NCBI RefSeq assembly: GCF_020164585.1 | Contig: NZ_JAIQZF010000003.1 | Span: forward strand, 1-64,000 | From: Psychroflexus curvus | GTDB taxonomy: Bacteria > Bacteroidota > Bacteroidia > Flavobacteriales > Flavobacteriaceae | Length of the DNA: 64,000 bases | Direction: 5' to 3' | Part shown: positions 1-64,000 of the stretch, one piece after another | Layout of the letters: each line of letters starts with the position of its first letter | Numbering within the stretch: the first letter of the stretch is position 1 | Position numbers and translations under genes: made by a program | Notes under the pieces: model-generated | Told to the model about the DNA's origin: nothing | The model's input: the letters and a program-made list of their open reading frames with translations, nothing else | The model's database searches: none

Positions 1-11
1 GCACTAAGATT

Positions 12-110
<99 letters not shown>

Positions 111-120
<10 letters not shown>

Positions 121-687
121 TTATAGAGAAAACCCTGACTTTTTAGTCAGGGTTTTTTTTTGTTTAAAAAAAATGCCCTTGGCTTAGTGAATGAGCTAAG
201 ATGACCCTCATATAAACGATCATCAGCGTGGAAGAGCCTGCCCGAACGCCAGCCTGTTTCAATTCTGTCAGGTTACCTTCAGCTGCGGGCGTGTAGGTCG
301 CCGCCTTCTTTATAGAGAAAACCCTGACTTTTTAGTCGGGGTTTTTTTTGTTTAAAAAATGTTCTTGGCTTAGTGAATGAGCTAAGATGATCTCTCTATA
401 AACTATCATCAGCGTGGAAGAGCCTGCCCGAACGCCGACCTGTTTCAATTTTGTCAGGTCACCTTCAGCTGCGGGCGGGTAGGTCGCCGCCTTCTTTATA
501 GAAAAACCCTGACTTTTTAGTCAGGGTTTTTTTTGTTTAAAAAAATGCCCTTGGCTTAGTAAATGAGCCAAGATGACTCTCATATAAACGATCATCAGCG
601 TGGAAGAGCCTGCCCGAACGCCGACCTGTTTCAATTCTGTCAGGTCACCTTCAGCTGCGGGCGGTTTGGTCGCCGCCTTCTTTATAG
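111..687 (+). repeat. Three tandem 186-189 bp units carrying copies of the 5S rRNA 3' tail
   Basis: The string GCCGCCTTCTTTATAG, the 3' strand of 5S helix I plus flank, recurs at 111, 300, 486 and 672. Each unit holds this tail, a terminator hairpin, a hairpin CTTGGCT...AGCYAAG, a stem GATGA...TCATC, the decamer CGTGGAAGAG that also occurs in the 5S gene (95-104), a 56-nt insert (237-292, 423-478, 609-664) and then the next tail. The insert contains the stem GACCTG...CAGGTC and the outer pairing GCCCG...CGGGC. Differences between copies mostly keep pairing, for example AGCTAAG against AGCCAAG and GCCTG/CAGGT against ACCTG/CAGGT. No coding frame is evident. This array fills most of the space between 5S and mutS. 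Confidence 0.85.
130..161 (+). terminator. Intrinsic terminator after 5S rRNA
   Basis: AAACCCTGACT pairs with AGTCAGGGTTT over 11 bp around a TTTT loop and runs into a tract of eight or more T. Near-copies occur in the next two repeat units at 319-350 (one G-U pair in the stem) and 504-535, so transcription of the array should stop repeatedly. Confidence 0.85.
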
Positions 688-725
688 AAAAACCCTTCAT
701 TACACATGTAATGAAGGGTTTTTTA
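688..725 (+). terminator. Last terminator of the 5S-tail array
   Basis: AACCCTTCATTAC (691-703) pairs with GTAATGAAGGGTT (708-720) and is followed by T6. Its stem sequence differs from the three upstream terminators although the preceding tail is the same, as expected if this is the original 5S terminator displaced to the right by insertion of the units. Confidence 0.85.
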
Positions 726-792
726 TTTTTACTGCATTTTGACTTTCTTATCTGATTTCCTTCTACAATTTAGTATTTTAGCTTAAAAAATT

Positions 793-3411
793 GTGGCCAA
801 ATCTAAGTCTCCTAAGTCAACCCCTTTAATGAAACAGTACAATACTATCAAGGATAAATATCCTGATGCGATGTTGTTATTTAGAGTCGGGGATTTCTAC
901 GAAACCTTTGGAGAAGATGCCGTTGCCGCCTCCCGCATACTCAATATTGTACTTACCAATCGGAATAATGGCGGAGAGCGTTCAGAACTTGCCGGTTTTC
1001 CTCATCATTCCCTTAATACCTATCTTCCGAAACTGGTAAAAGCAGGGCTGAGAGTGGCTATCTGTGATCAGCTCGAAGATCCAAAGCAAACCAAAACCAT
1101 CGTTAAACGCGGTGTTACCGAATTAATTACGCCCGGCGTATCCTTTAATGACGATGTCTTGTCACGAAATGACAATAATTTTCTGTGTTCCATTGTCCTC
1201 GGCCCAAAAGATAACTATGGAATATCCTTTCTTGATGTTTCCACAGGTGAGTTTTTAGTATCTGAAGGCAGTCTTGAAGATGTAAATAAACTCATTCAGA
1301 ATTTTTCACCAAGCGAGATTTTGATTTCAAAAAAACAAAAGACTTTACTGGCCGAACAGCTGGGAAGCCAGCAACCTTATTTCTACCTCGAAGACTGGGT
1401 GTTCAAATTTGATTTTTCCAATAACCTTATCAATTCCCATTTCAAAACCACATCAGTTAAAGGTTTTGGAATACAGGATTATAATGAAGGTCTGATTGCT
1501 TCCGGAGCTATTCTTCATTATTTGTCTGAAACCAATCACGCACAGCTTCAGCATATCAATAACTTATCCCGAATTCCTAAAGAAGACTATGTCTGGATGG
1601 ATAAGTTCACCATTCGAAATCTCGAATTATACCAGTCCACGACTTCAGAAGGCGTTTCGCTTATCGACATCATAGATAAGACGATTTCGGCCATGGGCAG
1701 CCGACTCTTAAAACGCTGGCTTGCCTTTCCGCTCAAGAATCAGTATAAAATTAATCAACGCCTTGAAACGGTTAGCTTTTTAAAAAAGAATCAAAGCCTT
1801 CAACATGAAATCAGATCTTATTTAAAAGAGATCAATGACCTGGAACGCCTGGTATCCAAGGTGTCGACTCAAAAAATTAACCCGCGTGAGCTTTTACAGT
1901 TAAAAAATTCCCTGGATATTATCGCTTCATGTCAGAAGACTTTAGAAAAATCCGGACATGAGTCTTTGGTGACCATCGCCGATCATCTCAATCCCTGCGA
2001 TGTGTTAAGATCCAAAATTGAGTCGTCGATTTCAGAAGAGCCTCCAGTCAATATTCTAAAAGGAAATGCGATTAAATCAGGTTACTCTGATGAGCTGGAC
2101 GAATACCGAAAAATCGCTTTTTCCGGGCACGACTACCTCGATGAAATGCTTGACGCCGAATCCAAAAATACTGGGATTCCAAGTTTAAAGATTGGCAGTA
2201 ATAATGTTTATGGCTATTATTTCGAAGTCAGACATGCCCATAAAGATAAAGTGCCGACCGACTGGACGAGAAAACAAACCTTGGTCAATGCCGAACGCTA
2301 CATAACCGAAGAATTAAAAGTTTACGAGGAGAAAATTTTATCTGCGGAAGAGAAAATTTCAGGTTTGGAGCAAAAATTATTTCAGGAGCTTGTCATTTGG
2401 ACTCAGGATTATATGAAAGTGATTCAGCAAAATGCCTTTCAGATCGCACAGCTGGATTGCCTTTCCGGATTTGCTCAGCTTGCTCTTGAACACAATTATG
2501 CCAAACCCCTTATTGATGAAGGCTTCGAATTATCTATTAAAGAGGGAAGACATCCAGTCATTGAAATGCAGCTCAAAGCTGAGGAAGAGTACATCAGTAA
2601 TGACCTTTTCCTGGATCAGGAAAGCAACCAGATCATCATGATCACCGGACCGAACATGAGTGGTAAGTCGGCTCTGTTAAGGCAAACCGCTCTTATTGTT
2701 TTACTGGCACAAATGGGAAGTTTTGTACCGGCTACTTCCGCAGAAATCGGTCTGGTAGATAAGATATTTACTCGCGTTGGCGCCAGTGATAATATTTCGA
2801 TGGGCGAATCTACATTCATGGTAGAGATGAACGAATCGGCGAGTATATTGAATAACTTGTCTAGCAGAAGTCTTGTTCTTTTGGATGAAATCGGACGCGG
2901 AACCAGTACTTACGACGGGATTTCGATTGCCTGGGCCATAGCTGAGTTTCTGCATGAACATCCCAGTAAGGCTAAAACATTATTTGCAACGCATTACCAC
3001 GAGCTTAATGAAATGTCCAAGCAATTTGACAGGATCAAAAATTTCAACGTTTCTGTCAAGGAATTAAAGGATAAAGTTTTGTTTCTGAGAAAGCTCGTTC
3101 CTGGAGGAAGCGAGCATAGTTTTGGGATTCATGTGGCTAAAATGGCGGGTATGCCACAGTATGTGATTCAAAAAGCAAATACTATTTTAAAGAAACTGGA
3201 ATCCCTTAGGGATACCAATGACGACTCTTCCTCTCTAAAACAAGCCGTTCAGCCTGAGCCACAATTGAGTTTTTATAATATGGATGATCCTCTGCTTGAG
3301 CAGATTAAGGATGAGATTTTGAGACTTGATATCGATACACTGACTCCGGTTGAAGCCTTAATGAAACTTAATGAAATCAAACGCTTGATAACGCCAAAAG
3401 CCAGGAAGTAA
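793..3411 (+). CDS. mutS: DNA mismatch repair protein MutS
   Basis: MutS recognises mismatches and small loops and recruits MutL for strand-directed repair. The 872-residue product is of normal length. The N-terminal mismatch-reading motif GDFYETF (Phe-x-Glu) is near residues 33-39, and the ATPase has Walker A GPNMSGKS near 619-626, then FTRVGASDNI, STFMVEM, the Walker B/signature region DEIGRGTSTYDG and ATHYHEL. The start is GTG at 793; the reading MAKSKSPK followed by TPLMKQY matches the usual N terminus and no ATG lies nearby. The gene stands alone between the 5S array and a tRNA pair, with no exact TAnnTTTG box seen upstream. Confidence 0.98.
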   Translation: MAKSKSPKSTPLMKQYNTIKDKYPDAMLLFRVGDFYETFGEDAVAASRILNIVLTNRNNGGERSELAGFPHHSLNTYLPKLVKAGLRVAICDQLEDPKQTKTIVKRGVTELITPGVSFNDDVLSRNDNNFLCSIVLGPKDNYGISFLDVSTGEFLVSEGSLEDVNKLIQNFSPSEILISKKQKTLLAEQLGSQQPYFYLEDWVFKFDFSNNLINSHFKTTSVKGFGIQDYNEGLIASGAILHYLSETNHAQLQHINNLSRIPKEDYVWMDKFTIRNLELYQSTTSEGVSLIDIIDKTISAMGSRLLKRWLAFPLKNQYKINQRLETVSFLKKNQSLQHEIRSYLKEINDLERLVSKVSTQKINPRELLQLKNSLDIIASCQKTLEKSGHESLVTIADHLNPCDVLRSKIESSISEEPPVNILKGNAIKSGYSDELDEYRKIAFSGHDYLDEMLDAESKNTGIPSLKIGSNNVYGYYFEVRHAHKDKVPTDWTRKQTLVNAERYITEELKVYEEKILSAEEKISGLEQKLFQELVIWTQDYMKVIQQNAFQIAQLDCLSGFAQLALEHNYAKPLIDEGFELSIKEGRHPVIEMQLKAEEEYISNDLFLDQESNQIIMITGPNMSGKSALLRQTALIVLLAQMGSFVPATSAEIGLVDKIFTRVGASDNISMGESTFMVEMNESASILNNLSSRSLVLLDEIGRGTSTYDGISIAWAIAEFLHEHPSKAKTLFATHYHELNEMSKQFDRIKNFNVSVKELKDKVLFLRKLVPGGSEHSFGIHVAKMAGMPQYVIQKANTILKKLESLRDTNDDSSSLKQAVQPEPQLSFYNMDDPLLEQIKDEILRLDIDTLTPVEALMKLNEIKRLITPKARK

Positions 3412-3436
3412 TTTTATTATATTTTAGCGAAAAGGT

Positions 3437-3466
3437 TTTGACAAATCAATTAAAATATTAAATTTG
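3437..3466 (+). promoter_or_regulatory. Bacteroidetes-type promoter for the tRNA-Gly/tRNA-Leu unit
   Basis: A -33 box TTTG (3437-3440) and a -7 box TAAATTTG (3459-3466) are separated by 18 bp and match the Bacteroidetes consensus TTTG / TAnnTTTG. Transcription should start near 3472, so the decayed tRNA at 3484 would be transcribed ahead of tRNA-Gly. Confidence 0.75.
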
Positions 3467-3483
3467 CACTCGCAATAATTACT

Positions 3484-3537
3484 GTGAAAGTAGCTCATAG
3501 TTGGAGCATCATGCGCCCGAGGCATATGAGTGTCGCT
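3484..3537 (+). pseudogene. Decayed tRNA copy upstream of tRNA-Gly
   Basis: The stretch resembles the 5' two-thirds of the following tRNA-Gly: GTGAAAGTAGCTCA against GCGAAAGTAGCTCA, GAGCATCA in both, and TGTCGC against GGTCGC. A D-arm and a 4-bp anticodon-like stem can be drawn, but the loop GCCCGAG lacks U33, there is no T-arm and the acceptor stem cannot close. It lies inside the tRNA transcription unit. Confidence 0.6.
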
Positions 3538-3559
3538 TTTGAGATTGAAATATAGTAAT

Positions 3560-3631
3560 GCGAAAGTAGCTCAGGGGTAGAGCATCACCTTGCCAAGGTG
3601 AGGGTCGCGGGTTCAAATCCCGTCTTTCGCT
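3560..3631 (+). tRNA. tRNA-Gly (anticodon GCC)
   Basis: The 72-nt cloverleaf has acceptor GCGAAAG/CTTTCGC, D-arm GCTCAGGGGTAGAGC, anticodon stem CACCT/AGGTG around loop TGCCA with anticodon GCC, and T-arm GCGGG TTCAAAT CCCGT. CCA is not encoded. It is separated by 6 bp from tRNA-Leu. Confidence 0.96.
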
Positions 3632-3637
3632 CTTTCC

Positions 3638-3722
3638 GCTCGGATGGTGGAATTGGTAGACACGTTGGACTTAAAATCCAATGACCATTGCGGTCGTGCG
3701 GGTTCAAGTCCCGCTCCGAGTA
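3638..3722 (+). tRNA. tRNA-Leu (anticodon TAA)
   Basis: The 85-nt type II tRNA has acceptor GCTCGGA/TCCGAGT (one G-U pair), anticodon stem TTGGA/TCCAA with loop CTTAAAA giving anticodon TAA, a long variable arm and T-arm GCGGG TTCAAGT CCCGC. It reads UUA, a common codon in this AT-rich genome. It follows tRNA-Gly in the same transcript. Confidence 0.96.
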
Positions 3723-3723
3723 C

Positions 3724-3754
3724 AAACCCTTTGAGAAATCAAAGGGTTTTTTTA
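3724..3754 (+). terminator. Intrinsic terminator after the tRNA pair
   Basis: AAACCCTTTGA pairs with TCAAAGGGTTT around GAAA and runs into T7. It separates the tRNAs from the methyltransferase gene starting 13 bp later, which therefore probably depends on read-through or a weak local promoter. Confidence 0.8.
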
Positions 3755-3766
3755 TTAAAACAAGTT

Positions 3767-4306
3767 ATGCCTAGAAAATTAAAAAATAGCGAACTCGTCC
3801 GTAAAACCGATGATGAGTTTAAAGCCTCGTCTAAGACACCTTTGATTTTAATTTTGGACAACATCAGAAGTCTTAATAATATTGGTTCTGTGTTTCGAAC
3901 CGCCGATGCGTTTTTGATAGAGAAGATTTATTTGTGTGGTATTACGGCATCACCACCTCATAAAGATATTCAAAAAACAGCTTTGGGAGCCACTCAAACA
4001 GTAGACTGGTCTCATAGAGAAAGTACGCTGGCACTCATTCAGGAATTAAAAGAAAGCGGTGTTCAGGTCATGTCCGTTGAACAAGCTGAAGATTCAGTTT
4101 CTCTGGAGGAATTTCAACCAGACCAAAATTTAACCTATGCTTTTGTTTTCGGAAATGAAGTGAAAGGTGTGCAGCAAGCTGTTGTTGATGCGTCTGATGC
4201 CGTTCTGGAAATCCCTCAGCTTGGCACCAAACATTCTTTGAATATTTCAGTTACTGCAGGGGTGTGCGTATGGGACTTCATGTCGAAAACTCAGTTTAAG
4301 CCCTAA
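3767..4306 (+). CDS. SpoU/TrmH-family RNA 2'-O-methyltransferase
   Basis: The protein should methylate ribose 2'-OH of tRNA or rRNA using S-adenosylmethionine. The three SPOUT motifs are present: LDNIRSLNNIGSVFRTADAF (residues ~29-48), FVFGNEVKGV (~126-135) and IPQLGTKHSLNISVTAGV (~149-166), which form the trefoil knot. The product is 179 aa. The ATG at 3767 is preferred because any earlier in-frame start would fall in tRNA-Leu. It sits beside tRNA-Leu(UAA), but the motifs fit the general TrmH group better than TrmL, so the substrate is open. Its stop codon overlaps the uvrB stop codon (CTAA shared by both strands). Confidence 0.88.
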   Translation: MPRKLKNSELVRKTDDEFKASSKTPLILILDNIRSLNNIGSVFRTADAFLIEKIYLCGITASPPHKDIQKTALGATQTVDWSHRESTLALIQELKESGVQVMSVEQAEDSVSLEEFQPDQNLTYAFVFGNEVKGVQQAVVDASDAVLEIPQLGTKHSLNISVTAGVCVWDFMSKTQFKP

Positions 4307-6309
4307 GCTTTCTCCTTTTCAAGCTTTTCCTGAAGCATTTTCAACTCGTCTCTGAACCTTGCAGCTTCCATAAAATCCAAGTCTTTTGCAGCTTTTTCCA
4401 TAGACTTTCTCACCAGCGTCATTCTCTTTTTCAAGTCTGTTGCATTGTAATTTTCTGCAGCTTCTTCAGCAGCTTGTAAAGTTGGAGTTTCAATGACTTC
4501 ATAAGGCTTTTCTTTTTTGCCACTTAAAGCTGAATTGTGCGCTTTTTTAAGAGCCTGAGGCGTAATGTCATGTTTCGTATTGTGCTCGATTTGTTTGGAT
4601 CTTCTGTATTCGGTTTGATCTATGGTTTTTTGCATGCTGTCTGTGATTTTATCAGCGTAAAGAATCGCCTTTCCCTCAAGATGACGAGCAGCACGACCTA
4701 TAGTCTGGGTCAAAGTTCTATTACTTCTCAAAAAGCCTTCTTTATCAGCATCTAAAATAGCTACTAATGATACTTCTGGTAAGTCCAAACCTTCCCTCAA
4801 TAAATTCACTCCTACCAACACATCAAAAACACCTTTTCGTAAATCAGACATGATCTCCACACGTTCTAGTGTGTCTATATCACTATGTATGTAGCGTGTT
4901 CTGATTTTCACCCTTGTCAGGTATTTGGTGAGTTCTTCAGCCATTCGTTTGGTCAAAGTGGTTACCATTATCCGCTGGTCTTTCTCGACTCTTTTATTGA
5001 TTTCTTCAATTAAATCATCAATCTGATTTTGACTTGGTTTCACTTCAATGACCGGATCCAGTAAGCCTGTTGGTCGTATGACTTGCTCGACATACACGCC
5101 ATCGCATTTTTGGAGTTCATAATCTGCAGGAGTGGCACTCACATAGACTACCTGGTTTTGCAAAGCCTCGTATTCTTCAAGTCTCAAAGGCCGATTATCC
5201 ATGGCTGCTGGTAATCTGAATCCGTAATCGACAAGATTTTCTTTTCTGGATCGATCCCCTCCGTACATCGCTCCAACTTGCGGAACGGTCACATGACTTT
5301 CATCTACAATCATCAGATAATCATCTGGAAAGTAATCCAATAAACAGAAGGGTCTTGTGCCAGGCTGTCTTCCATCGAGATATCTGGAGTAATTTTCGAT
5401 ACCCGAACAGTAGCCTAATTCTTTAATCATTTCCAAATCAAAATTGGTTCGCTCTTCAATACGTTTGGCTTCTAGGGGCTTGCCTAAGTCTTTGAAATAT
5501 TCTATTTGCTTACCCAGATCAATCGCGATTTGGTCTATGGCTGAGTTCAATACATCGGGCGAAGTAACGAATATATTGGCAGGATAAATATTCAGCTTAT
5601 CATACTTTGCGATGATTTCGTTGGATTCTACGTTAAACGCCTCAATTTCTTCGATTTCATCTCCAAAAAAGTGAATGCGATAGGCATGGTCGGCATAACC
5701 AGGAAAAATATCCAGGGTGTCTCCTTTTATTCTGAAATTGCCACGGTTAAACTGAACTTCAGTTCTGGAATATAAACTTTGAACCAAACGCTGAAGCAAT
5801 TTTGTTCTTGGAATTTGCTGATCCACTTCAACTGAAATCACATTTTTCTGAAATTCAACCGGGTTTCCAATACCGTAAAGACAACTCACAGATGCCACCA
5901 CCAGAACATCTCGGCGTCCTGAAAGCAAGGAAGATGTAGTACTTAACCTGAGTTTTTCGATTTCATCATTGATCGACAAATCTTTTTCAATATAGGTTCC
6001 ACTCGAAGGAATAAAGGCTTCAGGTTGATAATAGTCGTAGTAAGATACAAAATATTCAATAGCGTTTTCCGGAAAAAAAGCCTTGAACTCTGAATATAAC
6101 TGAGCGGCAAGCGTCTTATTATGAGCCAGGACCAAAGTAGGCTTCTGGACACTTTCAACAACATTGGCCATCGTAAACGTTTTTCCAGAACCTGTGACTC
6201 CAAGCAAAGTCTGATAGCGTTCATCACTGTTGAGCCCTTTGATCAACTTATCAATGGCCTGAGGCTGATCTCCGGTAGGTTTAAAGTCTGACTTTAAATT
6301 GAATTTCAT
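4303..6309 (-). CDS. uvrB: UvrABC excision nuclease subunit B
   Basis: UvrB is the damage-verifying helicase-like subunit of nucleotide excision repair. The 668-aa product has Walker A GVTGSGKT (37-44), the strand-clamping beta-hairpin region YDYYQPEAFI (91-100), the DEAD-like box DESH, helicase motifs with REGLDLPEV and QTIGRAARH, and a C-terminal UVR domain (last ~40 residues, DFMEAARFRDELK) that contacts UvrC. Length and motif order are canonical. It is convergent with the SpoU gene and overlaps it by 4 bp. Confidence 0.98.
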   Translation of the reverse strand: MKFNLKSDFKPTGDQPQAIDKLIKGLNSDERYQTLLGVTGSGKTFTMANVVESVQKPTLVLAHNKTLAAQLYSEFKAFFPENAIEYFVSYYDYYQPEAFIPSSGTYIEKDLSINDEIEKLRLSTTSSLLSGRRDVLVVASVSCLYGIGNPVEFQKNVISVEVDQQIPRTKLLQRLVQSLYSRTEVQFNRGNFRIKGDTLDIFPGYADHAYRIHFFGDEIEEIEAFNVESNEIIAKYDKLNIYPANIFVTSPDVLNSAIDQIAIDLGKQIEYFKDLGKPLEAKRIEERTNFDLEMIKELGYCSGIENYSRYLDGRQPGTRPFCLLDYFPDDYLMIVDESHVTVPQVGAMYGGDRSRKENLVDYGFRLPAAMDNRPLRLEEYEALQNQVVYVSATPADYELQKCDGVYVEQVIRPTGLLDPVIEVKPSQNQIDDLIEEINKRVEKDQRIMVTTLTKRMAEELTKYLTRVKIRTRYIHSDIDTLERVEIMSDLRKGVFDVLVGVNLLREGLDLPEVSLVAILDADKEGFLRSNRTLTQTIGRAARHLEGKAILYADKITDSMQKTIDQTEYRRSKQIEHNTKHDITPQALKKAHNSALSGKKEKPYEVIETPTLQAAEEAAENYNATDLKKRMTLVRKSMEKAAKDLDFMEAARFRDELKMLQEKLEKEKA

Positions 6310-6422
6310 TCAAATTTATTTTTGCTAAGATACCTCGCTTCTAAATCAACACAAAGTCAAAGCACTTCCTTTGGCATTAATTTCACATGTATGAAATTCA
6401 GAAAAGAACTCAAAAAAGCATC

Positions 6423-7121
6423 TTATTTTAAAACAAATCTCACCAGGACTTCGCTGCTGATTTTAAACTGATCGAAAGAAAGATTAGTTGTTGCTTCTTC
6501 TTGGTTACCGGTCGTATTACTTCTTACCTGCATGCCTTCAGCCTGACCCTGCATAGCATAAAAGTAGGAATTGGTTTCTGAAATAAAAAGGGCCTTACCG
6601 AGCTCCTGACTGATTGCCCCTGCCATTGCCTGAGCATTTTTCATAGCATTCGCCACGGCTTTAGCCTTCATCGATGTTTGAAATTCTTTGATTTTGGAAT
6701 GTTCCGTTTTATTCACATTGACGTTGGCGATGCCTATGTTTTGCAGGCTTCTTAAAGCATTTCCTAGGGTAGATGCCTGATAAACCAAAAGGGTGTAGTG
6801 TTTGGTTTTTATAACTTTTTGGCCAGCAAAAAAGTAAGATTTAAAATCGCTGCTCGCATTGGCTACGAAAAGCTGTTTATCAATATCTATAGCGAGTTTT
6901 TTAAATTCTGAGATCATCTGTTGTTCCAGTTCTTCAAGGCTTGAATTACCGCTTATTTCTTCTTCAGAAATAAGGATATCAAGATAAATTCGGTCTGGAG
7001 TCACTAAGGTATCTGCCGTTCCTTTTACCTCAATAAAAGGCTGATCGATAAAGTTTTTTTGCTGAGAATAGAAGCTAGAGAACGCAAGTATAACAAGAAA
7101 AAGGCTTAAAAAGAGTCTCAT
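6423..7121 (-). CDS. SIMPL (DUF541) domain protein, secreted
   Basis: The 232-aa protein starts with a signal peptide (hydrophobic LFLSLFLVILAFSSF, cleavage expected near residue 20). The rest fits the SIMPL/DUF541 family, whose opening pattern IEVKGTADTLVTPDRIYLDI is present near residue 30. Family members are periplasmic or outer-membrane-associated and their biochemical role is poorly defined. It lies 23 bp downstream of the T9SS-sorted protein on the same strand, so the two are probably co-transcribed. Confidence 0.8.
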   Translation of the reverse strand: MRLFLSLFLVILAFSSFYSQQKNFIDQPFIEVKGTADTLVTPDRIYLDILISEEEISGNSSLEELEQQMISEFKKLAIDIDKQLFVANASSDFKSYFFAGQKVIKTKHYTLLVYQASTLGNALRSLQNIGIANVNVNKTEHSKIKEFQTSMKAKAVANAMKNAQAMAGAISQELGKALFISETNSYFYAMQGQAEGMQVRSNTTGNQEEATTNLSFDQFKISSEVLVRFVLK

Positions 7122-7144
7122 ACGATTGGGTTTTGTTTATAAAG

Positions 7145-9733
7145 TTAGCGTTTTAAGGTGAAACTCCCCGTTTTTATAATTCCTTCGGTTAAACGAACGC
7201 GATACCAATAATCATCACTAGGCATATTCCTGCCATTATAGGTCCCATTCCAGCCCTTGTCTTTATTTGTAAAAGAGGTCATAAGTTTCCCGTATCTATC
7301 ATAAACCTGCAGCAGGATATCTTCTTCTTTATTTTCAAGCTGGCCGTTCATTTGCCAAAAGTCGTTGATGCCATCTCCGTTAGGGGTGAAAAACTCCATG
7401 ATGCCAAGAACCCCAATGGTTTTTTCTGATATTCCACATCCGAATTTATCTCGTACAAAAACATCATAAATTCCCGGGTTTAGATTTTCAAATGTATTGG
7501 ACTCTTGAAAATTAGCAGGTTCCTCAATAGCATATTCATAATCCCCCAGACTTGAAGGGTCAACATTTATCTGAATGGACTTGTAGTTGGTTTTGTCTTC
7601 GACTTCAACAGAAAATGAAGCTATTTCAGACTCATTGATTATGAAGGTTTTTCTCAGACTACAATTAATACCTTTAATATTTACATCAACACTATATTGT
7701 CCTGCTGCATTAACTGATATTTGAGAGGAAGTATCCCCTGTAGACCATAAATAGTCATACACTAGAGGGTCGTCCCCTGAATTTAAAGGACTGATTTCGA
7801 TGGTATTAGGAAACTCTTCAAGACAATAGATAAGCGTTTCATCACCCGTATTTATGTCAGGTAAAGCTTTTGCGATAAGTTCGAATTCTATAAGATTATG
7901 ACAGACTCCAAAAGTAGAGACATCGACAAATAGAGAGGTGAGGTTTTGATTATTCACAAAGTTGGACGTAACTTGAATAGGATTGGTTTCTGATGCGGCA
8001 TCAGCCATAGACCTGTAAAGCTTCACATCAATTTCATCTGTATTTATCTGAACCTGCTTACTCAGTTTTTCACGAATTTTGGTTAAATCAAAAACAGCGT
8101 CGCTCCCCTCTTCTTTACAGGTGAATAGTTCATCGTCTTCAAAAGCTGGGCTTTGGTTAAAGGTCACTGTGGCAATACCAAATGAAGGGCAATCCCCAGT
8201 GTTTAAGTCAACTTCCAGACGGTAATTTTGCTCAACTGGAAAATCGGCAGTCGGGTTTTGACTGATATTTAAAATGTGACCGGTTTCGCCTGGCAGAACT
8301 ATTCCATCTTTAGACCATGTATAAGTCGCTCCGGGTATATCCTCGTAGCTTAGTTGATAACTATAGGTGTCGCAAAGGGAGACCTGCTCAATGACTTCTT
8401 CATTATCGGCTTCAACGATGGGAATTCTTTTGCTGAAAAGTGACTGGATAAAAGGCGGTAAGCCAAATGTTGCTATTCTTCCATTTAAAGCTATAGCGCC
8501 TTCAGATATATTTTGTGTGTAATTTGTGGCTGCTCCTATTTTATTTGGATTATTAATCACACCTAATTTAAAAGAACCAATAAGTGAATGATAAATTTTA
8601 CCATCTGGACCTAGTTGCAAGGCTGTGTTGTATTGACCTGTATTTGCAATTGTCTCAATCGAATTAGGGATGTCACTGGAATCTATATTCCATTGATAAA
8701 TTTTAGCTGCTGTATCGCTAACTGTAGCGTAAGCTTTGGTTCCATCCTGAGAAAACTCAGCCCCATAGGCATTGACATCATCTATTAATTGAATTGGATT
8801 AGACACTTGTCCGGTCAGATTATCGAAATCATATAAATAAACATTCCCTTCTCCAAAATCCTGATTACCATTTATAGGGTTATAATTGGTTGTATTATGA
8901 GCAATCAATAACTTATCTCCCTGTGGTGAAGCTTTTAAATAGCCTAATGCAGCTCTTCTGTAGTTGGTAATTTCTATTAAGGGTTGTACTGTTGATTCTA
9001 CAGGAGTTTTATCGATACCAAATTGATCTATCAGAAACGCATAAAATTTATTTCTAAATTGAGTAATCACCCAAACAGAATTGCAGTCACGCCCTCTTAC
9101 GGCTGTGATTTTCTCGGAAGCTTTGTATTTTATTTCTTCGGAATCTGTAAGATCGTAGGTAATAAGTTCATTATTTCTTTCACCAGGAATAACATCGCCC
9201 AGGTCCGCATTTAGAGACATATCAACAATGGAATAGTTTAAGCCATTATTATAACCATCATCATCTTGAGGTACGCTGTGCGATGTGACATCTGTATAAA
9301 AAGGGATGGAATTTCCATTTGCATCCGCAGGGCCTTGATTAGGGTAAGCATTAGCATTTTCGTGATGAGGCTCGTCGACCGTAAATACAAAATAAAGATT
9401 GGGATTTGTAGGGTGGGGAACGATTAAGCCACTGGAAGTACTCGAGGGATCGCCGTTTAATCCCGTGCCCCCAAAGTAGTTAGCATTTGGCATGATCTGG
9501 TGATTTCTGTTCCAAATCGTCCTGCCATCGGTGTACATTAGCAGATTGCCATTAACGTCTGAAATAGAGGAACAACCTTCGTTAGTGCTCAATTGTCCAT
9601 TGATTAGTGCAGAGGGAGGATTCGTGTTGAAAGTTATACCTGCATTATTTCCAAAATACCAGTTATCAGCTTGTCCCTGAGCGTAAAGAGAAACACTAAA
9701 TATGCAAATTAAAAACGCCAGGATTTTATTCAA
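7145..9733 (-). CDS. Secreted protein with T9SS type B (gliding-motility-associated) C-terminal domain
   Basis: The 862-aa protein has a signal peptide (ILAFLICIFSVSLYAQ), then the flavobacterial start NWYFGNNAGITFN, a long repeat-like region resembling a WD40/beta-propeller (~30-430), Ig/PKD-like segments (~440-760) and the type B sorting domain at the end (FFTPNGDGINDFW, then VYDRYGKL and a terminal SFTLKR). That C terminus directs export by the type IX secretion system to the surface. The ligand or substrate is unknown. The start is TTG at 9733, supported by a -7 box about 17 bp upstream. Confidence 0.88.
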   Translation of the reverse strand: MNKILAFLICIFSVSLYAQGQADNWYFGNNAGITFNTNPPSALINGQLSTNEGCSSISDVNGNLLMYTDGRTIWNRNHQIMPNANYFGGTGLNGDPSSTSSGLIVPHPTNPNLYFVFTVDEPHHENANAYPNQGPADANGNSIPFYTDVTSHSVPQDDDGYNNGLNYSIVDMSLNADLGDVIPGERNNELITYDLTDSEEIKYKASEKITAVRGRDCNSVWVITQFRNKFYAFLIDQFGIDKTPVESTVQPLIEITNYRRAALGYLKASPQGDKLLIAHNTTNYNPINGNQDFGEGNVYLYDFDNLTGQVSNPIQLIDDVNAYGAEFSQDGTKAYATVSDTAAKIYQWNIDSSDIPNSIETIANTGQYNTALQLGPDGKIYHSLIGSFKLGVINNPNKIGAATNYTQNISEGAIALNGRIATFGLPPFIQSLFSKRIPIVEADNEEVIEQVSLCDTYSYQLSYEDIPGATYTWSKDGIVLPGETGHILNISQNPTADFPVEQNYRLEVDLNTGDCPSFGIATVTFNQSPAFEDDELFTCKEEGSDAVFDLTKIREKLSKQVQINTDEIDVKLYRSMADAASETNPIQVTSNFVNNQNLTSLFVDVSTFGVCHNLIEFELIAKALPDINTGDETLIYCLEEFPNTIEISPLNSGDDPLVYDYLWSTGDTSSQISVNAAGQYSVDVNIKGINCSLRKTFIINESEIASFSVEVEDKTNYKSIQINVDPSSLGDYEYAIEEPANFQESNTFENLNPGIYDVFVRDKFGCGISEKTIGVLGIMEFFTPNGDGINDFWQMNGQLENKEEDILLQVYDRYGKLMTSFTNKDKGWNGTYNGRNMPSDDYWYRVRLTEGIIKTGSFTLKR

Positions 9734-9749
9734 GGGTAAAATGTTTCTT

Positions 9750-9757
9750 CAAATATA
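9750..9757 (-). promoter_or_regulatory. -7 promoter box for the T9SS-sorted protein
   Basis: On the minus strand the sequence reads TATATTTG, an exact TAnnTTTG match. Transcription would begin near 9743, leaving a leader of about 10 nt before the TTG start codon. No clear -33 box was found. Confidence 0.5.
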
Positions 9758-9759
9758 AT

Positions 9760-10584
9760 TTAAAGATCTCTTTTTTGTAAGAGTTTCCAGGAGGAATAAA
9801 TGAAGATAAAACTCCAGGCCAAGACAATGAGTAAGGTCGACCATTCCACATCGTAGGATTTTGTAAATTCTGAATTTAGTTGCGTTGCTGCCGATTTTAC
9901 AATACCTAATCTGGTGAAAGGTTCTATGATTAAATTGCTCATCGATTGCAGGGGTAAAACGTTCAGGATAAAGTCTAAAGATTCCGCTTGAAATTTGATA
10001 AATAATTGAACAATCCCTTCAAAAATCCATAGCAGGAAAAGAAATCCTAAAGCAAAGGCTGAACGCTTTAGTAATATTCCAAAAAACAAACACATGGAGA
10101 AGAATCCCACTAACTTTAAAAAATAGGCAAAGATGTATTCAAGATCAGAAAAAATGATACTGAATTCATCATAATCAGAAAAAATCAATCCTAAAACCAA
10201 ACTGACGATAAACAGCAGTAAAGTAGAAGCTATGGCAAAGCCTAGAACGCCATAAAACTTCGATAAGATGAATTCTTTTTTACTCAAACCGTCAATCAGG
10301 TTTTGCTTTAAAGTTCGGTTGGTGTATTCACTGGAAACCATGGATACGATGACTACGGCAAGGAATAATTTTAAAAAGGCGACAAAGTAGGCGTTGAAAT
10401 GCCAGATGAAAGGGAAATTGAAAATTCCCTGATCTGCTAATCTGAAATCGATGGATCCAAAGTTGAACTTGATAGAGGCAAACAAGGCGATGGCGCTGAA
10501 AAGGATAAAATAAATAAGGCTGAGAATTTTTGCAGCTCTGTTATTCCTGAGTTTGTGAAATTCTATGAGAAAAAGTCTTTTCAT
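9760..10584 (-). CDS. ABC-2 type transporter permease
   Basis: The 274-aa integral membrane protein shows about six hydrophobic segments (roughly residues 19-37, 65-82, 112-132, 150-170, 173-190 and 248-266) and the layout of ABC-2 permeases of the BcrB/NatB type. It follows the ATP-binding subunit by 9 bp on the same strand and should form an exporter with it. The substrate cannot be deduced; relatives handle antibiotics, bacteriocins or unknown lipids. Confidence 0.85.
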   Translation of the reverse strand: MKRLFLIEFHKLRNNRAAKILSLIYFILFSAIALFASIKFNFGSIDFRLADQGIFNFPFIWHFNAYFVAFLKLFLAVVIVSMVSSEYTNRTLKQNLIDGLSKKEFILSKFYGVLGFAIASTLLLFIVSLVLGLIFSDYDEFSIIFSDLEYIFAYFLKLVGFFSMCLFFGILLKRSAFALGFLFLLWIFEGIVQLFIKFQAESLDFILNVLPLQSMSNLIIEPFTRLGIVKSAATQLNSEFTKSYDVEWSTLLIVLAWSFIFIYSSWKLLQKRDL

Positions 10585-10593
10585 TGTTTAGGC

Positions 10594-11493
10594 TTATTGA
10601 TTCTTGGTTAATTTTAAAAACTGCTCTTCCAAAGTTTCTTTACGTTTGACAAGATGTGTGAGTAAAATTCCTTTGTCGAAGCATTCCTTATTGAGAAATT
10701 TTGCTTCGTAAGGCTGGGCTAAGATCGCTTTGATTAAGCCGCTGTCTTCTTCATCATAACGTTCGATAGCTGAGTGCGTGTCGAGGAATGATTTTAATTC
10801 GTCTTTATGTTCGCTTTTTAATTCAAAAAAACCATGTGTAGCATTCAATTCGTCTACAGGTCCGGCATATAATTTCACTCCCTTACGAATGACAACGACG
10901 TGGGAACACACTTTTTCAACTTCATCGAGTAGGTGAGAAGCCAGTAAAATCGTCATGCCGTCAGCAGCAATTTTCTTAATGATTTCTCGAATCTGATGAA
11001 TGCCCTGAGGATCCAATCCGTTGGTAGGTTCATCCAAAATAAGAATTTCGGGATCATTTAGCAAGGCTGAAGCGATAGCCAGCCGTTGTTTCATCCCCAA
11101 TGAATAACTTTTGAAGTGATCTTTCTTTCTGTCGTGAAGATTTACAATTTCCAAAACATCATCAATTCTGGAATAGTCAACTCCTTTAATTTTACAAACC
11201 AATTTGAGATTATCTTCAGCACTCATGCTTGGATAAAAGTTGGGGCTTTCAATTATGGCGCCTACTTTTTTCAATGCTTCATGTGTATTCATCTCCCCTC
11301 CAAACCATTCAAATGAACCAGAGGAAGGGTTAACTACATTGAGGACCATGCCCAAAGTAGTAGATTTTCCACTGCCGTTTGGACCCAGTATCCCATAAAC
11401 ATTTCCTTTTTGAATATTGAAAGTCAAAGCATCTACTGCTGTGAGACTCCCGAATTTTTTAGTAAGCTCTTTTAATTTTAAAATAGTTTTCAA
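10594..11493 (-). CDS. ABC transporter ATP-binding protein
   Basis: This is the nucleotide-binding subunit of the exporter encoded with the downstream permease. It has Walker A GPNGSGKST, signature SLGMKQR, Walker B ILILDEPTNGLDP and the H-loop ASHLLDEVEKVC, in a CcmA/BcrA-type domain with a ~70-residue C-terminal extension. The start is uncertain. The frame is open to TTG at 11532, but TTG at 11493 gives the usual beginning (KTILKLKELTKKFG) and lies downstream of a near-match -7 box TAACATTG on the minus strand at 11530-11537, so 11493 is preferred. Confidence 0.9.
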   Translation of the reverse strand: MKTILKLKELTKKFGSLTAVDALTFNIQKGNVYGILGPNGSGKSTTLGMVLNVVNPSSGSFEWFGGEMNTHEALKKVGAIIESPNFYPSMSAEDNLKLVCKIKGVDYSRIDDVLEIVNLHDRKKDHFKSYSLGMKQRLAIASALLNDPEILILDEPTNGLDPQGIHQIREIIKKIAADGMTILLASHLLDEVEKVCSHVVVIRKGVKLYAGPVDELNATHGFFELKSEHKDELKSFLDTHSAIERYDEEDSGLIKAILAQPYEAKFLNKECFDKGILLTHLVKRKETLEEQFLKLTKNQ

Positions 11494-11559
11494 GGCTAAG
11501 TGGTTTCCTGTAAGACGAAAAGCTCTGGCCAATGTTACATTTTAAGCTAGCAAATTTGC

Positions 11560-11567
11560 TACCTTTG
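11560..11567 (+). promoter_or_regulatory. -7 promoter box for the conserved hypothetical gene
   Basis: TACCTTTG matches TAnnTTTG exactly. The inferred transcription start near 11574 rules out any start codon upstream and favours ATG 11583. It stands back to back with the ABC transporter gene. Confidence 0.6.
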
Positions 11568-11582
11568 AGGAAAAAGCAGTTT

Positions 11583-12629
11583 ATGGAAAAGAAACTCATG
11601 TCTAAAAAAAAGCCCACGTTTGCTATAAATGAGAATCTCAATAAATACCTGCAGACTTACAATAGAAACACCAAAATTCCAGTTTCTTATGATGATTTAT
11701 TGAGGTTTTCGGGTTCCATAGTCGTTTATGATAGACATGATGAAGACACCTTGTGGGTGAGGTGTTATTATTCTGATTTTGATCGCGAAGAAATCGATAA
11801 TAGCCTAAAGCGGGTCTATCTCATTCTCCATTCAGACGGACGAAGCGAACACATGGATTTTCTCAATGTGGATGCGATAGATTACTGCACTTTTGGGAAT
11901 TCCAAACCTTTCAGAATAAAAATAAGAAATGTTCTGAATGATAACTTCACCTACTTCTATGTGAAAAAGGCAGATGCCTCCAGAATTTATGGGTTAGACT
12001 TTGAGCATATTCTGTCTCCGAACCGTATCAATTTTTTAGTGTATAAAGATACTTTGATAGAAGAGCATATTGCAGGAATTCCGGGGGATGTTTTTATTAA
12101 AGAACATCTGCCAGAATGCACCGAAAGGGCAAGGAATGAAATTGCCAAGCAGTTTGTGAAGTTCGATGAGCGATGTACGCTAAGACTTCTAGGCGATATG
12201 CGTTCTTATAATTATGTGGTTATTCCAACTCATGATTTCGATCATGTGGATTATAAAATCAGAGCTATAGATTTTGACCAACAAAATTATGAAGGGAATC
12301 TGAAAGTTTACCAGCCTCATTTTTTCAAAGAAAACCGACCCTTGGTAAACATGGTCTCAGAATTACTGCAGGATACTTCAGTGGAGCAATACCGAAAAGA
12401 AGAGCGTTCTCAAGTGGCGAAACGCCTTATCACTTCAGAAAAAAGATTTAGAATGTTGATACGCTGCATGATCAAAGACAGAGTATCCACAGATGAAAAT
12501 GTAAAAATGCTCAAAAAACAGCTGGTAGATTATACCAGAGACATTCGATTCAAACGCTGCAGAACCATGGGGCATATTTTAAAAACAGCTTTGGATTTTG
12601 TGAAGAGAAATTACCTGGAGATAGAATAA
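11583..12629 (+). CDS. Conserved hypothetical protein of Flavobacteriia
   Basis: The 348-aa protein has no signal peptide or membrane segment and is rich in charged residues. I recognise it only as a conserved cytoplasmic flavobacterial protein. Notable strings are LLGDMRSYNYVVIPTHDFDHV and RAIDFDQQNYEGN in the middle third, which recall the DFD/DFDQ motifs of aminoglycoside-kinase-like folds, but the kinase assignment is speculation. ATG 11583 or ATG 11598 (giving MSKKKPTFAINENL) are both possible starts. It is transcribed divergently from the ABC transporter. Confidence 0.75.
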   Translation: MEKKLMSKKKPTFAINENLNKYLQTYNRNTKIPVSYDDLLRFSGSIVVYDRHDEDTLWVRCYYSDFDREEIDNSLKRVYLILHSDGRSEHMDFLNVDAIDYCTFGNSKPFRIKIRNVLNDNFTYFYVKKADASRIYGLDFEHILSPNRINFLVYKDTLIEEHIAGIPGDVFIKEHLPECTERARNEIAKQFVKFDERCTLRLLGDMRSYNYVVIPTHDFDHVDYKIRAIDFDQQNYEGNLKVYQPHFFKENRPLVNMVSELLQDTSVEQYRKEERSQVAKRLITSEKRFRMLIRCMIKDRVSTDENVKMLKKQLVDYTRDIRFKRCRTMGHILKTALDFVKRNYLEIE

Positions 12630-12698
12630 TTCAAACTCTCAGCATCGCTTATATTCTTGTTTTTTCTATTTTAGAGACCGAATTCAAAACATATAATT

Positions 12699-14639
12699 AT
12701 GAATAAAATAAATTTTCTATTTCTAGCTTTTGGTTTAAGCATTTTTACTCTGCCTTCGGCTTTTGCTCAGTTAGACAATAATCAATCTGAATTTAATGAA
12801 TTTATGGATAGGTCTGGAAATGTCTATAGGTCAGCCTCAGGAAAACCAGGTCCAGAATACTTTCAAAATGAAGCAGACTATACCATAAAAGCTAATTTGG
12901 ATCCTGAAACACACACCATTACAGGGCGAATCATCATGGAATACACCAATAACAGTCCGGAAGATTTGGACTACATCTGGATGTATTTGGAACAAAATAG
13001 ATTTACCCAGGATTCCAGAGGAACTTTAACGACTCCAGTACAAGGCAATCGTTACAATGGAGATCCTTTAGATGGTGTCAAAATTTCAAACCTTCAAGCT
13101 AAAGTTAAGCGTTCTACTTCTACCAAACATCTCATCACAGATACGAGAATGCAGGTGTTTTTTGATGAGCCTTTAAAAGGCAGTGGTGGAAAAGCTGAGG
13201 TTTCTATGAATTTCGAATTTGAAATTCCCGTTAATGGAATGGATAGAATGGGTCGTCTTAGTACTCAAAATGGAGAAATCTATGCTATCGCTCAGTGGTT
13301 TCCACAGGTTGCCGTTTTTGACGATATTGAAGGATGGAATGTGGAGCCTTACTTAGGTGCAGGTGAATTTTATTACGATTATGGCGATTTTGATGTTGAA
13401 ATCACTGTTCCTCATAATTACTTAGTTGTGGCATCAGGAGAGCTTCAAAATCCAAAAGATGTCTTGTCATCTAAAGTTTATGATCGCTATGAAAAAGCAC
13501 TGGAAAGCCAGGAAACGGTCACCTTAATTTCTTCTGACGAAATTGGGGATTCCTCTATGTTTGCGAATCAAACCGGTACTCAAACCTGGCATTATGAAAT
13601 TGAAAACTCAAGAGATTTTGCCTTTGCCGCTTCCAAAGCTTTTATCTGGGATGGTGCCCAATTCAATTTGCCTAGTGGTAAAACTGGTTTAGCACATTCT
13701 GCATATCCTGTAGAAAGCAACGGGGAAAATGCCTGGTCCAGATCTACAGAATACAGCAAAGCATCCATAGAATACTATTCCAAAAAATGGTACGAATATC
13801 CTTATCCTTCAGCGGTCAATGTAGCCGCAGATATCGGAGGAATGGAATACCCGGGACTTAACTTTTGCAGCTGGAAAAGCACAGGTGGAAGTTTATGGGG
13901 AGTGACCGACCACGAATTTGGTCACAACTGGTTTCCTATGATTGTAGGGAGTAATGAAAGACGTTATGCATGGATGGATGAAGGGTTTAATACCTTTATC
14001 AACTACTATTCTACTCAAGCTTTTAACGATGGGGAATACCCTACACGACTGAATCAGCCAAGAACACTTACAGGTTGGTTTTTAAGCGAAGAGCGAGAAG
14101 GGATCAATACCTATCCGGATGTAGCTAATTTGAGAAACCTTGGCATGATTGCCTATTACAAGCCTGCATTAGGCCTGGTCACTTTAAGAGAATACATTCT
14201 TGGAGAAGAGCGCTTTGACTATGCCTTTAAATCCTATATCGAGACCTGGGCATTTAAGCATCCCCAGCCCAAAGATTTCTTTAATCACATGGAAAATGCC
14301 GCAGGTGAAAATCTATCCTGGTTTTTTGATGCCTGGTTTTACGGTACAGGAAATATTGACTTAGCCATAGACTCCTTAATAGAGCGGGATGGGGCTTATT
14401 TCTTGACAGTTTCAAACAATGGAGATATTCCGATGCCGGTCCACATGCAAATCACTTTTGAAGATGGAACGACAGAAAAGAAAAGTCTTCCTGTGGAAAT
14501 CTGGCAGAGAGGGGATACCTGGACCCATAAATTTGAAACCAAAAAAGAAATAAAATCTATTGAAATCGATCCTGAAAAAATCCTGATGGACGTCAATTTT
14601 TCTAATGACTCATGGCCAGTGAATCTTTACAAGGACTAA
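12699..14639 (+). CDS. M1 family zinc aminopeptidase, exported
   Basis: The 646-aa protein has a signal peptide (residues 1-23, ending SAFAQ), an N-terminal beta-sandwich domain and a gluzincin catalytic domain. The zinc site is HEFGH (405-409) with the third ligand Glu428 in WMDEGF, the exact HExxH-x18-E spacing of M1 peptidases. The exopeptidase motif GGMEYPG replaces the usual GAMEN, as in many Bacteroidetes M1 proteins. It should act in the periplasm or at the surface on peptides. A bidirectional terminator follows. Confidence 0.92.
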   Translation: MNKINFLFLAFGLSIFTLPSAFAQLDNNQSEFNEFMDRSGNVYRSASGKPGPEYFQNEADYTIKANLDPETHTITGRIIMEYTNNSPEDLDYIWMYLEQNRFTQDSRGTLTTPVQGNRYNGDPLDGVKISNLQAKVKRSTSTKHLITDTRMQVFFDEPLKGSGGKAEVSMNFEFEIPVNGMDRMGRLSTQNGEIYAIAQWFPQVAVFDDIEGWNVEPYLGAGEFYYDYGDFDVEITVPHNYLVVASGELQNPKDVLSSKVYDRYEKALESQETVTLISSDEIGDSSMFANQTGTQTWHYEIENSRDFAFAASKAFIWDGAQFNLPSGKTGLAHSAYPVESNGENAWSRSTEYSKASIEYYSKKWYEYPYPSAVNVAADIGGMEYPGLNFCSWKSTGGSLWGVTDHEFGHNWFPMIVGSNERRYAWMDEGFNTFINYYSTQAFNDGEYPTRLNQPRTLTGWFLSEEREGINTYPDVANLRNLGMIAYYKPALGLVTLREYILGEERFDYAFKSYIETWAFKHPQPKDFFNHMENAAGENLSWFFDAWFYGTGNIDLAIDSLIERDGAYFLTVSNNGDIPMPVHMQITFEDGTTEKKSLPVEIWQRGDTWTHKFETKKEIKSIEIDPEKILMDVNFSNDSWPVNLYKD

Positions 14640-14655
14640 TGTATAATCTTAAACC

Positions 14656-14695
14656 AAAAAGCCTCGCTTCAATTCGATGAAGCGAGGCTTTTTTA
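14656..14695. terminator. Bidirectional intrinsic terminator
   Basis: AAAAAGCCTCGCTTC pairs with GAAGCGAGGCTTTTT around a short loop (AATTCGAT), with A and T tracts on both sides. It serves the M1 peptidase gene from the left and fabD from the right. Confidence 0.9.
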
Positions 14696-14712
14696 GTTTA
14701 AACAAATATAGG

Positions 14713-15597
14713 TTATAACCCAGAAATGCTGTCTGCATTTATTTGTCTGTCCACTTTTCTCAATAAGCCCTGAAGAACTTTTCCAGGACCCACTTCGGTA
14801 AAGTCAGTGGCACCGTCGGCAAGCATTTGCTTCATGGTTTGTGTCCATTTGACGGGGGCTGTCAATTGCTTCATCAAATTGGTCTTGATTTCTTTAGGAT
14901 CTGAAACCGCTGTCGTGGTCACATTTTGATAGATTGGACATTCTGGCGTGCTGAACTTGGTAGATTCAATTGCTTTTGCCAATTCTTCTCTTGCGGGTTC
15001 CATCAGCGGTGAGTGAAAGGCTCCTCCTACAGGGAGTAATAAGGCGCGTTTTGCTCCCTTTTCTTTCAATGCTTCGCAAGCCTTTTCTACAGCCTCATGA
15101 GATCCTGAAATCACTAACTGGCCGGGACAGTTGTAATTGGCGGGAACCACAACACCGTCGATGCTTTTACAAACCTCTTCCACCACGTCATCCTCAAGGC
15201 CCAAAACTGCAGCCATGGTAGATGGGTTGATTTCGCAGGCTTCCTGCATTGCCAAGGCGCGTTTATGAACCAGCCTTAAGCCATCTTCAAACTCCAGAGT
15301 GCCATTGGCTACCAGGGCAGAAAATTCACCTAAAGAATGCCCGGCTACCATATCAGGCTGAAAAGAATCGCCCAGGACTTTGCTTAAAATCACAGAATGT
15401 AAAAAGATAGCGGGTTGAGTGACTTTGGTTTCCTTCAGGTCTTCCGCAGTGCCTTCAAACATGACTTTGGCAATATTAAACCCAAGGATATCATTGGCCT
15501 GATGAAACAGAGTTCTTGCTTCTTCCGAAGAATTGTACAAATCCTGACCCATTCCTATGAACTGAGCCCCTTGTCCGGGAAATATGTATGCTTTCAT
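14713..15597 (-). CDS. fabD: Malonyl-CoA:ACP transacylase
   Basis: FabD transfers malonyl from CoA to acyl carrier protein to feed fatty-acid elongation. The 294-aa product has the N-terminal FPGQGAQFIGMG, the nucleophile Ser88 in AGHSLGEFSALV, Arg113 (HKRALAMQ) for malonyl carboxylate binding and His195 (GGAFHSPLM). Length is typical. It is a single-gene unit with its own -7 box at 15621-15628. Confidence 0.97.
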   Translation of the reverse strand: MKAYIFPGQGAQFIGMGQDLYNSSEEARTLFHQANDILGFNIAKVMFEGTAEDLKETKVTQPAIFLHSVILSKVLGDSFQPDMVAGHSLGEFSALVANGTLEFEDGLRLVHKRALAMQEACEINPSTMAAVLGLEDDVVEEVCKSIDGVVVPANYNCPGQLVISGSHEAVEKACEALKEKGAKRALLLPVGGAFHSPLMEPAREELAKAIESTKFSTPECPIYQNVTTTAVSDPKEIKTNLMKQLTAPVKWTQTMKQMLADGATDFTEVGPGKVLQGLLRKVDRQINADSISGL

Positions 15598-15620
15598 AAG
15601 TGTTTATTTAATTTAGATGC

Positions 15621-15654
15621 CAAAGATACCATTTTGAAGAATTTTAAAAGCAAA
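15621..15654 (-). promoter_or_regulatory. Promoter for fabD
   Basis: The minus strand carries TTTG (15651-15654) and TATCTTTG (15621-15628), an exact -7 match, with 22 bp between them. The transcript would begin near 15614, about 17 nt before the ATG. Confidence 0.6.
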
Positions 15655-15674
15655 GGGTGGAGTTCTCGATGTAG

Positions 15675-15990
15675 TTTATCCTGAGCGATACTCGAAGGGC
15701 TCGAACATAAAACATAAAAGAGATGCATGAATATAAACAAGTAGTGTTGTTATTGAAACCTGTTTTGGGCTAACACATTAAGTTCCAACATAAATTTAAT
15801 TTCAAACAAACACCTTAGAGGAAAATTGGAATGAAGTTTTTATATTTAGAATTGATAAACGATATCCATCTTTACTATTTTGATTTAAGTGTAGTTATTT
15901 TGTCTAGGTCCAAGTCTGAGCGTTTTTGTTTAGGTTCGAGCTGCCTGTGCTGAGCGAAGACGAAGTAGAGTCGAGAACAAACAAAATTTT
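15675..15990. repeat. Intergenic region with REP-like palindromic fragments
   Basis: Between fabD and the trp leader there is no gene. Two related fragments are visible: CCTGAGCGATACTCGAAGGG near 15680 and GTGCTGAGCGAAGACGAAGT near 15948, the latter within a larger inverted arrangement GGTTCGAG...TCGAGAAC (about 15931-15980). They have the look of dispersed flavobacterial intergenic palindromes. The rest is AT-rich with no recognisable feature. Confidence 0.5.
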
Positions 15991-16027
15991 AACATCTGTG
16001 GATTTAGAAATAAAAGAATATTATTCC

Positions 16028-16035
16028 TATGTTTG
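16028..16035 (+). promoter_or_regulatory. Probable -7 box of the trp operon
   Basis: TATGTTTG is an exact TAnnTTTG match directly upstream of the trp leader peptide. The inferred start near 16040 coincides with the leader ATG, which would make the leader mRNA leaderless or nearly so; a promoter further upstream is the alternative. No good -33 box was seen. Confidence 0.45.
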
Positions 16036-16039
16036 TAAC

Positions 16040-16096
16040 ATGTTTAATAACAAAAACAATTCTTGGTGGTGGTCTTTATTACGTCAAACGTCGTGA
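16040..16096 (+). CDS. trpL: trp operon leader peptide with three consecutive Trp codons
   Basis: An 18-codon frame reads MFNNKNNSWWWSLLRQTS and ends with TGA. Residues 9-11 are encoded by TGG TGG TGG, far above chance for a short peptide. It lies 87 bp upstream of trpE and just before a terminator. The stop codon falls inside a segment (16090-16097) complementary to the terminator loop and 3' arm, the geometry needed for ribosome-mediated attenuation. Peptides of this kind precede trp operons in other bacteria, including Bacteroidetes. Confidence 0.85.
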   Translation: MFNNKNNSWWWSLLRQTS

Positions 16097-16155
16097 TGTA
16101 GATCCTGCTATGTATATATTTCATAAAGGCTTGTCTATCACGACAGGCCTTTTTT
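16090..16155 (+). promoter_or_regulatory. trp attenuator: alternative antiterminator and terminator
   Basis: Terminator: AAAGGCTTGTC (16125-16135) pairs with GACAGGCCTTT (16142-16152, one G-U pair) around TATCAC and is followed by T6. Antiterminator: GTCGTGAT (16090-16097) is perfectly complementary to ATCACGAC (16137-16144), which covers the loop and the start of the 3' arm. A ribosome stalled at the Trp codons (16064-16072) leaves 16090-16097 free to pair and block termination; one that reaches the stop codon covers it and lets the terminator form. The mechanism is inferred from these pairings. Confidence 0.82.
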
Positions 16156-16183
16156 AATTTTTAAAAACGTTGAGTCTTAAACT

Positions 16184-17566
16184 ATGAGTTATTCTTTAAA
16201 AACCACCTATCAGAAGTTACTTGCAGATACGTTTACCCCGGTAAGTGCTTATCTTAAAATCAGAGATAAATATCCGAATTCTTTACTACTGGAAAGTAGT
16301 GATTACCATGCCAATGACAACAGTTTCAGTTATATCTGCTGCAATCCCATCGCTCATTTTAAAGTAGAACAGGAGGAAATCGAATTTAAATACCCTGACG
16401 GCACTTTCAAGAACATCGATATTGATAAAAGCATTAATGTAGCTAATGAATTAAAAAAGTACCTGGCCGAATTTGAAGTGGAAGATCATAACTTTAAATT
16501 TCTAACTCAGGGGCTTTTTGGATTTACCACTTACGATGCGGTTCGGTATTTTGAAAACCTGACCATCGATAAAAGCAAGTCCAAATTAGGTTTGCCCGAC
16601 ATGCTGTACAACGTGTTTCAAAATGTGATTGTCATCAATCACTTTAATGATGAAGCTTATGTCTTTAATCATGCTTATGATGGAACAGATCGTATCCCTG
16701 AACTGAAATCCCTTTTGAAAAACCAGAATTATACCGAGTATGATTTTGAATTGGATGGAAAGGAAGAATCGCCGATCACCGATGAAGAATTTATGGAATA
16801 CGTAACCAAGGCAAAAGCGCACTGTCAGCGTGGAGATGTCTTTCAGATGGTAATGTCCAGACGATTCTCTCAGGGTTTTAAGGGTGATGAATTCAATGTG
16901 TATCGAAAATTGAGAAGCATCAATCCGAGTCCGTATTTATTTTACTTCGATTTTGGAAATTATAAAATATTTGGAAGTTCACCAGAAGCGCATTTAGTGG
17001 TTCAGGATGGTAAAGCTGAAATTCATCCGATTGCCGGCACCTTCAAGCGAACCGGAAACGATCAGGAAGATGCGGCAATGGCTTTAAAATTATCGGAAGA
17101 TATCAAGGAGAATTCAGAGCACGTGATGCTGGTAGATTTAGCCAGGAATGACCTGAGCCGCCACGGCAAAAACGTAAACGTGGAGACCTACAAAGAAGTT
17201 CAGTACTTCTCGCATGTCATTCACTTGGTGAGTAAAGTCACTGCCGTAGTCCAGCCCGAAGACAGTTTGAAGTTGCTGGGAGATACCTTTCCGGCAGGAA
17301 CTTTAAGCGGCGCCCCAAAACATATGGCGATGTCTTTGATAGAAAAGTATGAAAACATCAGTCGGGAGGCCTATGGCGGTGCGATAGGTGTTATCGATTT
17401 CAAAGGAAATATGAACCAGGCCATTATCATCAGGAGTTTTGTAAGTAAAGATTTAAAATTGCACTTTCAGGCGGGTGCAGGGGTGGTCAGCGACAGTACC
17501 GAAGAAAACGAACTGCAGGAAGTCATCAATAAACTTGGAGCTTTACGTAAAGCTTTAGATCAATAA
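16184..17566 (+). CDS. trpE: Anthranilate synthase component I
   Basis: TrpE converts chorismate and ammonia to anthranilate, the first committed step of Trp synthesis. The 460-aa product has the chorismate-binding domain with PIAGTFKRTG, EHVMLVDLARNDLSR and FPAGTLSGAPK near the C-terminal half, and the N-terminal feedback motif LLES (35-38), which in other TrpE proteins binds tryptophan. The operon is thus probably controlled both by attenuation and by product inhibition. It is the first structural gene of trpEGDCFBA. Confidence 0.96.
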   Translation: MSYSLKTTYQKLLADTFTPVSAYLKIRDKYPNSLLLESSDYHANDNSFSYICCNPIAHFKVEQEEIEFKYPDGTFKNIDIDKSINVANELKKYLAEFEVEDHNFKFLTQGLFGFTTYDAVRYFENLTIDKSKSKLGLPDMLYNVFQNVIVINHFNDEAYVFNHAYDGTDRIPELKSLLKNQNYTEYDFELDGKEESPITDEEFMEYVTKAKAHCQRGDVFQMVMSRRFSQGFKGDEFNVYRKLRSINPSPYLFYFDFGNYKIFGSSPEAHLVVQDGKAEIHPIAGTFKRTGNDQEDAAMALKLSEDIKENSEHVMLVDLARNDLSRHGKNVNVETYKEVQYFSHVIHLVSKVTAVVQPEDSLKLLGDTFPAGTLSGAPKHMAMSLIEKYENISREAYGGAIGVIDFKGNMNQAIIIRSFVSKDLKLHFQAGAGVVSDSTEENELQEVINKLGALRKALDQ

Positions 17567-17575
17567 AACGAAATC

Positions 17576-18142
17576 ATGAAGAAAATATTAGTCATAGATA
17601 ATTACGATTCCTTTGTGTACAATCTGGTGCATTATCTGGAAGAATTTGATGCCGAAGTCACGGTTAAAAGAAACGATGAGGTCGATCTCGATGAGGTGGC
17701 CCAGTACGATAAGATATTGCTTTCGCCGGGACCTGGTATTCCCGACGAAGCGGGACAGCTAAAAGCCATTATTAAAGCTTTTGCTCACGAAAAACCAATG
17801 CTTGGGGTGTGTCTCGGTCAACAGGCCATCATGGAAGTTTTTGGCGGCGAACTGTTGAATTTGGACAAGGTTCACCACGGTGTAGCAACAGAAATAAAAA
17901 CGCTGGTAGACGATGAACTCCTGTACAAAGATTTACCCACTACCATGATGGTTGGGCGTTACCATTCATGGGTAGTGAAGCAGGAATTACCAGATTGTTT
18001 GGTAGCCACCTCCGTCGATGAACAAGGTCAAATCATGTCCCTTCGCCACAGAGAATACGATGTAAGAGGAGTTCAGTTTCATCCGGAATCAGTGTTGACA
18101 CCTGAAGGCAAACAAATGATTAAAAACTGGATAGAAAGTTAA
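17576..18142 (+). CDS. trpG: Anthranilate synthase component II (glutamine amidotransferase)
   Basis: TrpG supplies ammonia from glutamine to TrpE. The 188-aa class I amidotransferase has the oxyanion motif SPGPGIP, nucleophile Cys79 in GVCLGQQ and the catalytic His-x-Glu in VQFHPESVLT near residue 172. It starts 9 bp after trpE and is not fused to trpD, unlike in enterobacteria. Confidence 0.96.
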   Translation: MKKILVIDNYDSFVYNLVHYLEEFDAEVTVKRNDEVDLDEVAQYDKILLSPGPGIPDEAGQLKAIIKAFAHEKPMLGVCLGQQAIMEVFGGELLNLDKVHHGVATEIKTLVDDELLYKDLPTTMMVGRYHSWVVKQELPDCLVATSVDEQGQIMSLRHREYDVRGVQFHPESVLTPEGKQMIKNWIES

Positions 18143-18167
18143 CTAACCTCTCAAACGCAATTTTACT

Positions 18168-19163
18168 ATGAAAGATATACTTAATCGCCTTATACAGCAG
18201 GAACAACTTTCCAAGGAAGAAGCCAGGGGGGTGTTGCTTCAAATCTCAAATGGGGAGTTTAGTGACCTTCAAATCGCCTCTTTTTTGACCGTGTTTATGA
18301 TGCGTAGCATCAGCGTAGAAGAGCTGGAAGGCTTTCGGGATGCGCTTTTAGAGCTTTGCATTCCTGTTGATTTCAAAGGTGAAACCGTTATGGATTTATG
18401 CGGAACAGGCGGTGATGGTCAGAACACGTTCAACGTCTCCACGGCGGCTTCTTTTGTAGTGGCAGCTATGGGTGTAAAAGTCGCCAAGCACGGGAACTAC
18501 GGCGTGTCTTCTGTGAGTGGAAGTTCTAATGTCTTGGAAGCGATGGGTGTTAAATTCTCGAGTGAACAAGGCTTTTTAGATCGTTGTCTCGATCAGGCTA
18601 ATATTGCAATTTTACACGCACCATTATTTCATCCGGCGATGAAAAATGTAGCACCCATTCGGAAGTCTTTAGCTTTAAAAACCTTTTTCAATATGCTCGG
18701 GCCTATGGTCAATCCAGCTAAACCCGACTTACAACTGGTAGGTGTTTACGATCTGGAGCTCTTGAGAAAATACCATTATTTGTATCAGAAAACCGATAAG
18801 ACTTACTGCATTCTGCATGACCTCAATCGGTATGATGAGGTTTCTCTGACTGCCAAAACCAAGTGCGTGACCAAATCAAAAGAAATGTTTTTGTCTGCAC
18901 GAGATTTCGGCGTTTTGCCAGTTACCAAAGAAGAGATTTATGGAGGTAACACCGTAGAAAGTGCCGCCGATATTTTTTATCAAATTTTAAGAGGTAAAGG
19001 AACTGAAGCCCAAAACAATGTGGTGTGTGCCAATGCGGCCACGGCTTTTTCCACAGCAAAATCTATTGGGGTAGAAGAGGCTTTCAAGGAAGCAAAAAGT
19101 ATTTTGAAAGGCGGAAAAGCCTTAGAAGTATTAAATCAACTAAAAACCATAAGTCAGTCATGA
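18168..19163 (+). CDS. trpD: Anthranilate phosphoribosyltransferase
   Basis: TrpD joins anthranilate to phosphoribosyl pyrophosphate. The 331-aa protein has the PRPP-binding glycine-rich loop CGTGGDG followed by NTFNVST, the segment KHGNYGVSS with anthranilate-site residues, and the usual N-terminal helical domain. Its TGA stop overlaps the trpC start codon (ATGA), indicating translational coupling. Confidence 0.96.
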   Translation: MKDILNRLIQQEQLSKEEARGVLLQISNGEFSDLQIASFLTVFMMRSISVEELEGFRDALLELCIPVDFKGETVMDLCGTGGDGQNTFNVSTAASFVVAAMGVKVAKHGNYGVSSVSGSSNVLEAMGVKFSSEQGFLDRCLDQANIAILHAPLFHPAMKNVAPIRKSLALKTFFNMLGPMVNPAKPDLQLVGVYDLELLRKYHYLYQKTDKTYCILHDLNRYDEVSLTAKTKCVTKSKEMFLSARDFGVLPVTKEEIYGGNTVESAADIFYQILRGKGTEAQNNVVCANAATAFSTAKSIGVEEAFKEAKSILKGGKALEVLNQLKTISQS

Positions 19164-19930
19164 AAAGGATTTTAGAAGAAATTATAGGTTACCAACAATT
19201 GGTCGTCAACCTCAAAAAACAGAAAATGCCAGTCGAGGTCTTGACGTCTTTTCCTGAGTTTTCAAGCCCAACACGCAGCTTAAAGCAGGCAGTGGCAAAA
19301 TCAGAACAAGGAATTATCGCTGAATTCAAAAGACGTTCGCCCAGTAAAGAAACGATAAACCTGAGGGCTGATGTGATGGAAATCGCGCAAAGCTATGAAC
19401 AAATGGGGGCAGCCGGAATGTCGGTGTTGACCAATCAGCGCTATTTTGGAGGAAGCTTGGAGGATCTGCAACTGGCTAAGTCGGTGTGTAACTTACCTAT
19501 ACTTCGTAAAGACTTTACGGTGGATGCCTATCAAATTTATGAAGCCAAAGCTTATGGTGCAGATGCGATTTTGCTCATCGCTAACGCTTTACCTTCAGAA
19601 AAACTGGAGGAGCTGTCAGTTTTAGCGCATGACTTAGGTTTGGAAATTCTGTTTGAAATTCACGAAGCTGAAGAAATTGAAAAACTAGCTCCAAAGCATA
19701 TCGATCTCATCGGGGTCAATAACCGGAACTTAAGAACTTTTGAAGTGGATATTCAGCAGGGACTGGATATGTTGCCACATCTGCCTTCAGAATTGTTGAA
19801 AATCTCAGAGAGCGGGATTCAGGACACGGCAACGATCGAGAAATTGATTCAGCAGGGCTTTAACGGCGTTCTGGTAGGAGAGTTTTTTATGAAACAAAAC
19901 GCCTCAGAACACAATACAAATAATTTATGA
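19160..19930 (+). CDS. trpC: Indole-3-glycerol phosphate synthase
   Basis: TrpC closes the indole ring. The 256-aa TIM barrel has IIAEFKRRSPSK with the catalytic Lys region, LPILRKDFTVD, IGVNNRNLRTF, ISESGI and GVLVGEFFM in the standard order. The frame is open further upstream inside trpD, but ATG 19160 overlaps the trpD stop codon and gives the normal N terminus, so it is chosen. It is followed by trpF with another ATGA overlap. Confidence 0.95.
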   Translation: MKRILEEIIGYQQLVVNLKKQKMPVEVLTSFPEFSSPTRSLKQAVAKSEQGIIAEFKRRSPSKETINLRADVMEIAQSYEQMGAAGMSVLTNQRYFGGSLEDLQLAKSVCNLPILRKDFTVDAYQIYEAKAYGADAILLIANALPSEKLEELSVLAHDLGLEILFEIHEAEEIEKLAPKHIDLIGVNNRNLRTFEVDIQQGLDMLPHLPSELLKISESGIQDTATIEKLIQQGFNGVLVGEFFMKQNASEHNTNNL

Positions 19931-20562
19931 AAGTAAAAGTCTGTGGGATGAAGCATCCCGAAAATATTAAGGCGCTTGCCGAGTCGGACATCGATTATAT
20001 GGGTTTTATTTTCTATAAAAAGTCTCCGCGTTTTGCAGAAACTCCTGAAGAGCTTCCCGGCCGAATTCAGAAAGTAGGGGTGTTTGTGAATGAGGACATT
20101 GCTCTCATTGTGGAGAAGGTAAATCAATTCGGATTACAGGTGATTCAGTTACACGGGGATGAAACCCCCGATTTTTGTCTGGAGCTCAAAACGGCACTAG
20201 AAAATACAGGGCAGGCTGAGATTGATTTATGGAAGGTGTTTTCGATAAAATCTGCTTCAGATTTTAAAGGCGTTGAAGCCTATTGCTCTGCTGTTGACGG
20301 CTATTTGCTGGATACCAAAGGTCAGTATCGCGGAGGCACAGGTCAGAAATTTGACTGGCAGTTGCTGAAGCAGCAGAATTTTTCAAAACCCGTGATGCTC
20401 AGCGGGGGCATTGGGCCGGTAGATGCGGAACAAGTGAGTCAGTTATATAAAGACGGCCTGATTGCGGGCGTTGATGTCAATTCAGGGTTTGAAGATGAAC
20501 CCGGTCTTAAAAATACAAATTTAATACACGAATTTTTACAAAACCTTAGAACCTATGAGTAA
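19927..20562 (+). CDS. trpF: Phosphoribosylanthranilate isomerase
   Basis: TrpF performs the Amadori rearrangement preceding TrpC. The 211-aa product begins with [11 protein letters not shown], where the Cys is the general base, and contains [24 protein letters not shown] with the catalytic Asp, and MLSGGIGP for phosphate binding. It is a separate gene rather than a TrpC fusion. It overlaps trpB by 8 bp. Confidence 0.95.
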
Positions 20563-21739
20563 GTATAGTGTGAGTGAAAAGGGATTTTATGGAGATTTTG
20601 GCGGGGCCTATATCCCGGAACTACTGTATCCCAATGTCGAAGAATTAAGACAAAACTATAAGCAAATTATAGGGACGGATGATTTTCAGAAGCAGTTCAA
20701 AAGCCTTTTGAAGGACTATGTTGGCCGACCTACGCCACTATATCTGGCTGAAAATTTGAGCGAAAAGTATAAGACTAAAATCTATCTGAAGCGAGAAGAC
20801 TTGTGTCACACGGGTGCTCACAAAATCAACAATACGGTAGGCCAAATTCTTCTGGCCAAAGCGCTAGGAAAGCACCGCATCATCGCCGAAACAGGTGCAG
20901 GACAGCATGGCGTTGCGACAGCAACGGTTTGTGCACTGATGGGTCTGGAATGTATTGTGTACATGGGGGCCGTCGATATCGAGCGCCAGGCGCCAAACGT
21001 AGCCCGCATGAAAATGCTGGGTGCCAAAGTAGTTCCAGCTGAATCTGGAAGTAAAACGCTAAAGGATGCGACGAATGAAGCGATTCGCGACTGGATCAAC
21101 CATCCGAAGGACACGCATTACATCATCGGTTCTGTGGTAGGCCCGCATCCTTATCCGGATATGGTCACGGAGTTGCAGAGTGTGATTTCCAAAGAAGTCA
21201 AAGCTCAGATGCTGGAAAAAGAAGGTCGTGAACTGCCAGATTATGTGATCGCCTGTGTAGGTGGTGGGAGTAATGCCGCTGGTCTTTTTGCAGATTTCAT
21301 GGATCACGAAGAAGTAGGCATCATCGGTGTGGAAGCTTCAGGTAAAGGAGTTGAAACAAATGAATCTGCCGCCACTACAATTTTGGGACGCGAAGGGATT
21401 ATTCATGGCAGTAAAACGCTGCTGATGCAAAACACCGACGGGCAAATCACCGAGCCGTATTCCATTTCCGCAGGATTGGATTATCCGGGTATTGGACCTT
21501 TGCATGCGCACTTATTCAAAACAGGTCGTGGTAAATTTGTATCGATCACCGATGCCGAAGCTATGGCAGCTGGTCTGGAACTGAGCCGAATGGAAGGTAT
21601 TATTCCGGCTATAGAAACGGCTCACGCCTTTGCGATTTTCAAATATCTGGATTTCAAGGAAGACGATGTGCTGGTGTTTAACTGCTCGGGACGTGGAGAT
21701 AAAGATCTGGAGACGTATAGGAAGTATTTTGGGTATTAA
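20555..21739 (+). CDS. trpB: Tryptophan synthase beta subunit
   Basis: TrpB condenses indole with serine using pyridoxal phosphate. The 394-aa protein has Lys90 in HTGAHKINN as the Schiff-base residue, the catalytic segment AETGAGQHG, the phosphate loop GGGSNAAG and the C-terminal CSGRGDKD. This is the standard TrpB1 form that works with TrpA. A 408-bp gap with repeats separates it from trpA. Confidence 0.97.
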
Positions 21740-22147
21740 GGTTTTGTCTATGTTACCTGATAGTGATAAAAATAGAACAAAGACTATAGAACAAAGAGTA
21801 AAGAACATAGAAAAAAGATAGCTTAAACCTTAGTGTTCTCCGTGACCCTGTGATAAGAAAAGAACACAGAACATGGAGCAAAGAACAAGATGTCAGTTCG
21901 AGTAATCCCGACCGTTTTGTTGGGATTGTATCGAGAACTAGAGATGATTTCAAATACAATAGTTGTTGATCTGTAAAAAGTCAAGAGCAAGAAACAAAGA
22001 ACAAAGAAAAAAGATAAGATAGTTTAAACCTTAGTGTCCTCCGTGACTCCGTGGTAAGAATACACTTTAAAAGGTGACAAAAAAACGATAATTAATAAGT
22101 GATTTTTACTTCTAATATAATTACCTAGCGATACAAAACTAAAACCT
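21740..22147. repeat. Repeat-filled gap within the trp operon (between trpB and trpA)
   Basis: Two direct repeats of ~70 bp lie at about 21789-21859 and 21990-22060; both contain an A-rich AGAACAAAG-type stretch, then TTAAACCTTAGTGT and CTCCGTGAC. Between them is a hairpin at 21895-21938, GTTCGA with TCGAGAAC outside and ATCCC/GGGAT inside. No coding sequence is convincing. No terminator was seen, so trpA may still be transcribed with the operon. Confidence 0.7.
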
Positions 22148-22909
22148 ATGAACAGAATAAATAAAGCCTTAGCTCAAGATAAAAAACTGATTTCCATTTA
22201 CTTCACGGCGGGTTACCCGCAGCTGGAAGACACCACTGAAGTCATTAAACGCCTTGCAGAGGCAGGAACCGATGTGATCGAAATCGGTTTGCCTTACAGC
22301 GATCCCTTGGCGGATGGGCCTGTGATTCAAAAAAGCTCAGAACAGGCTTTGCGAAACGGCATGAGTACTCAGAAATTATTTAAGCAGTTACAGGGTATTC
22401 GCGATGAGGTAGATATTCCTTTGATTGTGATGGGCTATTTCAATGCCATGCTACAATTTGGGGTGGAGGACTTTTGTAAGGAATGTGAAGCTATCGGTGT
22501 TGATGGCATCATCATGCCCGATTTGCCTATCGATATTTTTGAAAGAGATTACAAAGCCCTTTTTGAGACCCACGGACTCAAATTTGTGCCGCTTATCACT
22601 CCAGAAACTACAGTAGAGCGCATCAAAACCATCGACGATTTGGGCGATAGTTTTGTGTATATGGTCAGTTCTTCCAGTACCACAGGGGGTGAGCAGGGGT
22701 TTGGCGAAGAGGCCATGTCTTATTTCAAACGTATCTCCGACATGAATCTGAACAACAACTTAATGGTTGGTTTTGGCATTAAAGATGCGTTTAGCTTTGA
22801 GCAGGCCAGCCGACATACCAGCGGTTGCATCATCGGCTCTGAGTTTATCCGCCGACTGACTAATGAAGGGATGGAGGGCATAGCTCCTTTTATTAAGTCG
22901 CTGAAATAA
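22148..22909 (+). CDS. trpA: Tryptophan synthase alpha subunit
   Basis: TrpA cleaves indole-3-glycerol phosphate to indole, which is channelled to TrpB. The 253-aa TIM barrel has catalytic Glu45 (VIEIGLPY) and Asp56 (DPLADGP), the phosphate-binding SSSSTTGG and GFGI segments, and normal length. It is the last gene of the pathway cluster, displaced from trpB by the repeat region. Confidence 0.96.
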   Translation: MNRINKALAQDKKLISIYFTAGYPQLEDTTEVIKRLAEAGTDVIEIGLPYSDPLADGPVIQKSSEQALRNGMSTQKLFKQLQGIRDEVDIPLIVMGYFNAMLQFGVEDFCKECEAIGVDGIIMPDLPIDIFERDYKALFETHGLKFVPLITPETTVERIKTIDDLGDSFVYMVSSSSTTGGEQGFGEEAMSYFKRISDMNLNNNLMVGFGIKDAFSFEQASRHTSGCIIGSEFIRRLTNEGMEGIAPFIKSLK

Positions 22910-23790
22910 GAAGTTTTCCTGCTTTAAAAGGCCGGATTGTGTTTTTTATTTTTTTTGAATTTGCTTTCGTTTGCTGTACAGCTTAGCGATATCCAGCTTC
23001 TAGGTTTTGAGAAGGCCTATACCTCCGTCCGTTGAGCGTGAAGACTGGAGTTTAAATATGATAATTGATGATGAGAGCAAGACTGAAGGTTTTGATGAAA
23101 AAGTAATAAGAAGACTAAAAGGAAATCCTCTTGCAATTATTTTATTCGATGACTGACTTTACTGTTGGTATACAGATAGTTTTAGCTTTTTTAGTGAAAA
23201 GTATAATTCATTTCTTGAAAAGGGGCGTAGCTCTGGTATCTCCATGGAAAATGGGCATCATAAAATTCGAAGGGCGTAGCCCTGACATTTTGTTTATGGG
23301 CAGATATGAGATTCCAGAGTGCTGCCCCTTCATTTATTCCCATGTATTGAGTTATAAAGAGGAGTGGGCGCTGCCTCAAAATCTTCTTGCTTTAATTCTC
23401 TTTGAGGCTTTTGTGTTTTAATTTTCAAAACATTTTTCAAATAGGAGCGTTAGTCCTGATATCTTCATAGAAAACAGGCATTACAGAATTCGAAGAGCGT
23501 AGCCCTGACATTCTGTTTTTGGACAGATTGAGATTTTCAGGGCACCGCCACCAAAATCAATTAAATAGAAAATAAATCTAATGATTGATTTCAATTAATC
23601 TCTTAAGCCACTTCAAATCCTTCAGACCAATCTCCTCACCAAGTACGTTTCATTAAAGTGTGCTGAAAACATAGAGCTGGAGATCTAAAAGCGTCAAGTT
23701 GACGTTCATCAAATTCAGAAGAAATAAAAAAAATAGAAAACTAAGAACATTTCTTAAAATCTTAGGGGTTTAATCTTAGGATTATAAAAG
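22910..23790. repeat. Gene-free region with a diverged direct repeat
   Basis: No convincing gene is present. Two ~110-bp related blocks occur at about 23221-23329 and 23441-23550. Each begins GGRGCGTWG, has ATGGAAAA or ATAGAAAA, then AATTCGAAGRGCGTAGCCCT, and ends in GCTGCCCC or GCACCGCC. GGGCGTAGCCC is itself a small palindrome, and the first block begins and ends with complementary G/C runs. Near 23690-23724 lies a dispersed sequence shared with the region upstream of der. The short frames at 23058-23156 and 23131-23421 are not supported by composition or similarity. Confidence 0.6.
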
Positions 23791-23808
23791 ATATTGTTGG
23801 ATTGTCGC

Positions 23809-23816
23809 TATCTTTG
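23809..23816 (+). promoter_or_regulatory. -7 promoter box for lysS
   Basis: TATCTTTG is an exact TAnnTTTG match 26 bp before ATG 23842. It places the transcript start near 23822 and excludes the upstream in-frame TTG at 23794. Confidence 0.6.
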
Positions 23817-23841
23817 CGGCTTTAGAAAAAATTACAGACTC

Positions 23842-25533
23842 ATGCAATTATCAGAACAAGAACGCGTAAGGCGAGATAAACTGGCTACTCTTAGGGAAAT
23901 GGGCATCGATCCTTATCCCGCAGCTCAATTTGATTATTCCCACACATCTAAACAGATAAGGGAAAAGTTTGAAGATGGCGAAAAGGTGGTGGTTGCTGGT
24001 CGTTTGGTCTCGCGAAGAATCCAGGGAAAAGCCTCTTTTGCTGAGTTGCAGGATGGGGAAGGTCGCATTCAGGTGTACTTTAACCGCGATGAGATTTGTA
24101 CGGGGGAAGACAAAACTCTGTACAATGAGGTCTATAAAAAATTGCTGGATATCGGTGATTTTATTGGGATAGAAGGAGAGTTGTTTACAACTCAGGTCGG
24201 TGAGAAAACCATAAAAGTGTTGGATTTTCAACTGTTGAGTAAAGCTTTAAAACCGCTACCGCTTCCTAAAAAAGATAGAGAAGGCAACGAATATGATGGG
24301 TTTCATGATGCTGAGCAGCGCTATAGACAGCGTTATGCCGATTTGGCTGTGAATCCTGATGTAAAAGAAATTTTCAAAAAACGATCGGCTTTGTTTACAG
24401 CGATGCGGAATTTCTTTAATGCTGAAGGTTATATGGAGGTGGAAACGCCAATTCTGCAGTCCATTCCTGGTGGTGCAGCGGCCCGTCCGTTTATCACCCA
24501 TCACAATGCTCTGGATATTCCGTTGTATTTGAGAATCGCGAATGAACTATATCTAAAACGCTTGATCGTCGGTGGCTTTGACGGGGTGTATGAGTTTTCT
24601 AAAAACTTCAGAAATGAAGGCATGGACAGAACGCACAATCCCGAGTTTACAGCGATGGAAATTTATGTGTCTTACAAGGATTATAACTGGATGATGAAGT
24701 TTACCGAGAATTTGCTGGAGCATTGTGCACTGCAGGTGAATGGAACAACCAAAGCCAAGTTTAAAGAGCATCACGTGGACTTTAAAGCACCTTACAAACG
24801 TGTGACCATGACCGATGCCATTATAGAATATACAGGGTTTGATATTACCGGCAAGTCTGAAGCTGAGCTAAGAACAGCAGCTTTGGACATGGGCTTGGAA
24901 GTGGATGAAACCATGGGAAAAGGGAAGTTAATCGATGAGATTTTTGGTGAGAAATGTGAGGGTAATTTTATAGAACCAACGTTTATCATCGACTATCCCA
25001 AGGAAATGAGTCCGTTGTGTAAAGAACACAGAAATAATCCAGACTTGACCGAGCGATTTGAACTGATGGTCTGTGGTAAGGAAATCGCCAATGCCTATTC
25101 AGAGTTAAATGATCCTATTGACCAGCGTGAACGTTTTGAAGATCAGTTGAAGCTGGCTAAAAAAGGCGACGACGAAGCCACTGAGTTTATCGATTATGAT
25201 TTCTTAAGAGCTTTGGAATACGGAATGCCGCCAACCTCTGGTTTAGGTATTGGTATGGACAGATTGATCATGTTCCTGACGGATAATCCGTCTATTCAGG
25301 AAGTCTTGTTCTTCCCGCAAATGCGACCAGAGAAGAAAAAAGTTGAGCTCACCGAGGAGGAAAAAGTAGTTTTGGAATTACTAAAACAGGAATCGCCACA
25401 AGAATTGGAGAGTCTAAAATCCAAATCTGAGTTGAGTAACAAAAAATGGGATAAAGCTGTAAAAGGCCTTAGAAGTAAAGATCAGGCTACCGTTGATAAA
25501 ACAGACGAAGGTTTGTTTGTTAGATTGTTGTAA
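23842..25533 (+). CDS. lysS: Lysyl-tRNA synthetase, class II
   Basis: LysRS charges tRNA-Lys. The 563-aa protein has an N-terminal OB-fold anticodon-binding domain (~40-150), then class II motifs: motif 1 near EVETPILQSIPGGAAARPF, motif 2 FRNEGMDRTHNPEFT and motif 3 GLGIGMDRLIM. About 60 residues beyond motif 3 form a charged C-terminal extension (TEEEKVVLELLKQ onward), common in Bacteroidetes LysRS. ATG 23842 is chosen because the promoter lies between it and the upstream in-frame TTG. Confidence 0.97.
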   Translation: MQLSEQERVRRDKLATLREMGIDPYPAAQFDYSHTSKQIREKFEDGEKVVVAGRLVSRRIQGKASFAELQDGEGRIQVYFNRDEICTGEDKTLYNEVYKKLLDIGDFIGIEGELFTTQVGEKTIKVLDFQLLSKALKPLPLPKKDREGNEYDGFHDAEQRYRQRYADLAVNPDVKEIFKKRSALFTAMRNFFNAEGYMEVETPILQSIPGGAAARPFITHHNALDIPLYLRIANELYLKRLIVGGFDGVYEFSKNFRNEGMDRTHNPEFTAMEIYVSYKDYNWMMKFTENLLEHCALQVNGTTKAKFKEHHVDFKAPYKRVTMTDAIIEYTGFDITGKSEAELRTAALDMGLEVDETMGKGKLIDEIFGEKCEGNFIEPTFIIDYPKEMSPLCKEHRNNPDLTERFELMVCGKEIANAYSELNDPIDQRERFEDQLKLAKKGDDEATEFIDYDFLRALEYGMPPTSGLGIGMDRLIMFLTDNPSIQEVLFFPQMRPEKKKVELTEEEKVVLELLKQESPQELESLKSKSELSNKKWDKAVKGLRSKDQATVDKTDEGLFVRLL

Positions 25534-25556
25534 AAATTGCTTGAAAACTTAATGTT

Positions 25557-25608
25557 TGGTTCGAGCGAGACGCCTGCCTTTGCTAGCAACGCAAGCAGGC
25601 TCGCACCA
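25557..25608. repeat. REP-like palindrome 1 of 3
   Basis: The sequence opens with TTGGTTCGAGCGAGA and closes with GCAGGCTCGCACCA, with an inner stem GCCTGC...GCAGGC. It lies between lysS and the small antitoxin-like gene and shares CGAGCGAGA and CTCGCACCA with the copy at 25926. Confidence 0.7.
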
Positions 25609-25615
25609 GAGGTGT

Positions 25616-25783
25616 TTACCAGTTTGCAGAAATTTTTTCTAATTCTTTTTGACTTTTAAATTTACCGTTTTTAAAATTTAATTCTGACTGTTCTATTCGG
25701 TTTACTAATTCTTCAATTGTAAATGGGTTTAATTCAGGTTGACGTTTTTCTTGAATTTCTGTTATGTAGCTTTTTAAATCCAT
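25616..25783 (-). CDS. Small antitoxin-like protein, no toxin partner visible
   Basis: A 55-codon frame on the minus strand reads MDLKSYITEIQEKRQ at the start and ends with FKSQKELEKISANW, with a central FTIEELVNRIEQSE. Amphipathic helices with a conserved-looking GKFKSQ..L...W tail resemble short antitoxins of ParE/RelE-type modules in Bacteroidetes, but this is a family impression only. A toxin would be expected immediately downstream, where only a REP-like palindrome and the end of lysS are found. Codon use looks real. The gene is boxed in by three related palindromes. Confidence 0.55.
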   Translation of the reverse strand: MDLKSYITEIQEKRQPELNPFTIEELVNRIEQSELNFKNGKFKSQKELEKISANW

Positions 25784-25825
25784 GGCTTATTTTTTTGTAT
25801 TAAATATATAATATACCGAAGCTAG

Positions 25826-25845
25826 CGCGAGCGTCTCGCTCGTGA
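25826..25845. repeat. REP-like palindrome 2 of 3
   Basis: CGAGCG (25828-25833) and CGCTCG (25837-25842) form a perfect 6-bp stem around TCT. It shares the CGAGCG/TCTCGCTCG core with the neighbouring palindromes. Confidence 0.7.
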
Positions 25846-25925
25846 ACTATAGCTTGTTGGTCTATATAATACATACTAAATTGATTTAAAGATAGATTTA
25901 ATTTTAAGATTTTGTGAATGGTGTT

Positions 25926-25950
25926 TGGTACGAGCGAGAAGCTCGCACCA
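25926..25950. repeat. REP-like palindrome 3 of 3
   Basis: TGGT (25926-25929) and ACCA (25947-25950) enclose GCGAG/CTCGC (25934-25938 and 25942-25946). It ends 26 bp before the deacetylase stop codon. Confidence 0.7.
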
Positions 25951-25975
25951 GTACAAAGAGTTTAATTAAAATTTT

Positions 25976-26593
25976 TTAAAGTTCAATCGTTTTAAACTTA
26001 TAATCACTAAACGTCTCCAGGGTTTTCTCTAAAGCGTATTTCATGTTGGTTTCCGCTTTTAAACTGTCGTGAAAGACAATGATGCTGCCCGGTTTTACTC
26101 GATTTTGGATTCGACTAAAACAGTGTTCTTTGGAGACTTTTTCAGAATAATCTTTGCTGATGATATCCCACATGACGATGTGCTGATGATCTTTTAAAAT
26201 GCCCCGGGCCTGCGAAGAGGTGCACTTGCCGTAAGGTGGCCGAAAGAGGTTGGATTGAGCTGAATTTGATCGCATTTCATCCTGACACAACTTTATATCT
26301 TTTAAATACTCCATAGCCGAGGTCTTCCAACCGTTGCTATGATAAAAGGTGTGATTACCTACAGCATGGCCTTCAGAAAGGATTTGTTTGAATAGTTCAG
26401 GATGTTTTCTAATGTTATCTCCAATGCAAAAGAAGGTGGCTTTTGCCTTATATTTTTTTAAGGTTTCTAAAACCCAGGGCGTAATTTCGGGGATGGGCCC
26501 ATCATCAAACGTGAGGAACATCTCTTTTTCCTGAGTAGAGATGCTCCAAACGCGTTTTGGAAATAGTGGTTTCAGAAAGTCAGTGGAGTTCAC
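25976..26593 (-). CDS. Polysaccharide deacetylase family protein (NodB domain)
   Basis: The 205-aa CE4 esterase has the catalytic-base motif TFDDGP near residue 28, the metal-binding GNHTFYH (His-x3-His) near residue 80, RPPYGKC and the late MWDIISKDY and IVFHDS motifs. It should remove N-acetyl groups from a cell-surface glycan or peptidoglycan. There is no obvious signal peptide, so localisation is unclear. It is 6 bp downstream of the DUF2723 gene and probably co-transcribed with it. Confidence 0.9.
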   Translation of the reverse strand: MNSTDFLKPLFPKRVWSISTQEKEMFLTFDDGPIPEITPWVLETLKKYKAKATFFCIGDNIRKHPELFKQILSEGHAVGNHTFYHSNGWKTSAMEYLKDIKLCQDEMRSNSAQSNLFRPPYGKCTSSQARGILKDHQHIVMWDIISKDYSEKVSKEHCFSRIQNRVKPGSIIVFHDSLKAETNMKYALEKTLETFSDYKFKTIEL

Positions 26594-26599
26594 ATCTAT

Positions 26600-29500
26600 C
26601 TATTCATTTGGAATTTGATCTGGTGATAATAAACTAGTGCTATCGCTTTCCTTTTTAACCTGTTCCATATCTTTCTGATTGAGTTCATCTAATAAGTCCT
26701 GGTCTACATCTTCAGACTCTGAATCCTGATAAAAATGACTGAATTTTTCTAAGTAGGAGTTAAATTCAGCTGCTTTTTCTTTCACCATTTCAGTGTCTTG
26801 CTGAATGATTAGGATATCGACTAAGCTTCTATATTTCTCGATTTCAGTAAAAATCTCATCTGCATTGGCAATTTGATTTTCATAAGTCATGCCTGCGTAA
26901 TAGTCAAGCCATTCCTGGTAATTGGTTGCGACTTGCTTCCACACTTCCCTGGCTTTTTCAGGTTTATTAATTTGATAATACCCTGTGATAAATGGTTCAA
27001 CCAATTGGTAATATTGGTAGTATTTGACAGGAATGTGTTTCATGCCCAAGTCAAGAATATCTTCTGCCTTGTCATACTTGTTTTCTTTAATCAGTTTTTC
27101 TACCAAACGAGCGAGATTGCTTCTATAGGTAATGGCATTTTTACGGGTTTCCGGATCGTGATAAATGTCACCGCTACCGCTATTTCCCCATTCCCAATCC
27201 ATAACGATATCGTACATTTTATCTTCGTCGATACGCCCCATGTCAAAAGGGTTGTTAGGGTTAACAGGAGTTTTGATAGGGACGAGCTTATACGTCACTC
27301 CTTCCAGTTGAAGGTAATCCTTCATCCAGAGGTAATCTTCATCTCTAAAACTTCCTCCTGTGAAGTAAATAGGTCTTTCCCAATCGTTATTGGCAAGTAA
27401 ATCCAGCATCATCAGGTTGGGCTTGTAGATCAAATTATCCTCAAGATTGATATCGATATAAGGGACAATCAAATCAGCATTTTCCGGTTTTACAATTCCA
27501 TTTTGTAATATTTTCTGTTTATCAACAGGAACTCTGATGTTTTTGGTTGGAAAGGTGTTGATGACCTGTCCGCTTTGCAGTTCGGCTTTAGTGGTTTCGT
27601 TATCACTTTTGATATACTGAATGAATTTATCTATCACCAGTGTATCACTTATCCGTGGGTCTGCTTGATACCAAACCGCATCGTTGGTTCCGTATTTATA
27701 GTCATCGTGTTTTAAAGTAGTTTCAATGGGTTCGCTTTCATAAGCTTTTTTTCTCATCTGGTCAATATACCAATCGGTTGCAAAAAGACTGGTGTTAATC
27801 GTTCTGACGTCGGTTCTATAGCCTTCAATTTCCTGAGCATACCATAACGCAAAGGTATCGTTATCACCAATGGTGAAGAGAATGGCATCTTCATCTACAG
27901 AATCCAGATACTTTTTGGCCATAGATAAAGTCGTGTATTTTCCTGAACGGTCATGATCATCCCAGTTTTCGGAAGCCATCAAAACAGGAACGCAAAGTAG
28001 ACATACCAATCCTACGAGCGGTGCTACTAATTTTGGAGTGATGTACCTTTTTAGATAATGGAAAATGGCATAAACGCCCAATCCAATCCAAATCGCAAAT
28101 ACATAGAATGAGCCTACAAGGGCATAATCTCTTTCCCTGGGTTCAAAGGGGCGTTCGTTGAGGTAAATCTTCAGTGCTATTCCTGTGAATAAGAAAAAGA
28201 CGGTAAGCACCCAAAAGCGTTTTACATCTTTGGACGCATGAAAGAACAGACCTATCAATCCTAAGATTAATGGTAAGAAATAATAGGTATTTCGTGCTTT
28301 ATTCTCAGCTAAATCAGAAGGAAGGTTTTCCTGACTACCCAATCTGTTTTCGTCAATAAAATCAATTCCACTCAGCCAATTTCCATCAAAATTGGTGTAC
28401 TTTCCTTGATTATCGTTTTGTCTTCCTGCAAAATTCCACATGAAATACCTCCAATACATATACCCCATTTGAAACTCTAAGAGGTAATTGAAATTGGAAG
28501 CAGTCGACGGTTTTTGAATATCTAAGTATTGGTTGAACTGCTTTAAAAAGCTGATATAACCATCTGAAGACACCTCACCTTTTCTGAAATCTTCTCTAAA
28601 CGTATTGACTATGGAATTCAATTCCTGTTCTCCTCGGTACTCTGGTTTTATTGAAAACTCCAAAGGCCCTGTAAACATCATATAATTGGACGCATGTTGC
28701 GTACTCCACATTCTTGGTAAAAACGTTTTATGCTTAGCGTCGGAGTTTTGCTTTGCATTTTTAAAATCGTTGATGATCACATATTCGCCTTTCGCTTCAT
28801 CCTTTTCATAGATAGCATCGTCGTCCAGATAAGGATTGTCTGGATCTAAACCAGCAAAAATTTCAGTAAACTGAGGTCCGTAGAATAAGTGTGTTTCTGG
28901 ATATTGGTCACGATTATAGTAGGCTAGAAGTTGCTGAGCACTACTGGGATCGTTTTCATTGATGACTGTTCCTGCATTGGCGCGGATAGGAAGCATGATC
29001 CAGCTCGAAAAGCCTATAAACACAAACAAAATGCAAAGCAAAACTGTATTGATATGGATATAATTTTTTCGCCTTGTGTATTTCAAACCAAAATAGAATC
29101 CAGCGATAACGATTAATCCAGCGATGATGGTTCCAGAGTTGAAGGGCAGTCCAATGCTATTGACAAAAAACACCTCCATCTTGGCGAAAAAGGTGAGTGA
29201 ATAGGGCAGGAGGAGTTTAAAGATAAACAGTAAAATACCTATCACAACCAAGTTGGCAATTACAAAGTTCTTGACAGTGATTGTTTTATAATTCTTGAAG
29301 TAATATAAAAAACCGATGGCCGGAATGGTAAGTAGCCCCATAAAATGCACGCCAAAAGACAAGCCGATAATCAGGCAAATTAAAATCAACCAGCGATTTC
29401 CTCTGGGCTTATGCATGTCTCTTTCCCATAGCAATCCGACGTAGAACATCGCGGCCATAAGACAAGCGGCCATGGCATAAACTTCTGCTTCTACAGCGCT

Positions 29501-29920
29501 AAACCAAAAACTATCTGTAAAGGTGAAAGTAAGAGCGCCAACTAAACTGCTGGCTAAGATGGCCATATCTGAAGCCTGAGATCTGACTTCAATGGTTTTT
29601 GTCAGTTTTTTTAGTAATAAAGTGATGGACCAAAACATGAACAGTATTGCAAAAGCACTTGCTACACCAGACATGAGATTGACCATAAAGGCAATCTGAC
29701 TTTCATCTGAAGCAAACATGGAAAAGAAAGCGCCGAAAATTTGATAAAAAGGAGCGCCCGGAGGGTGTCCTACCTGTAGTTTTGCAGAGGTGGATATATA
29801 CTCACCTGCATCCCAAAAGCTAGCGGTAGGTTCTGCAGTAAGATAATATGTAATGAAGGCTACTAAAAAGGCAAACCAACCTAATAGTTTGTTCCAAAGT
29901 GAGAAGGCGTGCTTTGTCAT
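26600..29920 (-). CDS. DUF2723 integral membrane protein (protein O-mannosyltransferase-like)
   Basis: The 1106-aa protein has about twelve hydrophobic segments in its first ~650 residues and a soluble C-terminal half ending in a charged tail. The first loop contains EPTASFWDAGEYISTSAK and GHPPGAPFY, typical of DUF2723, whose Asp/Glu pair resembles the catalytic motif of PMT-type GT-C glycosyltransferases. In Bacteroidetes these proteins are candidate O-glycosyltransferases using lipid-linked sugars. The C-terminal region (~870-1070) looks TPR-like. The neighbouring deacetylase would fit a glycan-related role. Confidence 0.85.
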   Translation of the reverse strand: MTKHAFSLWNKLLGWFAFLVAFITYYLTAEPTASFWDAGEYISTSAKLQVGHPPGAPFYQIFGAFFSMFASDESQIAFMVNLMSGVASAFAILFMFWSITLLLKKLTKTIEVRSQASDMAILASSLVGALTFTFTDSFWFSAVEAEVYAMAACLMAAMFYVGLLWERDMHKPRGNRWLILICLIIGLSFGVHFMGLLTIPAIGFLYYFKNYKTITVKNFVIANLVVIGILLFIFKLLLPYSLTFFAKMEVFFVNSIGLPFNSGTIIAGLIVIAGFYFGLKYTRRKNYIHINTVLLCILFVFIGFSSWIMLPIRANAGTVINENDPSSAQQLLAYYNRDQYPETHLFYGPQFTEIFAGLDPDNPYLDDDAIYEKDEAKGEYVIINDFKNAKQNSDAKHKTFLPRMWSTQHASNYMMFTGPLEFSIKPEYRGEQELNSIVNTFREDFRKGEVSSDGYISFLKQFNQYLDIQKPSTASNFNYLLEFQMGYMYWRYFMWNFAGRQNDNQGKYTNFDGNWLSGIDFIDENRLGSQENLPSDLAENKARNTYYFLPLILGLIGLFFHASKDVKRFWVLTVFFLFTGIALKIYLNERPFEPRERDYALVGSFYVFAIWIGLGVYAIFHYLKRYITPKLVAPLVGLVCLLCVPVLMASENWDDHDRSGKYTTLSMAKKYLDSVDEDAILFTIGDNDTFALWYAQEIEGYRTDVRTINTSLFATDWYIDQMRKKAYESEPIETTLKHDDYKYGTNDAVWYQADPRISDTLVIDKFIQYIKSDNETTKAELQSGQVINTFPTKNIRVPVDKQKILQNGIVKPENADLIVPYIDINLEDNLIYKPNLMMLDLLANNDWERPIYFTGGSFRDEDYLWMKDYLQLEGVTYKLVPIKTPVNPNNPFDMGRIDEDKMYDIVMDWEWGNSGSGDIYHDPETRKNAITYRSNLARLVEKLIKENKYDKAEDILDLGMKHIPVKYYQYYQLVEPFITGYYQINKPEKAREVWKQVATNYQEWLDYYAGMTYENQIANADEIFTEIEKYRSLVDILIIQQDTEMVKEKAAEFNSYLEKFSHFYQDSESEDVDQDLLDELNQKDMEQVKKESDSTSLLSPDQIPNE

Positions 29921-30052
29921 TGAACTAAAAATTTTGGACGAAAATAAACAATTATGAAATCTTACAAACGCCTGGTTTTGATTATTATTTGCTAAGTCAA
30001 ATAAGGCTTTAGATTAAACTTACTTTTTTCATGAATAATTTTTAAAAAGGGC

Positions 30053-30082
30053 TTGGTCATATAAAAGTAAGTTTTATATTTG
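30053..30082 (+). promoter_or_regulatory. Bacteroidetes-type promoter for tRNA-Gln
   Basis: TTG (30053-30055) and TATATTTG (30075-30082) match the -33 and -7 consensus with about 19 bp between them. The start would be near 30088, 10 nt before the mature tRNA. Confidence 0.75.
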
Positions 30083-30097
30083 CACTCCAATAATTAT

Positions 30098-30170
30098 TGG
30101 CCTATGGTGTAACTGGCAACACATCTGGTTTTGGTCCAGAAGAGTCTAGGTTCGAGCCCTAGTAGGCCAA
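30098..30170 (+). tRNA. tRNA-Gln (anticodon TTG)
   Basis: The 73-nt cloverleaf has acceptor TGGCCTA/TAGGCCA with discriminator A, anticodon stem TCTGG/CCAGA with loop TTTTGGT giving anticodon TTG, and T-arm CTAGG TTCGAGC CCTAG. Its 3' end (from 30162) is repeated twice downstream. Confidence 0.96.
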
Positions 30171-30518
30171 CACAAAACAAACCGATTTCTTAATTGAGGT
30201 CGGTTTTTTTGTTTTTGAATGAAAAGTTTTAAGGGCGATTCCTGAAGTTTCGAGATGTCCCAAGCTTAGTCGAGTGGAGCCCTACCTGTCAGACCAATTT
30301 TATGGGCTGGGTAGGCCAACACAAAACAAACCGATTTCTTAATTGAGGTCGGTTTTTTTGTTTTTGAATGAAAAGTTTTAAGGGCGATTCCTGAAGTTTC
30401 GAGATGTCCCAAGCTTAGTCGAGTGGAGCCCTACCTGTCAGACCAATTTTATGGGCTTGGGTAGGCCAACACAAAACAAACCGATTTCTTAATTGAGGTC
30501 GGTCTTTTTTGTTTTTGA
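30162..30518 (+). repeat. Tandem 149-150 bp units carrying copies of the tRNA-Gln 3' tail
   Basis: The string GTAGGCCAACACAAAACAAA begins at 30162 (inside the tRNA), 30311 and 30461. Two full units and a final tail plus terminator are present, nearly identical to one another. Each unit holds the tail, an intrinsic terminator, ~70 bp containing a REP-like TTTCGAGATG...TTAGTCGAG element, the octamer GAGCCCTA that also occurs in the tRNA (30154-30161), a 26- or 27-nt insert (30285-30310, 30434-30460) and the next tail. In the tRNA, GAGCCCTA abuts GTAGGCC directly; in the units the insert separates them. No coding sequence is present. Confidence 0.88.
30179..30210 (+). terminator. Intrinsic terminator after tRNA-Gln
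   Basis: AAACCGA (30179-30185) pairs with TCGGTTT (30200-30206), followed by T-rich sequence. Copies recur at about 30328-30360 and 30478-30510 in the tandem units. Confidence 0.8.
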
Positions 30519-30575
30519 TATTATGGTTATAAACTTATAAGTTTGAGGATTTGATTACTCCATTTAGATAAATAT

Positions 30576-30609
30576 ACAAACCTCTTAAAACTAGTTTTAA
30601 GAGGTTTGT
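30576..30609. terminator. Perfect 34-bp palindrome, probable bidirectional terminator
   Basis: ACAAACCTCTTAAAACT is followed by its exact reverse complement. It lies between the tRNA-Gln array and the 3' end of the lipoprotein gene and could stop transcription from both sides, although the flanking T tracts are weak. Confidence 0.6.
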
Positions 30610-30667
30610 AATTTGCTGTTATGCCTACCAGAAGATGATCAAAAATTAATGCTGAATCCTAATTTGA

Positions 30668-31678
30668 TTATTGATCCTCTTTTTGAAATTCAATGACCAG
30701 TGGTAGATGATCGCTTAGTGTTCTCATTTTTTCATCATCTAACAGTTCTGGTATGCCAGCCGAACCTTTTAAGTATTCCTGTTGCATATTGCCATTAAAT
30801 AAGACGTAATCTAATCTTCGAGAATGATTATCTGATGGATGCGTAAGAACATCTTCAGGCAAGGGATCGTAGAATTTTTTGGCTTCAGTTTCTCCTCGTT
30901 TTAAAGCTTCAATTTCCTTACTTCCTAAAGTAGAGTTTAAGTCTCCTGCAATTAATAGGTTTTGAGATGCATTCATTTTGATGAAACGCGAAAATTGGTT
31001 TTTTAAGAAATTAATTTGCCCCAACCTCATGGATTCGTTTCGATCTCCACGTCCGGCTTTTAGATGAAGACCGGTTAAGATAAAGTTGTAATCTCCTGAA
31101 GGGTAAACCTCTAAAGACCACATTCTCGTGTTCAGATTATTTTGTGTTTCAGAAAGCCCTTCTTCGTTGGTATAGTCAACTACTGGTGTAGTGACATTCC
31201 CATAAGCATAAAGAACACCTAAAGGAACCTTACTCATCAACACAACATTCATATACCAGCCATCACTGGGAGCGCTTGCGAAAAATTTATATCCCATTCC
31301 CTTCAAGTGCTCTTCAGCTATTTCTCGCAAAAACTTCGTGCTTTCAAACTCCTGTAGCACTACAATATCAGCATCAGTTTTTTTTAGTGCTTCAACCAAA
31401 TAAGCGACTTTATTGTCCATTTGTGGGTAAGGGTTGTTTTCTCTAAAAGAATCAATATAAGGATCGTCATACCCGTCCACAAAATGCTCTACATTCCAGG
31501 ACAAGATCTTAAATGTCCCTTTGTCTGAATACTCATAATCTGCCGGGATAACCCGAGAATCTTCGGAAGAGTCAATCCTGCTCATATTTTGAGAAGACTG
31601 ACAGCTTTGCAGCAGAGCTATTAAACAAATAGTTATTAGAAGTTTAAACTTTGAAGTATTAGTTTTAACTAACTTCAT
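30668..31678 (-). CDS. Endonuclease/exonuclease/phosphatase-fold lipoprotein
   Basis: The protein begins with a lipoprotein signal peptide (KLLITICLIALLQSC, lipobox LLQSC) and should be anchored by its cysteine. The mature part has the EEP fold: ILSWNVEH, VVLQEFE, LHLKAGRGDRN, IAGDLNS and the terminal SDHLPLVIEF, covering the metal and catalytic Asp/His residues. Relatives cleave nucleic acids or phosphoesters; the surface location suggests nutrient or DNA degradation, but the substrate is unknown. The frame extends to ATG 31702; ATG 31678 gives the most typical signal peptide. Confidence 0.85.
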   Translation of the reverse strand: MKLVKTNTSKFKLLITICLIALLQSCQSSQNMSRIDSSEDSRVIPADYEYSDKGTFKILSWNVEHFVDGYDDPYIDSFRENNPYPQMDNKVAYLVEALKKTDADIVVLQEFESTKFLREIAEEHLKGMGYKFFASAPSDGWYMNVVLMSKVPLGVLYAYGNVTTPVVDYTNEEGLSETQNNLNTRMWSLEVYPSGDYNFILTGLHLKAGRGDRNESMRLGQINFLKNQFSRFIKMNASQNLLIAGDLNSTLGSKEIEALKRGETEAKKFYDPLPEDVLTHPSDNHSRRLDYVLFNGNMQQEYLKGSAGIPELLDDEKMRTLSDHLPLVIEFQKEDQ

Positions 31679-31813
31679 ATTGTTGAGATTTGAATTCATC
31701 AATGATTCAGTTTATTTTTTGGTGAAGCGAATATAGATAAGTAAAACCAGAAATAAATTCATTTTTATTTTCTCATTGGTAACTTAACCTTAATTTAAAT
31801 TATTAAAATCGAA

Positions 31814-31847
31814 AAAGCTCTACAATTTTAATTGTAGAGCTTTTTAA
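31814..31847. terminator. Intrinsic terminator after infB
   Basis: AAAAGCTCTACAATT pairs with AATTGTAGAGCTTTT around a short loop, with A and T runs on either side. It lies 16 bp beyond the infB stop codon and also faces the start of the lipoprotein gene. Confidence 0.85.
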
Positions 31848-31862
31848 TATAAGTGATATAAT

Positions 31863-34643
31863 CTATTTAAGTTTTTTCTTAACTTCCACTTCCTGGTATG
31901 CCTCAAGAATATCTCCTTCCTGAATGTCGTTGTAGTTTTTCAACTGCATACCACAATCGTATCCTTTGGAAACCTCCTTCACATCGTCTTTGAAACGTTT
32001 TAGAGAAGTCAGTGTTCCTGTGTGAATGACGATACCGTCACGGATGAGTCGAATTCCAGAGTTTCTGTAAATTTTACCTGTCAATACCATACAACCAGCG
32101 ATTGTTCCAATTTTAGAAATCTTGAAAGTTTCTCTGATTTCTGCTGTACCCGTAATTTCTTCTTTCAGTTCTGGAGACAGCATGCCTTCCATCGCATCTT
32201 TGATGTCGTTGATAGCATCATAGATGATAGAATACATTCTGATGTCGATTTCTTCATTATCGGCAAGTGTTCTTGCATTTCCTGCAGGCCTTACGTTAAA
32301 TCCGATTATGACTGCTTCAGAAGCTGAGGCGAGAAGGACATCACTTTCAGTAATGGCTCCTACACCTCTGTGGATAATATTCACCTGAATTTCTTCAGTA
32401 GAAAGTTTTTGTAAACTGTCGGTTAAGGCTTCTACAGAACCATCCACATCTGCTTTCAGGATTATGTTCAATTCTTTAAAGTCTCCAAGAGCGATACGTC
32501 TACCAATCTCATCAAGCGTAATATGCTTTTGAGTTCGTACACTTTGTTCTCTTTGAAGTTGATTTCGCTTAGACGCTATATCTTTTGCTTCACGTTCGTC
32601 CTGCATGACCTGGAAGGTATCACCAGCTTGTGGTGCACCGTCAAGTCCAAGTATGGAGACAGGAGTAGAAGGGCCTGCTTCTTTCACTTTATTACCTCTC
32701 TCATCCTGCATGGCTTTTATCTTACCACTGGTAGTTCCGGCTAAGACGTAATCACCAATCTTTAAAGTACCCGCCTGTACCAAAATTGTGGACACATAGC
32801 CCCTACCTTTATCTAAGAACGCTTCCACCACACTACCTTTTGCAAGACGGTCTGGGTTTGCCTTCAGATCTAGTAATTCAGCTTCTAGCAATACTTTTTC
32901 CAATAATTCTGGAATTCCAGTACCTTCTTTTGCTGAAATCTCTTGGGATTGAATTTTACCACCCCAATCTTCCACTAGAAGATTCATGCTGGCTAAAGAT
33001 TGTTTAACCCTTTCAACATTAGCAGTAGGTAAATCTACTTTATTAATTGCAAATACAATTGGCACTCCTGCCGCTTGTGCGTGAGAAATAGCTTCTTTTG
33101 TTTGAGGCATCACATCATCATCTGCAGCAATCACAATAATTGCAATATCGGTGACTTGTGCACCCCTTGCTCTCATCGCTGTAAACGCTTCGTGTCCAGG
33201 TGTGTCAAGGAACGAAATAGTTTCTCCGGTTGCAATTTGAACACCGTAGGCACCGATGTGTTGAGTTATGCCACCCGACTCACCTGCAATCACATTTTCT
33301 TGTCTTATGTAATCCAATAAAGACGTTTTACCATGGTCAACGTGTCCCATCACTGTTACGATAGGGGCGCGTGGTTTAAGGTCTTCCGGATTTTCTTCGA
33401 TAACTTCTGTATTGTCTTCAACTTCTGCACTTACGAATTCAACATCAAAACCAAATTCTTCTGCAACTACACTTAAGGTTTCTGCATCCAAACGTTGGTT
33501 CATAGTCACCATCATGCCCAAAGACATACAGGCCGATATAATTTTAGTCACAGGTACATCCATCATGGTGGCAATTTCATTGACACTTACAAATTCTGTA
33601 ACCTTTAAGACTTTACTTTCTTTTTCTTGTTGATCGAGATCATCTTGAGAACGTTGTTTGTGTTGATCTCTTTTGTCTCGTCTATATTTTGCTCCTTTTT
33701 TACCAGAAGATCTGCCTTGAAGTTTTTCTAAGGTTTCTCTTACTTGTTTTTGGACTTCTTCGGGAGTAGGGTCTTCTTTTGGAGCTGCTTTAGCACCTCT
33801 TCTGGAAGAAGGTTTTGCACCACCTTTTTTGAAGTTAGGTTTATTTGCGCCAGGAGAAGTGTTAGTTTTAGAAATGCGTCTGCGTTTTCTTCGCTTGGAC
33901 GCTGCTTCTTTTTCTTTTTCCTTCTCTTTTTCTTTTTTGGTTGGTGTTTTCTTGAATTGATTTAAATCAATTTTTTCACCGGTAAAGTTTGGTCCAGAAA
34001 GTTTGGTGTACTGAGTTTGGTGCTTAACTTCTTCTGGAGTTTTTTCTTCTTCTGTTTTCTTCGTTTCAGGTTTTTCTTCAACCTTTTTTGGAGTTTCTTT
34101 TGAAGTTGGCTTAGCAGGTTTTGAAGACTTTTCAGGTTTATCTGATGATTTTTTGCTATCGGATTTGTTTTTCCTATCATCTTGAAGTTCAATTTTTCCC
34201 ACTTGTTTCAAACCGGAAATCTTGGACTTAGACCTAATAGTTTCTTCTTGTTGCTGCTTTGCTTTCTTGGATTCTTCAGCTTTAGACTTTTCCTCTTCTT
34301 CCTTGGCTTTTGCAGCTTCTTGAGCCTTCTTTTTATTTTCTTCTGCTTCTCGCTCTCTTCTGGCTTCGTCTTCTTTTTTCTTTTCAAGTTCCTGTTCTCT
34401 GGCAAGACGCAACTCCTCCTTCTCTTTTTTGCGCTCTTCGCTCACTTCTTTGGAAGCTACTTTCTTGCTTTTATCAGTTTCAAATTTGTCTGATAAAACC
34501 CCATAAACTTCCGAAGAAATTTTAGTGGTAGGTCTTGCTTCAATTTCGTAACCTTGAGTATTCAAATATTCCACAGCACGATCCAGTGAAATATTAAATT
34601 CTCTCAGTACTTTATTTAATCTTGTTTGTTTTGATTCAGCCAT
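31863..34643 (-). CDS. infB: Translation initiation factor IF-2
   Basis: IF-2 is the GTPase that places initiator tRNA on the 30S subunit. The 926-aa product has an N-terminal IF2_N segment, a ~280-residue highly charged Lys/Glu-rich linker (about 60-340), then the G domain with G1 GHVDHGKT (~431-438), G3 DTPGH and G4 NKVD, followed by domains II-IV, ending in [14 protein letters not shown]. The linker lengths vary between species and are long here, as usual in Bacteroidetes. It is the third gene of rimP-nusA-infB. Confidence 0.98.
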
Positions 34644-34698
34644 AAATTGCCTCTAATATTACCTCTTATATAATGTTACAAAGATGAGTTTAAATAAT

Positions 34699-35934
34699 CT
34701 ATTCTTCAAACTCTTCTTTTAAAATTTTGATCACGTTCTGAACCGTTTCTTCTTCCAAATCAGTTCTTCTTACGAGATCGCTTACTTCTAATTCTAAGAT
34801 ACTTTTGGCAGTATCCAAACCTATTCTGCTAAATTCTTTGATGACCCAGTCTTCGATTTCATCTTTGAATTCTGTTAATTCGACATCTTCTTCCTCAATA
34901 CCATCTCTAAAGACTTCAATGTTGAAACCAGTTAACTGACCGGCGAGTCTGATGTTATGTCCTCCTCGGCCAATAGCCTTGGATACTTCTTCAGGTTTTA
35001 AAGTGACTTCAGCATATTTCTTTTCTTCGTCAAGTTTTATGTTGACAATTTTGGCTGGACTTAAAGCTCGCTGAATGTAAAGTTGTGGGTTGTTGGTATA
35101 GTTGATGACATCTATGTTTTCATTCCCCAATTCTCTTACGATACTATGAATACGAGATCCTTTCATCCCAACACAGGCGCCTACAGGATCTATCCTGTCA
35201 TCATAGGTGTCTACTGCTACCTTAGCCTTTTCTCCAGGAATTCTCACAGCATTTTTAACCGTAATCAATCCATCAAAAACCTCTGGGATTTCTTGTTCAA
35301 ACAGTTTCTCCAGAAAAATTGGTGATGTTCTAGATAGTATGATAACAGGCTTATTGCCTTTTAGCTCTACCTTATCGATAACACCTCTCACGCTATCTCC
35401 TTTTCTGTAGAAGTCTGCAGGGATTTGATGTTCTTTAGGGATGATAAGCTCATTACCATCATCGTCAAGCAAGATCACTACATTGTGTCTTACGTGATGA
35501 ACTTCTGCGGTATATATTTCTCCTATTAAATCTTGAAAGTATTTAAAGGTATTGGTACTATCATGTTCATGGATTTTAGAAATCAGATTTTGTCTTAAAG
35601 CTAAAATCGCTCTTCGACCCAATTGAAAAAGTTTTACTTCTTCAGATACGTCTTCTCCAACTTCAAAATCGGGTTCAATCTTCCTAGCATCAGCAAGTGA
35701 GATTTCTTTATTTTCATCTTCTACTTCACCATCATTTACAACAATTCTGTTCCTCCAGATTTCTAAATCACCTTTATCCGGGTTGATGATAATATCAAAA
35801 TTGTCATCTTGTCCAAATTTCTTTTTTAAGGCATTTCTGAAGACGTCTTCAAGGATTGCCATTAAAGTTACCCGATCAATTAATTTGTCATCCTTAAATT
35901 CCGAAAATGAGTTGATCAAATCGATATTTTCCAT
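34699..35934 (-). CDS. nusA: Transcription termination/antitermination factor NusA
   Basis: NusA binds RNA polymerase and modulates pausing, termination and antitermination. The 411-aa product has the N-terminal polymerase-binding domain (1-130), S1 (~135-200, with HEHDSTNTFKYF before it), KH1 (GACVGMKGSRIHSIVREL) and KH2 (AIGRGGHNIRLAGQLTG), and a short acidic C-terminal region in place of the two AR repeats of E. coli. It lies 7 bp after rimP and 55 bp before infB. Confidence 0.97.
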   Translation of the reverse strand: MENIDLINSFSEFKDDKLIDRVTLMAILEDVFRNALKKKFGQDDNFDIIINPDKGDLEIWRNRIVVNDGEVEDENKEISLADARKIEPDFEVGEDVSEEVKLFQLGRRAILALRQNLISKIHEHDSTNTFKYFQDLIGEIYTAEVHHVRHNVVILLDDDGNELIIPKEHQIPADFYRKGDSVRGVIDKVELKGNKPVIILSRTSPIFLEKLFEQEIPEVFDGLITVKNAVRIPGEKAKVAVDTYDDRIDPVGACVGMKGSRIHSIVRELGNENIDVINYTNNPQLYIQRALSPAKIVNIKLDEEKKYAEVTLKPEEVSKAIGRGGHNIRLAGQLTGFNIEVFRDGIEEEDVELTEFKDEIEDWVIKEFSRIGLDTAKSILELEVSDLVRRTDLEEETVQNVIKILKEEFEE

Positions 35935-35941
35935 AATATCT

Positions 35942-36415
35942 TTATTTGTTAAAATTTATTATAACTTGAGCTTTCTCGATATCTTCGAAAGCTATTTTTG
36001 TCTCTTTTTGTACTTTATGCTTGCCTTTGCCAACTGGCTTTGGCTCTTTCGCAGTCCATTTCAGGTGTATTTTGCCTTCTTCAACCCCAACTAAATCTGC
36101 CTCAATCTTTTCTTCTTTAGTGACTACAGCTAATTTCCTCCCTACATTTTTCTGATATTGTCTAGGGTAGATTAAAGGTTCCGTAGCCCCACACGATGCA
36201 ACTTCCAATGAGAAATCTTCAATTTCTCTATCCAGATTGTGTTCGATAGCTCTGCTTATATTCACACAATCTGAAATGGATAAATCTCTGTCACCATCAA
36301 TTATTACTTTGATATTATTACCGCCAGAAATTTGTAAATCGATAAGAAATAGACTTTTATCTTCTTCCAGACCTTCTCTTACCAAGGTCAAAATTTGCTC
36401 TTTCTCTAAAGCCAT
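35942..36415 (-). CDS. rimP: Ribosome maturation factor RimP
   Basis: RimP assists 30S subunit assembly. The 157-aa protein has the N-terminal domain with FLIDLQISGGNNIKVIIDGD, the conserved SISDCVNISRAIE and LEVASCGATEPL, and a C-terminal SH3-like domain. It is the first gene of rimP-nusA-infB, the conserved bacterial arrangement. Its leader carries a terminator-like hairpin. Confidence 0.95.
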   Translation of the reverse strand: MALEKEQILTLVREGLEEDKSLFLIDLQISGGNNIKVIIDGDRDLSISDCVNISRAIEHNLDREIEDFSLEVASCGATEPLIYPRQYQKNVGRKLAVVTKEEKIEADLVGVEEGKIHLKWTAKEPKPVGKGKHKVQKETKIAFEDIEKAQVIINFNK

Positions 36416-36426
36416 CCTATACTTAT

Positions 36427-36453
36427 AAAAAGAGGGGACTAATTTGTCCCCTC
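36427..36453 (-). promoter_or_regulatory. Terminator-like hairpin in the rimP-nusA-infB leader
   Basis: Read on the minus strand, GAGGGGAC pairs with GTCCCCTC over 8 bp with a 6-nt loop and is followed by TTTTT (36431-36427), 11 bases before the rimP ATG. The geometry is that of an intrinsic terminator placed in a 5' leader, so it may act as an attenuator. Because NusA itself changes terminator efficiency, autoregulation is a reasonable inference. Confidence 0.65.
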
Positions 36454-36468
36454 ATATTCAAAACTTTG

Positions 36469-36476
36469 CAAATGTA
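36469..36476 (-). promoter_or_regulatory. -7 promoter box of the rimP-nusA-infB operon
   Basis: The minus strand reads TACATTTG, an exact TAnnTTTG match, giving a transcript start near 36462 and a leader of about 46 nt that includes the hairpin. Confidence 0.6.
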
Positions 36477-36479
36477 ATA

Positions 36480-36847
36480 ATAATTTATCAGTTATAAAAG
36501 AGCCTGTTTTTTTATAATACCAAGTTATCTAGTTAAAGTTTAAATTTATAACCATGAAAAGGATGCTTGTTTCATTATTTTTTTCTCAACGAGCGGGTGA
36601 CTCTCATTAAATTACTGCTCAAACTACCATGACATTCGACAGTAAAATTTACTGTTGACCTGCTCAAACCTCACTCTCAACTTATAAATCACTAAAATAT
36701 GGGAATAAGCGGTGATCATCCTCAAGGCTTGGTTAATCATGAAGATATTTCACTGAAAAATTTCCAAAATATTTAATAAAATGCCTGTTTCTATAGAAGG
36801 TAGAACTGTTTATAAAACTTTAGAGTATGAAAAAGCTTTTGCAGAAA
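36480..36847 (+). pseudogene. Possible decayed coding region, family not recognised
   Basis: Between rimP and the AsmA-like gene, the plus strand shows short coding-like pieces in different frames: ATG at 36554 (MKRMLVSLFF...), ATG at 36699 (MGISGDHPQGLVNHED..., 25 codons) and ATG at 36781 (MPVSIEGRTVYKTLEYEKA..., 28 codons, running past 36848). They are separated by stops and frame changes, as in a degraded gene, but I do not recognise a family and chance cannot be ruled out. Confidence 0.3.
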
Positions 36848-38299
36848 CTATAGCAAAGACTTTTTAAGTCCTTGTAAGTGAAATGTCCAAAGGTAATTCC
36901 AAAATGATTTTGTAGTATCTCTTTCAATATTTTCTAATTGGTATGTTTCATCAACATCATTATTCTTCAGTAAGGCATTGCTAAGTAAGCTTGCAAAATT
37001 ATTTTTTGAACCATCTCTTTTAAGAATGTTCAATTTTAATTTTTCATAGGCAATGCTAAAGTCTCCATTCATTTCAGTATTGTTGCCATAAACAGAGGTT
37101 TTTATTTCGTCGATTTTTCCATCCATTTCCATTCTCATTGCTGCTGCAAAAAAGCCATTAATAGATTTATCCTCAACTTGTTTTAAGCGGGTTGACAGGT
37201 AAAATTGTTCATGATCTGGAACGAAATTTAACTTGAAGACAATTTCAGAAGCTTTAGAAAACTCTGCTTTAGCTGAAACTTTTATATCTGATTGTTTAGC
37301 ATCAAGCGAGTTGTGAATGTTTAAAACCTCCCCATGTATAGCGTTAAATTTGATTTCTGCAGGTTCTCTGTTTTGTTTTATTAATTCCTGGTAAGTGATG
37401 TCAAGTTCTGAAATCAGTAAAGAATCTACTGCAAGCTGCAAACTAAGTTCTCTCAAGGCTTGGCTATATAGTGGTTTGTAGGTGTTGTCATCTGCAACTG
37501 TTTTATCCCTGTAAATAGAAAAATCTGTAGAGTCAATTTCAATTTTATTTGATGAAACATGAAGTAAACTATCCTTCTTTTGAAGTTTAAATCTGGAAAT
37601 TTTGATGGATTTAGATTTTAAATCCACCAAATCTTTTTCAGTTTGAATGTGGTTTACGTAGCTGTTTCTTGTGAATTTTGGTTCAATAGAAAAATTTGTA
37701 AATGACAACGACTGGTTTGTAAAGGCAAAAGATTCAGATGTTAAATCATGTAAGGTATCCATAGTATACCTCAAATCTTTTGCATCGATCTGCAGAGTCT
37801 CATTGCCTAGCCATTCATAATTTTCATCCAGTGGCCAATTGACATTTTCGGCCTTTAGATTTAACTTAGATGCTTTAAAAATAGTTTTATTTTCATCTAC
37901 AAAACTTATACTTGCATCGTTAAGGTTAATTTTTTCGATAGCTGAAATTTCAAAAGACATTCGTTCATTCGTTTTTGGTTCTGAAGACAGCATCAGTTTT
38001 ATTTCCAGTTCTTTAGCGTCAAAATCTCCGACTTTTATTTCCTTATTAAGTAGGTAATGAATCAGGTCAATGGTAAGGTAGATTTCTTTGATCTTGACTT
38101 CTTTATCTGCATCCTTAAACTTGATTTGCTCAAAATCAAAGCTCCCTGTCAATAGATTCAAATTGAGATTTGAGTAGGATAGGGAAGGTTCTTCCGCTAA
38201 GAGAGTTTTAATTTTTTCTGAAACAAAGAAATTGGCAACAAAAAAACCAATTATTACTAATAAAAGAATTGTAAAAATGTATCGAAAGAAAGTTTTCAT
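36848..38299 (-). CDS. Membrane-anchored AsmA/DUF748-like protein
   Basis: The 483-aa protein has one N-terminal membrane helix (residues ~7-25) and an extended beta-rich remainder. The start of the mature part (SLSYSNLNLNLLTGSFDFEQIKF) has the pattern of AsmA/DUF748 proteins, which lie in the periplasm and are implicated in envelope lipid transport or outer-membrane homeostasis. Assignment rests on pattern only. It stands alone, same strand as the stress protein gene downstream in coordinates. Confidence 0.6.
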   Translation of the reverse strand: MKTFFRYIFTILLLVIIGFFVANFFVSEKIKTLLAEEPSLSYSNLNLNLLTGSFDFEQIKFKDADKEVKIKEIYLTIDLIHYLLNKEIKVGDFDAKELEIKLMLSSEPKTNERMSFEISAIEKINLNDASISFVDENKTIFKASKLNLKAENVNWPLDENYEWLGNETLQIDAKDLRYTMDTLHDLTSESFAFTNQSLSFTNFSIEPKFTRNSYVNHIQTEKDLVDLKSKSIKISRFKLQKKDSLLHVSSNKIEIDSTDFSIYRDKTVADDNTYKPLYSQALRELSLQLAVDSLLISELDITYQELIKQNREPAEIKFNAIHGEVLNIHNSLDAKQSDIKVSAKAEFSKASEIVFKLNFVPDHEQFYLSTRLKQVEDKSINGFFAAAMRMEMDGKIDEIKTSVYGNNTEMNGDFSIAYEKLKLNILKRDGSKNNFASLLSNALLKNNDVDETYQLENIERDTTKSFWNYLWTFHLQGLKKSLL

Positions 38300-38355
38300 T
38301 CCAGAGTGATTAGAAAATTGAAATTACATAAAATAGTCTAAACTAATCCTAAATT

Positions 38356-39147
38356 TTAAAGCTTCTTTGAGTCATGCAAAAAGAGAACAGGTGCTTCTAA
38401 GCTATTCAAAAAGGGGCGAGAGGTGCTGAATAAATCTTGAAAAATGCTCAGGTTTTTAGCCATGACCATGATTATGTCAAATTCTTTGATACCAATGACT
38501 TTAGACCCGTAATTAATCTCTTCTATGTTTTTAAACTCTAAAGAGTTGATGGCTCTGTAAATCAAATCTTTAGACTGCTTTCTGTTGGGGCCTAGTGTTT
38601 TGTTGTGGCCTGTTGATAGAAGGGAAAGATTTGTTTGCTTTACGAAAGGTAAAAGATTTAAAATATTGAAAATACTATATTCAGAAGTGATTGAAAAATC
38701 TGTAGGTAATAAGGCGGTCTTTGGTAGTTCCAGATGAGCCTGTTCAGGAACCAAGACTACAGAGCATTTCACCTTAGTAATAATTTCCAAGGTTTTTTTA
38801 TCAAAAAACAATCCTGTACTGAAGATTTCTTTGCTAGAATTACCAAGCATGATCAGGCTTATTTGCTCCTTAATGATAACGTGCCGAATGCTTTCTATAT
38901 ATGGCCCCACTATCAATTTTGTCTGAATATTTTTCTTATCAAAACCCTTTGATTCAAGAAACTTTCGATCTTTTTTTAGCTTCTGATTAAAAATAATACT
39001 GTGATTTTTATTCAAGCTCTCTTTTTGGCAGGACGACTCTAAGTGTAAAATTGTGAAGTTAACGTCTTGATTTTTGAATAGCATCGCAGCATAATCCAAC
39101 ATATGCGTGGATAATGATGAAAAATCAGATAGCAATACTACATTCAT
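38356..39147 (-). CDS. Tandem universal stress protein
   Basis: The 263-aa protein consists of two USP-like halves: residues ~1-140 (VVLLSDFSS start, LIMLGNSSKEIFSTG near the nucleotide loop and VVLVPE) and ~145-263 (LPTDFSITSEYS start). The first half keeps part of the ATP-binding G-x2-G-x9-G-S pattern in altered form; the second lacks it. It follows the sensor kinase and REC-CRP regulator on the same strand, 93 bp downstream, and is a likely target of that system. Confidence 0.82.
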   Translation of the reverse strand: MNVVLLSDFSSLSTHMLDYAAMLFKNQDVNFTILHLESSCQKESLNKNHSIIFNQKLKKDRKFLESKGFDKKNIQTKLIVGPYIESIRHVIIKEQISLIMLGNSSKEIFSTGLFFDKKTLEIITKVKCSVVLVPEQAHLELPKTALLPTDFSITSEYSIFNILNLLPFVKQTNLSLLSTGHNKTLGPNRKQSKDLIYRAINSLEFKNIEEINYGSKVIGIKEFDIIMVMAKNLSIFQDLFSTSRPFLNSLEAPVLFLHDSKKL

Positions 39148-39240
39148 AGATAAAGTCCTATGACTGCAAAAGTATATGCAGAATCAAATTTAAAATATGA
39201 TAAAAATCAGATTCTCTTTTATTGTATTTATTACTTAAAT

Positions 39241-40278
39241 TTAAACGATTCGCTCTAGAGCTTCAAAATCATTTATCTTGATGTTTCTGCCCTCCACATC
39301 GATAATTCCCTCTTTTTTGAAGGTCGAAAGTGTTCTGATTAAACTTTCAGAAGCAATGCCAGCGACAGCAGCAAGATCTGCTCTGGAAATACGGATTTGA
39401 CTGAGTTTATTTTTTTTCAAACGTTCAGAGAATAACAAAATGCTCTGGGCTGTTTTTTTTCTTACAGAACTGTATGCCATGTCCATGAGTTGAGATTTGC
39501 TCTCGCTCAAGTGTTCTCCAAGCTGGTCTATAAATTCAAACATCACCTGTGGATGCTCATTAAAGAGAGCTTTTACTCTGTCAATAGAAACTTCATAGAG
39601 AGAAGTATCTTCAAGGGCTGATGCAAATTCTGAATTACTAGATTGCTTTGTGAAGCTCACGTCACCAAAAATGTCATCTACTTTGTGTATCGCTGTGATT
39701 AATTCTTTACCATTCTCCTCCAGCTTATAAGTCTTGACTACACCTTTATCGATAAGGTAAATTGAATTTGAAGCTTGACCGCTTTTAAAAATATGTTCAC
39801 CAGCTTCAAAGGTTTTCAACATTTCTTTTCTAAAAACATCTTTCAAAGCTTTAAAAGATTGAAGTCTGGATATTGGTTTTTGATTGTTTTCGCTGGAACT
39901 TAAAATATCTGATTTTGCCAATCTGCTTTCTATGGCATCTATCAATTCATCTTCTTCGAAAGGTTTGGTGAGATAATCATCAGCCCCAAGATTCATCCCT
40001 TTTCTTACATCTTTATGATCGGTTTTTGCAGATAAAAAAATGAAAGGAATTTTTTTTAGAGTTTCATTTTTAGACAATCTATCTAAAACTTCATAGCCAT
40101 CCATTTCTGGCATCATAATATCACAAACAATGACATCCGGAAAAAAGACCGGAGCTTTTTTCACCCCAATTTTACCGTTAGAAGCTGTTTCTACCTGATA
40201 ATTTGACAATTCAAGAAGTTCAGCCGTATTTTCTCTTACAGTTTTATCATCTTCAATTAATAAAATCTTTTTACTCAT
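39241..40278 (-). CDS. Response regulator fused to a CRP/FNR-type transcription factor
   Basis: The 345-aa protein has an N-terminal receiver domain (1-120) with the acidic pair Glu9-Asp10-Asp11, phospho-acceptor Asp53 (VCDIMMPEMDG), Ser83 and Lys105. A linker leads to a cyclic-nucleotide-binding-like domain (~145-240) and a CRP-type winged helix (~275-340, recognition region SRADLAAVAGIASESLIRTL). No FNR-type cysteine cluster is visible, so an iron-sulfur cluster is unlikely; the input is probably phosphorylation. It overlaps the kinase gene by 8 bp, so the two are co-translated partners. Confidence 0.92.
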   Translation of the reverse strand: MSKKILLIEDDKTVRENTAELLELSNYQVETASNGKIGVKKAPVFFPDVIVCDIMMPEMDGYEVLDRLSKNETLKKIPFIFLSAKTDHKDVRKGMNLGADDYLTKPFEEDELIDAIESRLAKSDILSSSENNQKPISRLQSFKALKDVFRKEMLKTFEAGEHIFKSGQASNSIYLIDKGVVKTYKLEENGKELITAIHKVDDIFGDVSFTKQSSNSEFASALEDTSLYEVSIDRVKALFNEHPQVMFEFIDQLGEHLSESKSQLMDMAYSSVRKKTAQSILLFSERLKKNKLSQIRISRADLAAVAGIASESLIRTLSTFKKEGIIDVEGRNIKINDFEALERIV

Positions 40279-41527
40279 GGACTTTTGGTATTTCTATATA
40301 AAACGTTGTGCCTTTTCCTTCTATCGACTCAAAACAAATATAGCCATTTAAGTTTTCAAGATGAACTTTAGCGATGTTCAATCCAATACCAGTTCCTTGA
40401 TTATTCAAAGCATTTTCTGCTCTAAAATACCTTTCAAAAATATGCTTTTGATCTTCTTTTGGAATGCCTATGCCTTCATCTTTTATTCTGAATTTAATCA
40501 AGTTGGCTTCAGAGGAATCCACTTCAAAATAAATAGAGGTGTCTTCTGATGAATATTTGATGGCATTATTCAATAAATTGGATAAAATCAATTCTAAAAC
40601 ATGCTTGTCTTGTCTTAAGCTGATGTCTTGAAGGTTTTGCGGGTAAACGATTTCCTGTCCATCTTTTAAAGTAACATTGGCGTTGTAAATGACTTCGTTT
40701 ACAAGAGTAATCAGGCTGAATTGTTCGTATTTATAAGTGACTTTACCAGACTCTAAACGCTCGATAGATAGAAAATCATTTAGAATTCCAGTGAGGTAAT
40801 GCACTTTATTTTTTATGGTGTTTAGGTGTTTCTCTCTTTTGTCTTGCTGATCAGTTTCTGTGTACTTTTTGGCCAAAGTAGAGGAGGTCAATATGCCGCT
40901 TAGAGGGGTTTTAAACTCATGTGATACCAAGGATAAAAACTTGGTCTTAAGTTCGTTGAGTTCAATTTCTTTCTGTAATGCTTTTTTGGTTTTGGTTTCT
41001 GCTTGTTTTCTTTTATGCACTTCACTCTCCAGCTTAGAATTGAGATTTTGTAATTTTTGGATGGTTGTTTTTAATTCTTCGGTACGCTGTTCAATTTTGC
41101 GTTCCAGGTCTTTATTGAGTTCTTCTATCTGACGTTTTTGAGTTTCCCTTTGTGAGATATTACTTATCAAAGACATAACGTATCGCCTGCCTTCATATTG
41201 AAAAGGATTTAGCCCTGCTTCCACAGGAAAAATCTCACCGCTCTTCTTTAGACCGTGGAGATTTCTGCCATGACCCATCTGGCGTTTTTCTGAATTTTCT
41301 ATAAACTTATCCACGTGATGCTGGTGGTTAGGTCTGTAGTTTTTTGGAATCAAGACATCAAGGTGTTGCTGTATAAGCTCACCTTTTTCATACCCAAACA
41401 TAGCTTCTGTAGCAGAATTCACTTCAACAATATGTTGGGTTTCGTCTACTACTATTATTCCTTCTGAAATTCCTTCAAAAAGAAGATTAAAGATTTTAGA
41501 ATTTTTTTGAAAATCGGTTTGGCTCAA
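40271..41527 (-). CDS. PAS-domain sensor histidine kinase (FixL-like PAS)
   Basis: The 418-aa soluble kinase has a PAS domain (~10-125), a coiled coil (~130-195), HisKA with phospho-acceptor His203 (VSHEFKTPLS) and HATPase_c with N-box NLLNNAIKYS, G1 DEGIGIP and G2 GTGIGLNIAK. The PAS segment PKNYRPNHQHHVDKF then GHGRNLHG places His68 and Arg88 20 residues apart, the same spacing as the heme-ligating His200 and oxygen-contacting Arg220 of Bradyrhizobium FixL. No membrane segment is present. It is followed by its regulator with an 8-bp overlap. Confidence 0.92.
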   Translation of the reverse strand: MSQTDFQKNSKIFNLLFEGISEGIIVVDETQHIVEVNSATEAMFGYEKGELIQQHLDVLIPKNYRPNHQHHVDKFIENSEKRQMGHGRNLHGLKKSGEIFPVEAGLNPFQYEGRRYVMSLISNISQRETQKRQIEELNKDLERKIEQRTEELKTTIQKLQNLNSKLESEVHKRKQAETKTKKALQKEIELNELKTKFLSLVSHEFKTPLSGILTSSTLAKKYTETDQQDKREKHLNTIKNKVHYLTGILNDFLSIERLESGKVTYKYEQFSLITLVNEVIYNANVTLKDGQEIVYPQNLQDISLRQDKHVLELILSNLLNNAIKYSSEDTSIYFEVDSSEANLIKFRIKDEGIGIPKEDQKHIFERYFRAENALNNQGTGIGLNIAKVHLENLNGYICFESIEGKGTTFYIEIPKVHE

Positions 41528-41543
41528 GTTTTATCAGTTTAAA

Positions 41544-42071
41544 TTAAAATCTGTATCCGACGTTTAGACCAGCTCTCAAAACGAAATCAAAATCACGTTC
41601 AGAATTATATTCGCTAAACAAGTTTCGTCCACCACCAAGAAATACTTCTAAAACAACACCGCCGTCAGAAACTAATTTATAGCCACCGCTTAATCCCAAA
41701 GCAAGATCAGTGATGTCTTCATCTCTGCTTCCACCATCCAGTTCAATCGTGTCTTGTACACTATTGAGGTTGGCAAAAACTTCACCAAAAAATCCATCGG
41801 CGTAATGCTCTCCGAAGTAAAATCTATAGTAACCAGTAAGATTATAGTTGATGTTCCAGTCTATATAATCATCAAAAGGGACCATGAGATTAACGCCAAT
41901 ACCAGATTCTTCGCTAAGCAGATGTTCGTAAGTCACGTCAAAGTTTCCTAATATAAGGTATCCAAGGTTAAGTTTCGGCTCGTGAAATTTTGTGTAAGAG
42001 AATGAAGATTCAGTTTGAGAATATGCATTTATAGAACAAAATAGCACTATGGCAATACATAGCTTTTTCAT
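41544..42071 (-). CDS. Outer-membrane beta-barrel protein, DUF3575-like
   Basis: The 175-aa protein has a signal peptide (LCIAIVLFCSINAYSQ) and alternating hydrophobic strands ending in a C-terminal aromatic (LNVGYRF), as expected for a small outer-membrane barrel. The pattern LNLGYLILGNFDVTYEHLL then GIGVNL and YRFYFG matches DUF3575-type proteins. The frame is open 11 codons further upstream, but ATG 42071 begins the signal peptide. It lies just beyond the kinase, 16 bp away, same strand. Confidence 0.72.
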   Translation of the reverse strand: MKKLCIAIVLFCSINAYSQTESSFSYTKFHEPKLNLGYLILGNFDVTYEHLLSEESGIGVNLMVPFDDYIDWNINYNLTGYYRFYFGEHYADGFFGEVFANLNSVQDTIELDGGSRDEDITDLALGLSGGYKLVSDGGVVLEVFLGGGRNLFSEYNSERDFDFVLRAGLNVGYRF

Positions 42072-42130
42072 AGTTTCTGGTTTTAAGCAAATATAAGATT
42101 TCAAGCTAAGTTTGGAGACCTTTGGTTGAA

Positions 42131-43063
42131 ATGAATTTCTTATTTTTGTATAAATTTAAATCAATAACTATCGAAACTAAAACACATAAAGCAGGATTTG
42201 TTAATATTATAGGGAATCCAAACGTTGGTAAATCTACGCTGATGAATTCTTTTGTTGGAGAAAAACTTTCCATTATAACCAACAAAGCGCAGACCACTCG
42301 CCATAGAATACTTGGCATTGTAAATGGTGAAGATTTTCAAATGGTATTTAGCGACACTCCCGGAATATTAAAACCTGCTTATGAATTACAGAATTCTATG
42401 ATGGATTTTGTAAAATCTGCTTTTCAGGATGCAGATGTTCTTCTTTATCTGGTAGAACTTGGAGAAAAGGCATTGAAAGATGAAGCTTTTTTTCAAAAAC
42501 TTCAACATGCAGAAATGCCTGTCTTATTACTTCTGAATAAAATAGACAAAGGAAACGAAGATTTGCTTTTAGAACAACAAAAACACTGGGAGGAACAACT
42601 TCCGGATGCTGAAATTTTCGCAATCTCAGCATTAGAAAACTTTGGAGTAGCAGAGGTTTTTAATCGTATTTTGGAGCTTCTGCCAGAATCGCCTCCCTTT
42701 TATCCGAAGGATCAACTCACCGATAAGCCTGAGCGATTTTTCGTCAATGAAAAAATCAGAGAAAAAATACTGATGCACTACAAGAAGGAAATTCCTTACA
42801 GTGTTGAGGTGGAAACCGAAAGCTTTGAAGAATCCGATTCAATTATTCATATAAGAAGTGTAATTATGGTAGAACGCGAATCTCAAAAAGCCATTATTTT
42901 AGGTCATAAAGGATCAGCGATAAAACGCGTTGGAACCGAAGCCAGGAAAGATCTTGAGAAGTTTTTTGACAAGAAAATTCACCTGGAAACTTTCGTAAAA
43001 GTAAATAAAAACTGGCGTAGCAATCCAAATCAGCTTAAGCGGTTTGGTTATGATAATAGCTAA
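42131..43063 (+). CDS. era: GTPase Era (16S rRNA-binding, ribosome assembly)
   Basis: Era binds the 3' end of 16S rRNA during 30S maturation. The protein has the G1 motif GNPNVGKS, switch region TTRHRILGI, G3 DTPG, G4 NKID and a C-terminal KH domain (VERESQKAIILGHKGSAIKRVG). The start is unclear. ATG 42131 is the only ATG, giving 310 aa, but a perfect -7 box TATTTTTG (42141-42148) lies inside that N-terminal extension, and homologues begin at the THKAGFVNI segment, where no ATG, GTG or TTG is available. Confidence 0.93.
   Translation: MNFLFLYKFKSITIETKTHKAGFVNIIGNPNVGKSTLMNSFVGEKLSIITNKAQTTRHRILGIVNGEDFQMVFSDTPGILKPAYELQNSMMDFVKSAFQDADVLLYLVELGEKALKDEAFFQKLQHAEMPVLLLLNKIDKGNEDLLLEQQKHWEEQLPDAEIFAISALENFGVAEVFNRILELLPESPPFYPKDQLTDKPERFFVNEKIREKILMHYKKEIPYSVEVETESFEESDSIIHIRSVIMVERESQKAIILGHKGSAIKRVGTEARKDLEKFFDKKIHLETFVKVNKNWRSNPNQLKRFGYDNS
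42141..42148 (+). promoter_or_regulatory. -7 box near the era start
   Basis: TATTTTTG matches TAnnTTTG, with TTTG at 42121-42124 as a possible -33 element (16-bp spacing). If active, transcripts start near 42154, downstream of every conventional start codon of era. Confidence 0.4.
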
Positions 43064-43569
43064 CGAATCAGTTTGGAAAAAGCTTTGAGTAACTGTTTGG
43101 ATTGTGGAGCTGCTTTTTGCCGGTTTTGTCGAGCGAAAATATAAAGGAATATCCAGGATAAAGCAATTAGAGACATTAAAATGTAAACGATAGTATTGGT
43201 GTTATCTAATGTTATATTTGTATAAAGCCACACGAGTAATGCCATAAAAGACAACCCTAAAAAGAAGTGAACAAACATAAACATAGTCCACAAATTCGGG
43301 TCTGGACCAAAGGTGCAATGTAAAATGCAAACCTTTTCTTTTTGTTCAATTTCGATATGCAAACGTGGCGAATAATACGTTCTGTCAGCTTTTATAATAG
43401 ACAACCAAATGTGATCATCTAAACGTTTGATTTCTACTTTCTGAAATAAATCACCTTCTAGTGGTACAGATAGACGGTTATGAATATTGATATCAGCAAC
43501 TTCAACTTTAAATCTTGGTTTGAGCTGAAGTTGCTCGTTTAATTCCTCAATATTTATCAGTTCAGCCAT
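43060..43569 (-). CDS. Hypothetical protein with two C-terminal membrane helices
   Basis: The 169-aa protein has a soluble N-terminal part (1-95) and two hydrophobic helices (~97-117 and ~128-146) followed by a basic tail. I recognise no family. Its TAG stop overlaps the era TAA stop (CTAA), the same convergent overlap as between uvrB and the SpoU gene. Confidence 0.7.
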   Translation of the reverse strand: MAELINIEELNEQLQLKPRFKVEVADINIHNRLSVPLEGDLFQKVEIKRLDDHIWLSIIKADRTYYSPRLHIEIEQKEKVCILHCTFGPDPNLWTMFMFVHFFLGLSFMALLVWLYTNITLDNTNTIVYILMSLIALSWIFLYIFARQNRQKAAPQSKQLLKAFSKLIR

Positions 43570-43700
43570 ATCTTTAAAAAAGTCAAAATTTACATAAAAT
43601 TTTCAAATTGAATTTGAATGCACCTTCAAAAGTTGTGTCACCATATAAACATTTGTAAATACTAACTGCTAAATGATTTATTGAGCTTTTATTTTTAAAT

Positions 43701-43733
43701 AGACTTCACAGGTTTTAAAAACCTGTGAAGTCT
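43701..43733. repeat. Perfect 33-bp palindrome
   Basis: AGACTTCACAGGTTTT and its exact reverse complement flank a single A. It lies in the 290-bp space between two divergent genes (the two-TM protein and der), so it is not placed as a terminator, and its sequence type resembles dispersed Bacteroidetes palindromes. Confidence 0.75.
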
Positions 43734-43753
43734 AAGGCATAAAATTAGTTGAC

Positions 43754-43788
43754 AGCATCAAGCTAACTTTTATCAAATTCAGAAGAAA
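43754..43788 (+). repeat. Dispersed 35-bp sequence, copy upstream of der
   Basis: AGCATCAAGCTAACTTTTATC followed by AAATTCAGAAGAAA matches 23690-23724 upstream of lysS, AGCGTCAAGTTGACGTTCATC followed by AAATTCAGAAGAAA, with 6 differences in 35. Both lie 80-120 bp before the start of an essential gene. Confidence 0.6.
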
Positions 43789-43831
43789 CAGCAAATCTAA
43801 ATTGTTTATATTCCAGCATTATTATTTAATG

Positions 43832-43839
43832 TACCTTTG
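43832..43839 (+). promoter_or_regulatory. -7 promoter box for der
   Basis: TACCTTTG matches TAnnTTTG exactly, 21 bp upstream of the der ATG. Confidence 0.6.
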
Positions 43840-43860
43840 CAAATTATTTAAAATACAGAA

Positions 43861-45165
43861 ATGAATAGCATTGTAGCCGTTGTAGGTCGACCAAACGTAG
43901 GAAAATCCACCCTTTTTAATAGAATGATAAAGCGTAGAGAAGCTATCGTTGATTCGGTAAGTGGTGTTACGCGTGACAGGCACTACGGGAAATCAGATTG
44001 GAACGGTCGTGAATTTACACTTATTGATACTGGTGGTTATATAGTTGGTAGTGATGATGTGTTTGAAAAAGAGATCGATAAGCAGGTAGAATTGGCTATT
44101 GACGAGGCAGATGTGATTGTTTTTGTGGTAGATGTTATTTCAGGTATCACGCCAATGGACGAAGATGTGGCAAAATTGCTTCGCCGAGTGAACAAACCTG
44201 TTGTGCTTTGCGTCAACAAAGTAGATTCTAATAAAAATAGAACCGATGCTCTTGAGTTTTACAATCTTGGACTTGGTGAGTATCATAGTATTTCTGCAAC
44301 AAGTGGTGGTGGTACTGGGGAATTACTGGATGCTATTGTAGAAAAGCTTCCAGAACGTGAGATTGAGGTTGATGAAGACTTACCAAAATTTGCTATCGTT
44401 GGACGTCCTAACGCAGGAAAATCTTCATTTATAAATGCCTTGTTGGGTGAGGAGCGTTACATTGTAACCGATATTGCTGGAACAACCCGAGATTCTATAG
44501 ATACGCGGTATACAAGATTCGGGTTCGATTTTAAACTCGTCGATACGGCAGGAATCAGGAGAAAAGCTAAAGTAAAAGAAGATCTAGAGTTTTACTCTGT
44601 GATGCGAAGTGTTAGAGCTATTGAAAATGCTGATGTTTGCATGATTGTCCTGGATGCTTCACGAGGTTTTGAAGGTCAGGACCAAAGTATTTTTTGGCTG
44701 GCAGAAAAAAACAGAAAAGGCGTGGTTATTTTGGTTAATAAATGGGATTTGATAGAAAAAGACACCAGCACCATGAAAGAATTCGAAGCCAAAATCCGAA
44801 GCGAAATTTCACCATTTGTAGATGTTCCCATTGTTTTTATTTCTGTATTGAATAAGCAGAGAATCTATAAGGCCATCGAAACGGCTGTTGAGGTTTACAA
44901 AAACCGAAGTAAAAAAATAAAAACGCGTTCACTCAACGATATCATGCTTCCTATTATTGCTGATAATCCACCGCCAGCTTTAAAAGGCAAGTATGTGAAG
45001 ATTAAGTTTATCACTCAATTACCAACACCACAACCTCAGTTTGCTTTTTTCTGTAACCTTCCACAATACGTGAAAGAGCCTTATAAGCGTTTTCTTGAAA
45101 ATAAAATGAGACAAGAATTTGATTTTAAGGGTGTACCGATTTCTATTTATATGAGAAAGAAGTAG
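43861..45165 (+). CDS. der: Ribosome-associated GTPase Der (EngA)
   Basis: Der acts in 50S subunit assembly. The 434-aa product has two tandem G domains, the first with GRPNVGKST (~8-16), DTGG and NKVD, the second with GRPNAGKSS (~180-188), DTAG and NKWD, followed by the C-terminal KH-like domain ([13 protein letters not shown] onward). Length and order are canonical. Confidence 0.98.
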
Positions 45166-45226
45166 AGGCATGGAATAGTTGTCTTTTTTAAAAATCAGAT
45201 TAAACACCGAGAGTTTAATTCAGTCT

Positions 45227-45234
45227 TAGGTTTG
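45227..45234 (+). promoter_or_regulatory. -7 promoter box for the TonB-dependent receptor
   Basis: TAGGTTTG matches TAnnTTTG. The transcript start would be near 45240, which supports ATG 45253 as the start codon. Confidence 0.55.
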
Positions 45235-45252
45235 TTAATCGACAAACCTATT

Positions 45253-48015
45253 ATGAAAAAAATCTTACTGGCTTCTGTTTTTTCTTTAACTGTTTTTTCT
45301 TCTTTTGCACAAGAGTACCTTCTTAAAGGTCAGGTGCTAAGTAGTGTATCTAATACTAAATTAAGCTCAGCGACCATCTTTGTTGAGACTTTAAATGATT
45401 CAACTTTATTGAACTATACCATAACTGACAGCTCTGGTAATTTTGAACTTTTGGTTAAAACAAAAGAAGATAAAGCCAGATTGAATGTGAGTTTTACAGG
45501 CATGCAGCCTTTTGTGAAAACAATTCCACTTTCTGATTCGACGACAAATCTTGGAATAGTAAAGCTTCAGGAGTTAACAAATGACCTGGATGAAGTTTTA
45601 ATTAATGTCAACCGCTCTCCAATCACTATTAAAAAGGACACTTTAGAATTTAATGCAGCATCTTTTAAGACGAGGCCTGATGCCAATTTGGAAGAAACAT
45701 TGAAGCAATTGCCAGGTGTTGAGGTGGATGCTGCGGGAAATATAACGGTAAATGGTAAGCCTGTACAAAGAATACTTGTGAATGGAAAAGAGTTTTTTGG
45801 CAACGACCCTAAGATTGCAACCAAAAATTTACCTAAAGAAATTATCAATAAAATCCAGGTTGTAGATACAAAAACCCAATCTCAGGAATTTACTGGGGAG
45901 GAAGGTGATTCAGAAAACAAAACCATCAATATTACCATTGATGAAGATAAAAACCGAGGTTATTTCTCGAGAGCTACAATTGGTGGTGGAACAGATGACA
46001 GATATGAAATAAGCGGTATTTCAAATTATTTTCAGGATGATTTACGACTCAGCGTGCTAGCAAGTTCCAACAATATCAATAGTAGTGGATTTACTTTTGA
46101 TGAAGTTTTTGATGCCATGGGCAGACGAGCCAGAACCATTACCAGGAGTGGAGGCAGTTTTGGTATTAACGGACTTAATTTTGGCAATAATACTGGGATC
46201 ACAAAATCTGAAACCGCTGGAATGAGTTTTGTAAATGAATGGAAGGAGATATATGATTTGTCCGCAGATTACTTCTTTGGAAGCAATAAAACAGATACTA
46301 GAAATTCAGCAAGACGTGAAAATATATTGCCAGATCGTACTTTCTTTTCTAATTCTGAAAGCAACGCCACTAGAGATAATAATTCTCACAGAGGAAACGT
46401 AAATTTTTCAATTAAACCAGATACCTTGACTAGAATTTCGATCCGCCCTTCTATAAATATCAGTCAAGGAACGACGCAAAGTTCCAATCTTTCTGAGTCT
46501 TTAGATGAAAACGGGAATCTCATCAACACTTCCGAGTCTGAAAATAGAAATGATAACCTGAGTATGAACTTCAGCAATAGATTTTCTGTCACAAGAAAAT
46601 TCGGTAGTCGAGGCGCTTTTTTAAGTTTTACCTTTGATAACGAAAATAACAAAAGCGAAAGCGACAACTTTTTCTTTTCGGGTCGAGAGACTTTTGGAGA
46701 CAATCCAAATACTCAGATTCAAGACCAATTGATCTCTGAAGAAAATAATGAGGATACTTACGAAGTTCAATCGCGTTACCGGGCTGTAATGACAGATGAT
46801 TTGTTTCTGGATGTGAGGTACTCTTACGAAATAGAATCCAGTAAGAACGAAAGGAGTGTTTTCGATTTTGATGAAAATACCAGCTTATACTCAAATTTTA
46901 ACGCAGAGTTGAGTAATGAATTTAAAGTGAAAGGTGAAACTCATATCCCAAGTGTTGGGCTGCGTTACGAAGGGGATAAATTGAGAACCGGTTTCAATCT
47001 TGGTTTATTGAATACCCAGTTAAGAACTGAAAATCTCATACAGAATATAGAATTTAATAATGATTTCAATAATTTATTCGCAAGTGCCAACTTGAGGTAT
47101 GAATTTGAAAGGTCTAAACGAATAGGTGTTTATTATCGAAACAGTAATAATATCCCGTCGATCCAGCAATTACAGCCTGTAAGTATTCAGACAGACCCTT
47201 TAAATATCATAAGAGGTAATCCCGATTTGAAACCTTCTTTCAATCAGGATATAAATATCAATTTCAATAATTTCGATTTTAAGACACGATCTGGATATGG
47301 TTTTTACATGTCTTATAGTTATGTCACAGATCAAGTGGTTTCTGTTTCGGTTACAGATGAAGATTTAATACGAAGAACAACTTACGATAACGTGAGCGGT
47401 GCCCAAAATGCAAACCTCAATTTTTATTACAGCAAGCAGCTGAAATCAGAAAATGAGGACACATATCGGCTGCGAGGTAATATTTCAGGTCAATATACTA
47501 AAAATTTAGGGTTTACAAACGGCCAGCAATTTGAAAGTGAAAATTATGTGGTCTCCCCTTATTTGGGGGTTACCTACGAAAAAGAACAAGTTATAACTTT
47601 AAACCCCGGTTTTGGATTGGATTATAACCTTAGGAATTTCAATTTAAACTCCAACAGAGATGAAGAATTTACAAATCTCAATTTTTCACTGGAGGCGACA
47701 ACCTACTGGCCTAAAAATGTAGTTTTTGGTAATGATATCACTTATTTCAAATACGGAAATGTAGCCGCAGATTTCAGGTCAACTTCCTTGCAATGGAATA
47801 TGAGTTTAGGTTATCAGTTTGCAGATGATGATGCCACTTTGAAATTTAAAGTTTTCGATCTATTAGACGAAAATATTGGCACGCGAAGACAAACTGGAGA
47901 TGACTTTGTTCAGGACACCGATCAGTTGATACTAGAACGCTATTTTATGCTAAGTTTTACTTATAAGTTCAGCAAGTTTGGCGGAAAAGATCCAAATTCC
48001 AGGCGTAGATTTTGA
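45253..48015 (+). CDS. TonB-dependent receptor-like outer membrane protein
   Basis: The 920-aa protein has a signal peptide (ILLASVFSLTVFSSFAQ), a carboxypeptidase-regulatory-like domain (~20-105), a plug region with ETLKQLPGVEVDAAGNITVNG and a long C-terminal beta-barrel (~230-920) of the Bacteroidetes type, including RGNPDLKPSFNQDINI. It probably transports a siderophore, glycan or peptide through the outer membrane. No SusD partner is next to it, so a polysaccharide locus is not indicated. Confidence 0.9.
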   Translation: MKKILLASVFSLTVFSSFAQEYLLKGQVLSSVSNTKLSSATIFVETLNDSTLLNYTITDSSGNFELLVKTKEDKARLNVSFTGMQPFVKTIPLSDSTTNLGIVKLQELTNDLDEVLINVNRSPITIKKDTLEFNAASFKTRPDANLEETLKQLPGVEVDAAGNITVNGKPVQRILVNGKEFFGNDPKIATKNLPKEIINKIQVVDTKTQSQEFTGEEGDSENKTINITIDEDKNRGYFSRATIGGGTDDRYEISGISNYFQDDLRLSVLASSNNINSSGFTFDEVFDAMGRRARTITRSGGSFGINGLNFGNNTGITKSETAGMSFVNEWKEIYDLSADYFFGSNKTDTRNSARRENILPDRTFFSNSESNATRDNNSHRGNVNFSIKPDTLTRISIRPSINISQGTTQSSNLSESLDENGNLINTSESENRNDNLSMNFSNRFSVTRKFGSRGAFLSFTFDNENNKSESDNFFFSGRETFGDNPNTQIQDQLISEENNEDTYEVQSRYRAVMTDDLFLDVRYSYEIESSKNERSVFDFDENTSLYSNFNAELSNEFKVKGETHIPSVGLRYEGDKLRTGFNLGLLNTQLRTENLIQNIEFNNDFNNLFASANLRYEFERSKRIGVYYRNSNNIPSIQQLQPVSIQTDPLNIIRGNPDLKPSFNQDININFNNFDFKTRSGYGFYMSYSYVTDQVVSVSVTDEDLIRRTTYDNVSGAQNANLNFYYSKQLKSENEDTYRLRGNISGQYTKNLGFTNGQQFESENYVVSPYLGVTYEKEQVITLNPGFGLDYNLRNFNLNSNRDEEFTNLNFSLEATTYWPKNVVFGNDITYFKYGNVAADFRSTSLQWNMSLGYQFADDDATLKFKVFDLLDENIGTRRQTGDDFVQDTDQLILERYFMLSFTYKFSKFGGKDPNSRRRF

Positions 48016-48121
48016 GCCTAGTCCAGTGTTCATAACTGTTGGTCTCGAAAAGCTCACTATGATTTAACCGTAGAAATCCTGTATTCCTCAGGAGAATGAT
48101 TGTTTGCAGGTAAAAAGAAAA

Positions 48122-48141
48122 GGCTTGTTAAGCCGTTTTTT
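48122..48141. terminator. Intrinsic terminator between convergent genes
   Basis: GGCTT/AAGCC around GTT is flanked by an A-rich run on the left and T6 on the right. It lies between the receptor gene and the TPM operon, which face each other. Confidence 0.7.
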
Positions 48142-48158
48142 AGCTGCTGTAGCTTGTA

Positions 48159-48962
48159 TTACCAGCTACCGCCAGCACCGCCTCCTCCAAAGCCACCTCC
48201 GCCGAAGCCACCGCTAAAGCCGCCTCCGCCACCGAAGCCACCAGAAGATCCGCCGCTAAAACCGCCGCCCATGCTTCTTCCCATACTGCCAAGGATAAGG
48301 AAGTCCAGTAAGTCCGGACCTCGTCTATTGCTGCCATTACCAGGGCCGTCACCTTTATTTCTTCTTCTTACGAGAATAAAAATGACTATAAATATAAGTA
48401 TCGGAAAAATGGCAAATGGCCAGGTGCTTTCATCTGATTTATCCTGAATAGCGGAAGCATCAAACCTTCCGGCTAGAACTTCAAAAACAGCTGTTGTTCC
48501 CTGATTCACGCCTTCGTAATAATCTCCTTTTCTGAATTCGGGTAGGATGATATTTTCAATGATGGTATTGGATGTTGCATCGGTAAGGTAAGGCTCTAAT
48601 CCGTAGCCTGTTGAGAACCAGATTTTAGCATCCGTTTTGGCAATCAGAATAAGCAACCCATTGTCTTCTCCTTTCTGTCCAATACCCCAGGCATCCCCCC
48701 AATCTGCGGCATACGTCCCAATGTACTCTCCGTTAAGCGAATTGATGGTAGCGACTACTATTTGTGTGGAAGTTGTATCTGCGTAGGTTTCCAGTTTTTG
48801 TCTTAGCTGTTGTTCTTCGTTGTCCTTAAAAATATCGGCGCCGTCATAAACAGCCATTTCTTTAGAGGGCTTTTCTGGAATTGCAATCTGAGTAAAACCA
48901 TCAAAGCTAAAGCATAAAAGTGCTATGGCAGAATATATAATGACCTGGTGTAGTGATTTCAT
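48159..48962 (-). CDS. TPM-domain membrane protein with glycine-rich tail
   Basis: The 267-aa protein has a signal peptide, a TPM (YgcG-type) domain (~35-175) with GDAWGIGQKGEDNGLLILI, one membrane helix (~190-208) and a C-terminal glycine/serine-rich tail that ends GGGGAGGSW. The tail is typical of this family. It lies 3 bp from the second TPM gene and belongs to the LemA operon. Function is unknown; relatives are linked to membrane stress or photosystem assembly. Confidence 0.85.
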   Translation of the reverse strand: MKSLHQVIIYSAIALLCFSFDGFTQIAIPEKPSKEMAVYDGADIFKDNEEQQLRQKLETYADTTSTQIVVATINSLNGEYIGTYAADWGDAWGIGQKGEDNGLLILIAKTDAKIWFSTGYGLEPYLTDATSNTIIENIILPEFRKGDYYEGVNQGTTAVFEVLAGRFDASAIQDKSDESTWPFAIFPILIFIVIFILVRRRNKGDGPGNGSNRRGPDLLDFLILGSMGRSMGGGFSGGSSGGFGGGGGFSGGFGGGGFGGGGAGGSW

Positions 48963-48965
48963 AAA

Positions 48966-49400
48966 TTATCCTTTAGAAATTTCGTTATCCAATTCGTTGG
49001 TATCATCAGATTGATAAGGGAAATGCTGTTTGAGTTGTTTTCCAGCTTCTAAAATTCCATTGATTAAACCTTGCTTGTAGTTGTGAGCTTTAAATTGACT
49101 TATAATCTCATCTCTTGTGCTTTCCCAAAAGCCCTTTTCAACGACATCATTGATGCCTTTATCGCCCAAAATTACGAGTTGGTGGTCGTCTATAGACACG
49201 TAAATCAAAACACCATTAGAAAGTTCTGTTTTGTGCATTTCAAGCTTTTCAAAGATTTCTAAAGCATGATCAAACCTGTCTCCGGTACATTTATGTTCTA
49301 TGTGAACTCGTATTTCTCCAGAGGTGTTCAACTCCGCTTCTTTGATGGCTTTTACAATTTCTTTTTCGTCGTCTGGACTTATAAATTCAGATACTTTCAT
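48966..49400 (-). CDS. TPM-domain protein, soluble form
   Basis: The 144-aa protein is a second TPM domain (EIVKAIKEAELNTSGEIRVHIEH at the start and ILGDKGIN in the middle) without signal peptide or membrane helix. The pair with the longer TPM protein and LemA is a recurring arrangement in Bacteroidetes. Confidence 0.82.
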   Translation of the reverse strand: MKVSEFISPDDEKEIVKAIKEAELNTSGEIRVHIEHKCTGDRFDHALEIFEKLEMHKTELSNGVLIYVSIDDHQLVILGDKGINDVVEKGFWESTRDEIISQFKAHNYKQGLINGILEAGKQLKQHFPYQSDDTNELDNEISKG

Positions 49401-49411
49401 GAGAGGTGTGT

Positions 49412-50011
49412 TTAATTAAAATCAAATTCGACTTCTTTTGCATTTTCTGAACCTTCATCTGCAGAATATCGTGACATTTCTTCAAAGCCAAACCAGCCCG
49501 CAAAAATGGAATTGGGAAAAACTTTAATGTGTGTATTGTATTCTCCAACAGTAGAATTGTAGCGATTTCTCTCGACATTGATTCTGTTTTCGGTGCCTTC
49601 CAGCTGAGTCTGAAGATTCATGAAGTTTTGGTTGGATTTCAAATCCGGATAGCGTTCCACGCTTACTAATAATCTGGATAAAGCCGAATTTAATCCGCCC
49701 TGAGCCTGCTCGAATTGTTGAATGTTTTCCTGTGTAAGATTATCAGCATTGATGTTTACAGAGGTAGCTTTAGCTCTGGCTTCGATAACCTCTGTCAACG
49801 TATTTCTTTCAAAATCCGCCGCACCTTGAACCGTCTTTACCAGATTTCCAATAAGGTCATTTCTACGTTGGTAAGCACTTTCTACATTGCTCCATGCTGT
49901 TTTTGCTTCTTCTTGTAAAGTTATAGCAGTGTTGTTGAATCCTTTAGTCCAGCTATACAGGCCGAAGACTACAACAACAATTACAACTACCGGGATTAAC
50001 CACTTTTTCAT
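49412..50011 (-). CDS. lemA: LemA family protein
   Basis: The 199-aa protein has an N-terminal membrane helix (~4-22) and a helical domain with YQRRNDLIGNLVKTVQG, then ARAKAT, LSRLLVSVERYPDLKSNQNF and GWFGFEEMSRYSA, all typical of LemA. Function is unknown; the family is associated with membrane stress. It is the central gene of the TPM/LemA operon. Confidence 0.93.
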   Translation of the reverse strand: MKKWLIPVVVIVVVVFGLYSWTKGFNNTAITLQEEAKTAWSNVESAYQRRNDLIGNLVKTVQGAADFERNTLTEVIEARAKATSVNINADNLTQENIQQFEQAQGGLNSALSRLLVSVERYPDLKSNQNFMNLQTQLEGTENRINVERNRYNSTVGEYNTHIKVFPNSIFAGWFGFEEMSRYSADEGSENAKEVEFDFN

Positions 50012-50025
50012 TTCTTTTGATTTTA

Positions 50026-50355
50026 TTAGAGTTGATTTTTGATTGAGATAAGCTCAGATTTAATGGCTTTCAATTTGCTTATCAATTCAAATTTCGAAAG
50101 CGTTTCTTTTTTGTCTTCGCGTAAATGTGTTTTTGCACCTTCTAAAGTAAATCCGCGTTCTTTTACCAAATGGTATATTAATTCTATAGTTTTTAGATCG
50201 CTTTGCGTAAACTTTCTATTTCCCTTTGCGTTTTTCTTTGGGTGAATTTCATCAAATTCTTTTTCCCAAAACCTAATGAGAGAAGAATTAACATCAAAGG
50301 CTTTGGCAACCTCCCCGATAGAATAGTAAAGTTTCTCTCCAAGCGGGTGTCTCAT
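50026..50355 (-). CDS. MerR family transcriptional regulator
   Basis: The 109-aa protein is a MerR-type winged helix (YYSIGEVAKAFDVNSSLIRFWEKEF, then GNRKFTQSDLKTIELI) with a short dimerisation helix and no effector domain. Its ATG overlaps the M23 stop region by one base, so it is translated within the operon and may autoregulate it. Confidence 0.9.
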   Translation of the reverse strand: MRHPLGEKLYYSIGEVAKAFDVNSSLIRFWEKEFDEIHPKKNAKGNRKFTQSDLKTIELIYHLVKERGFTLEGAKTHLREDKKETLSKFELISKLKAIKSELISIKNQL

Positions 50356-51329
50356 CAGTCTAAAGATTGATTTTCAAGAGCAGATTGATTTAACATGATA
50401 TCATATTCTTCTGCTGTTAAATCCCCATGATAGAAGTTAATAGGATTGACCACCTTGCCATTTTTGTGAACTTCATAGTGCAAATGCGGCGCTGTGGAAA
50501 GCCCTGAATTTCCTACATATCCTATGATTTCTCCACGCTTCACCTTTTGCCCTGGTCTTACATTGAACTCATTCAAGTGTGCATAGTAAGTTTCGTATCC
50601 AAAGCCATGATCGAGAACAATCAAGTTCCCAAAACCGCTTGTTCGTCTCGCTTTTTTTACGACTGCATTTCCTGTGGCAAAGACTTCAGTATTCGTAGTA
50701 GCAGAAAAATCCATTCCGTTGTGCATTTTCCTGTATTTTAAAATGGGATGCATTCGTATTCCAAATCCTGACGCCATTTTCCTTAAGTCATCATTTTTTA
50801 CGGGCTGTATGGCAGGAATAGAAGCTAAAAGCGCTTCTTTATTTCTAGCCAATTCTGCAATTTCATCTAAGGATTTGGATTGAATAACTAATCGTTTAGA
50901 TAACTTATCAAGATTTTTTGTGGCTTCAATAATGATATCAGAATTTCCGTAGCCTTCTAGGTTTTTATATCGATTAATACCTCCAAATCCAGATTTGCGC
51001 TGTTCTTCAGAAACAGGGTTGGCTTCAAAGTAAACCCTGTAAATGTTGTTATCACGCTCCTCCACATTTTCTAAAACATCCACAACGTTTTCCATTCGTT
51101 TATTCAAAAGTTCATATTGAAACTTCATGTTTTCAATTTCTCTCTTGTAAGCTCTTTCTTTTGGAGTTTCCAGGTTCGGAATATTGAGGTAAACTAAAAC
51201 TAAAACAAAACTCATAGCAATTATGCCCAATATGAATAAGGTGGCTAGCGCAAAGCTTTTTCCTTTTTTCGGTTCGATTTTCCGATAGGATAAAGTTTCG
51301 CTGTCGTAGTAATATTTTACTTTACTCAT
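50355..51329 (-). CDS. M23 family peptidoglycan endopeptidase, membrane anchored
   Basis: The 324-aa protein has a cytoplasmic basic stretch, one membrane helix (~28-48), a coiled-coil region (~60-180) and a C-terminal lysostaphin-type domain with the zinc residues of MHNGMDFS and HLHYEVH and the loop GNSGLSTAPHLH. It should cut peptide cross-links in the periplasm during cell-wall growth. It heads the operon with MerR, LemA and TPM genes. Confidence 0.92.
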   Translation of the reverse strand: MSKVKYYYDSETLSYRKIEPKKGKSFALATLFILGIIAMSFVLVLVYLNIPNLETPKERAYKREIENMKFQYELLNKRMENVVDVLENVEERDNNIYRVYFEANPVSEEQRKSGFGGINRYKNLEGYGNSDIIIEATKNLDKLSKRLVIQSKSLDEIAELARNKEALLASIPAIQPVKNDDLRKMASGFGIRMHPILKYRKMHNGMDFSATTNTEVFATGNAVVKKARRTSGFGNLIVLDHGFGYETYYAHLNEFNVRPGQKVKRGEIIGYVGNSGLSTAPHLHYEVHKNGKVVNPINFYHGDLTAEEYDIMLNQSALENQSLD

Positions 51330-51344
51330 TCTTTAATTTTATAG

Positions 51345-51396
51345 TATTTTTGCACCTACAAGGTTGCAAATAACCATTTTGTAACTTACAAATATA
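51345..51396. promoter_or_regulatory. Face-to-face -7 boxes for alaS and the M23 operon
   Basis: The plus strand has TATTTTTG (51345-51352) for alaS and the minus strand TATATTTG (51389-51396) for the M23 operon. Because each points towards the other, the two inferred transcripts start near 51358 and 51383 and overlap for about 25 nt. Confidence 0.5.
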
Positions 51397-51439
51397 GCTC
51401 AAAATTGAAACACCTTAAAATAAATTCAGAACAGACTTT

Positions 51440-54070
51440 ATGAAATCTATACTTCTTCGTCGTCAATTTTTAGAATTTTTTCAAAGCAAATCTCACGCCA
51501 AAGTAGATTCAGCGCCAATAGTTCTTAAAGATGACCCTACGCTAATGTTCACCAATGCGGGTATGAATCAATTTAAATCCTATTTTTTGGGTAATTCTGA
51601 GCCTCAATCAACACGGGTTACCAATTCTCAAAAATGTTTGCGGGTAAGTGGAAAGCATAACGACCTGGAAGAAGTGGGTAAAGATACCTATCACCATACC
51701 ATGTTTGAGATGCTGGGTAACTGGAGTTTTGGGGATTATTTCAAAAAAGAAGCGATAGAATGGGCCTGGGAGTTTTTAACTGAAGTGCTTGAAATTTCTA
51801 AGGATAATTTATACGTGACCATTTTTGAAGGTGATAAAGCTGACGGACTTGTAAAGGATTCTGAAGCTTATGAATTTTGGAAAGCACTGGTAGATGAAGA
51901 TAAAATCTTACTGGGAAACAAGAAAGATAATTTCTGGGAAATGGGGGATCAGGGACCCTGCGGTCCTGCTTCAGAAATTCATGTGGATATCAGAACTGAG
52001 GAGGAAAAGGCGAAGGTGCCAGGGAAAGATCTGGTCAATCAAGACCATCCTCAGGTGGTAGAAATCTGGAATTTAGTTTTTATTCAATATAATCGAAAAG
52101 CAAACGGGAGTTTAGAAACCCTTCCTTCCAGGCATGTTGACACGGGAATGGGTTTTGAGCGTTTATGTATGGTGATGCAGGATAAAACCTCCAATTACGA
52201 CACCGATGTATTTACGCCTATCATTCAAAGCATTGAAAACATCACAGGCAAAACCTACGGCAAATCCGAAGAAACCGATATTGCGATAAGGGTGATTGCA
52301 GACCATGTAAGAGCTGTTGCTTTTGCCATTGCCGACGGGCAGCTACCAAGCAGTACCGGAGCTGGCTATGTGATACGGCGAATTCTGAGAAGAGCAATCC
52401 GTTATGGATTTACCTTTTTGGATGTCAAGACCCCATTTATATTTCAACTCGTGAGTGTATTGGCAAAGCAGATGGGTGAAGCTTTCCCTGAGATTTTATC
52501 TCAGGCTGAGCTTTGTAAAAATGTAATACGAGAGGAAGAGAAATCATTTCTAAGAACCCTGGAGCAGGGTCTTGGAATGTTGGATAGTTTAATGGAAGCC
52601 TCTTCTTCCAAAACCATAAGTGGTCAAAAGGCTTTTGAACTTTACGATACCTTTGGCTTCCCTATCGATTTAACGAGTCTTATTTTGAGTGAGCAGGGCT
52701 ACAAACTGGATTTTGAAGCGTTTCAAAAAGAACTCGCTAAGCAGAAAAAGAGATCTAAGGACGCTGCACAAACCAGTTCAAGCGACTGGACAGAAGTCGG
52801 CTCCAGTGGAACAGAAGAATTTGTAGGTTACGATCAGACCGAAATCCAAACCCAACTTGTAAAGTATAGAAAAGTTACTTCTAAAAAAGAGGGTGAGCAG
52901 TACCAGTTTGTACTGAATAAAACCCCATTTTATCCGGAAGGCGGTGGTCAGGTTGGCGACAGGGGAGTTCTGGAATTTAAGGATGGCAGCAAGGTTTATA
53001 TTCTGGATACCAAAAAAGAAAACCATCAAATCATTCATTTTTCTAAGACTTTGCCAGAAGCTTTAGACGAAGAATTTACTGCTAAGGTAGATGTTAGTCG
53101 TCGACAGAAAACAGCTGCAAATCATACAGCAACACACCTGTTACACCAGGCCTTACGTCAGGTTTTGGGAACACATGTAGAGCAAAAAGGCTCTATGGTT
53201 CAGGCGGATTATTTAAGATTTGACTTTTCTCATTTTTCAAAATTGACTGCTAAAGAACTTCAGGCAGTTGAAGATTTTGTAAATTCCAGAATTGAAGAGG
53301 CGTTGTCTTTTGAAGAAGAACGGCAAATCGCTTATGATGCTGCCATCGAAAAAGGAGCTATCGCCCTTTTTGGAGAAAAATATGGTGATAAGGTAAGGTT
53401 GGTGAAATTCGGTAATTCCATGGAATTGTGTGGAGGAACGCATGTGAAAAACACCTCCAAACTCTGGCATTTTATCATTAAGAACGAATCTTCGGTAGCT
53501 TCCGGAATAAGAAGAATCGAAGCCATCACATCCGAAGCGGCCAAAGCATTTTTAACCAAAGAATCTCAGGTTTTGGATTCGGTTAAATCCATTCTGAATC
53601 AGCCACAGGATGTTTTGAAGTCTGTGGAATCCCTTCAGGAAGAGAATTTGAATTTGAAGAAAGAAGTTGAACAGCTGAATCAACTGAAACTGAAGCAAAT
53701 TAAAACTGAATTACAGTCTGAATTACAGGAAATTGGAGGTGTGAATTTAGTTTCACAGCAGGTGGATCTCGATGCCGGGGCCATGAAAGATCTAGCATTT
53801 CAAATTGGAGGGGAACAGGAAAACGTCTTTATTGTTCTCGGCTCTAAAGCTCAGGGAAAAGCCTTGTTGGCCTGTTATATTTCTAAATCCTTAGTGGAAT
53901 CGGAAGGCTGGAATGCAGGGAAAATCATCAAATCTCTGGGGAAACACATTCAGGGCGGTGGAGGAGGTCAGGCTTTTTTTGCCACTGCCGGCGGAAAGAA
54001 TCCTGGGGGAATACCCAAAGCTTTGGAAGAAGCAAAATCCCTCGTAGAGCAAAAATCAACCGAAGGCTAG
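51440..54070 (+). CDS. alaS: Alanyl-tRNA synthetase
   Basis: AlaRS charges tRNA-Ala and clears mischarged Ser and Gly. The 876-aa protein has the class II catalytic domain ([20 protein letters not shown] start, [14 protein letters not shown]), the tRNA-recognition domain, the editing domain with [11 protein letters not shown] and the zinc motif [10 protein letters not shown], and the C-terminal C-Ala domain ([15 protein letters not shown]). Length and order are canonical. GSCFA follows one base after its stop codon. Confidence 0.98.
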
Positions 54071-54071
54071 C

Positions 54072-55022
54072 ATGAAACTCTCCACTGAAGTAGCTCTGAA
54101 AAAAACATCTTATCCCATAGACTATGATTCTAAGGTAGTGTGTTTGGGGTCCTGTTTTGCAGAGCACATCAGCAGGAAATTAGAGGACTTTAAATTTAGA
54201 GTTACCAGTAATCCTTTCGGGATTTTATTTCATCCCGAGGCTATTTTGAATGTGGTTAAAAAAGCAGTGAATAACGAAGAGTTTATGGCTGATGATGTGT
54301 TTCATTTTAATGAAAAATGGCATTCTTTTTTCTCTCATTCAAGGTTAAGCCGGAATTCGTCGGTAGAAATTTTAGTAGCCTTAAATTCAGCAAAAAGAGA
54401 GCTGACAGAATCGGTTGAAAACGCCAGTCATGTTATAATTACACTCGGCACTTCTTTTATCTACAGGCATATAGCGACTGGACAAGGTGTTGCGAACTGT
54501 CATAAACGCCCTCAGGATCAGTTTGAAAAGCAATTGACATCTCCTGTTGAATTACAGGAAATTTTAAGGGCACTCATCTCCAGTTTTGAACAATTACAAC
54601 CCGGCGTAAAACTGATTTTTACGATCTCTCCGGTAAGACATGTCAAAGATGGAATTGTAGAAAATCAACGGAGTAAAGCACATTTGATAGCTGCTTTGCA
54701 CAGTGTTTTGGACGATAACTCAGCGATGCATGCCTACTTTCCTTCCTATGAACTGATGATGGATGAGTTGCGCGACTACCGCTATTACGATCGGGACCTG
54801 ATTCATCCCAGTGCCCTGGCTGTGGATGTCATCTGGAAAAAATTCAAGATGAATTTTATTTCTGAGGCTGTGTTTGAGGATATGGTCAAGGTCGAAAAAC
54901 TTCAGAAATCTCTGGCTCACCGGTCAACGGAAACCAAAGGCGAGGCTTATGACAAACTGAAAGCCTACCAGTTTAAATTTAAAGAGGAACTGGTTAAAAA
55001 ATATCCTTTCATGAGCTTTTAA
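54072..55022 (+). CDS. GSCFA domain protein
   Basis: The 316-aa protein has the family motif LGSCFAEHIS (~24-33) and later SGND-hydrolase-like elements, ITLGTSF and YDRDLIHPSALAVDVIW, with the final Asp-x-x-His pair. The fold is that of SGNH/GDSL esterases, with Ser in the GSCF motif as the presumed nucleophile; the substrate is unknown, possibly acylated cell-surface glycans. It starts 1 bp after alaS and is followed 5 bp later by the TetR gene. Confidence 0.88.
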   Translation: MKLSTEVALKKTSYPIDYDSKVVCLGSCFAEHISRKLEDFKFRVTSNPFGILFHPEAILNVVKKAVNNEEFMADDVFHFNEKWHSFFSHSRLSRNSSVEILVALNSAKRELTESVENASHVIITLGTSFIYRHIATGQGVANCHKRPQDQFEKQLTSPVELQEILRALISSFEQLQPGVKLIFTISPVRHVKDGIVENQRSKAHLIAALHSVLDDNSAMHAYFPSYELMMDELRDYRYYDRDLIHPSALAVDVIWKKFKMNFISEAVFEDMVKVEKLQKSLAHRSTETKGEAYDKLKAYQFKFKEELVKKYPFMSF

Positions 55023-55027
55023 GACTG

Positions 55028-55603
55028 ATGACGAGACGAGAAGAAATTATAAAGGTTGCCAAAACTTTGTTTAGAGAACAGGGCTATAAGTCTGTGAGTA
55101 TGCGGGATCTCGCCAAAGCCATGGATTTGAAGGCGGCGAGTTTGTACAACCACATCAGTTCCAAGGAGGAGATTTTAGCTGAAATTGTTCTGGGTGTTGC
55201 TTATTTTTTTACCAAAGAAATGGAACTGGTAAAAAGCTTAAAAGCCGATTCCAAAACGCTTTTGGAAGCTGTAATCAATCATCATATTGAACTTACTTTG
55301 AATAATCCTGAAGCCATCGCTATTGTAAATAACGACTGGATACATTTGGAAAGCTCTCATTTTGAAGAATTCCTGGAGCTCAGGAATGCCTACGAGCAGG
55401 ATTTAAGGGATATGATTGGCCGGGGAGTTGAAGCCGGGGAAATTATGCCGAATAATACTGAGGTCATGCTTTTTTCTATGCTGTCTACGCTGAGGACCTT
55501 GCATTCCTGGTACAGAAGACGTAGTGGTATAGATGGTGAAGCCCTTAAAAACGATATCACCGAAATCCTGCTTCACGGAATCGTGGCTAAACCTTCAAAA
55601 TAA
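55028..55603 (+). CDS. TetR/AcrR family transcriptional regulator
   Basis: The 191-aa protein has an N-terminal TetR helix-turn-helix (REEIIKVAKTLFREQGYKSVS then MRDLAKAMDLKAASLYNHISSK) and a ligand-binding helical domain (~60-190). It is the nearest TetR regulator to the paa genes (4.3 kb downstream), and a palindromic operator typical of TetR proteins overlaps the paaE promoter. PaaR-type repressors respond to phenylacetyl-CoA. The regulatory link is inferred. Confidence 0.88.
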   Translation: MTRREEIIKVAKTLFREQGYKSVSMRDLAKAMDLKAASLYNHISSKEEILAEIVLGVAYFFTKEMELVKSLKADSKTLLEAVINHHIELTLNNPEAIAIVNNDWIHLESSHFEEFLELRNAYEQDLRDMIGRGVEAGEIMPNNTEVMLFSMLSTLRTLHSWYRRRSGIDGEALKNDITEILLHGIVAKPSK

Positions 55604-55659
55604 AATTTACCCGCATTAAAAATTATGTAATTATTTAAACCTTTGCTTATTTTAGACGA

Positions 55660-56226
55660 ATGTATTTGAAGTTTGGTAAGCCTTTGTTTGATTGGATCAT
55701 CAGTCTTTTTGGACTACTGCTTTTGAGTCCGTTTTTGATACTTATATCGATTTCCCTCTTTTTTATTCATAAGTCCAGCCCTTTTTTTCTTCAAACCCGA
55801 GTTGGGCAGTATGGGAATTTGTTTACAGTTTATAAATTCAAAACATTATTGGAGACTGGACAACCTCATTGGCTTCTGAAGTTTTTGCGTAAAGCTAAAA
55901 TAGATGAGCTGCCTCAACTCATCAATGTCCTGAAGGGGGAAATGAGTCTGGTTGGCCCGCGACCGGATATCCCCGGCTATTACGATCGGCTTGAAGGCGA
56001 ACAGCGTTTGATTTTAAAACTCAGGCCTGGCATTACCGGATTTGCTTCTATTGTATTTGCCAACGAAGAACAGGTCCTGAGTGAGCAGCAAAATCCCCTA
56101 CATTATAACGATGAGGTTATTTTTCCGGAAAAGGTGAAATTAAATTTAGACTATTATCGTCATGTTTCTTTCGGCTTAGATTTAAAAATTCTTTTTAAAA
56201 CGATACTTTTACCATTCAATCTATAA
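55660..56226 (+). CDS. Undecaprenyl-phosphate sugar phosphotransferase (PglC-like)
   Basis: The 188-aa protein is a minimal bacterial sugar transferase with an N-terminal membrane segment (~11-33), then FTVYKFKTLLETGQ, the KIDELPQLINVLKGEMSLVGPRP block and LRPGITGFASI. It should attach a sugar-1-phosphate to undecaprenyl phosphate at the inner leaflet as the first step of a glycan. It is 3 bp from the DegT aminotransferase gene. Confidence 0.92.
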   Translation: MYLKFGKPLFDWIISLFGLLLLSPFLILISISLFFIHKSSPFFLQTRVGQYGNLFTVYKFKTLLETGQPHWLLKFLRKAKIDELPQLINVLKGEMSLVGPRPDIPGYYDRLEGEQRLILKLRPGITGFASIVFANEEQVLSEQQNPLHYNDEVIFPEKVKLNLDYYRHVSFGLDLKILFKTILLPFNL

Positions 56227-56229
56227 TTT

Positions 56230-57384
56230 ATGTCAATGCCTTCAGAATTATCAAAAATCTGGTTATCCTCTCCACATATGGGTGGTCAAGAAGAAGAATT
56301 TGTAGCCAAAGCTTTTCAGGAAAACTGGATTGCCCCCTTAGGTCCGAATGTAAATGGTTTTGAAGCCGATCTAGAAGATTATTTAGGAAATACTAAAAAC
56401 ATAGTTGTCCTAAGCACCGGAACGGCAGCTATTCATCTGGCATTAGTGCAACTGGGGGTTGGAGAAGGTGATGAGGTGATTTGCCAGAGCTTTACGTTTT
56501 GTGGTTCTGCCAATCCCATCATGTATCAGGGAGCAACCCCTGTTTTTGTGGATAGTGAAGCCTCGACGTGGAACCTGTGTCCCAGGGCTCTTGAAACAGC
56601 GATTTTAGATAGGATTTCCAAAGGCAAGACTCCTAAAGCTATCATCCCCGTGCATTTGTACGGTATGCCTTATTTAGTTGAAGAAGTTGCTGCTGTGGCC
56701 AAAAAGTACAACATTCCCATCATTGAAGATGCCGCTGAATCTCTCGGATCGACATTTAAATCTCAGAACTGCGGAACTTTTGGTGAGTTTGCAGCCTTGT
56801 CTTTTAACGGGAATAAGATCATCACCACTTCGGGTGGAGGGGCTTTGGTATGTCCCTCAAAACAGGCTAAAGATAAAATAGTGTTTTATTCCACTCAGGC
56901 CAGGGATAATGCGCCACATTACCAGCACTCAGAGGTCGGATTTAATTATAGAATGAGTAATATTTCCGCAGGAATAGGTCGCGGACAAATGCTGGTTCTG
57001 GATGAGCATGTGGCTTTACGACGAGAAATGCATAAGTTTTATAAAGAAATTTTCAAGGATATTGAAGGAATTGAAGTGTTTACAGAGCCTTCAGAAGATT
57101 ACTTCAGTAATCACTGGTTGTCTGCAATTCTTGTAGATCCCGAGAAAACCAGGGGTATTGACAGGGAACAGATGCGCCTTCATCTGGAAACCTTTAATAT
57201 TGAAAGCAGGCCGCTCTGGAAACCAATGCATATGCAGCCGGTCTTTGCAAATATGCCGTATTACGGCGGGAAAGTTGCAGAACATTTGTTTGAAAATGGT
57301 CTTTGTTTGCCTTCAGGTTCAAACCTGAGCGATGAAGACAGGGAGAGAATTAAAGCAGCTATTTTAGAACTTTTCAAAAACTAA
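56230..57384 (+). CDS. DegT/DnrJ/EryC1/StrS aminotransferase (PglE-like)
   Basis: The 384-aa PLP enzyme makes amino sugars on nucleotide carriers. It contains SSPHMGGQEEEFVAKAF at the start, LSTGTAAIHLAL, DAAESLGS, and the PLP lysine in SFNGNKIITTSGGG. The start motif with SPHMGG is typical of the UDP-bacillosamine-type branch (PglE/WbpE-like). With the PglC-like transferase 3 bp upstream it suggests assembly of a lipid-linked amino-sugar glycan. Confidence 0.93.
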   Translation: MSMPSELSKIWLSSPHMGGQEEEFVAKAFQENWIAPLGPNVNGFEADLEDYLGNTKNIVVLSTGTAAIHLALVQLGVGEGDEVICQSFTFCGSANPIMYQGATPVFVDSEASTWNLCPRALETAILDRISKGKTPKAIIPVHLYGMPYLVEEVAAVAKKYNIPIIEDAAESLGSTFKSQNCGTFGEFAALSFNGNKIITTSGGGALVCPSKQAKDKIVFYSTQARDNAPHYQHSEVGFNYRMSNISAGIGRGQMLVLDEHVALRREMHKFYKEIFKDIEGIEVFTEPSEDYFSNHWLSAILVDPEKTRGIDREQMRLHLETFNIESRPLWKPMHMQPVFANMPYYGGKVAEHLFENGLCLPSGSNLSDEDRERIKAAILELFKN

Positions 57385-57387
57385 GTC

Positions 57388-57951
57388 ATGGATATATTTG
57401 AACTCATTGAAAAAAGGCGTTCGGTTTTTCCTGAACAATACAATGAAGAGCCTATTCTTAAGGAAGAGCTTGACAAAATTCTGGCGACAGCCAACTGGGC
57501 TCCAAATCACAGGCACACAGAACCCTGGCGCTTCAAAGTAGTACAGGGTGAGATTAAGCTGAAATTAGCTGAATTTATCCTCGAAAAAAATGCAGAATGG
57601 GAAGGAAATCCTTCATCTTTCAAAAGAAAAAAGATTATATCCAAGTTCGAGCAATCCCACACGGTTATTGCCATTTGTGTACAGAAAAGTCCAACAGGCA
57701 AACCGCCAGAATGGGAAGAGGTTTCTGCAGTGGCGATGGCAGTTCAAAATATGTGGCTGGCCTGCACTGCCTTGAACATTGGGTCCTACTGGAGTTCCCC
57801 CTCCTTCATAAATCTTGTTGATGACTTTTTTAAGCTTAAAGAAGGAGAGTCCTGTCTCGGTTTTTTCTATATGGGAAAGTTTGATGGTGAACTTGAGGAA
57901 GGTAAGCGTAAGTCATCTATTCATTCAAAGGTTGAATACTTCACAGATTAA
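57388..57951 (+). CDS. Nitroreductase family protein
   Basis: The 187-aa FMN-dependent oxidoreductase starts MDIFELIEKRRSVF, where the Arg-Arg-Ser contacts FMN phosphate, and has ATANWAPNHRHTEPWRF, a typical FMN-binding segment. The substrate is unknown. It starts 3 bp after the aminotransferase and is the last gene of the sugar transferase unit. Confidence 0.9.
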   Translation: MDIFELIEKRRSVFPEQYNEEPILKEELDKILATANWAPNHRHTEPWRFKVVQGEIKLKLAEFILEKNAEWEGNPSSFKRKKIISKFEQSHTVIAICVQKSPTGKPPEWEEVSAVAMAVQNMWLACTALNIGSYWSSPSFINLVDDFFKLKEGESCLGFFYMGKFDGELEEGKRKSSIHSKVEYFTD

Positions 57952-58117
57952 ATTAAATCCCTCTTTAACTAGTTGACAGATTTATCTGTCGTAAAAAGTG
58001 TCTTCTGTGGTTATCGATTTAACTTGAAATCCCACAGGACCTCATCAATGGGTTTTGAAATGATTTTTAATATCGGATGTGTTAAAAATATGATATACCC
58101 GATAATAAGGAGTATAT

Positions 58118-59083
58118 TTGGGTGTGTGGGAAATAGATTTAACATATCGAGAAAAATTACAACCAAGCTTTGATCGGCTCTACGAAAAAAAGGCATTGTT
58201 GCATGAAGCCAGGCCGCTTCCACAAATCGCTTTGCGAAAAATTCAGGACGCATTATCTGTAGAATGGACCTATAATTCTAACAGCATTGAAGGCAATACA
58301 CTTACTTTGCAAGAGACTCAATTGGTTTTACAGGAAGGGATCACCATTAAGGGCAAGTCACTTCGTGAGCATTTTGAAGCCAAGAATCACGAACTGGCTT
58401 TAAAGCATTTATATACTTTAAGCAAGCGGGATTACCAGCTTAATGCCTGTGATATTTTAGACTTGCACAGGTATGTGCTTAGAAGTATTGAAGAAGATTA
58501 TGCAGGAAGGTTGCGTACAGGAGGTGTTCGCATTTCTGGTGCGAATTTTATTCCTCACAATGCACGTAAAGTCCCAGATTTACTGGATGAGCTTATTCAG
58601 TTTGTTGTAGAAAATCCTTTACAGCTCAACGCTATTGAACTGGCAACCGTTTTCCATCATAAGTTTGTTTGGATACATCCTTTTTTTGACGGGAATGGCC
58701 GTACAGTCAGGTTAGTCATGAATTTGCTTTTGCTTAAAGTGGGGTTTACGCCTGCTATTGTTTTAAGCACAGATCGCCAAAAATATTATACTGCCTTAAA
58801 TGCAGCCAATAAGGGAAATTATTTTAAACTTAGTTTGCTAATGGCACAGGCCCTGGAGCGCACCATGAACATTTATATTGGTTCTCTTCCAGACAATGAC
58901 ATGGGCTTTATGGAAATTTCCAGTTTGGTGGAAGAAGAAAGTTTACCATACGGTCAGGAATACATTAGTTTATTGGCAAGAAAAGGAAAAATAGATGCAT
59001 ACAAAGAAGGTAGAAACTGGCTCACCACCAAAGCAGCTGTTTTTGAGTATATCAAGAATCGCGAGCGAAAACGTGTATTGTAG
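58118..59083 (+). CDS. Fic family protein (AMP transferase with N-terminal autoinhibitory helix)
   Basis: The 321-aa protein has the full Fic motif HPFFDGNGR (187-195), with His as catalytic base, and the inhibitory motif S-x3-E-G at SNSIEG (54-59), so it is a class II Fic protein whose Glu58 should block ATP binding until released. A C-terminal winged-helix-like region (~265-315) follows. It should AMPylate protein hydroxyls; the target is unknown. TTG 58118 has AAGGAG 5 bases upstream, but a -7-like TATATTTG covers 58113-58120, so GTG 58124 is an alternative start. Confidence 0.9.
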   Translation: MGVWEIDLTYREKLQPSFDRLYEKKALLHEARPLPQIALRKIQDALSVEWTYNSNSIEGNTLTLQETQLVLQEGITIKGKSLREHFEAKNHELALKHLYTLSKRDYQLNACDILDLHRYVLRSIEEDYAGRLRTGGVRISGANFIPHNARKVPDLLDELIQFVVENPLQLNAIELATVFHHKFVWIHPFFDGNGRTVRLVMNLLLLKVGFTPAIVLSTDRQKYYTALNAANKGNYFKLSLLMAQALERTMNIYIGSLPDNDMGFMEISSLVEEESLPYGQEYISLLARKGKIDAYKEGRNWLTTKAAVFEYIKNRERKRVL

Positions 59084-59144
59084 ATGATTTAGTTTTATCT
59101 TGAGTTGAAGTCTTAATTTTTAAACTCGCATCGCATGAGCTAAA

Positions 59145-59290
59145 ACTAGCCCCGATAGAAATGAAAAGCCCGTAAAGCCTGAGCTTAGCAAAATACAAAC
59201 CACAAAGCGACCGGCAGGAAGCTTTTGTGGTGAAGTCATTTTTGCTTAGTGAAGGGAGCGGACTTGAAATGCATAGCGGGATAAGCTGCT
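59145..59290. repeat. Nested ~145-nt hairpin repeat (flavobacterial REP-like)
   Basis: The intergenic region starts CTAGCCCCGATAGAAATGA and ends CATAGCGGGATAAGC, with a central stem ACCACAAA/TTTGTGGT (59199-59206 and 59224-59231) and outer partial stems. The end sequences resemble a very common Bacteroidetes intergenic element type (AGCCCYGAT...ATAGCGGGA). It lies between the Fic gene and the paa operon and contains no gene. Confidence 0.65.
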
Positions 59291-59337
59291 TAAAATCTCT
59301 TAAATGACGTTAAATTTAACATCGATTTTTTTAAACT

Positions 59338-59360
59338 AAAACTAACAATCGTTAGTTTTG
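59338..59360 (+). promoter_or_regulatory. Palindromic operator over the paaE -7 box
   Basis: AAAACTAAC (59338-59346) and GTTAGTTTT (59351-59359) form a perfect 9-bp inverted repeat around AATC. The -7 box TAGTTTTG (59353-59360) lies inside its right arm, so a bound repressor would block transcription of the paa genes. The size and form match TetR-family operators, and the TetR gene at 55028 is the obvious candidate. Confidence 0.8.
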
Positions 59361-59378
59361 TTGCTAAATCACTAATTC

Positions 59379-60452
59379 ATGCCGAGTTTTTTTCCGATTA
59401 AGGTCAAGGATGTTTATAAAGAAACAGAGGATTGTTCTGTCATTACTTTACATATCCCCGAAGATTTAAAGTCTGATTTCCAGTATCATCAGGGTCAGCA
59501 TTTGACTTTGAAAAAAGACATCAACGGCGAAGACGTGAGAAGGTCGTATTCGCTGTGTTCCAGCCCGGTAGATGATGAATGGAAAGTGGCGGTCAAGCAA
59601 ATATATGAGGGTAAATTTTCAACCTTTGTGAATCGGGAACTGAAAGCCAATGATATTTTGGAAGTGATGCCACCAAGTGGAGATTTCGGAGTAGATGTAC
59701 AGCAGGATACAGATCAAACCTACTTGTTTTTTGCTGCAGGAAGCGGAATCACGCCCATCTTATCCATGATAAAAACCCATCTGGCCAAGGAGCCTTATTC
59801 AAATTGTAAGCTCTTTTACTTGAATAAGAACGCTAAATCAATTATCTTCAAGGAGGAAATAGAGCAGATTAGAAATCGATACTTTGGAAGATTCGAGATT
59901 TTCTATTTTTTAACCAGAGAGCAACGCGATATTGAATTGTTGAATGGAAGGTTTACTTCTAAAAAAATTCAGGCTCTGTCCAACTCGGTTTTTGACATTG
60001 ATGACGTCAGCGATGTCTTTGTTTGCGGACCCGAGCAGATGATTTTTATGATTCGTGATGAGTTGACGCGTCTTGGTCTTGAAGCGGATAGAATCCATTT
60101 TGAGCTGTTTGTTTCCGGACTTTCAGAAGAAGATAAAAAGCGAACTGACGCAGCCTTGGCCAAACGAAAAGACGGGACTCAAATCACTATTTTGGACGGA
60201 GGTAAGGAGTTTCATTTTGCGATGACCAAAGCCTATGATAATATACTGGATGCAGCCTTAGCTGCCGGTGCAGATTTGCCATTCGCCTGTAAAGGCGGGG
60301 TTTGCAGTACCTGCAAGTGTCGAGTGATGGAAGGGCATGTAGAAATGAAAGTGAACTACGCTTTAGAAAAAAATGAAGTTGCGCAAAACTTGGTATTGAG
60401 CTGTCAGGCTGTGCCTACCACAGATAAGGTGACCGTAGATTTTGACGTATAA
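59379..60452 (+). CDS. paaE: Phenylacetyl-CoA epoxidase subunit PaaE (reductase)
   Basis: PaaE passes electrons from NADPH to the PaaA diiron site. The 357-aa product has a flavin-binding domain (QGQHLTLK, RRSYSLCSSP), an NAD(P) domain (FFAAGSGITPILSMI, FVCGPEQMIF) and a C-terminal plant-type 2Fe-2S domain with ligands in CKGGVCSTCKC and LSCQAV. It is first in the cluster here, unlike the E. coli order ABCDE, and has the operator-controlled promoter. Confidence 0.94.
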   Translation: MPSFFPIKVKDVYKETEDCSVITLHIPEDLKSDFQYHQGQHLTLKKDINGEDVRRSYSLCSSPVDDEWKVAVKQIYEGKFSTFVNRELKANDILEVMPPSGDFGVDVQQDTDQTYLFFAAGSGITPILSMIKTHLAKEPYSNCKLFYLNKNAKSIIFKEEIEQIRNRYFGRFEIFYFLTREQRDIELLNGRFTSKKIQALSNSVFDIDDVSDVFVCGPEQMIFMIRDELTRLGLEADRIHFELFVSGLSEEDKKRTDAALAKRKDGTQITILDGGKEFHFAMTKAYDNILDAALAAGADLPFACKGGVCSTCKCRVMEGHVEMKVNYALEKNEVAQNLVLSCQAVPTTDKVTVDFDV

Positions 60453-60469
60453 AGGAGTACCCAGTAGTG

Positions 60470-60565
60470 AGTACTAAGTAGATAGTATATAGAAAAAAGA
60501 GAAAGGAGAAAGGAGAAAAGAAAATAGAGAATAGAAAATAGAGAACAGAGAATAGAGAATTTTGA
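60470..60565 (+). repeat. Purine-rich low-complexity tract upstream of paaA
   Basis: The 128-bp paaE-paaA spacer is almost entirely A and G on the plus strand, with repeated GAGAATAGA, GAAAATAGA and GAAAGGAGAA words. It may have expanded by slippage. No terminator or promoter was recognised. Confidence 0.75.
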
Positions 60566-60580
60566 AAAAAATAAAAGGCT

Positions 60581-61549
60581 ATGATGGATAAAGAACAGAT
60601 GAAAAGCTTAGAGGATATTTTTGAAGCTAAAATCGCTCGTGATGAAAAAATCGAGCCTAAAGACTGGATGCCAGAAAAATACAGGAAGACACATATCCGA
60701 CAAATTTCTCAGCATGCGCATTCCGAAATTGTAGGTATGCTGCCCGAAGGAAACTGGATTAGCAGAGCGCCTTCTTTGCGACGAAAGGTAGCGCTACTGG
60801 CGAAAGTTCAAGACGAGGCCGGACACGGTTTATATCTTTACTCTGCCTGTGAAACCTTGGGGATTTCAAGAGAGGAACTTTACGACCAGCTGCATTCCGG
60901 AAAAGCTAAATATTCGAGTATTTTCAATTATCCTACCTTAACCTGGGCAGATATAGGAGCTATAGGCTGGCTAGTGGATGGTGCAGCAATTATCAATCAG
61001 GTGCCCTTGTGCAGCACTTCTTTTGGCCCGTATGCCAGAGCCATGGTAAGGGTGTGTAAGGAAGAAAGTTTCCACCAAAGACAGGGTTATGAAATCATGA
61101 TGACGCTTTGCAACGGCACCCAGGAACAAAAAGATATGGCACAGGATGCGTTAAACCGTTGGTGGTGGCCCTCTTTAATGATGCTTGGTCCCACAGATGA
61201 CGAGTCCACGCATACAGAACAGTCCATGAAATGGAAATTAAAGCGCAAAACCAACGATGAGTTACGTCAGCAGTTTATAGATCAGACCGTGCCTCAGGCC
61301 GATATTCTTGGACTTAAGGTACCGGATGACGACTTGAAATACAATACTGAAACCGGTCATTATGACTTTGGAGAAATCGACTGGGAGGAGTTCTGGCAGG
61401 TTGTGAAAGGACACGGGATGTGTAATAAGGAACGTATTTCAGCCAGGAAAAATGCCTGGGATGAAGGCGAATGGGTAAGAGATGCGGCCCTTGCCTATGC
61501 CGATAAGCAGGAGGAAAAGCAGGATGTGAAGGAAGCGGTTTGCTATTGA
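60581..61549 (+). CDS. paaA: Phenylacetyl-CoA epoxidase subunit PaaA (catalytic)
   Basis: PaaA is the diiron oxygenase subunit that epoxidises the aromatic ring of phenylacetyl-CoA. The 322-aa helical-bundle protein has the metal-ligand segments [12 protein letters not shown] and [12 protein letters not shown] (ExxH pairs) and the family signature [18 protein letters not shown] 60581 and ATG 60584 are equivalent start options. Its stop codon lies inside the GAAGTTGAAGTTGAA tract that flanks the inserted S23 gene. Confidence 0.95.
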
Positions 61550-61975
61550 AGTTGAAGTTGAAATCGAAGTTGAAGTCGAAATTACTAATGCTATGAATTA
61601 TGATTTAAGTGATAGATTAGAAAGTTTTGCTGCTAATGTCATTTTAGTTTATGACAAAAAGCCTTTGACATACGCTGGCGATTATTTAGCAAAGCAACTT
61701 ATAAGATCATCTTGTTCGTCTGCATTAAACTACGGTGAAGCGCTTGGGACTCTAACTGATAAGGATAAATTATTTAAGTTGAGTTTATGTTTAAAAGAAT
61801 TAAGAGAGTGTTTACGGAATTTAAATATTCAAACAAAAGCTGGTTTATTACCAACTGAAGGTTTAAAATTATTAAAAGATGAGAATGACCAATTAATTAG
61901 AATAATGGTAACTCGCATAAAAAATATCAAAGGTTTATAATTTAGTTTCATTTTCAGCTTCAATTTCAATTTCAA
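61546..61975 (+). mobile_element. IVS-like element in the paa operon (inverted flanks around the S23 gene)
   Basis: The left flank repeats GAAGTTGAAGTTGAAATCGA and the right flank is roughly its reverse complement (TTTCAGCTTCAATTTCAATT). In RNA the flanks would pair as a long stem with the S23 frame in the loop, the same layout as intervening sequences in split 23S rRNA, which are removed by RNase III. No transposase or target duplication was seen; that it is mobile is inferred from its position and family. Confidence 0.55.
61593..61940 (+). CDS. Four-helix-bundle protein (23S rRNA intervening-sequence type)
   Basis: The 115-aa protein has the S23/IVP pattern: LSDRLESFAANVILVYDK at the start, YLAKQLIRSSCSSALNYGEA in helix 2, and LKLSLCLKELREC-type heptads in helix 3, ending in a basic helix. 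Genes of this family lie inside 23S rRNA intervening sequences or alone between genes. Here it sits between paaA and paaB, an unrelated catabolic operon. It is flanked by TTGAAGTTGAAGTTG-type sequence on the left (61546-61583) and its approximate reverse complement (CTTCAATTTCAATTTC, 61945-61975) on the right. Confidence 0.88.
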   Translation: MNYDLSDRLESFAANVILVYDKKPLTYAGDYLAKQLIRSSCSSALNYGEALGTLTDKDKLFKLSLCLKELRECLRNLNIQTKAGLLPTEGLKLLKDENDQLIRIMVTRIKNIKGL

Positions 61976-61982
61976 AAAAAAT

Positions 61983-62324
61983 ATGGAAGATAATCAAACA
62001 GACAAAAAAAATAAATCGACCATTTCTGCGGAAAGGAAAAACAAAAAGTCATGGCCACTTTGGGAAGTTTTCGTAAGAAGTAAAAATGGATTAGAGCACC
62101 GCCACTTCGGGAGCTTACATGCTCCGGATGCCGATATGGCTCTTAAAAATGCACGGGATGTTTACACCAGACGCAGTGAAGGTGTGAGTATCTGGGTGGT
62201 GGAATCCAAAAATATAAAAGCATCCAATCCGGATGATAATGGAGAGATGTTTGAGCCCGCAGCAGACAAAGCTTATCGCCATCCAACCTTTTACGAGTTA
62301 CCTGATGATATCGAACATATGTAG
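61983..62324 (+). CDS. paaB: Phenylacetyl-CoA epoxidase subunit PaaB
   Basis: PaaB is a small structural subunit of the epoxidase complex. The 113-aa product contains WPLWEVFVRSKNGLEHRHFG, GSLHAPDADMALKNARDVY and RRSEGVSIWVV, all characteristic. A ~20-residue Lys-rich N-terminal extension precedes the core. It starts 42 bp after the S23 gene. Confidence 0.94.
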   Translation: MEDNQTDKKNKSTISAERKNKKSWPLWEVFVRSKNGLEHRHFGSLHAPDADMALKNARDVYTRRSEGVSIWVVESKNIKASNPDDNGEMFEPAADKAYRHPTFYELPDDIEHM

Positions 62325-62363
62325 TGGATGAACAGGCTGTTCTAATTTTAAAGATTTAAGTAC

Positions 62364-63119
62364 ATGACAAACGAAAATTTAATTCAGTATATCTACGGCA
62401 TAGCCGATAATTCCCTGATTTTAGGTCAGCGAATTTCAGAACTCTGTGGTCACGGACCCACCCTGGAGACCGATATTGCCATGACCAATATGGCTCTGGA
62501 TTTACTTGGTCAGACCCGAAGTTACTACCAGTACGTAGCCGAACTTTCTCCGAAAGCTATAACCGAAGATGATGTTGCTTTTTTAAGAACCGAGCGCGAA
62601 TACAAAAATGTGCTTTTGGTCGAACAGCCCAACACAGACTTTGCGTATATCATCGTGAGACAGTACTTTTTTGATGTTTTCCATTTCATGTTTTTGAAAG
62701 CTTTGGAAAACTCCAAAAACGTGAATTTTCAGGCTATTGCTAAAAAGAGCTTGAAGGAAGTGTCTTATCACAAACGTTTTTCCGGAGACTGGCTAAAAAG
62801 GCTGGGTGATGGAACGGAAGAAAGCAAGCAAAAAGCTCAGCAAGCGGTTAATGATTTGTGGGTATATACCGACGAGATGTTCCATATGACCGAAAATGAT
62901 AAAGTCGTTGCCAAAGCCGGATATGGTGTGGACACCACAAGTTTCAAAGACGAGTATTACGCTGTCATCACCGCGCTGCTCCAGGAATCGACGCTCGATA
63001 TTCCTGAAACAAAGTATTTCCAAAAGGGTGGTAAACATGGAATTCATACAGAACATATGGGCTTTATTTTATCTGACATGCAGTATATGCAACGGACTTA
63101 CCCGGATATGAAGTGGTAG
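62364..63119 (+). CDS. paaC: Phenylacetyl-CoA epoxidase subunit PaaC
   Basis: PaaC is the non-catalytic ferritin-like partner of PaaA, needed for assembly. The 251-aa product has IYGIADNSLILGQRISELCG at the start, NMALDLLGQTRSYYQY, and the helical-bundle segment KSLKEVSYHKRFSGDWLKRL, with a C-terminal HGIHTEHMGFIL. It follows paaB by 39 bp. Confidence 0.95.
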   Translation: MTNENLIQYIYGIADNSLILGQRISELCGHGPTLETDIAMTNMALDLLGQTRSYYQYVAELSPKAITEDDVAFLRTEREYKNVLLVEQPNTDFAYIIVRQYFFDVFHFMFLKALENSKNVNFQAIAKKSLKEVSYHKRFSGDWLKRLGDGTEESKQKAQQAVNDLWVYTDEMFHMTENDKVVAKAGYGVDTTSFKDEYYAVITALLQESTLDIPETKYFQKGGKHGIHTEHMGFILSDMQYMQRTYPDMKW

Positions 63120-63243
63120 TGTAGAGGTGAGAAATTAGATATAAGATATTAGAAGTTCGATATTTCATACCAAAGAAATAGCCCTGGAATAATTGAGTTG
63201 TCAATAACAAACAACAAAAAAACTAACAACCAATACCTAACTT

Positions 63244-63744
63244 ATGACGCAGGACGTAGACATAGATGTAGAGTTACATGAGATTCTGAAATCGGTTCCC
63301 GATCCTGAGATTCCTGTGTTGTCTATTATCGATTTAGGCGTTGTCCGTTCTGCAAAAGTATTGCCCAATAAAGAGGTGAAAGTGGAAATCACCCCTACTT
63401 ACAGCGGCTGTCCAGCCATGGATGTCATCGGTGACGATATCAAAACCGAGCTCACAAAACACGGCTATATCCCGCATGTTAAACTTATTTTGTCTCCTGC
63501 CTGGACGACAGACTGGATGACCGATGAAGGCAAAAAAGCACTCAAAGACTATGGCATTGCTCCGCCCATGGATGCGACGTCAGACAAAGACGCCCTGCTA
63601 GGTAACAAACGCGTCATTCCTTGCCCGCAATGCGAATCCAAAAACACAAGACTCGTAAGTCAGTTTGCTTCCACGGCCTGCAAGGCGATGTTTAAATGCG
63701 AGGACTGCGAAGAAACCTTCGATTATTTTAAATGTCTTATCTAA
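63244..63744 (+). CDS. paaD: Phenylacetyl-CoA epoxidase assembly protein PaaD
   Basis: PaaD is a DUF59/MIP18-type protein believed to help mature the iron centres of the complex. The 166-aa product has DPEIPVLSIIDLGVV, PTYSGCPAMDVI with the conserved Cys, and a C-terminal zinc-ribbon-like pair (CPQC and CEDC). It is the last paa gene in the window; the rest of the pathway presumably lies further right. Confidence 0.93.
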   Translation: MTQDVDIDVELHEILKSVPDPEIPVLSIIDLGVVRSAKVLPNKEVKVEITPTYSGCPAMDVIGDDIKTELTKHGYIPHVKLILSPAWTTDWMTDEGKKALKDYGIAPPMDATSDKDALLGNKRVIPCPQCESKNTRLVSQFASTACKAMFKCEDCEETFDYFKCLI

Positions 63745-64000
63745 GCTCATTTTGGCGGTTACCCCTCAAGGAACGCAGGCAGGCCTTTGGCAGTCGCTTT
63801 CTTCCGCATGCTATGGCTGCGGAAGAAGAGCTTCATCACATGCCTCAATCCCTAACCGGGGCTTACTCCAGGTTTTTGCTTTTTAAAATTTTAGGCAATG
63901 ATGATTTCAGTGGATCAAAGCTGAGTCAATCTCATTTCAAAAAGGTTTTACAACCTAATTTCGTAACTTTTCAACTTAAAAATCACTAAAAACATAAGCC
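63745..64000. repeat. Region after paaD with a REP-like hairpin; no gene recognised
   Basis: CTTCCGCA (63801-63808) and TGCGGAAG (63818-63825) form a perfect 8-bp stem around TGCTATGGC. It is preceded by GGAACGCAGGCAGGCCTTTG and followed by GCCTCAATCCCTAACCGGGG, whose reverse complement resembles the opening of the hairpin repeat at 59145. The last 100 bp are AT-rich and show no coding sequence. Confidence 0.55.

Follow-up and report, generated by a model that had tools for sequence, protein, structure and literature searches.

Tandem 5S rRNA-end remnants with folded inserts in Psychroflexus curvus, and a covarying insert family at 5S gene ends of other Flavobacteriaceae

The window analysed here, the whole stretch of 64,000 nucleotides from Psychroflexus curvus, opens with the last part of an rRNA operon, and its base 1 is base 1 of contig C23. 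A normal 5S rRNA gene is followed on its 3' side by three units of 186-189 bp each (Table 1). Each unit opens with a copied 5S tail, continues with two hairpins, a terminator and then a leader, and closes with CGTGGAAGAG and its 56-nt insert, after which the 5S tail comes again; in each unit, GTGGAAGAG is separated from the following 5S tail by the insert. Alignment to E. coli rrfA places the insertion point in the 5S sequence at GAG|TAGG, corresponding to 102|103 of E. coli 5S. TRF reports a single tandem array at 104-696 (period 186, 3.2 copies, 93% matches), a repeat search gives spacings of 186/186 and 189/186, and the tail after the third insert reads TTTGGTC. The preliminary description of this DNA had listed tandem units built from the 5S tail, the positions of the decamer, inserts of exactly 56 nt and the TTTGGTC of the third copy, and reading, TRF and repeat search all confirm them. 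The array is followed on its 3' side by a long ORF (793-3411), which we take to be mutS. Among the listed ORFs of at least 50 aa, none within the array exceeds 59 aa, and no integrase gene lies inside the units. Besides 5S, no Rfam family reaches its gathering score within the array; at relaxed limits the best sub-threshold match is MicX (36.8 bits against 75), and we judge the sub-threshold matches to be mostly terminator-like. Elsewhere in the window, Rfam identifies a Bacteroidete tryptophan peptide leader RNA at 16021-16135 (59.5 bits, gathering score 49), and an ORF at 3644-4306, presumably encoding a SpoU-like methylase, begins within a tRNA (3638-3722), the true gene start probably lying further in.

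Table 1. Features of the 5S gene and of the array behind it (window positions)
Feature	Position	Strand	Details
5S rRNA gene	12-120	+	Rfam RF00001, 82.5 bits; normal gene
Unit 1	104-292	+	5S tail, terminator 129-161, leader hairpin 178-200, CGTGGAAGAG 227-236, insert 237-292
Unit 2	293-478	+	5S tail, terminator 318-350, leader hairpin 364-386, CGTGGAAGAG 413-422, insert 423-478
Unit 3	479-664	+	5S tail, terminator 502-534, leader hairpin 550-572, CGTGGAAGAG 599-608, insert 609-664
A-type insert, copy 1	237-292	+	outer stem CCTGCCCG with CGGGCG.., inner stem around 12-nt loop; fold computed on the type of units 2/3
A-type insert, copy 2	423-478	+	
A-type insert, copy 3	609-664	+	
Final 5S tail copy (TTTGGTCGCCGCC...) and displaced native terminator TTCATTAC...GTAATGAA	665-724	+	

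The terminators of the three units share one common stem, and the terminator at 687-724 is unrelated to them, as had been described before; all four are far more stable than shuffled sequences (z from -6.6 to -8.9). A pattern scan picked up only the terminator at 687-724, together with four short stems involving the 5S tail. With the TAGG that follows it, the type of insert found in units 2 and 3 reaches a folding energy of -27.0 kcal/mol (z -3.0; equalled by 2 of 200 shuffles). Longer stretches (166-292 and 227-310) are not more stable than shuffles (z -0.6 and -0.2), and whole single units folded against shuffles show no excess stability. At 473-492 and 659-678, the 3' end of the insert (GGGCGG) can alternatively pair with the 5S tail (CCGCCT) instead of with its own outer stem.

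The array is present at three places in its own genome (G000), namely the window, a second contig (C1) that has three units in full and a fourth cut short, and a third (C32) with one unit and a decayed piece; all three 5S loci found in this Psychroflexus-group genome thus carry units, one of the 5S genes being cut by a contig start. Seven inserts could be read, each of exactly 56 nt. It had been claimed that substitutions between copies preserve the stems, and this holds only in part. The insert stem is GACCTG/CAGGTC in four of the seven copies and AGCCTG/CAGGTT, with a wobble pair, in one, but in the remaining two (AGCCTG/CAGGTC) a pair is broken. Likewise, the leaders opposite CTTGGCT read AGCTAAG in 5/9 copies and AGCCAAG in 2/9, a one-sided G-U/G-C change, but a pair is broken in 1/9, and another 1/9 is decayed. 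In P. sediminis the leader stem appears disrupted by eye. Compensation among the copies of this genome is therefore weak, and strong covariation is seen only in the wider insert family.

To relate the array to other genomes, 60 of them were searched with it, its own included. Matches occur in 25, those in relatives mainly through tails and terminators, and no relative's match in this search covers an insert. Among 38 5S loci fetched from the genus, 7 are filled, 23 are empty and 8 are unreadable, a census of fetched 5S ends only, with further 5S places of the genus lying outside it. Units occur in 4 of the 27 genomes of the genus, several of their 5S ends being unreadable. P. sediminis (G024), for example, has two filled loci and one empty locus, and over 132 bp its 5S tail, terminator, leader and GTGGAAGAG are 88-89% identical to those of the window, the match stopping 2 bp past the break point. 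At the 5S gene linked to mutS, itself recognised by its start, four genomes (G025, G005, G008 and G015) have an empty site, P. sediminis has a different insert and the window is filled three times. In the empty loci of G025, G008 and G015, a terminator of the TTCATTAC type, like the one that closes the window array, stands immediately behind the 5S gene; that of G005 has a different stem. When aligned with the empty mutS-linked ortholog of G008, the window matches on both sides of a 562-bp insertion. In G175, filled and empty 5S loci with near-identical flanks differ by 149 bp at GAG|TAGG, their only large difference. Direct repeats of the gene end stand at both unit borders. The earlier proposals, that relatives would hold empty sites with this terminator directly behind 5S and that the original 5S terminator has been pushed to the right, thus agree with what is found, including at the mutS-linked ortholog: the native terminator lies at the far end of the array, and the same kind lies directly behind 5S at empty sites.

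A longer, different insert occupies the same point of the 5S sequence in P. sediminis, Mesohalobacter halotolerans, a Flavobacteriaceae MAG, Jejuia pallidilutea and Hyunsoonleella jejuensis, and one exact pattern for it found 6 loci among 84,980 genomes. A covariance model (R1) matched 12 of 397 genomes of the family. In nine of them (G080, G181, G196, G230, G260, G269, G321, G369 and G420) the insert follows 5S or precedes a 5S tail; the other three are G332, G254 and G342, taken up below. A pattern for tails that lack the preceding G matched four of the 397: G181, which was already known, G175, G230 and G321. Searches within genera around G230 (9 genomes), G175 (3) and G369 (12) yielded further filled and empty sites. 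The match of a BLAST search with the B query in G196 was confirmed afterwards by the model; its matches in G070 and G175:C11 lie away from 5S and are read as chance. The covariance-model search in flavobacterial genomes suggested in the preliminary description thus brought out a structured insert family at the 5S tails of other genera. Eight genera, including that of the window, carry a family insert at 5S, and a ninth (G175) carries a different one. Tandem forms occur in G260 (75-bp period) and G230 (167-bp spacing), and some tails or units look decayed (G444, G196 and the C32 array).

In most relatives the insert consists of a hairpin (H1) and an imperfect rod. The rods of Jejuia and of three Psychroflexus-group copies are 86-88% identical, and the pairs of the rod covary in a hand alignment of 10 sequences. 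Covariation was counted over 20 pairs in a MAFFT alignment of 16 sequences from 7 genera, which leaves out the copies of G230, G444, G175, G269, G332, G254 and G321:C3, near-duplicates and the window's own inserts; an extra hairpin (H2), which MAFFT misplaced, was removed from two sequences of this alignment and from three in earlier ones. In the rod, 91.3% of 320 cells are paired, against a shuffled mean of 79.0, a percentage favoured by the derivation of the structure from the same sequences. The double changes are better evidence. Both sides have changed in 11 of the 20 pairs, against 7.4 in shuffles (reached by 4 of 500), and there are 50 double-changed cells against 15.6 (reached by 0 of 500). 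Slid controls give at most 42% paired cells, 5 pairs and 11 cells. Further pair types are at the level of shuffles (23 versus 22.9). Within the rod, a 2x2 UC/UC internal loop is nearly invariant, and a script detects H1 in 16 of 19 copies, of which one (G196) is doubtful. The rod pairs are kept in G080, G196 and G321, where the 5S tail is mutated. Mismatches of the G-T and A-C kinds stand at 17:6, or at 8:6 when pair 4-60 is left aside; because of the latter ratio, there is no clear strand preference, and neither RNA nor DNA is favoured. Eight rods were folded against shuffles, giving z near -3 for three, near -1.6 for two and between -0.7 and +1.3 for three.

The window's own insert (A) is shorter than those of the relatives. 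It is unmatched by a model of the rod that lacks the 5S tail (R2) and was seen in no other searched genome. One A copy aligns weakly with the H2 part of the P. sediminis insert (CCAGCCT...CTGGCAGG...CAGCTG), with 9 of 2000 shuffles scoring as well; for two others, the remainder of the three tried among the seven copies, 131 and 35 of 2000 did so. Against G011, the numbers of shuffles as good were 31, 448 and 23, and against G002, whose insert lacks H2, they were 472-668. From its position at the break point and this weak alignment, we suggest with moderate confidence that the A insert is a shortened, diverged member of the family.

Model R2 was run on 20 chosen genomes (E up to 0.1) and matched in 17, with none in the genome of the window, G444 or G175. 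Eight weak matches in G342 were rejected as family members: they belong to another dispersed palindrome with a similar loop. These eight long palindromes of G342 (GTTATTGTTAATGCTGCGCTACGCTTGCATTAACAATAAC; loci L131, L135, L139, L143 and L145-L148) are followed by a further conserved stretch and resemble a miniature mobile element. The other 29 matches lie in 16 of the 20 genomes, 25 of them in 5S arrays, a count that includes four of G230 and one of G002 whose 5S is off the contig. The four outside 5S arrays are two in G254, one in G332 and one in G420. The G332 copy (L129, 1501-1560) sits beside tRNA-Ile in a 16S-23S spacer and runs antisense to the rRNA (16S end and tRNA-Ala recognised by eye). 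In G254 (L130, 1519-1925), a weaker set of 4.8 tandem copies of a hairpin-plus-rod repeat related to the insert (period 83) lies behind an ordinary gene, away from rRNA genes. The isolated G420 copy (C1:2280818, L142) was considered as proof of independent mobility and rejected, as it starts exactly at the apparent end of an insertion sequence; it looks like a piece of an array displaced by that element. A 113-aa ORF beside it has no Pfam match. Elsewhere in G420 (L124), two neighbouring transposase-like ORFs stand directly behind the 5S array, and by eye the element end there resembles that at L142, the local alignment of the two ends covering no more than about 30 bp. The suggestion that the 3' ends of stable RNAs in general are targeted is not supported by this distribution, with 25 of the 29 matches at 5S arrays and one in the 16S-23S spacer.

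Several candidate occurrences further afield were discarded. A class-wide match in G565 (28 bits, 1 of 395 genomes) is read as chance. Sixteen viral contigs match a 19-nt pattern, and none of them matches model R1 at E up to 1. The phage matches of the window query consist of a single terminator-like stretch of 36 nt in 22 records, and plasmids gave none. The family unit is unmatched in phages and plasmids, and the H1-plus-rod pattern is unmatched in viral contigs.

We read the architecture and boundaries of the units, their filled and empty alleles, their tandem copies and the covarying fold of the family as the traces of a cassette of 5S remnants whose spread, amplification and loss come about through recombination between 5S tails and whose insert is selected for its fold, and we give this reading about an even chance of being right. 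On this view, the array consists of remnants of 5S rRNA ends, placed distally in the rRNA operon, and one cassette runs from a copied 5S 3' end with terminator through a short leader to a second 5S piece opened at GAG|TAGG by the folded insert. Because each cassette begins and ends with a 5S tail, it can come and go by recombination. Ordinary recombination, with the 5S body and the 18-22 bp tails as its sites, may bring the cassette in, multiply it among rRNA operons, exchange it between species and remove it, an intact 5S gene with a terminator always being left behind. Tail recombination accounts for where the units lie, for the displaced terminator, for the arrays and for their patchy occurrence, but does not by itself explain the fold, since a purely neutral passenger should not covary, and selection on the folded insert is therefore needed; the insert may persist in the role of a small RNA made by read-through, or of a single DNA strand that folds. 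Exact deletion between the tail repeats would leave identical empty sites; gain and loss would both fit these alleles. The copies in the 16S-23S spacer (G332) and away from rRNA genes (G254) count against this explanation.

The preliminary description had considered a small structured RNA or a non-autonomous element. A structured family at 5S is indeed present, but no mobilising enzyme was found in the scan for PF01797, and ordinary recombination through the 18-22 bp tails would suffice for precise gain, loss and amplification. If the insert were a gene for a small structured RNA within the rRNA operon, transcription reading through the 5S terminator would produce short RNAs, composed of H1, rod, 5S tail and terminator, with a role in the cell. 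The covarying fold with its nearly constant internal loop, the recurrence of H1, the similarity between the Jejuia and Psychroflexus-group rods and the terminator-like hairpin in which the units read finish are all consistent with such a gene. However, window positions 1-800 hold no sigma-70-like promoter (0 versus 0.9 in shuffles) and, on either strand, no TAnnTTTG box, presumably the promoter type of Bacteroidetes; the mismatches show no clear strand preference, no Rfam family other than 5S reaches its gathering score, and a strictly functional RNA is disfavoured by the patchy presence within the genus. We regard an RNA gene as rather doubtful. A site-specific mini-element that is moved by an enzyme (a tyrosine recombinase, or an HUH/Y1 enzyme as for REP/RAYT), lands at GAG|TAGG and restores the 5S end would account for the fixed site, the flanking direct repeats, the empty and filled alleles and the serial copies, and the rod pairs retained beside mutated 5S tails point the same way. 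Yet dispersed copies are few, phages, plasmids and viral contigs gave no match to the family, and 9 of 22 insert-bearing or empty-site genomes scanned carry the insert without a PF01797 match. Mobilisation of the REP/RAYT kind was specifically considered and set low: PF01797 occurs in 13 of 23 genomes, and the 30 of 39 PF01797 loci that were fetched (flanks up to 1.5 kb) contain a single motif hit, in the L161 gene region, without a rod. An enzyme-moved element is, in our view, quite unlikely. Ordinary decay, in which pieces of 5S pseudogenes were duplicated in tandem and interrupted by chance palindromes without function, agrees with the pseudogene interpretation in the part of PMC7812874 drawn on here and with the decayed look of some tails and units; we consider it very improbable, as the pairs changed on both sides and the double-changed cells far exceed the shuffled and slid controls.

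Returning to the recombining cassette with a selected insert, we tentatively suggest that the 5S remnants of Flavobacteriaceae may be alive, in the sense of a new structured element with a conserved, covarying fold and a nearly fixed UC/UC internal loop, for which the 5S end would serve as a landing pad that repairs itself, able to travel from one rRNA operon or genus to another and acting as a folded RNA or a single DNA strand. What appear to be scraps of 5S genes are probably kept for their shape. Inserts in 5S remnants have so far been ascribed to pseudogenes, and covariation across genera implies selection on the fold in this family at least. The empty and filled alleles define the exact unit for testing, and recombination between gene-end repeats offers small sequences a simple route by which to colonise the ends of rRNA operons, leaving 5S unharmed.

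Some integrative elements restore the 3' end of an RNA gene, which stays intact while its end is repeated directly at each border. The units resemble them in such repeats at their borders; unlike them, units of about 150-245 nt are too short for an integrase gene. REP/RAYT (TnpA-REP) elements are short palindromes that, in the portions of PMC6006769 and PMC3733652 drawn on here, sometimes have unusual structures in Bacteroidetes, whereas the family insert has few copies per genome, lies mostly at 5S and showed no linked PF01797 gene among the loci fetched. A further parallel is the Halococcus morrhuae 5S expansion segment, which the consulted part of PMC7812874 places at 104.1-105 beside loop E, within the only 5S rRNA of the cell, and describes as V-shaped in halobacteria, with a short hairpin and a long arm whose stems and internal loops do not branch. 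As far as descriptions can be likened, the insert studied here shares both the place beside loop E (here 102|103) and the V shape, and inserts in 5S tails are a possible source of the expansion segments in some 5S rRNAs.

The closest described system, from the part of PMC7812874 that we draw on, is the set of 5S remnants with insertions in Peptococcaceae and Pseudoalteromonadaceae, where the remnants may be pseudogenes and are scattered, with horizontal transfer suspected. Full-text searches of open-licence papers brought up no other description of such arrays, as judged by title or abstract start, and the words 'Flavobacter' and 'Bacteroidetes' are absent from the main text of PMC7812874. The unit architecture, 5S remnants with inserts and a terminator before each, is real here but already described in other phyla. 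As in that part of the paper, the remnants follow a normal 5S gene where the rRNA operon ends (at three 5S places in the window's genome), occur in multiple copies, each with a terminator before it, lack one or both 5S ends and have a large insertion in the 5S-like core. In some species of that account the same insertion is also found in an expanded complete 5S, which is not a required feature; the two complete 5S genes of the window's genome have normal length, and no expanded complete 5S was noticed among the 5S loci read by eye. In Pseudoalteromonas piscicida NZ_CP074588, a 5S 3' part, a terminator and a spacer recur in tandem with a 216-bp period, the last with inserts, and Pseudoalteromonas sp. 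NC201 has a related array. Unlike in Pseudoalteromonas, much less of the 5S is left here, only GTGGAAGAG and the tail, or about 10 nt before the break and about 17-22 nt after it. Beyond what that part of PMC7812874 describes, the present case adds a Flavobacteriaceae host, a covarying insert family in eight genera and precise empty alleles.
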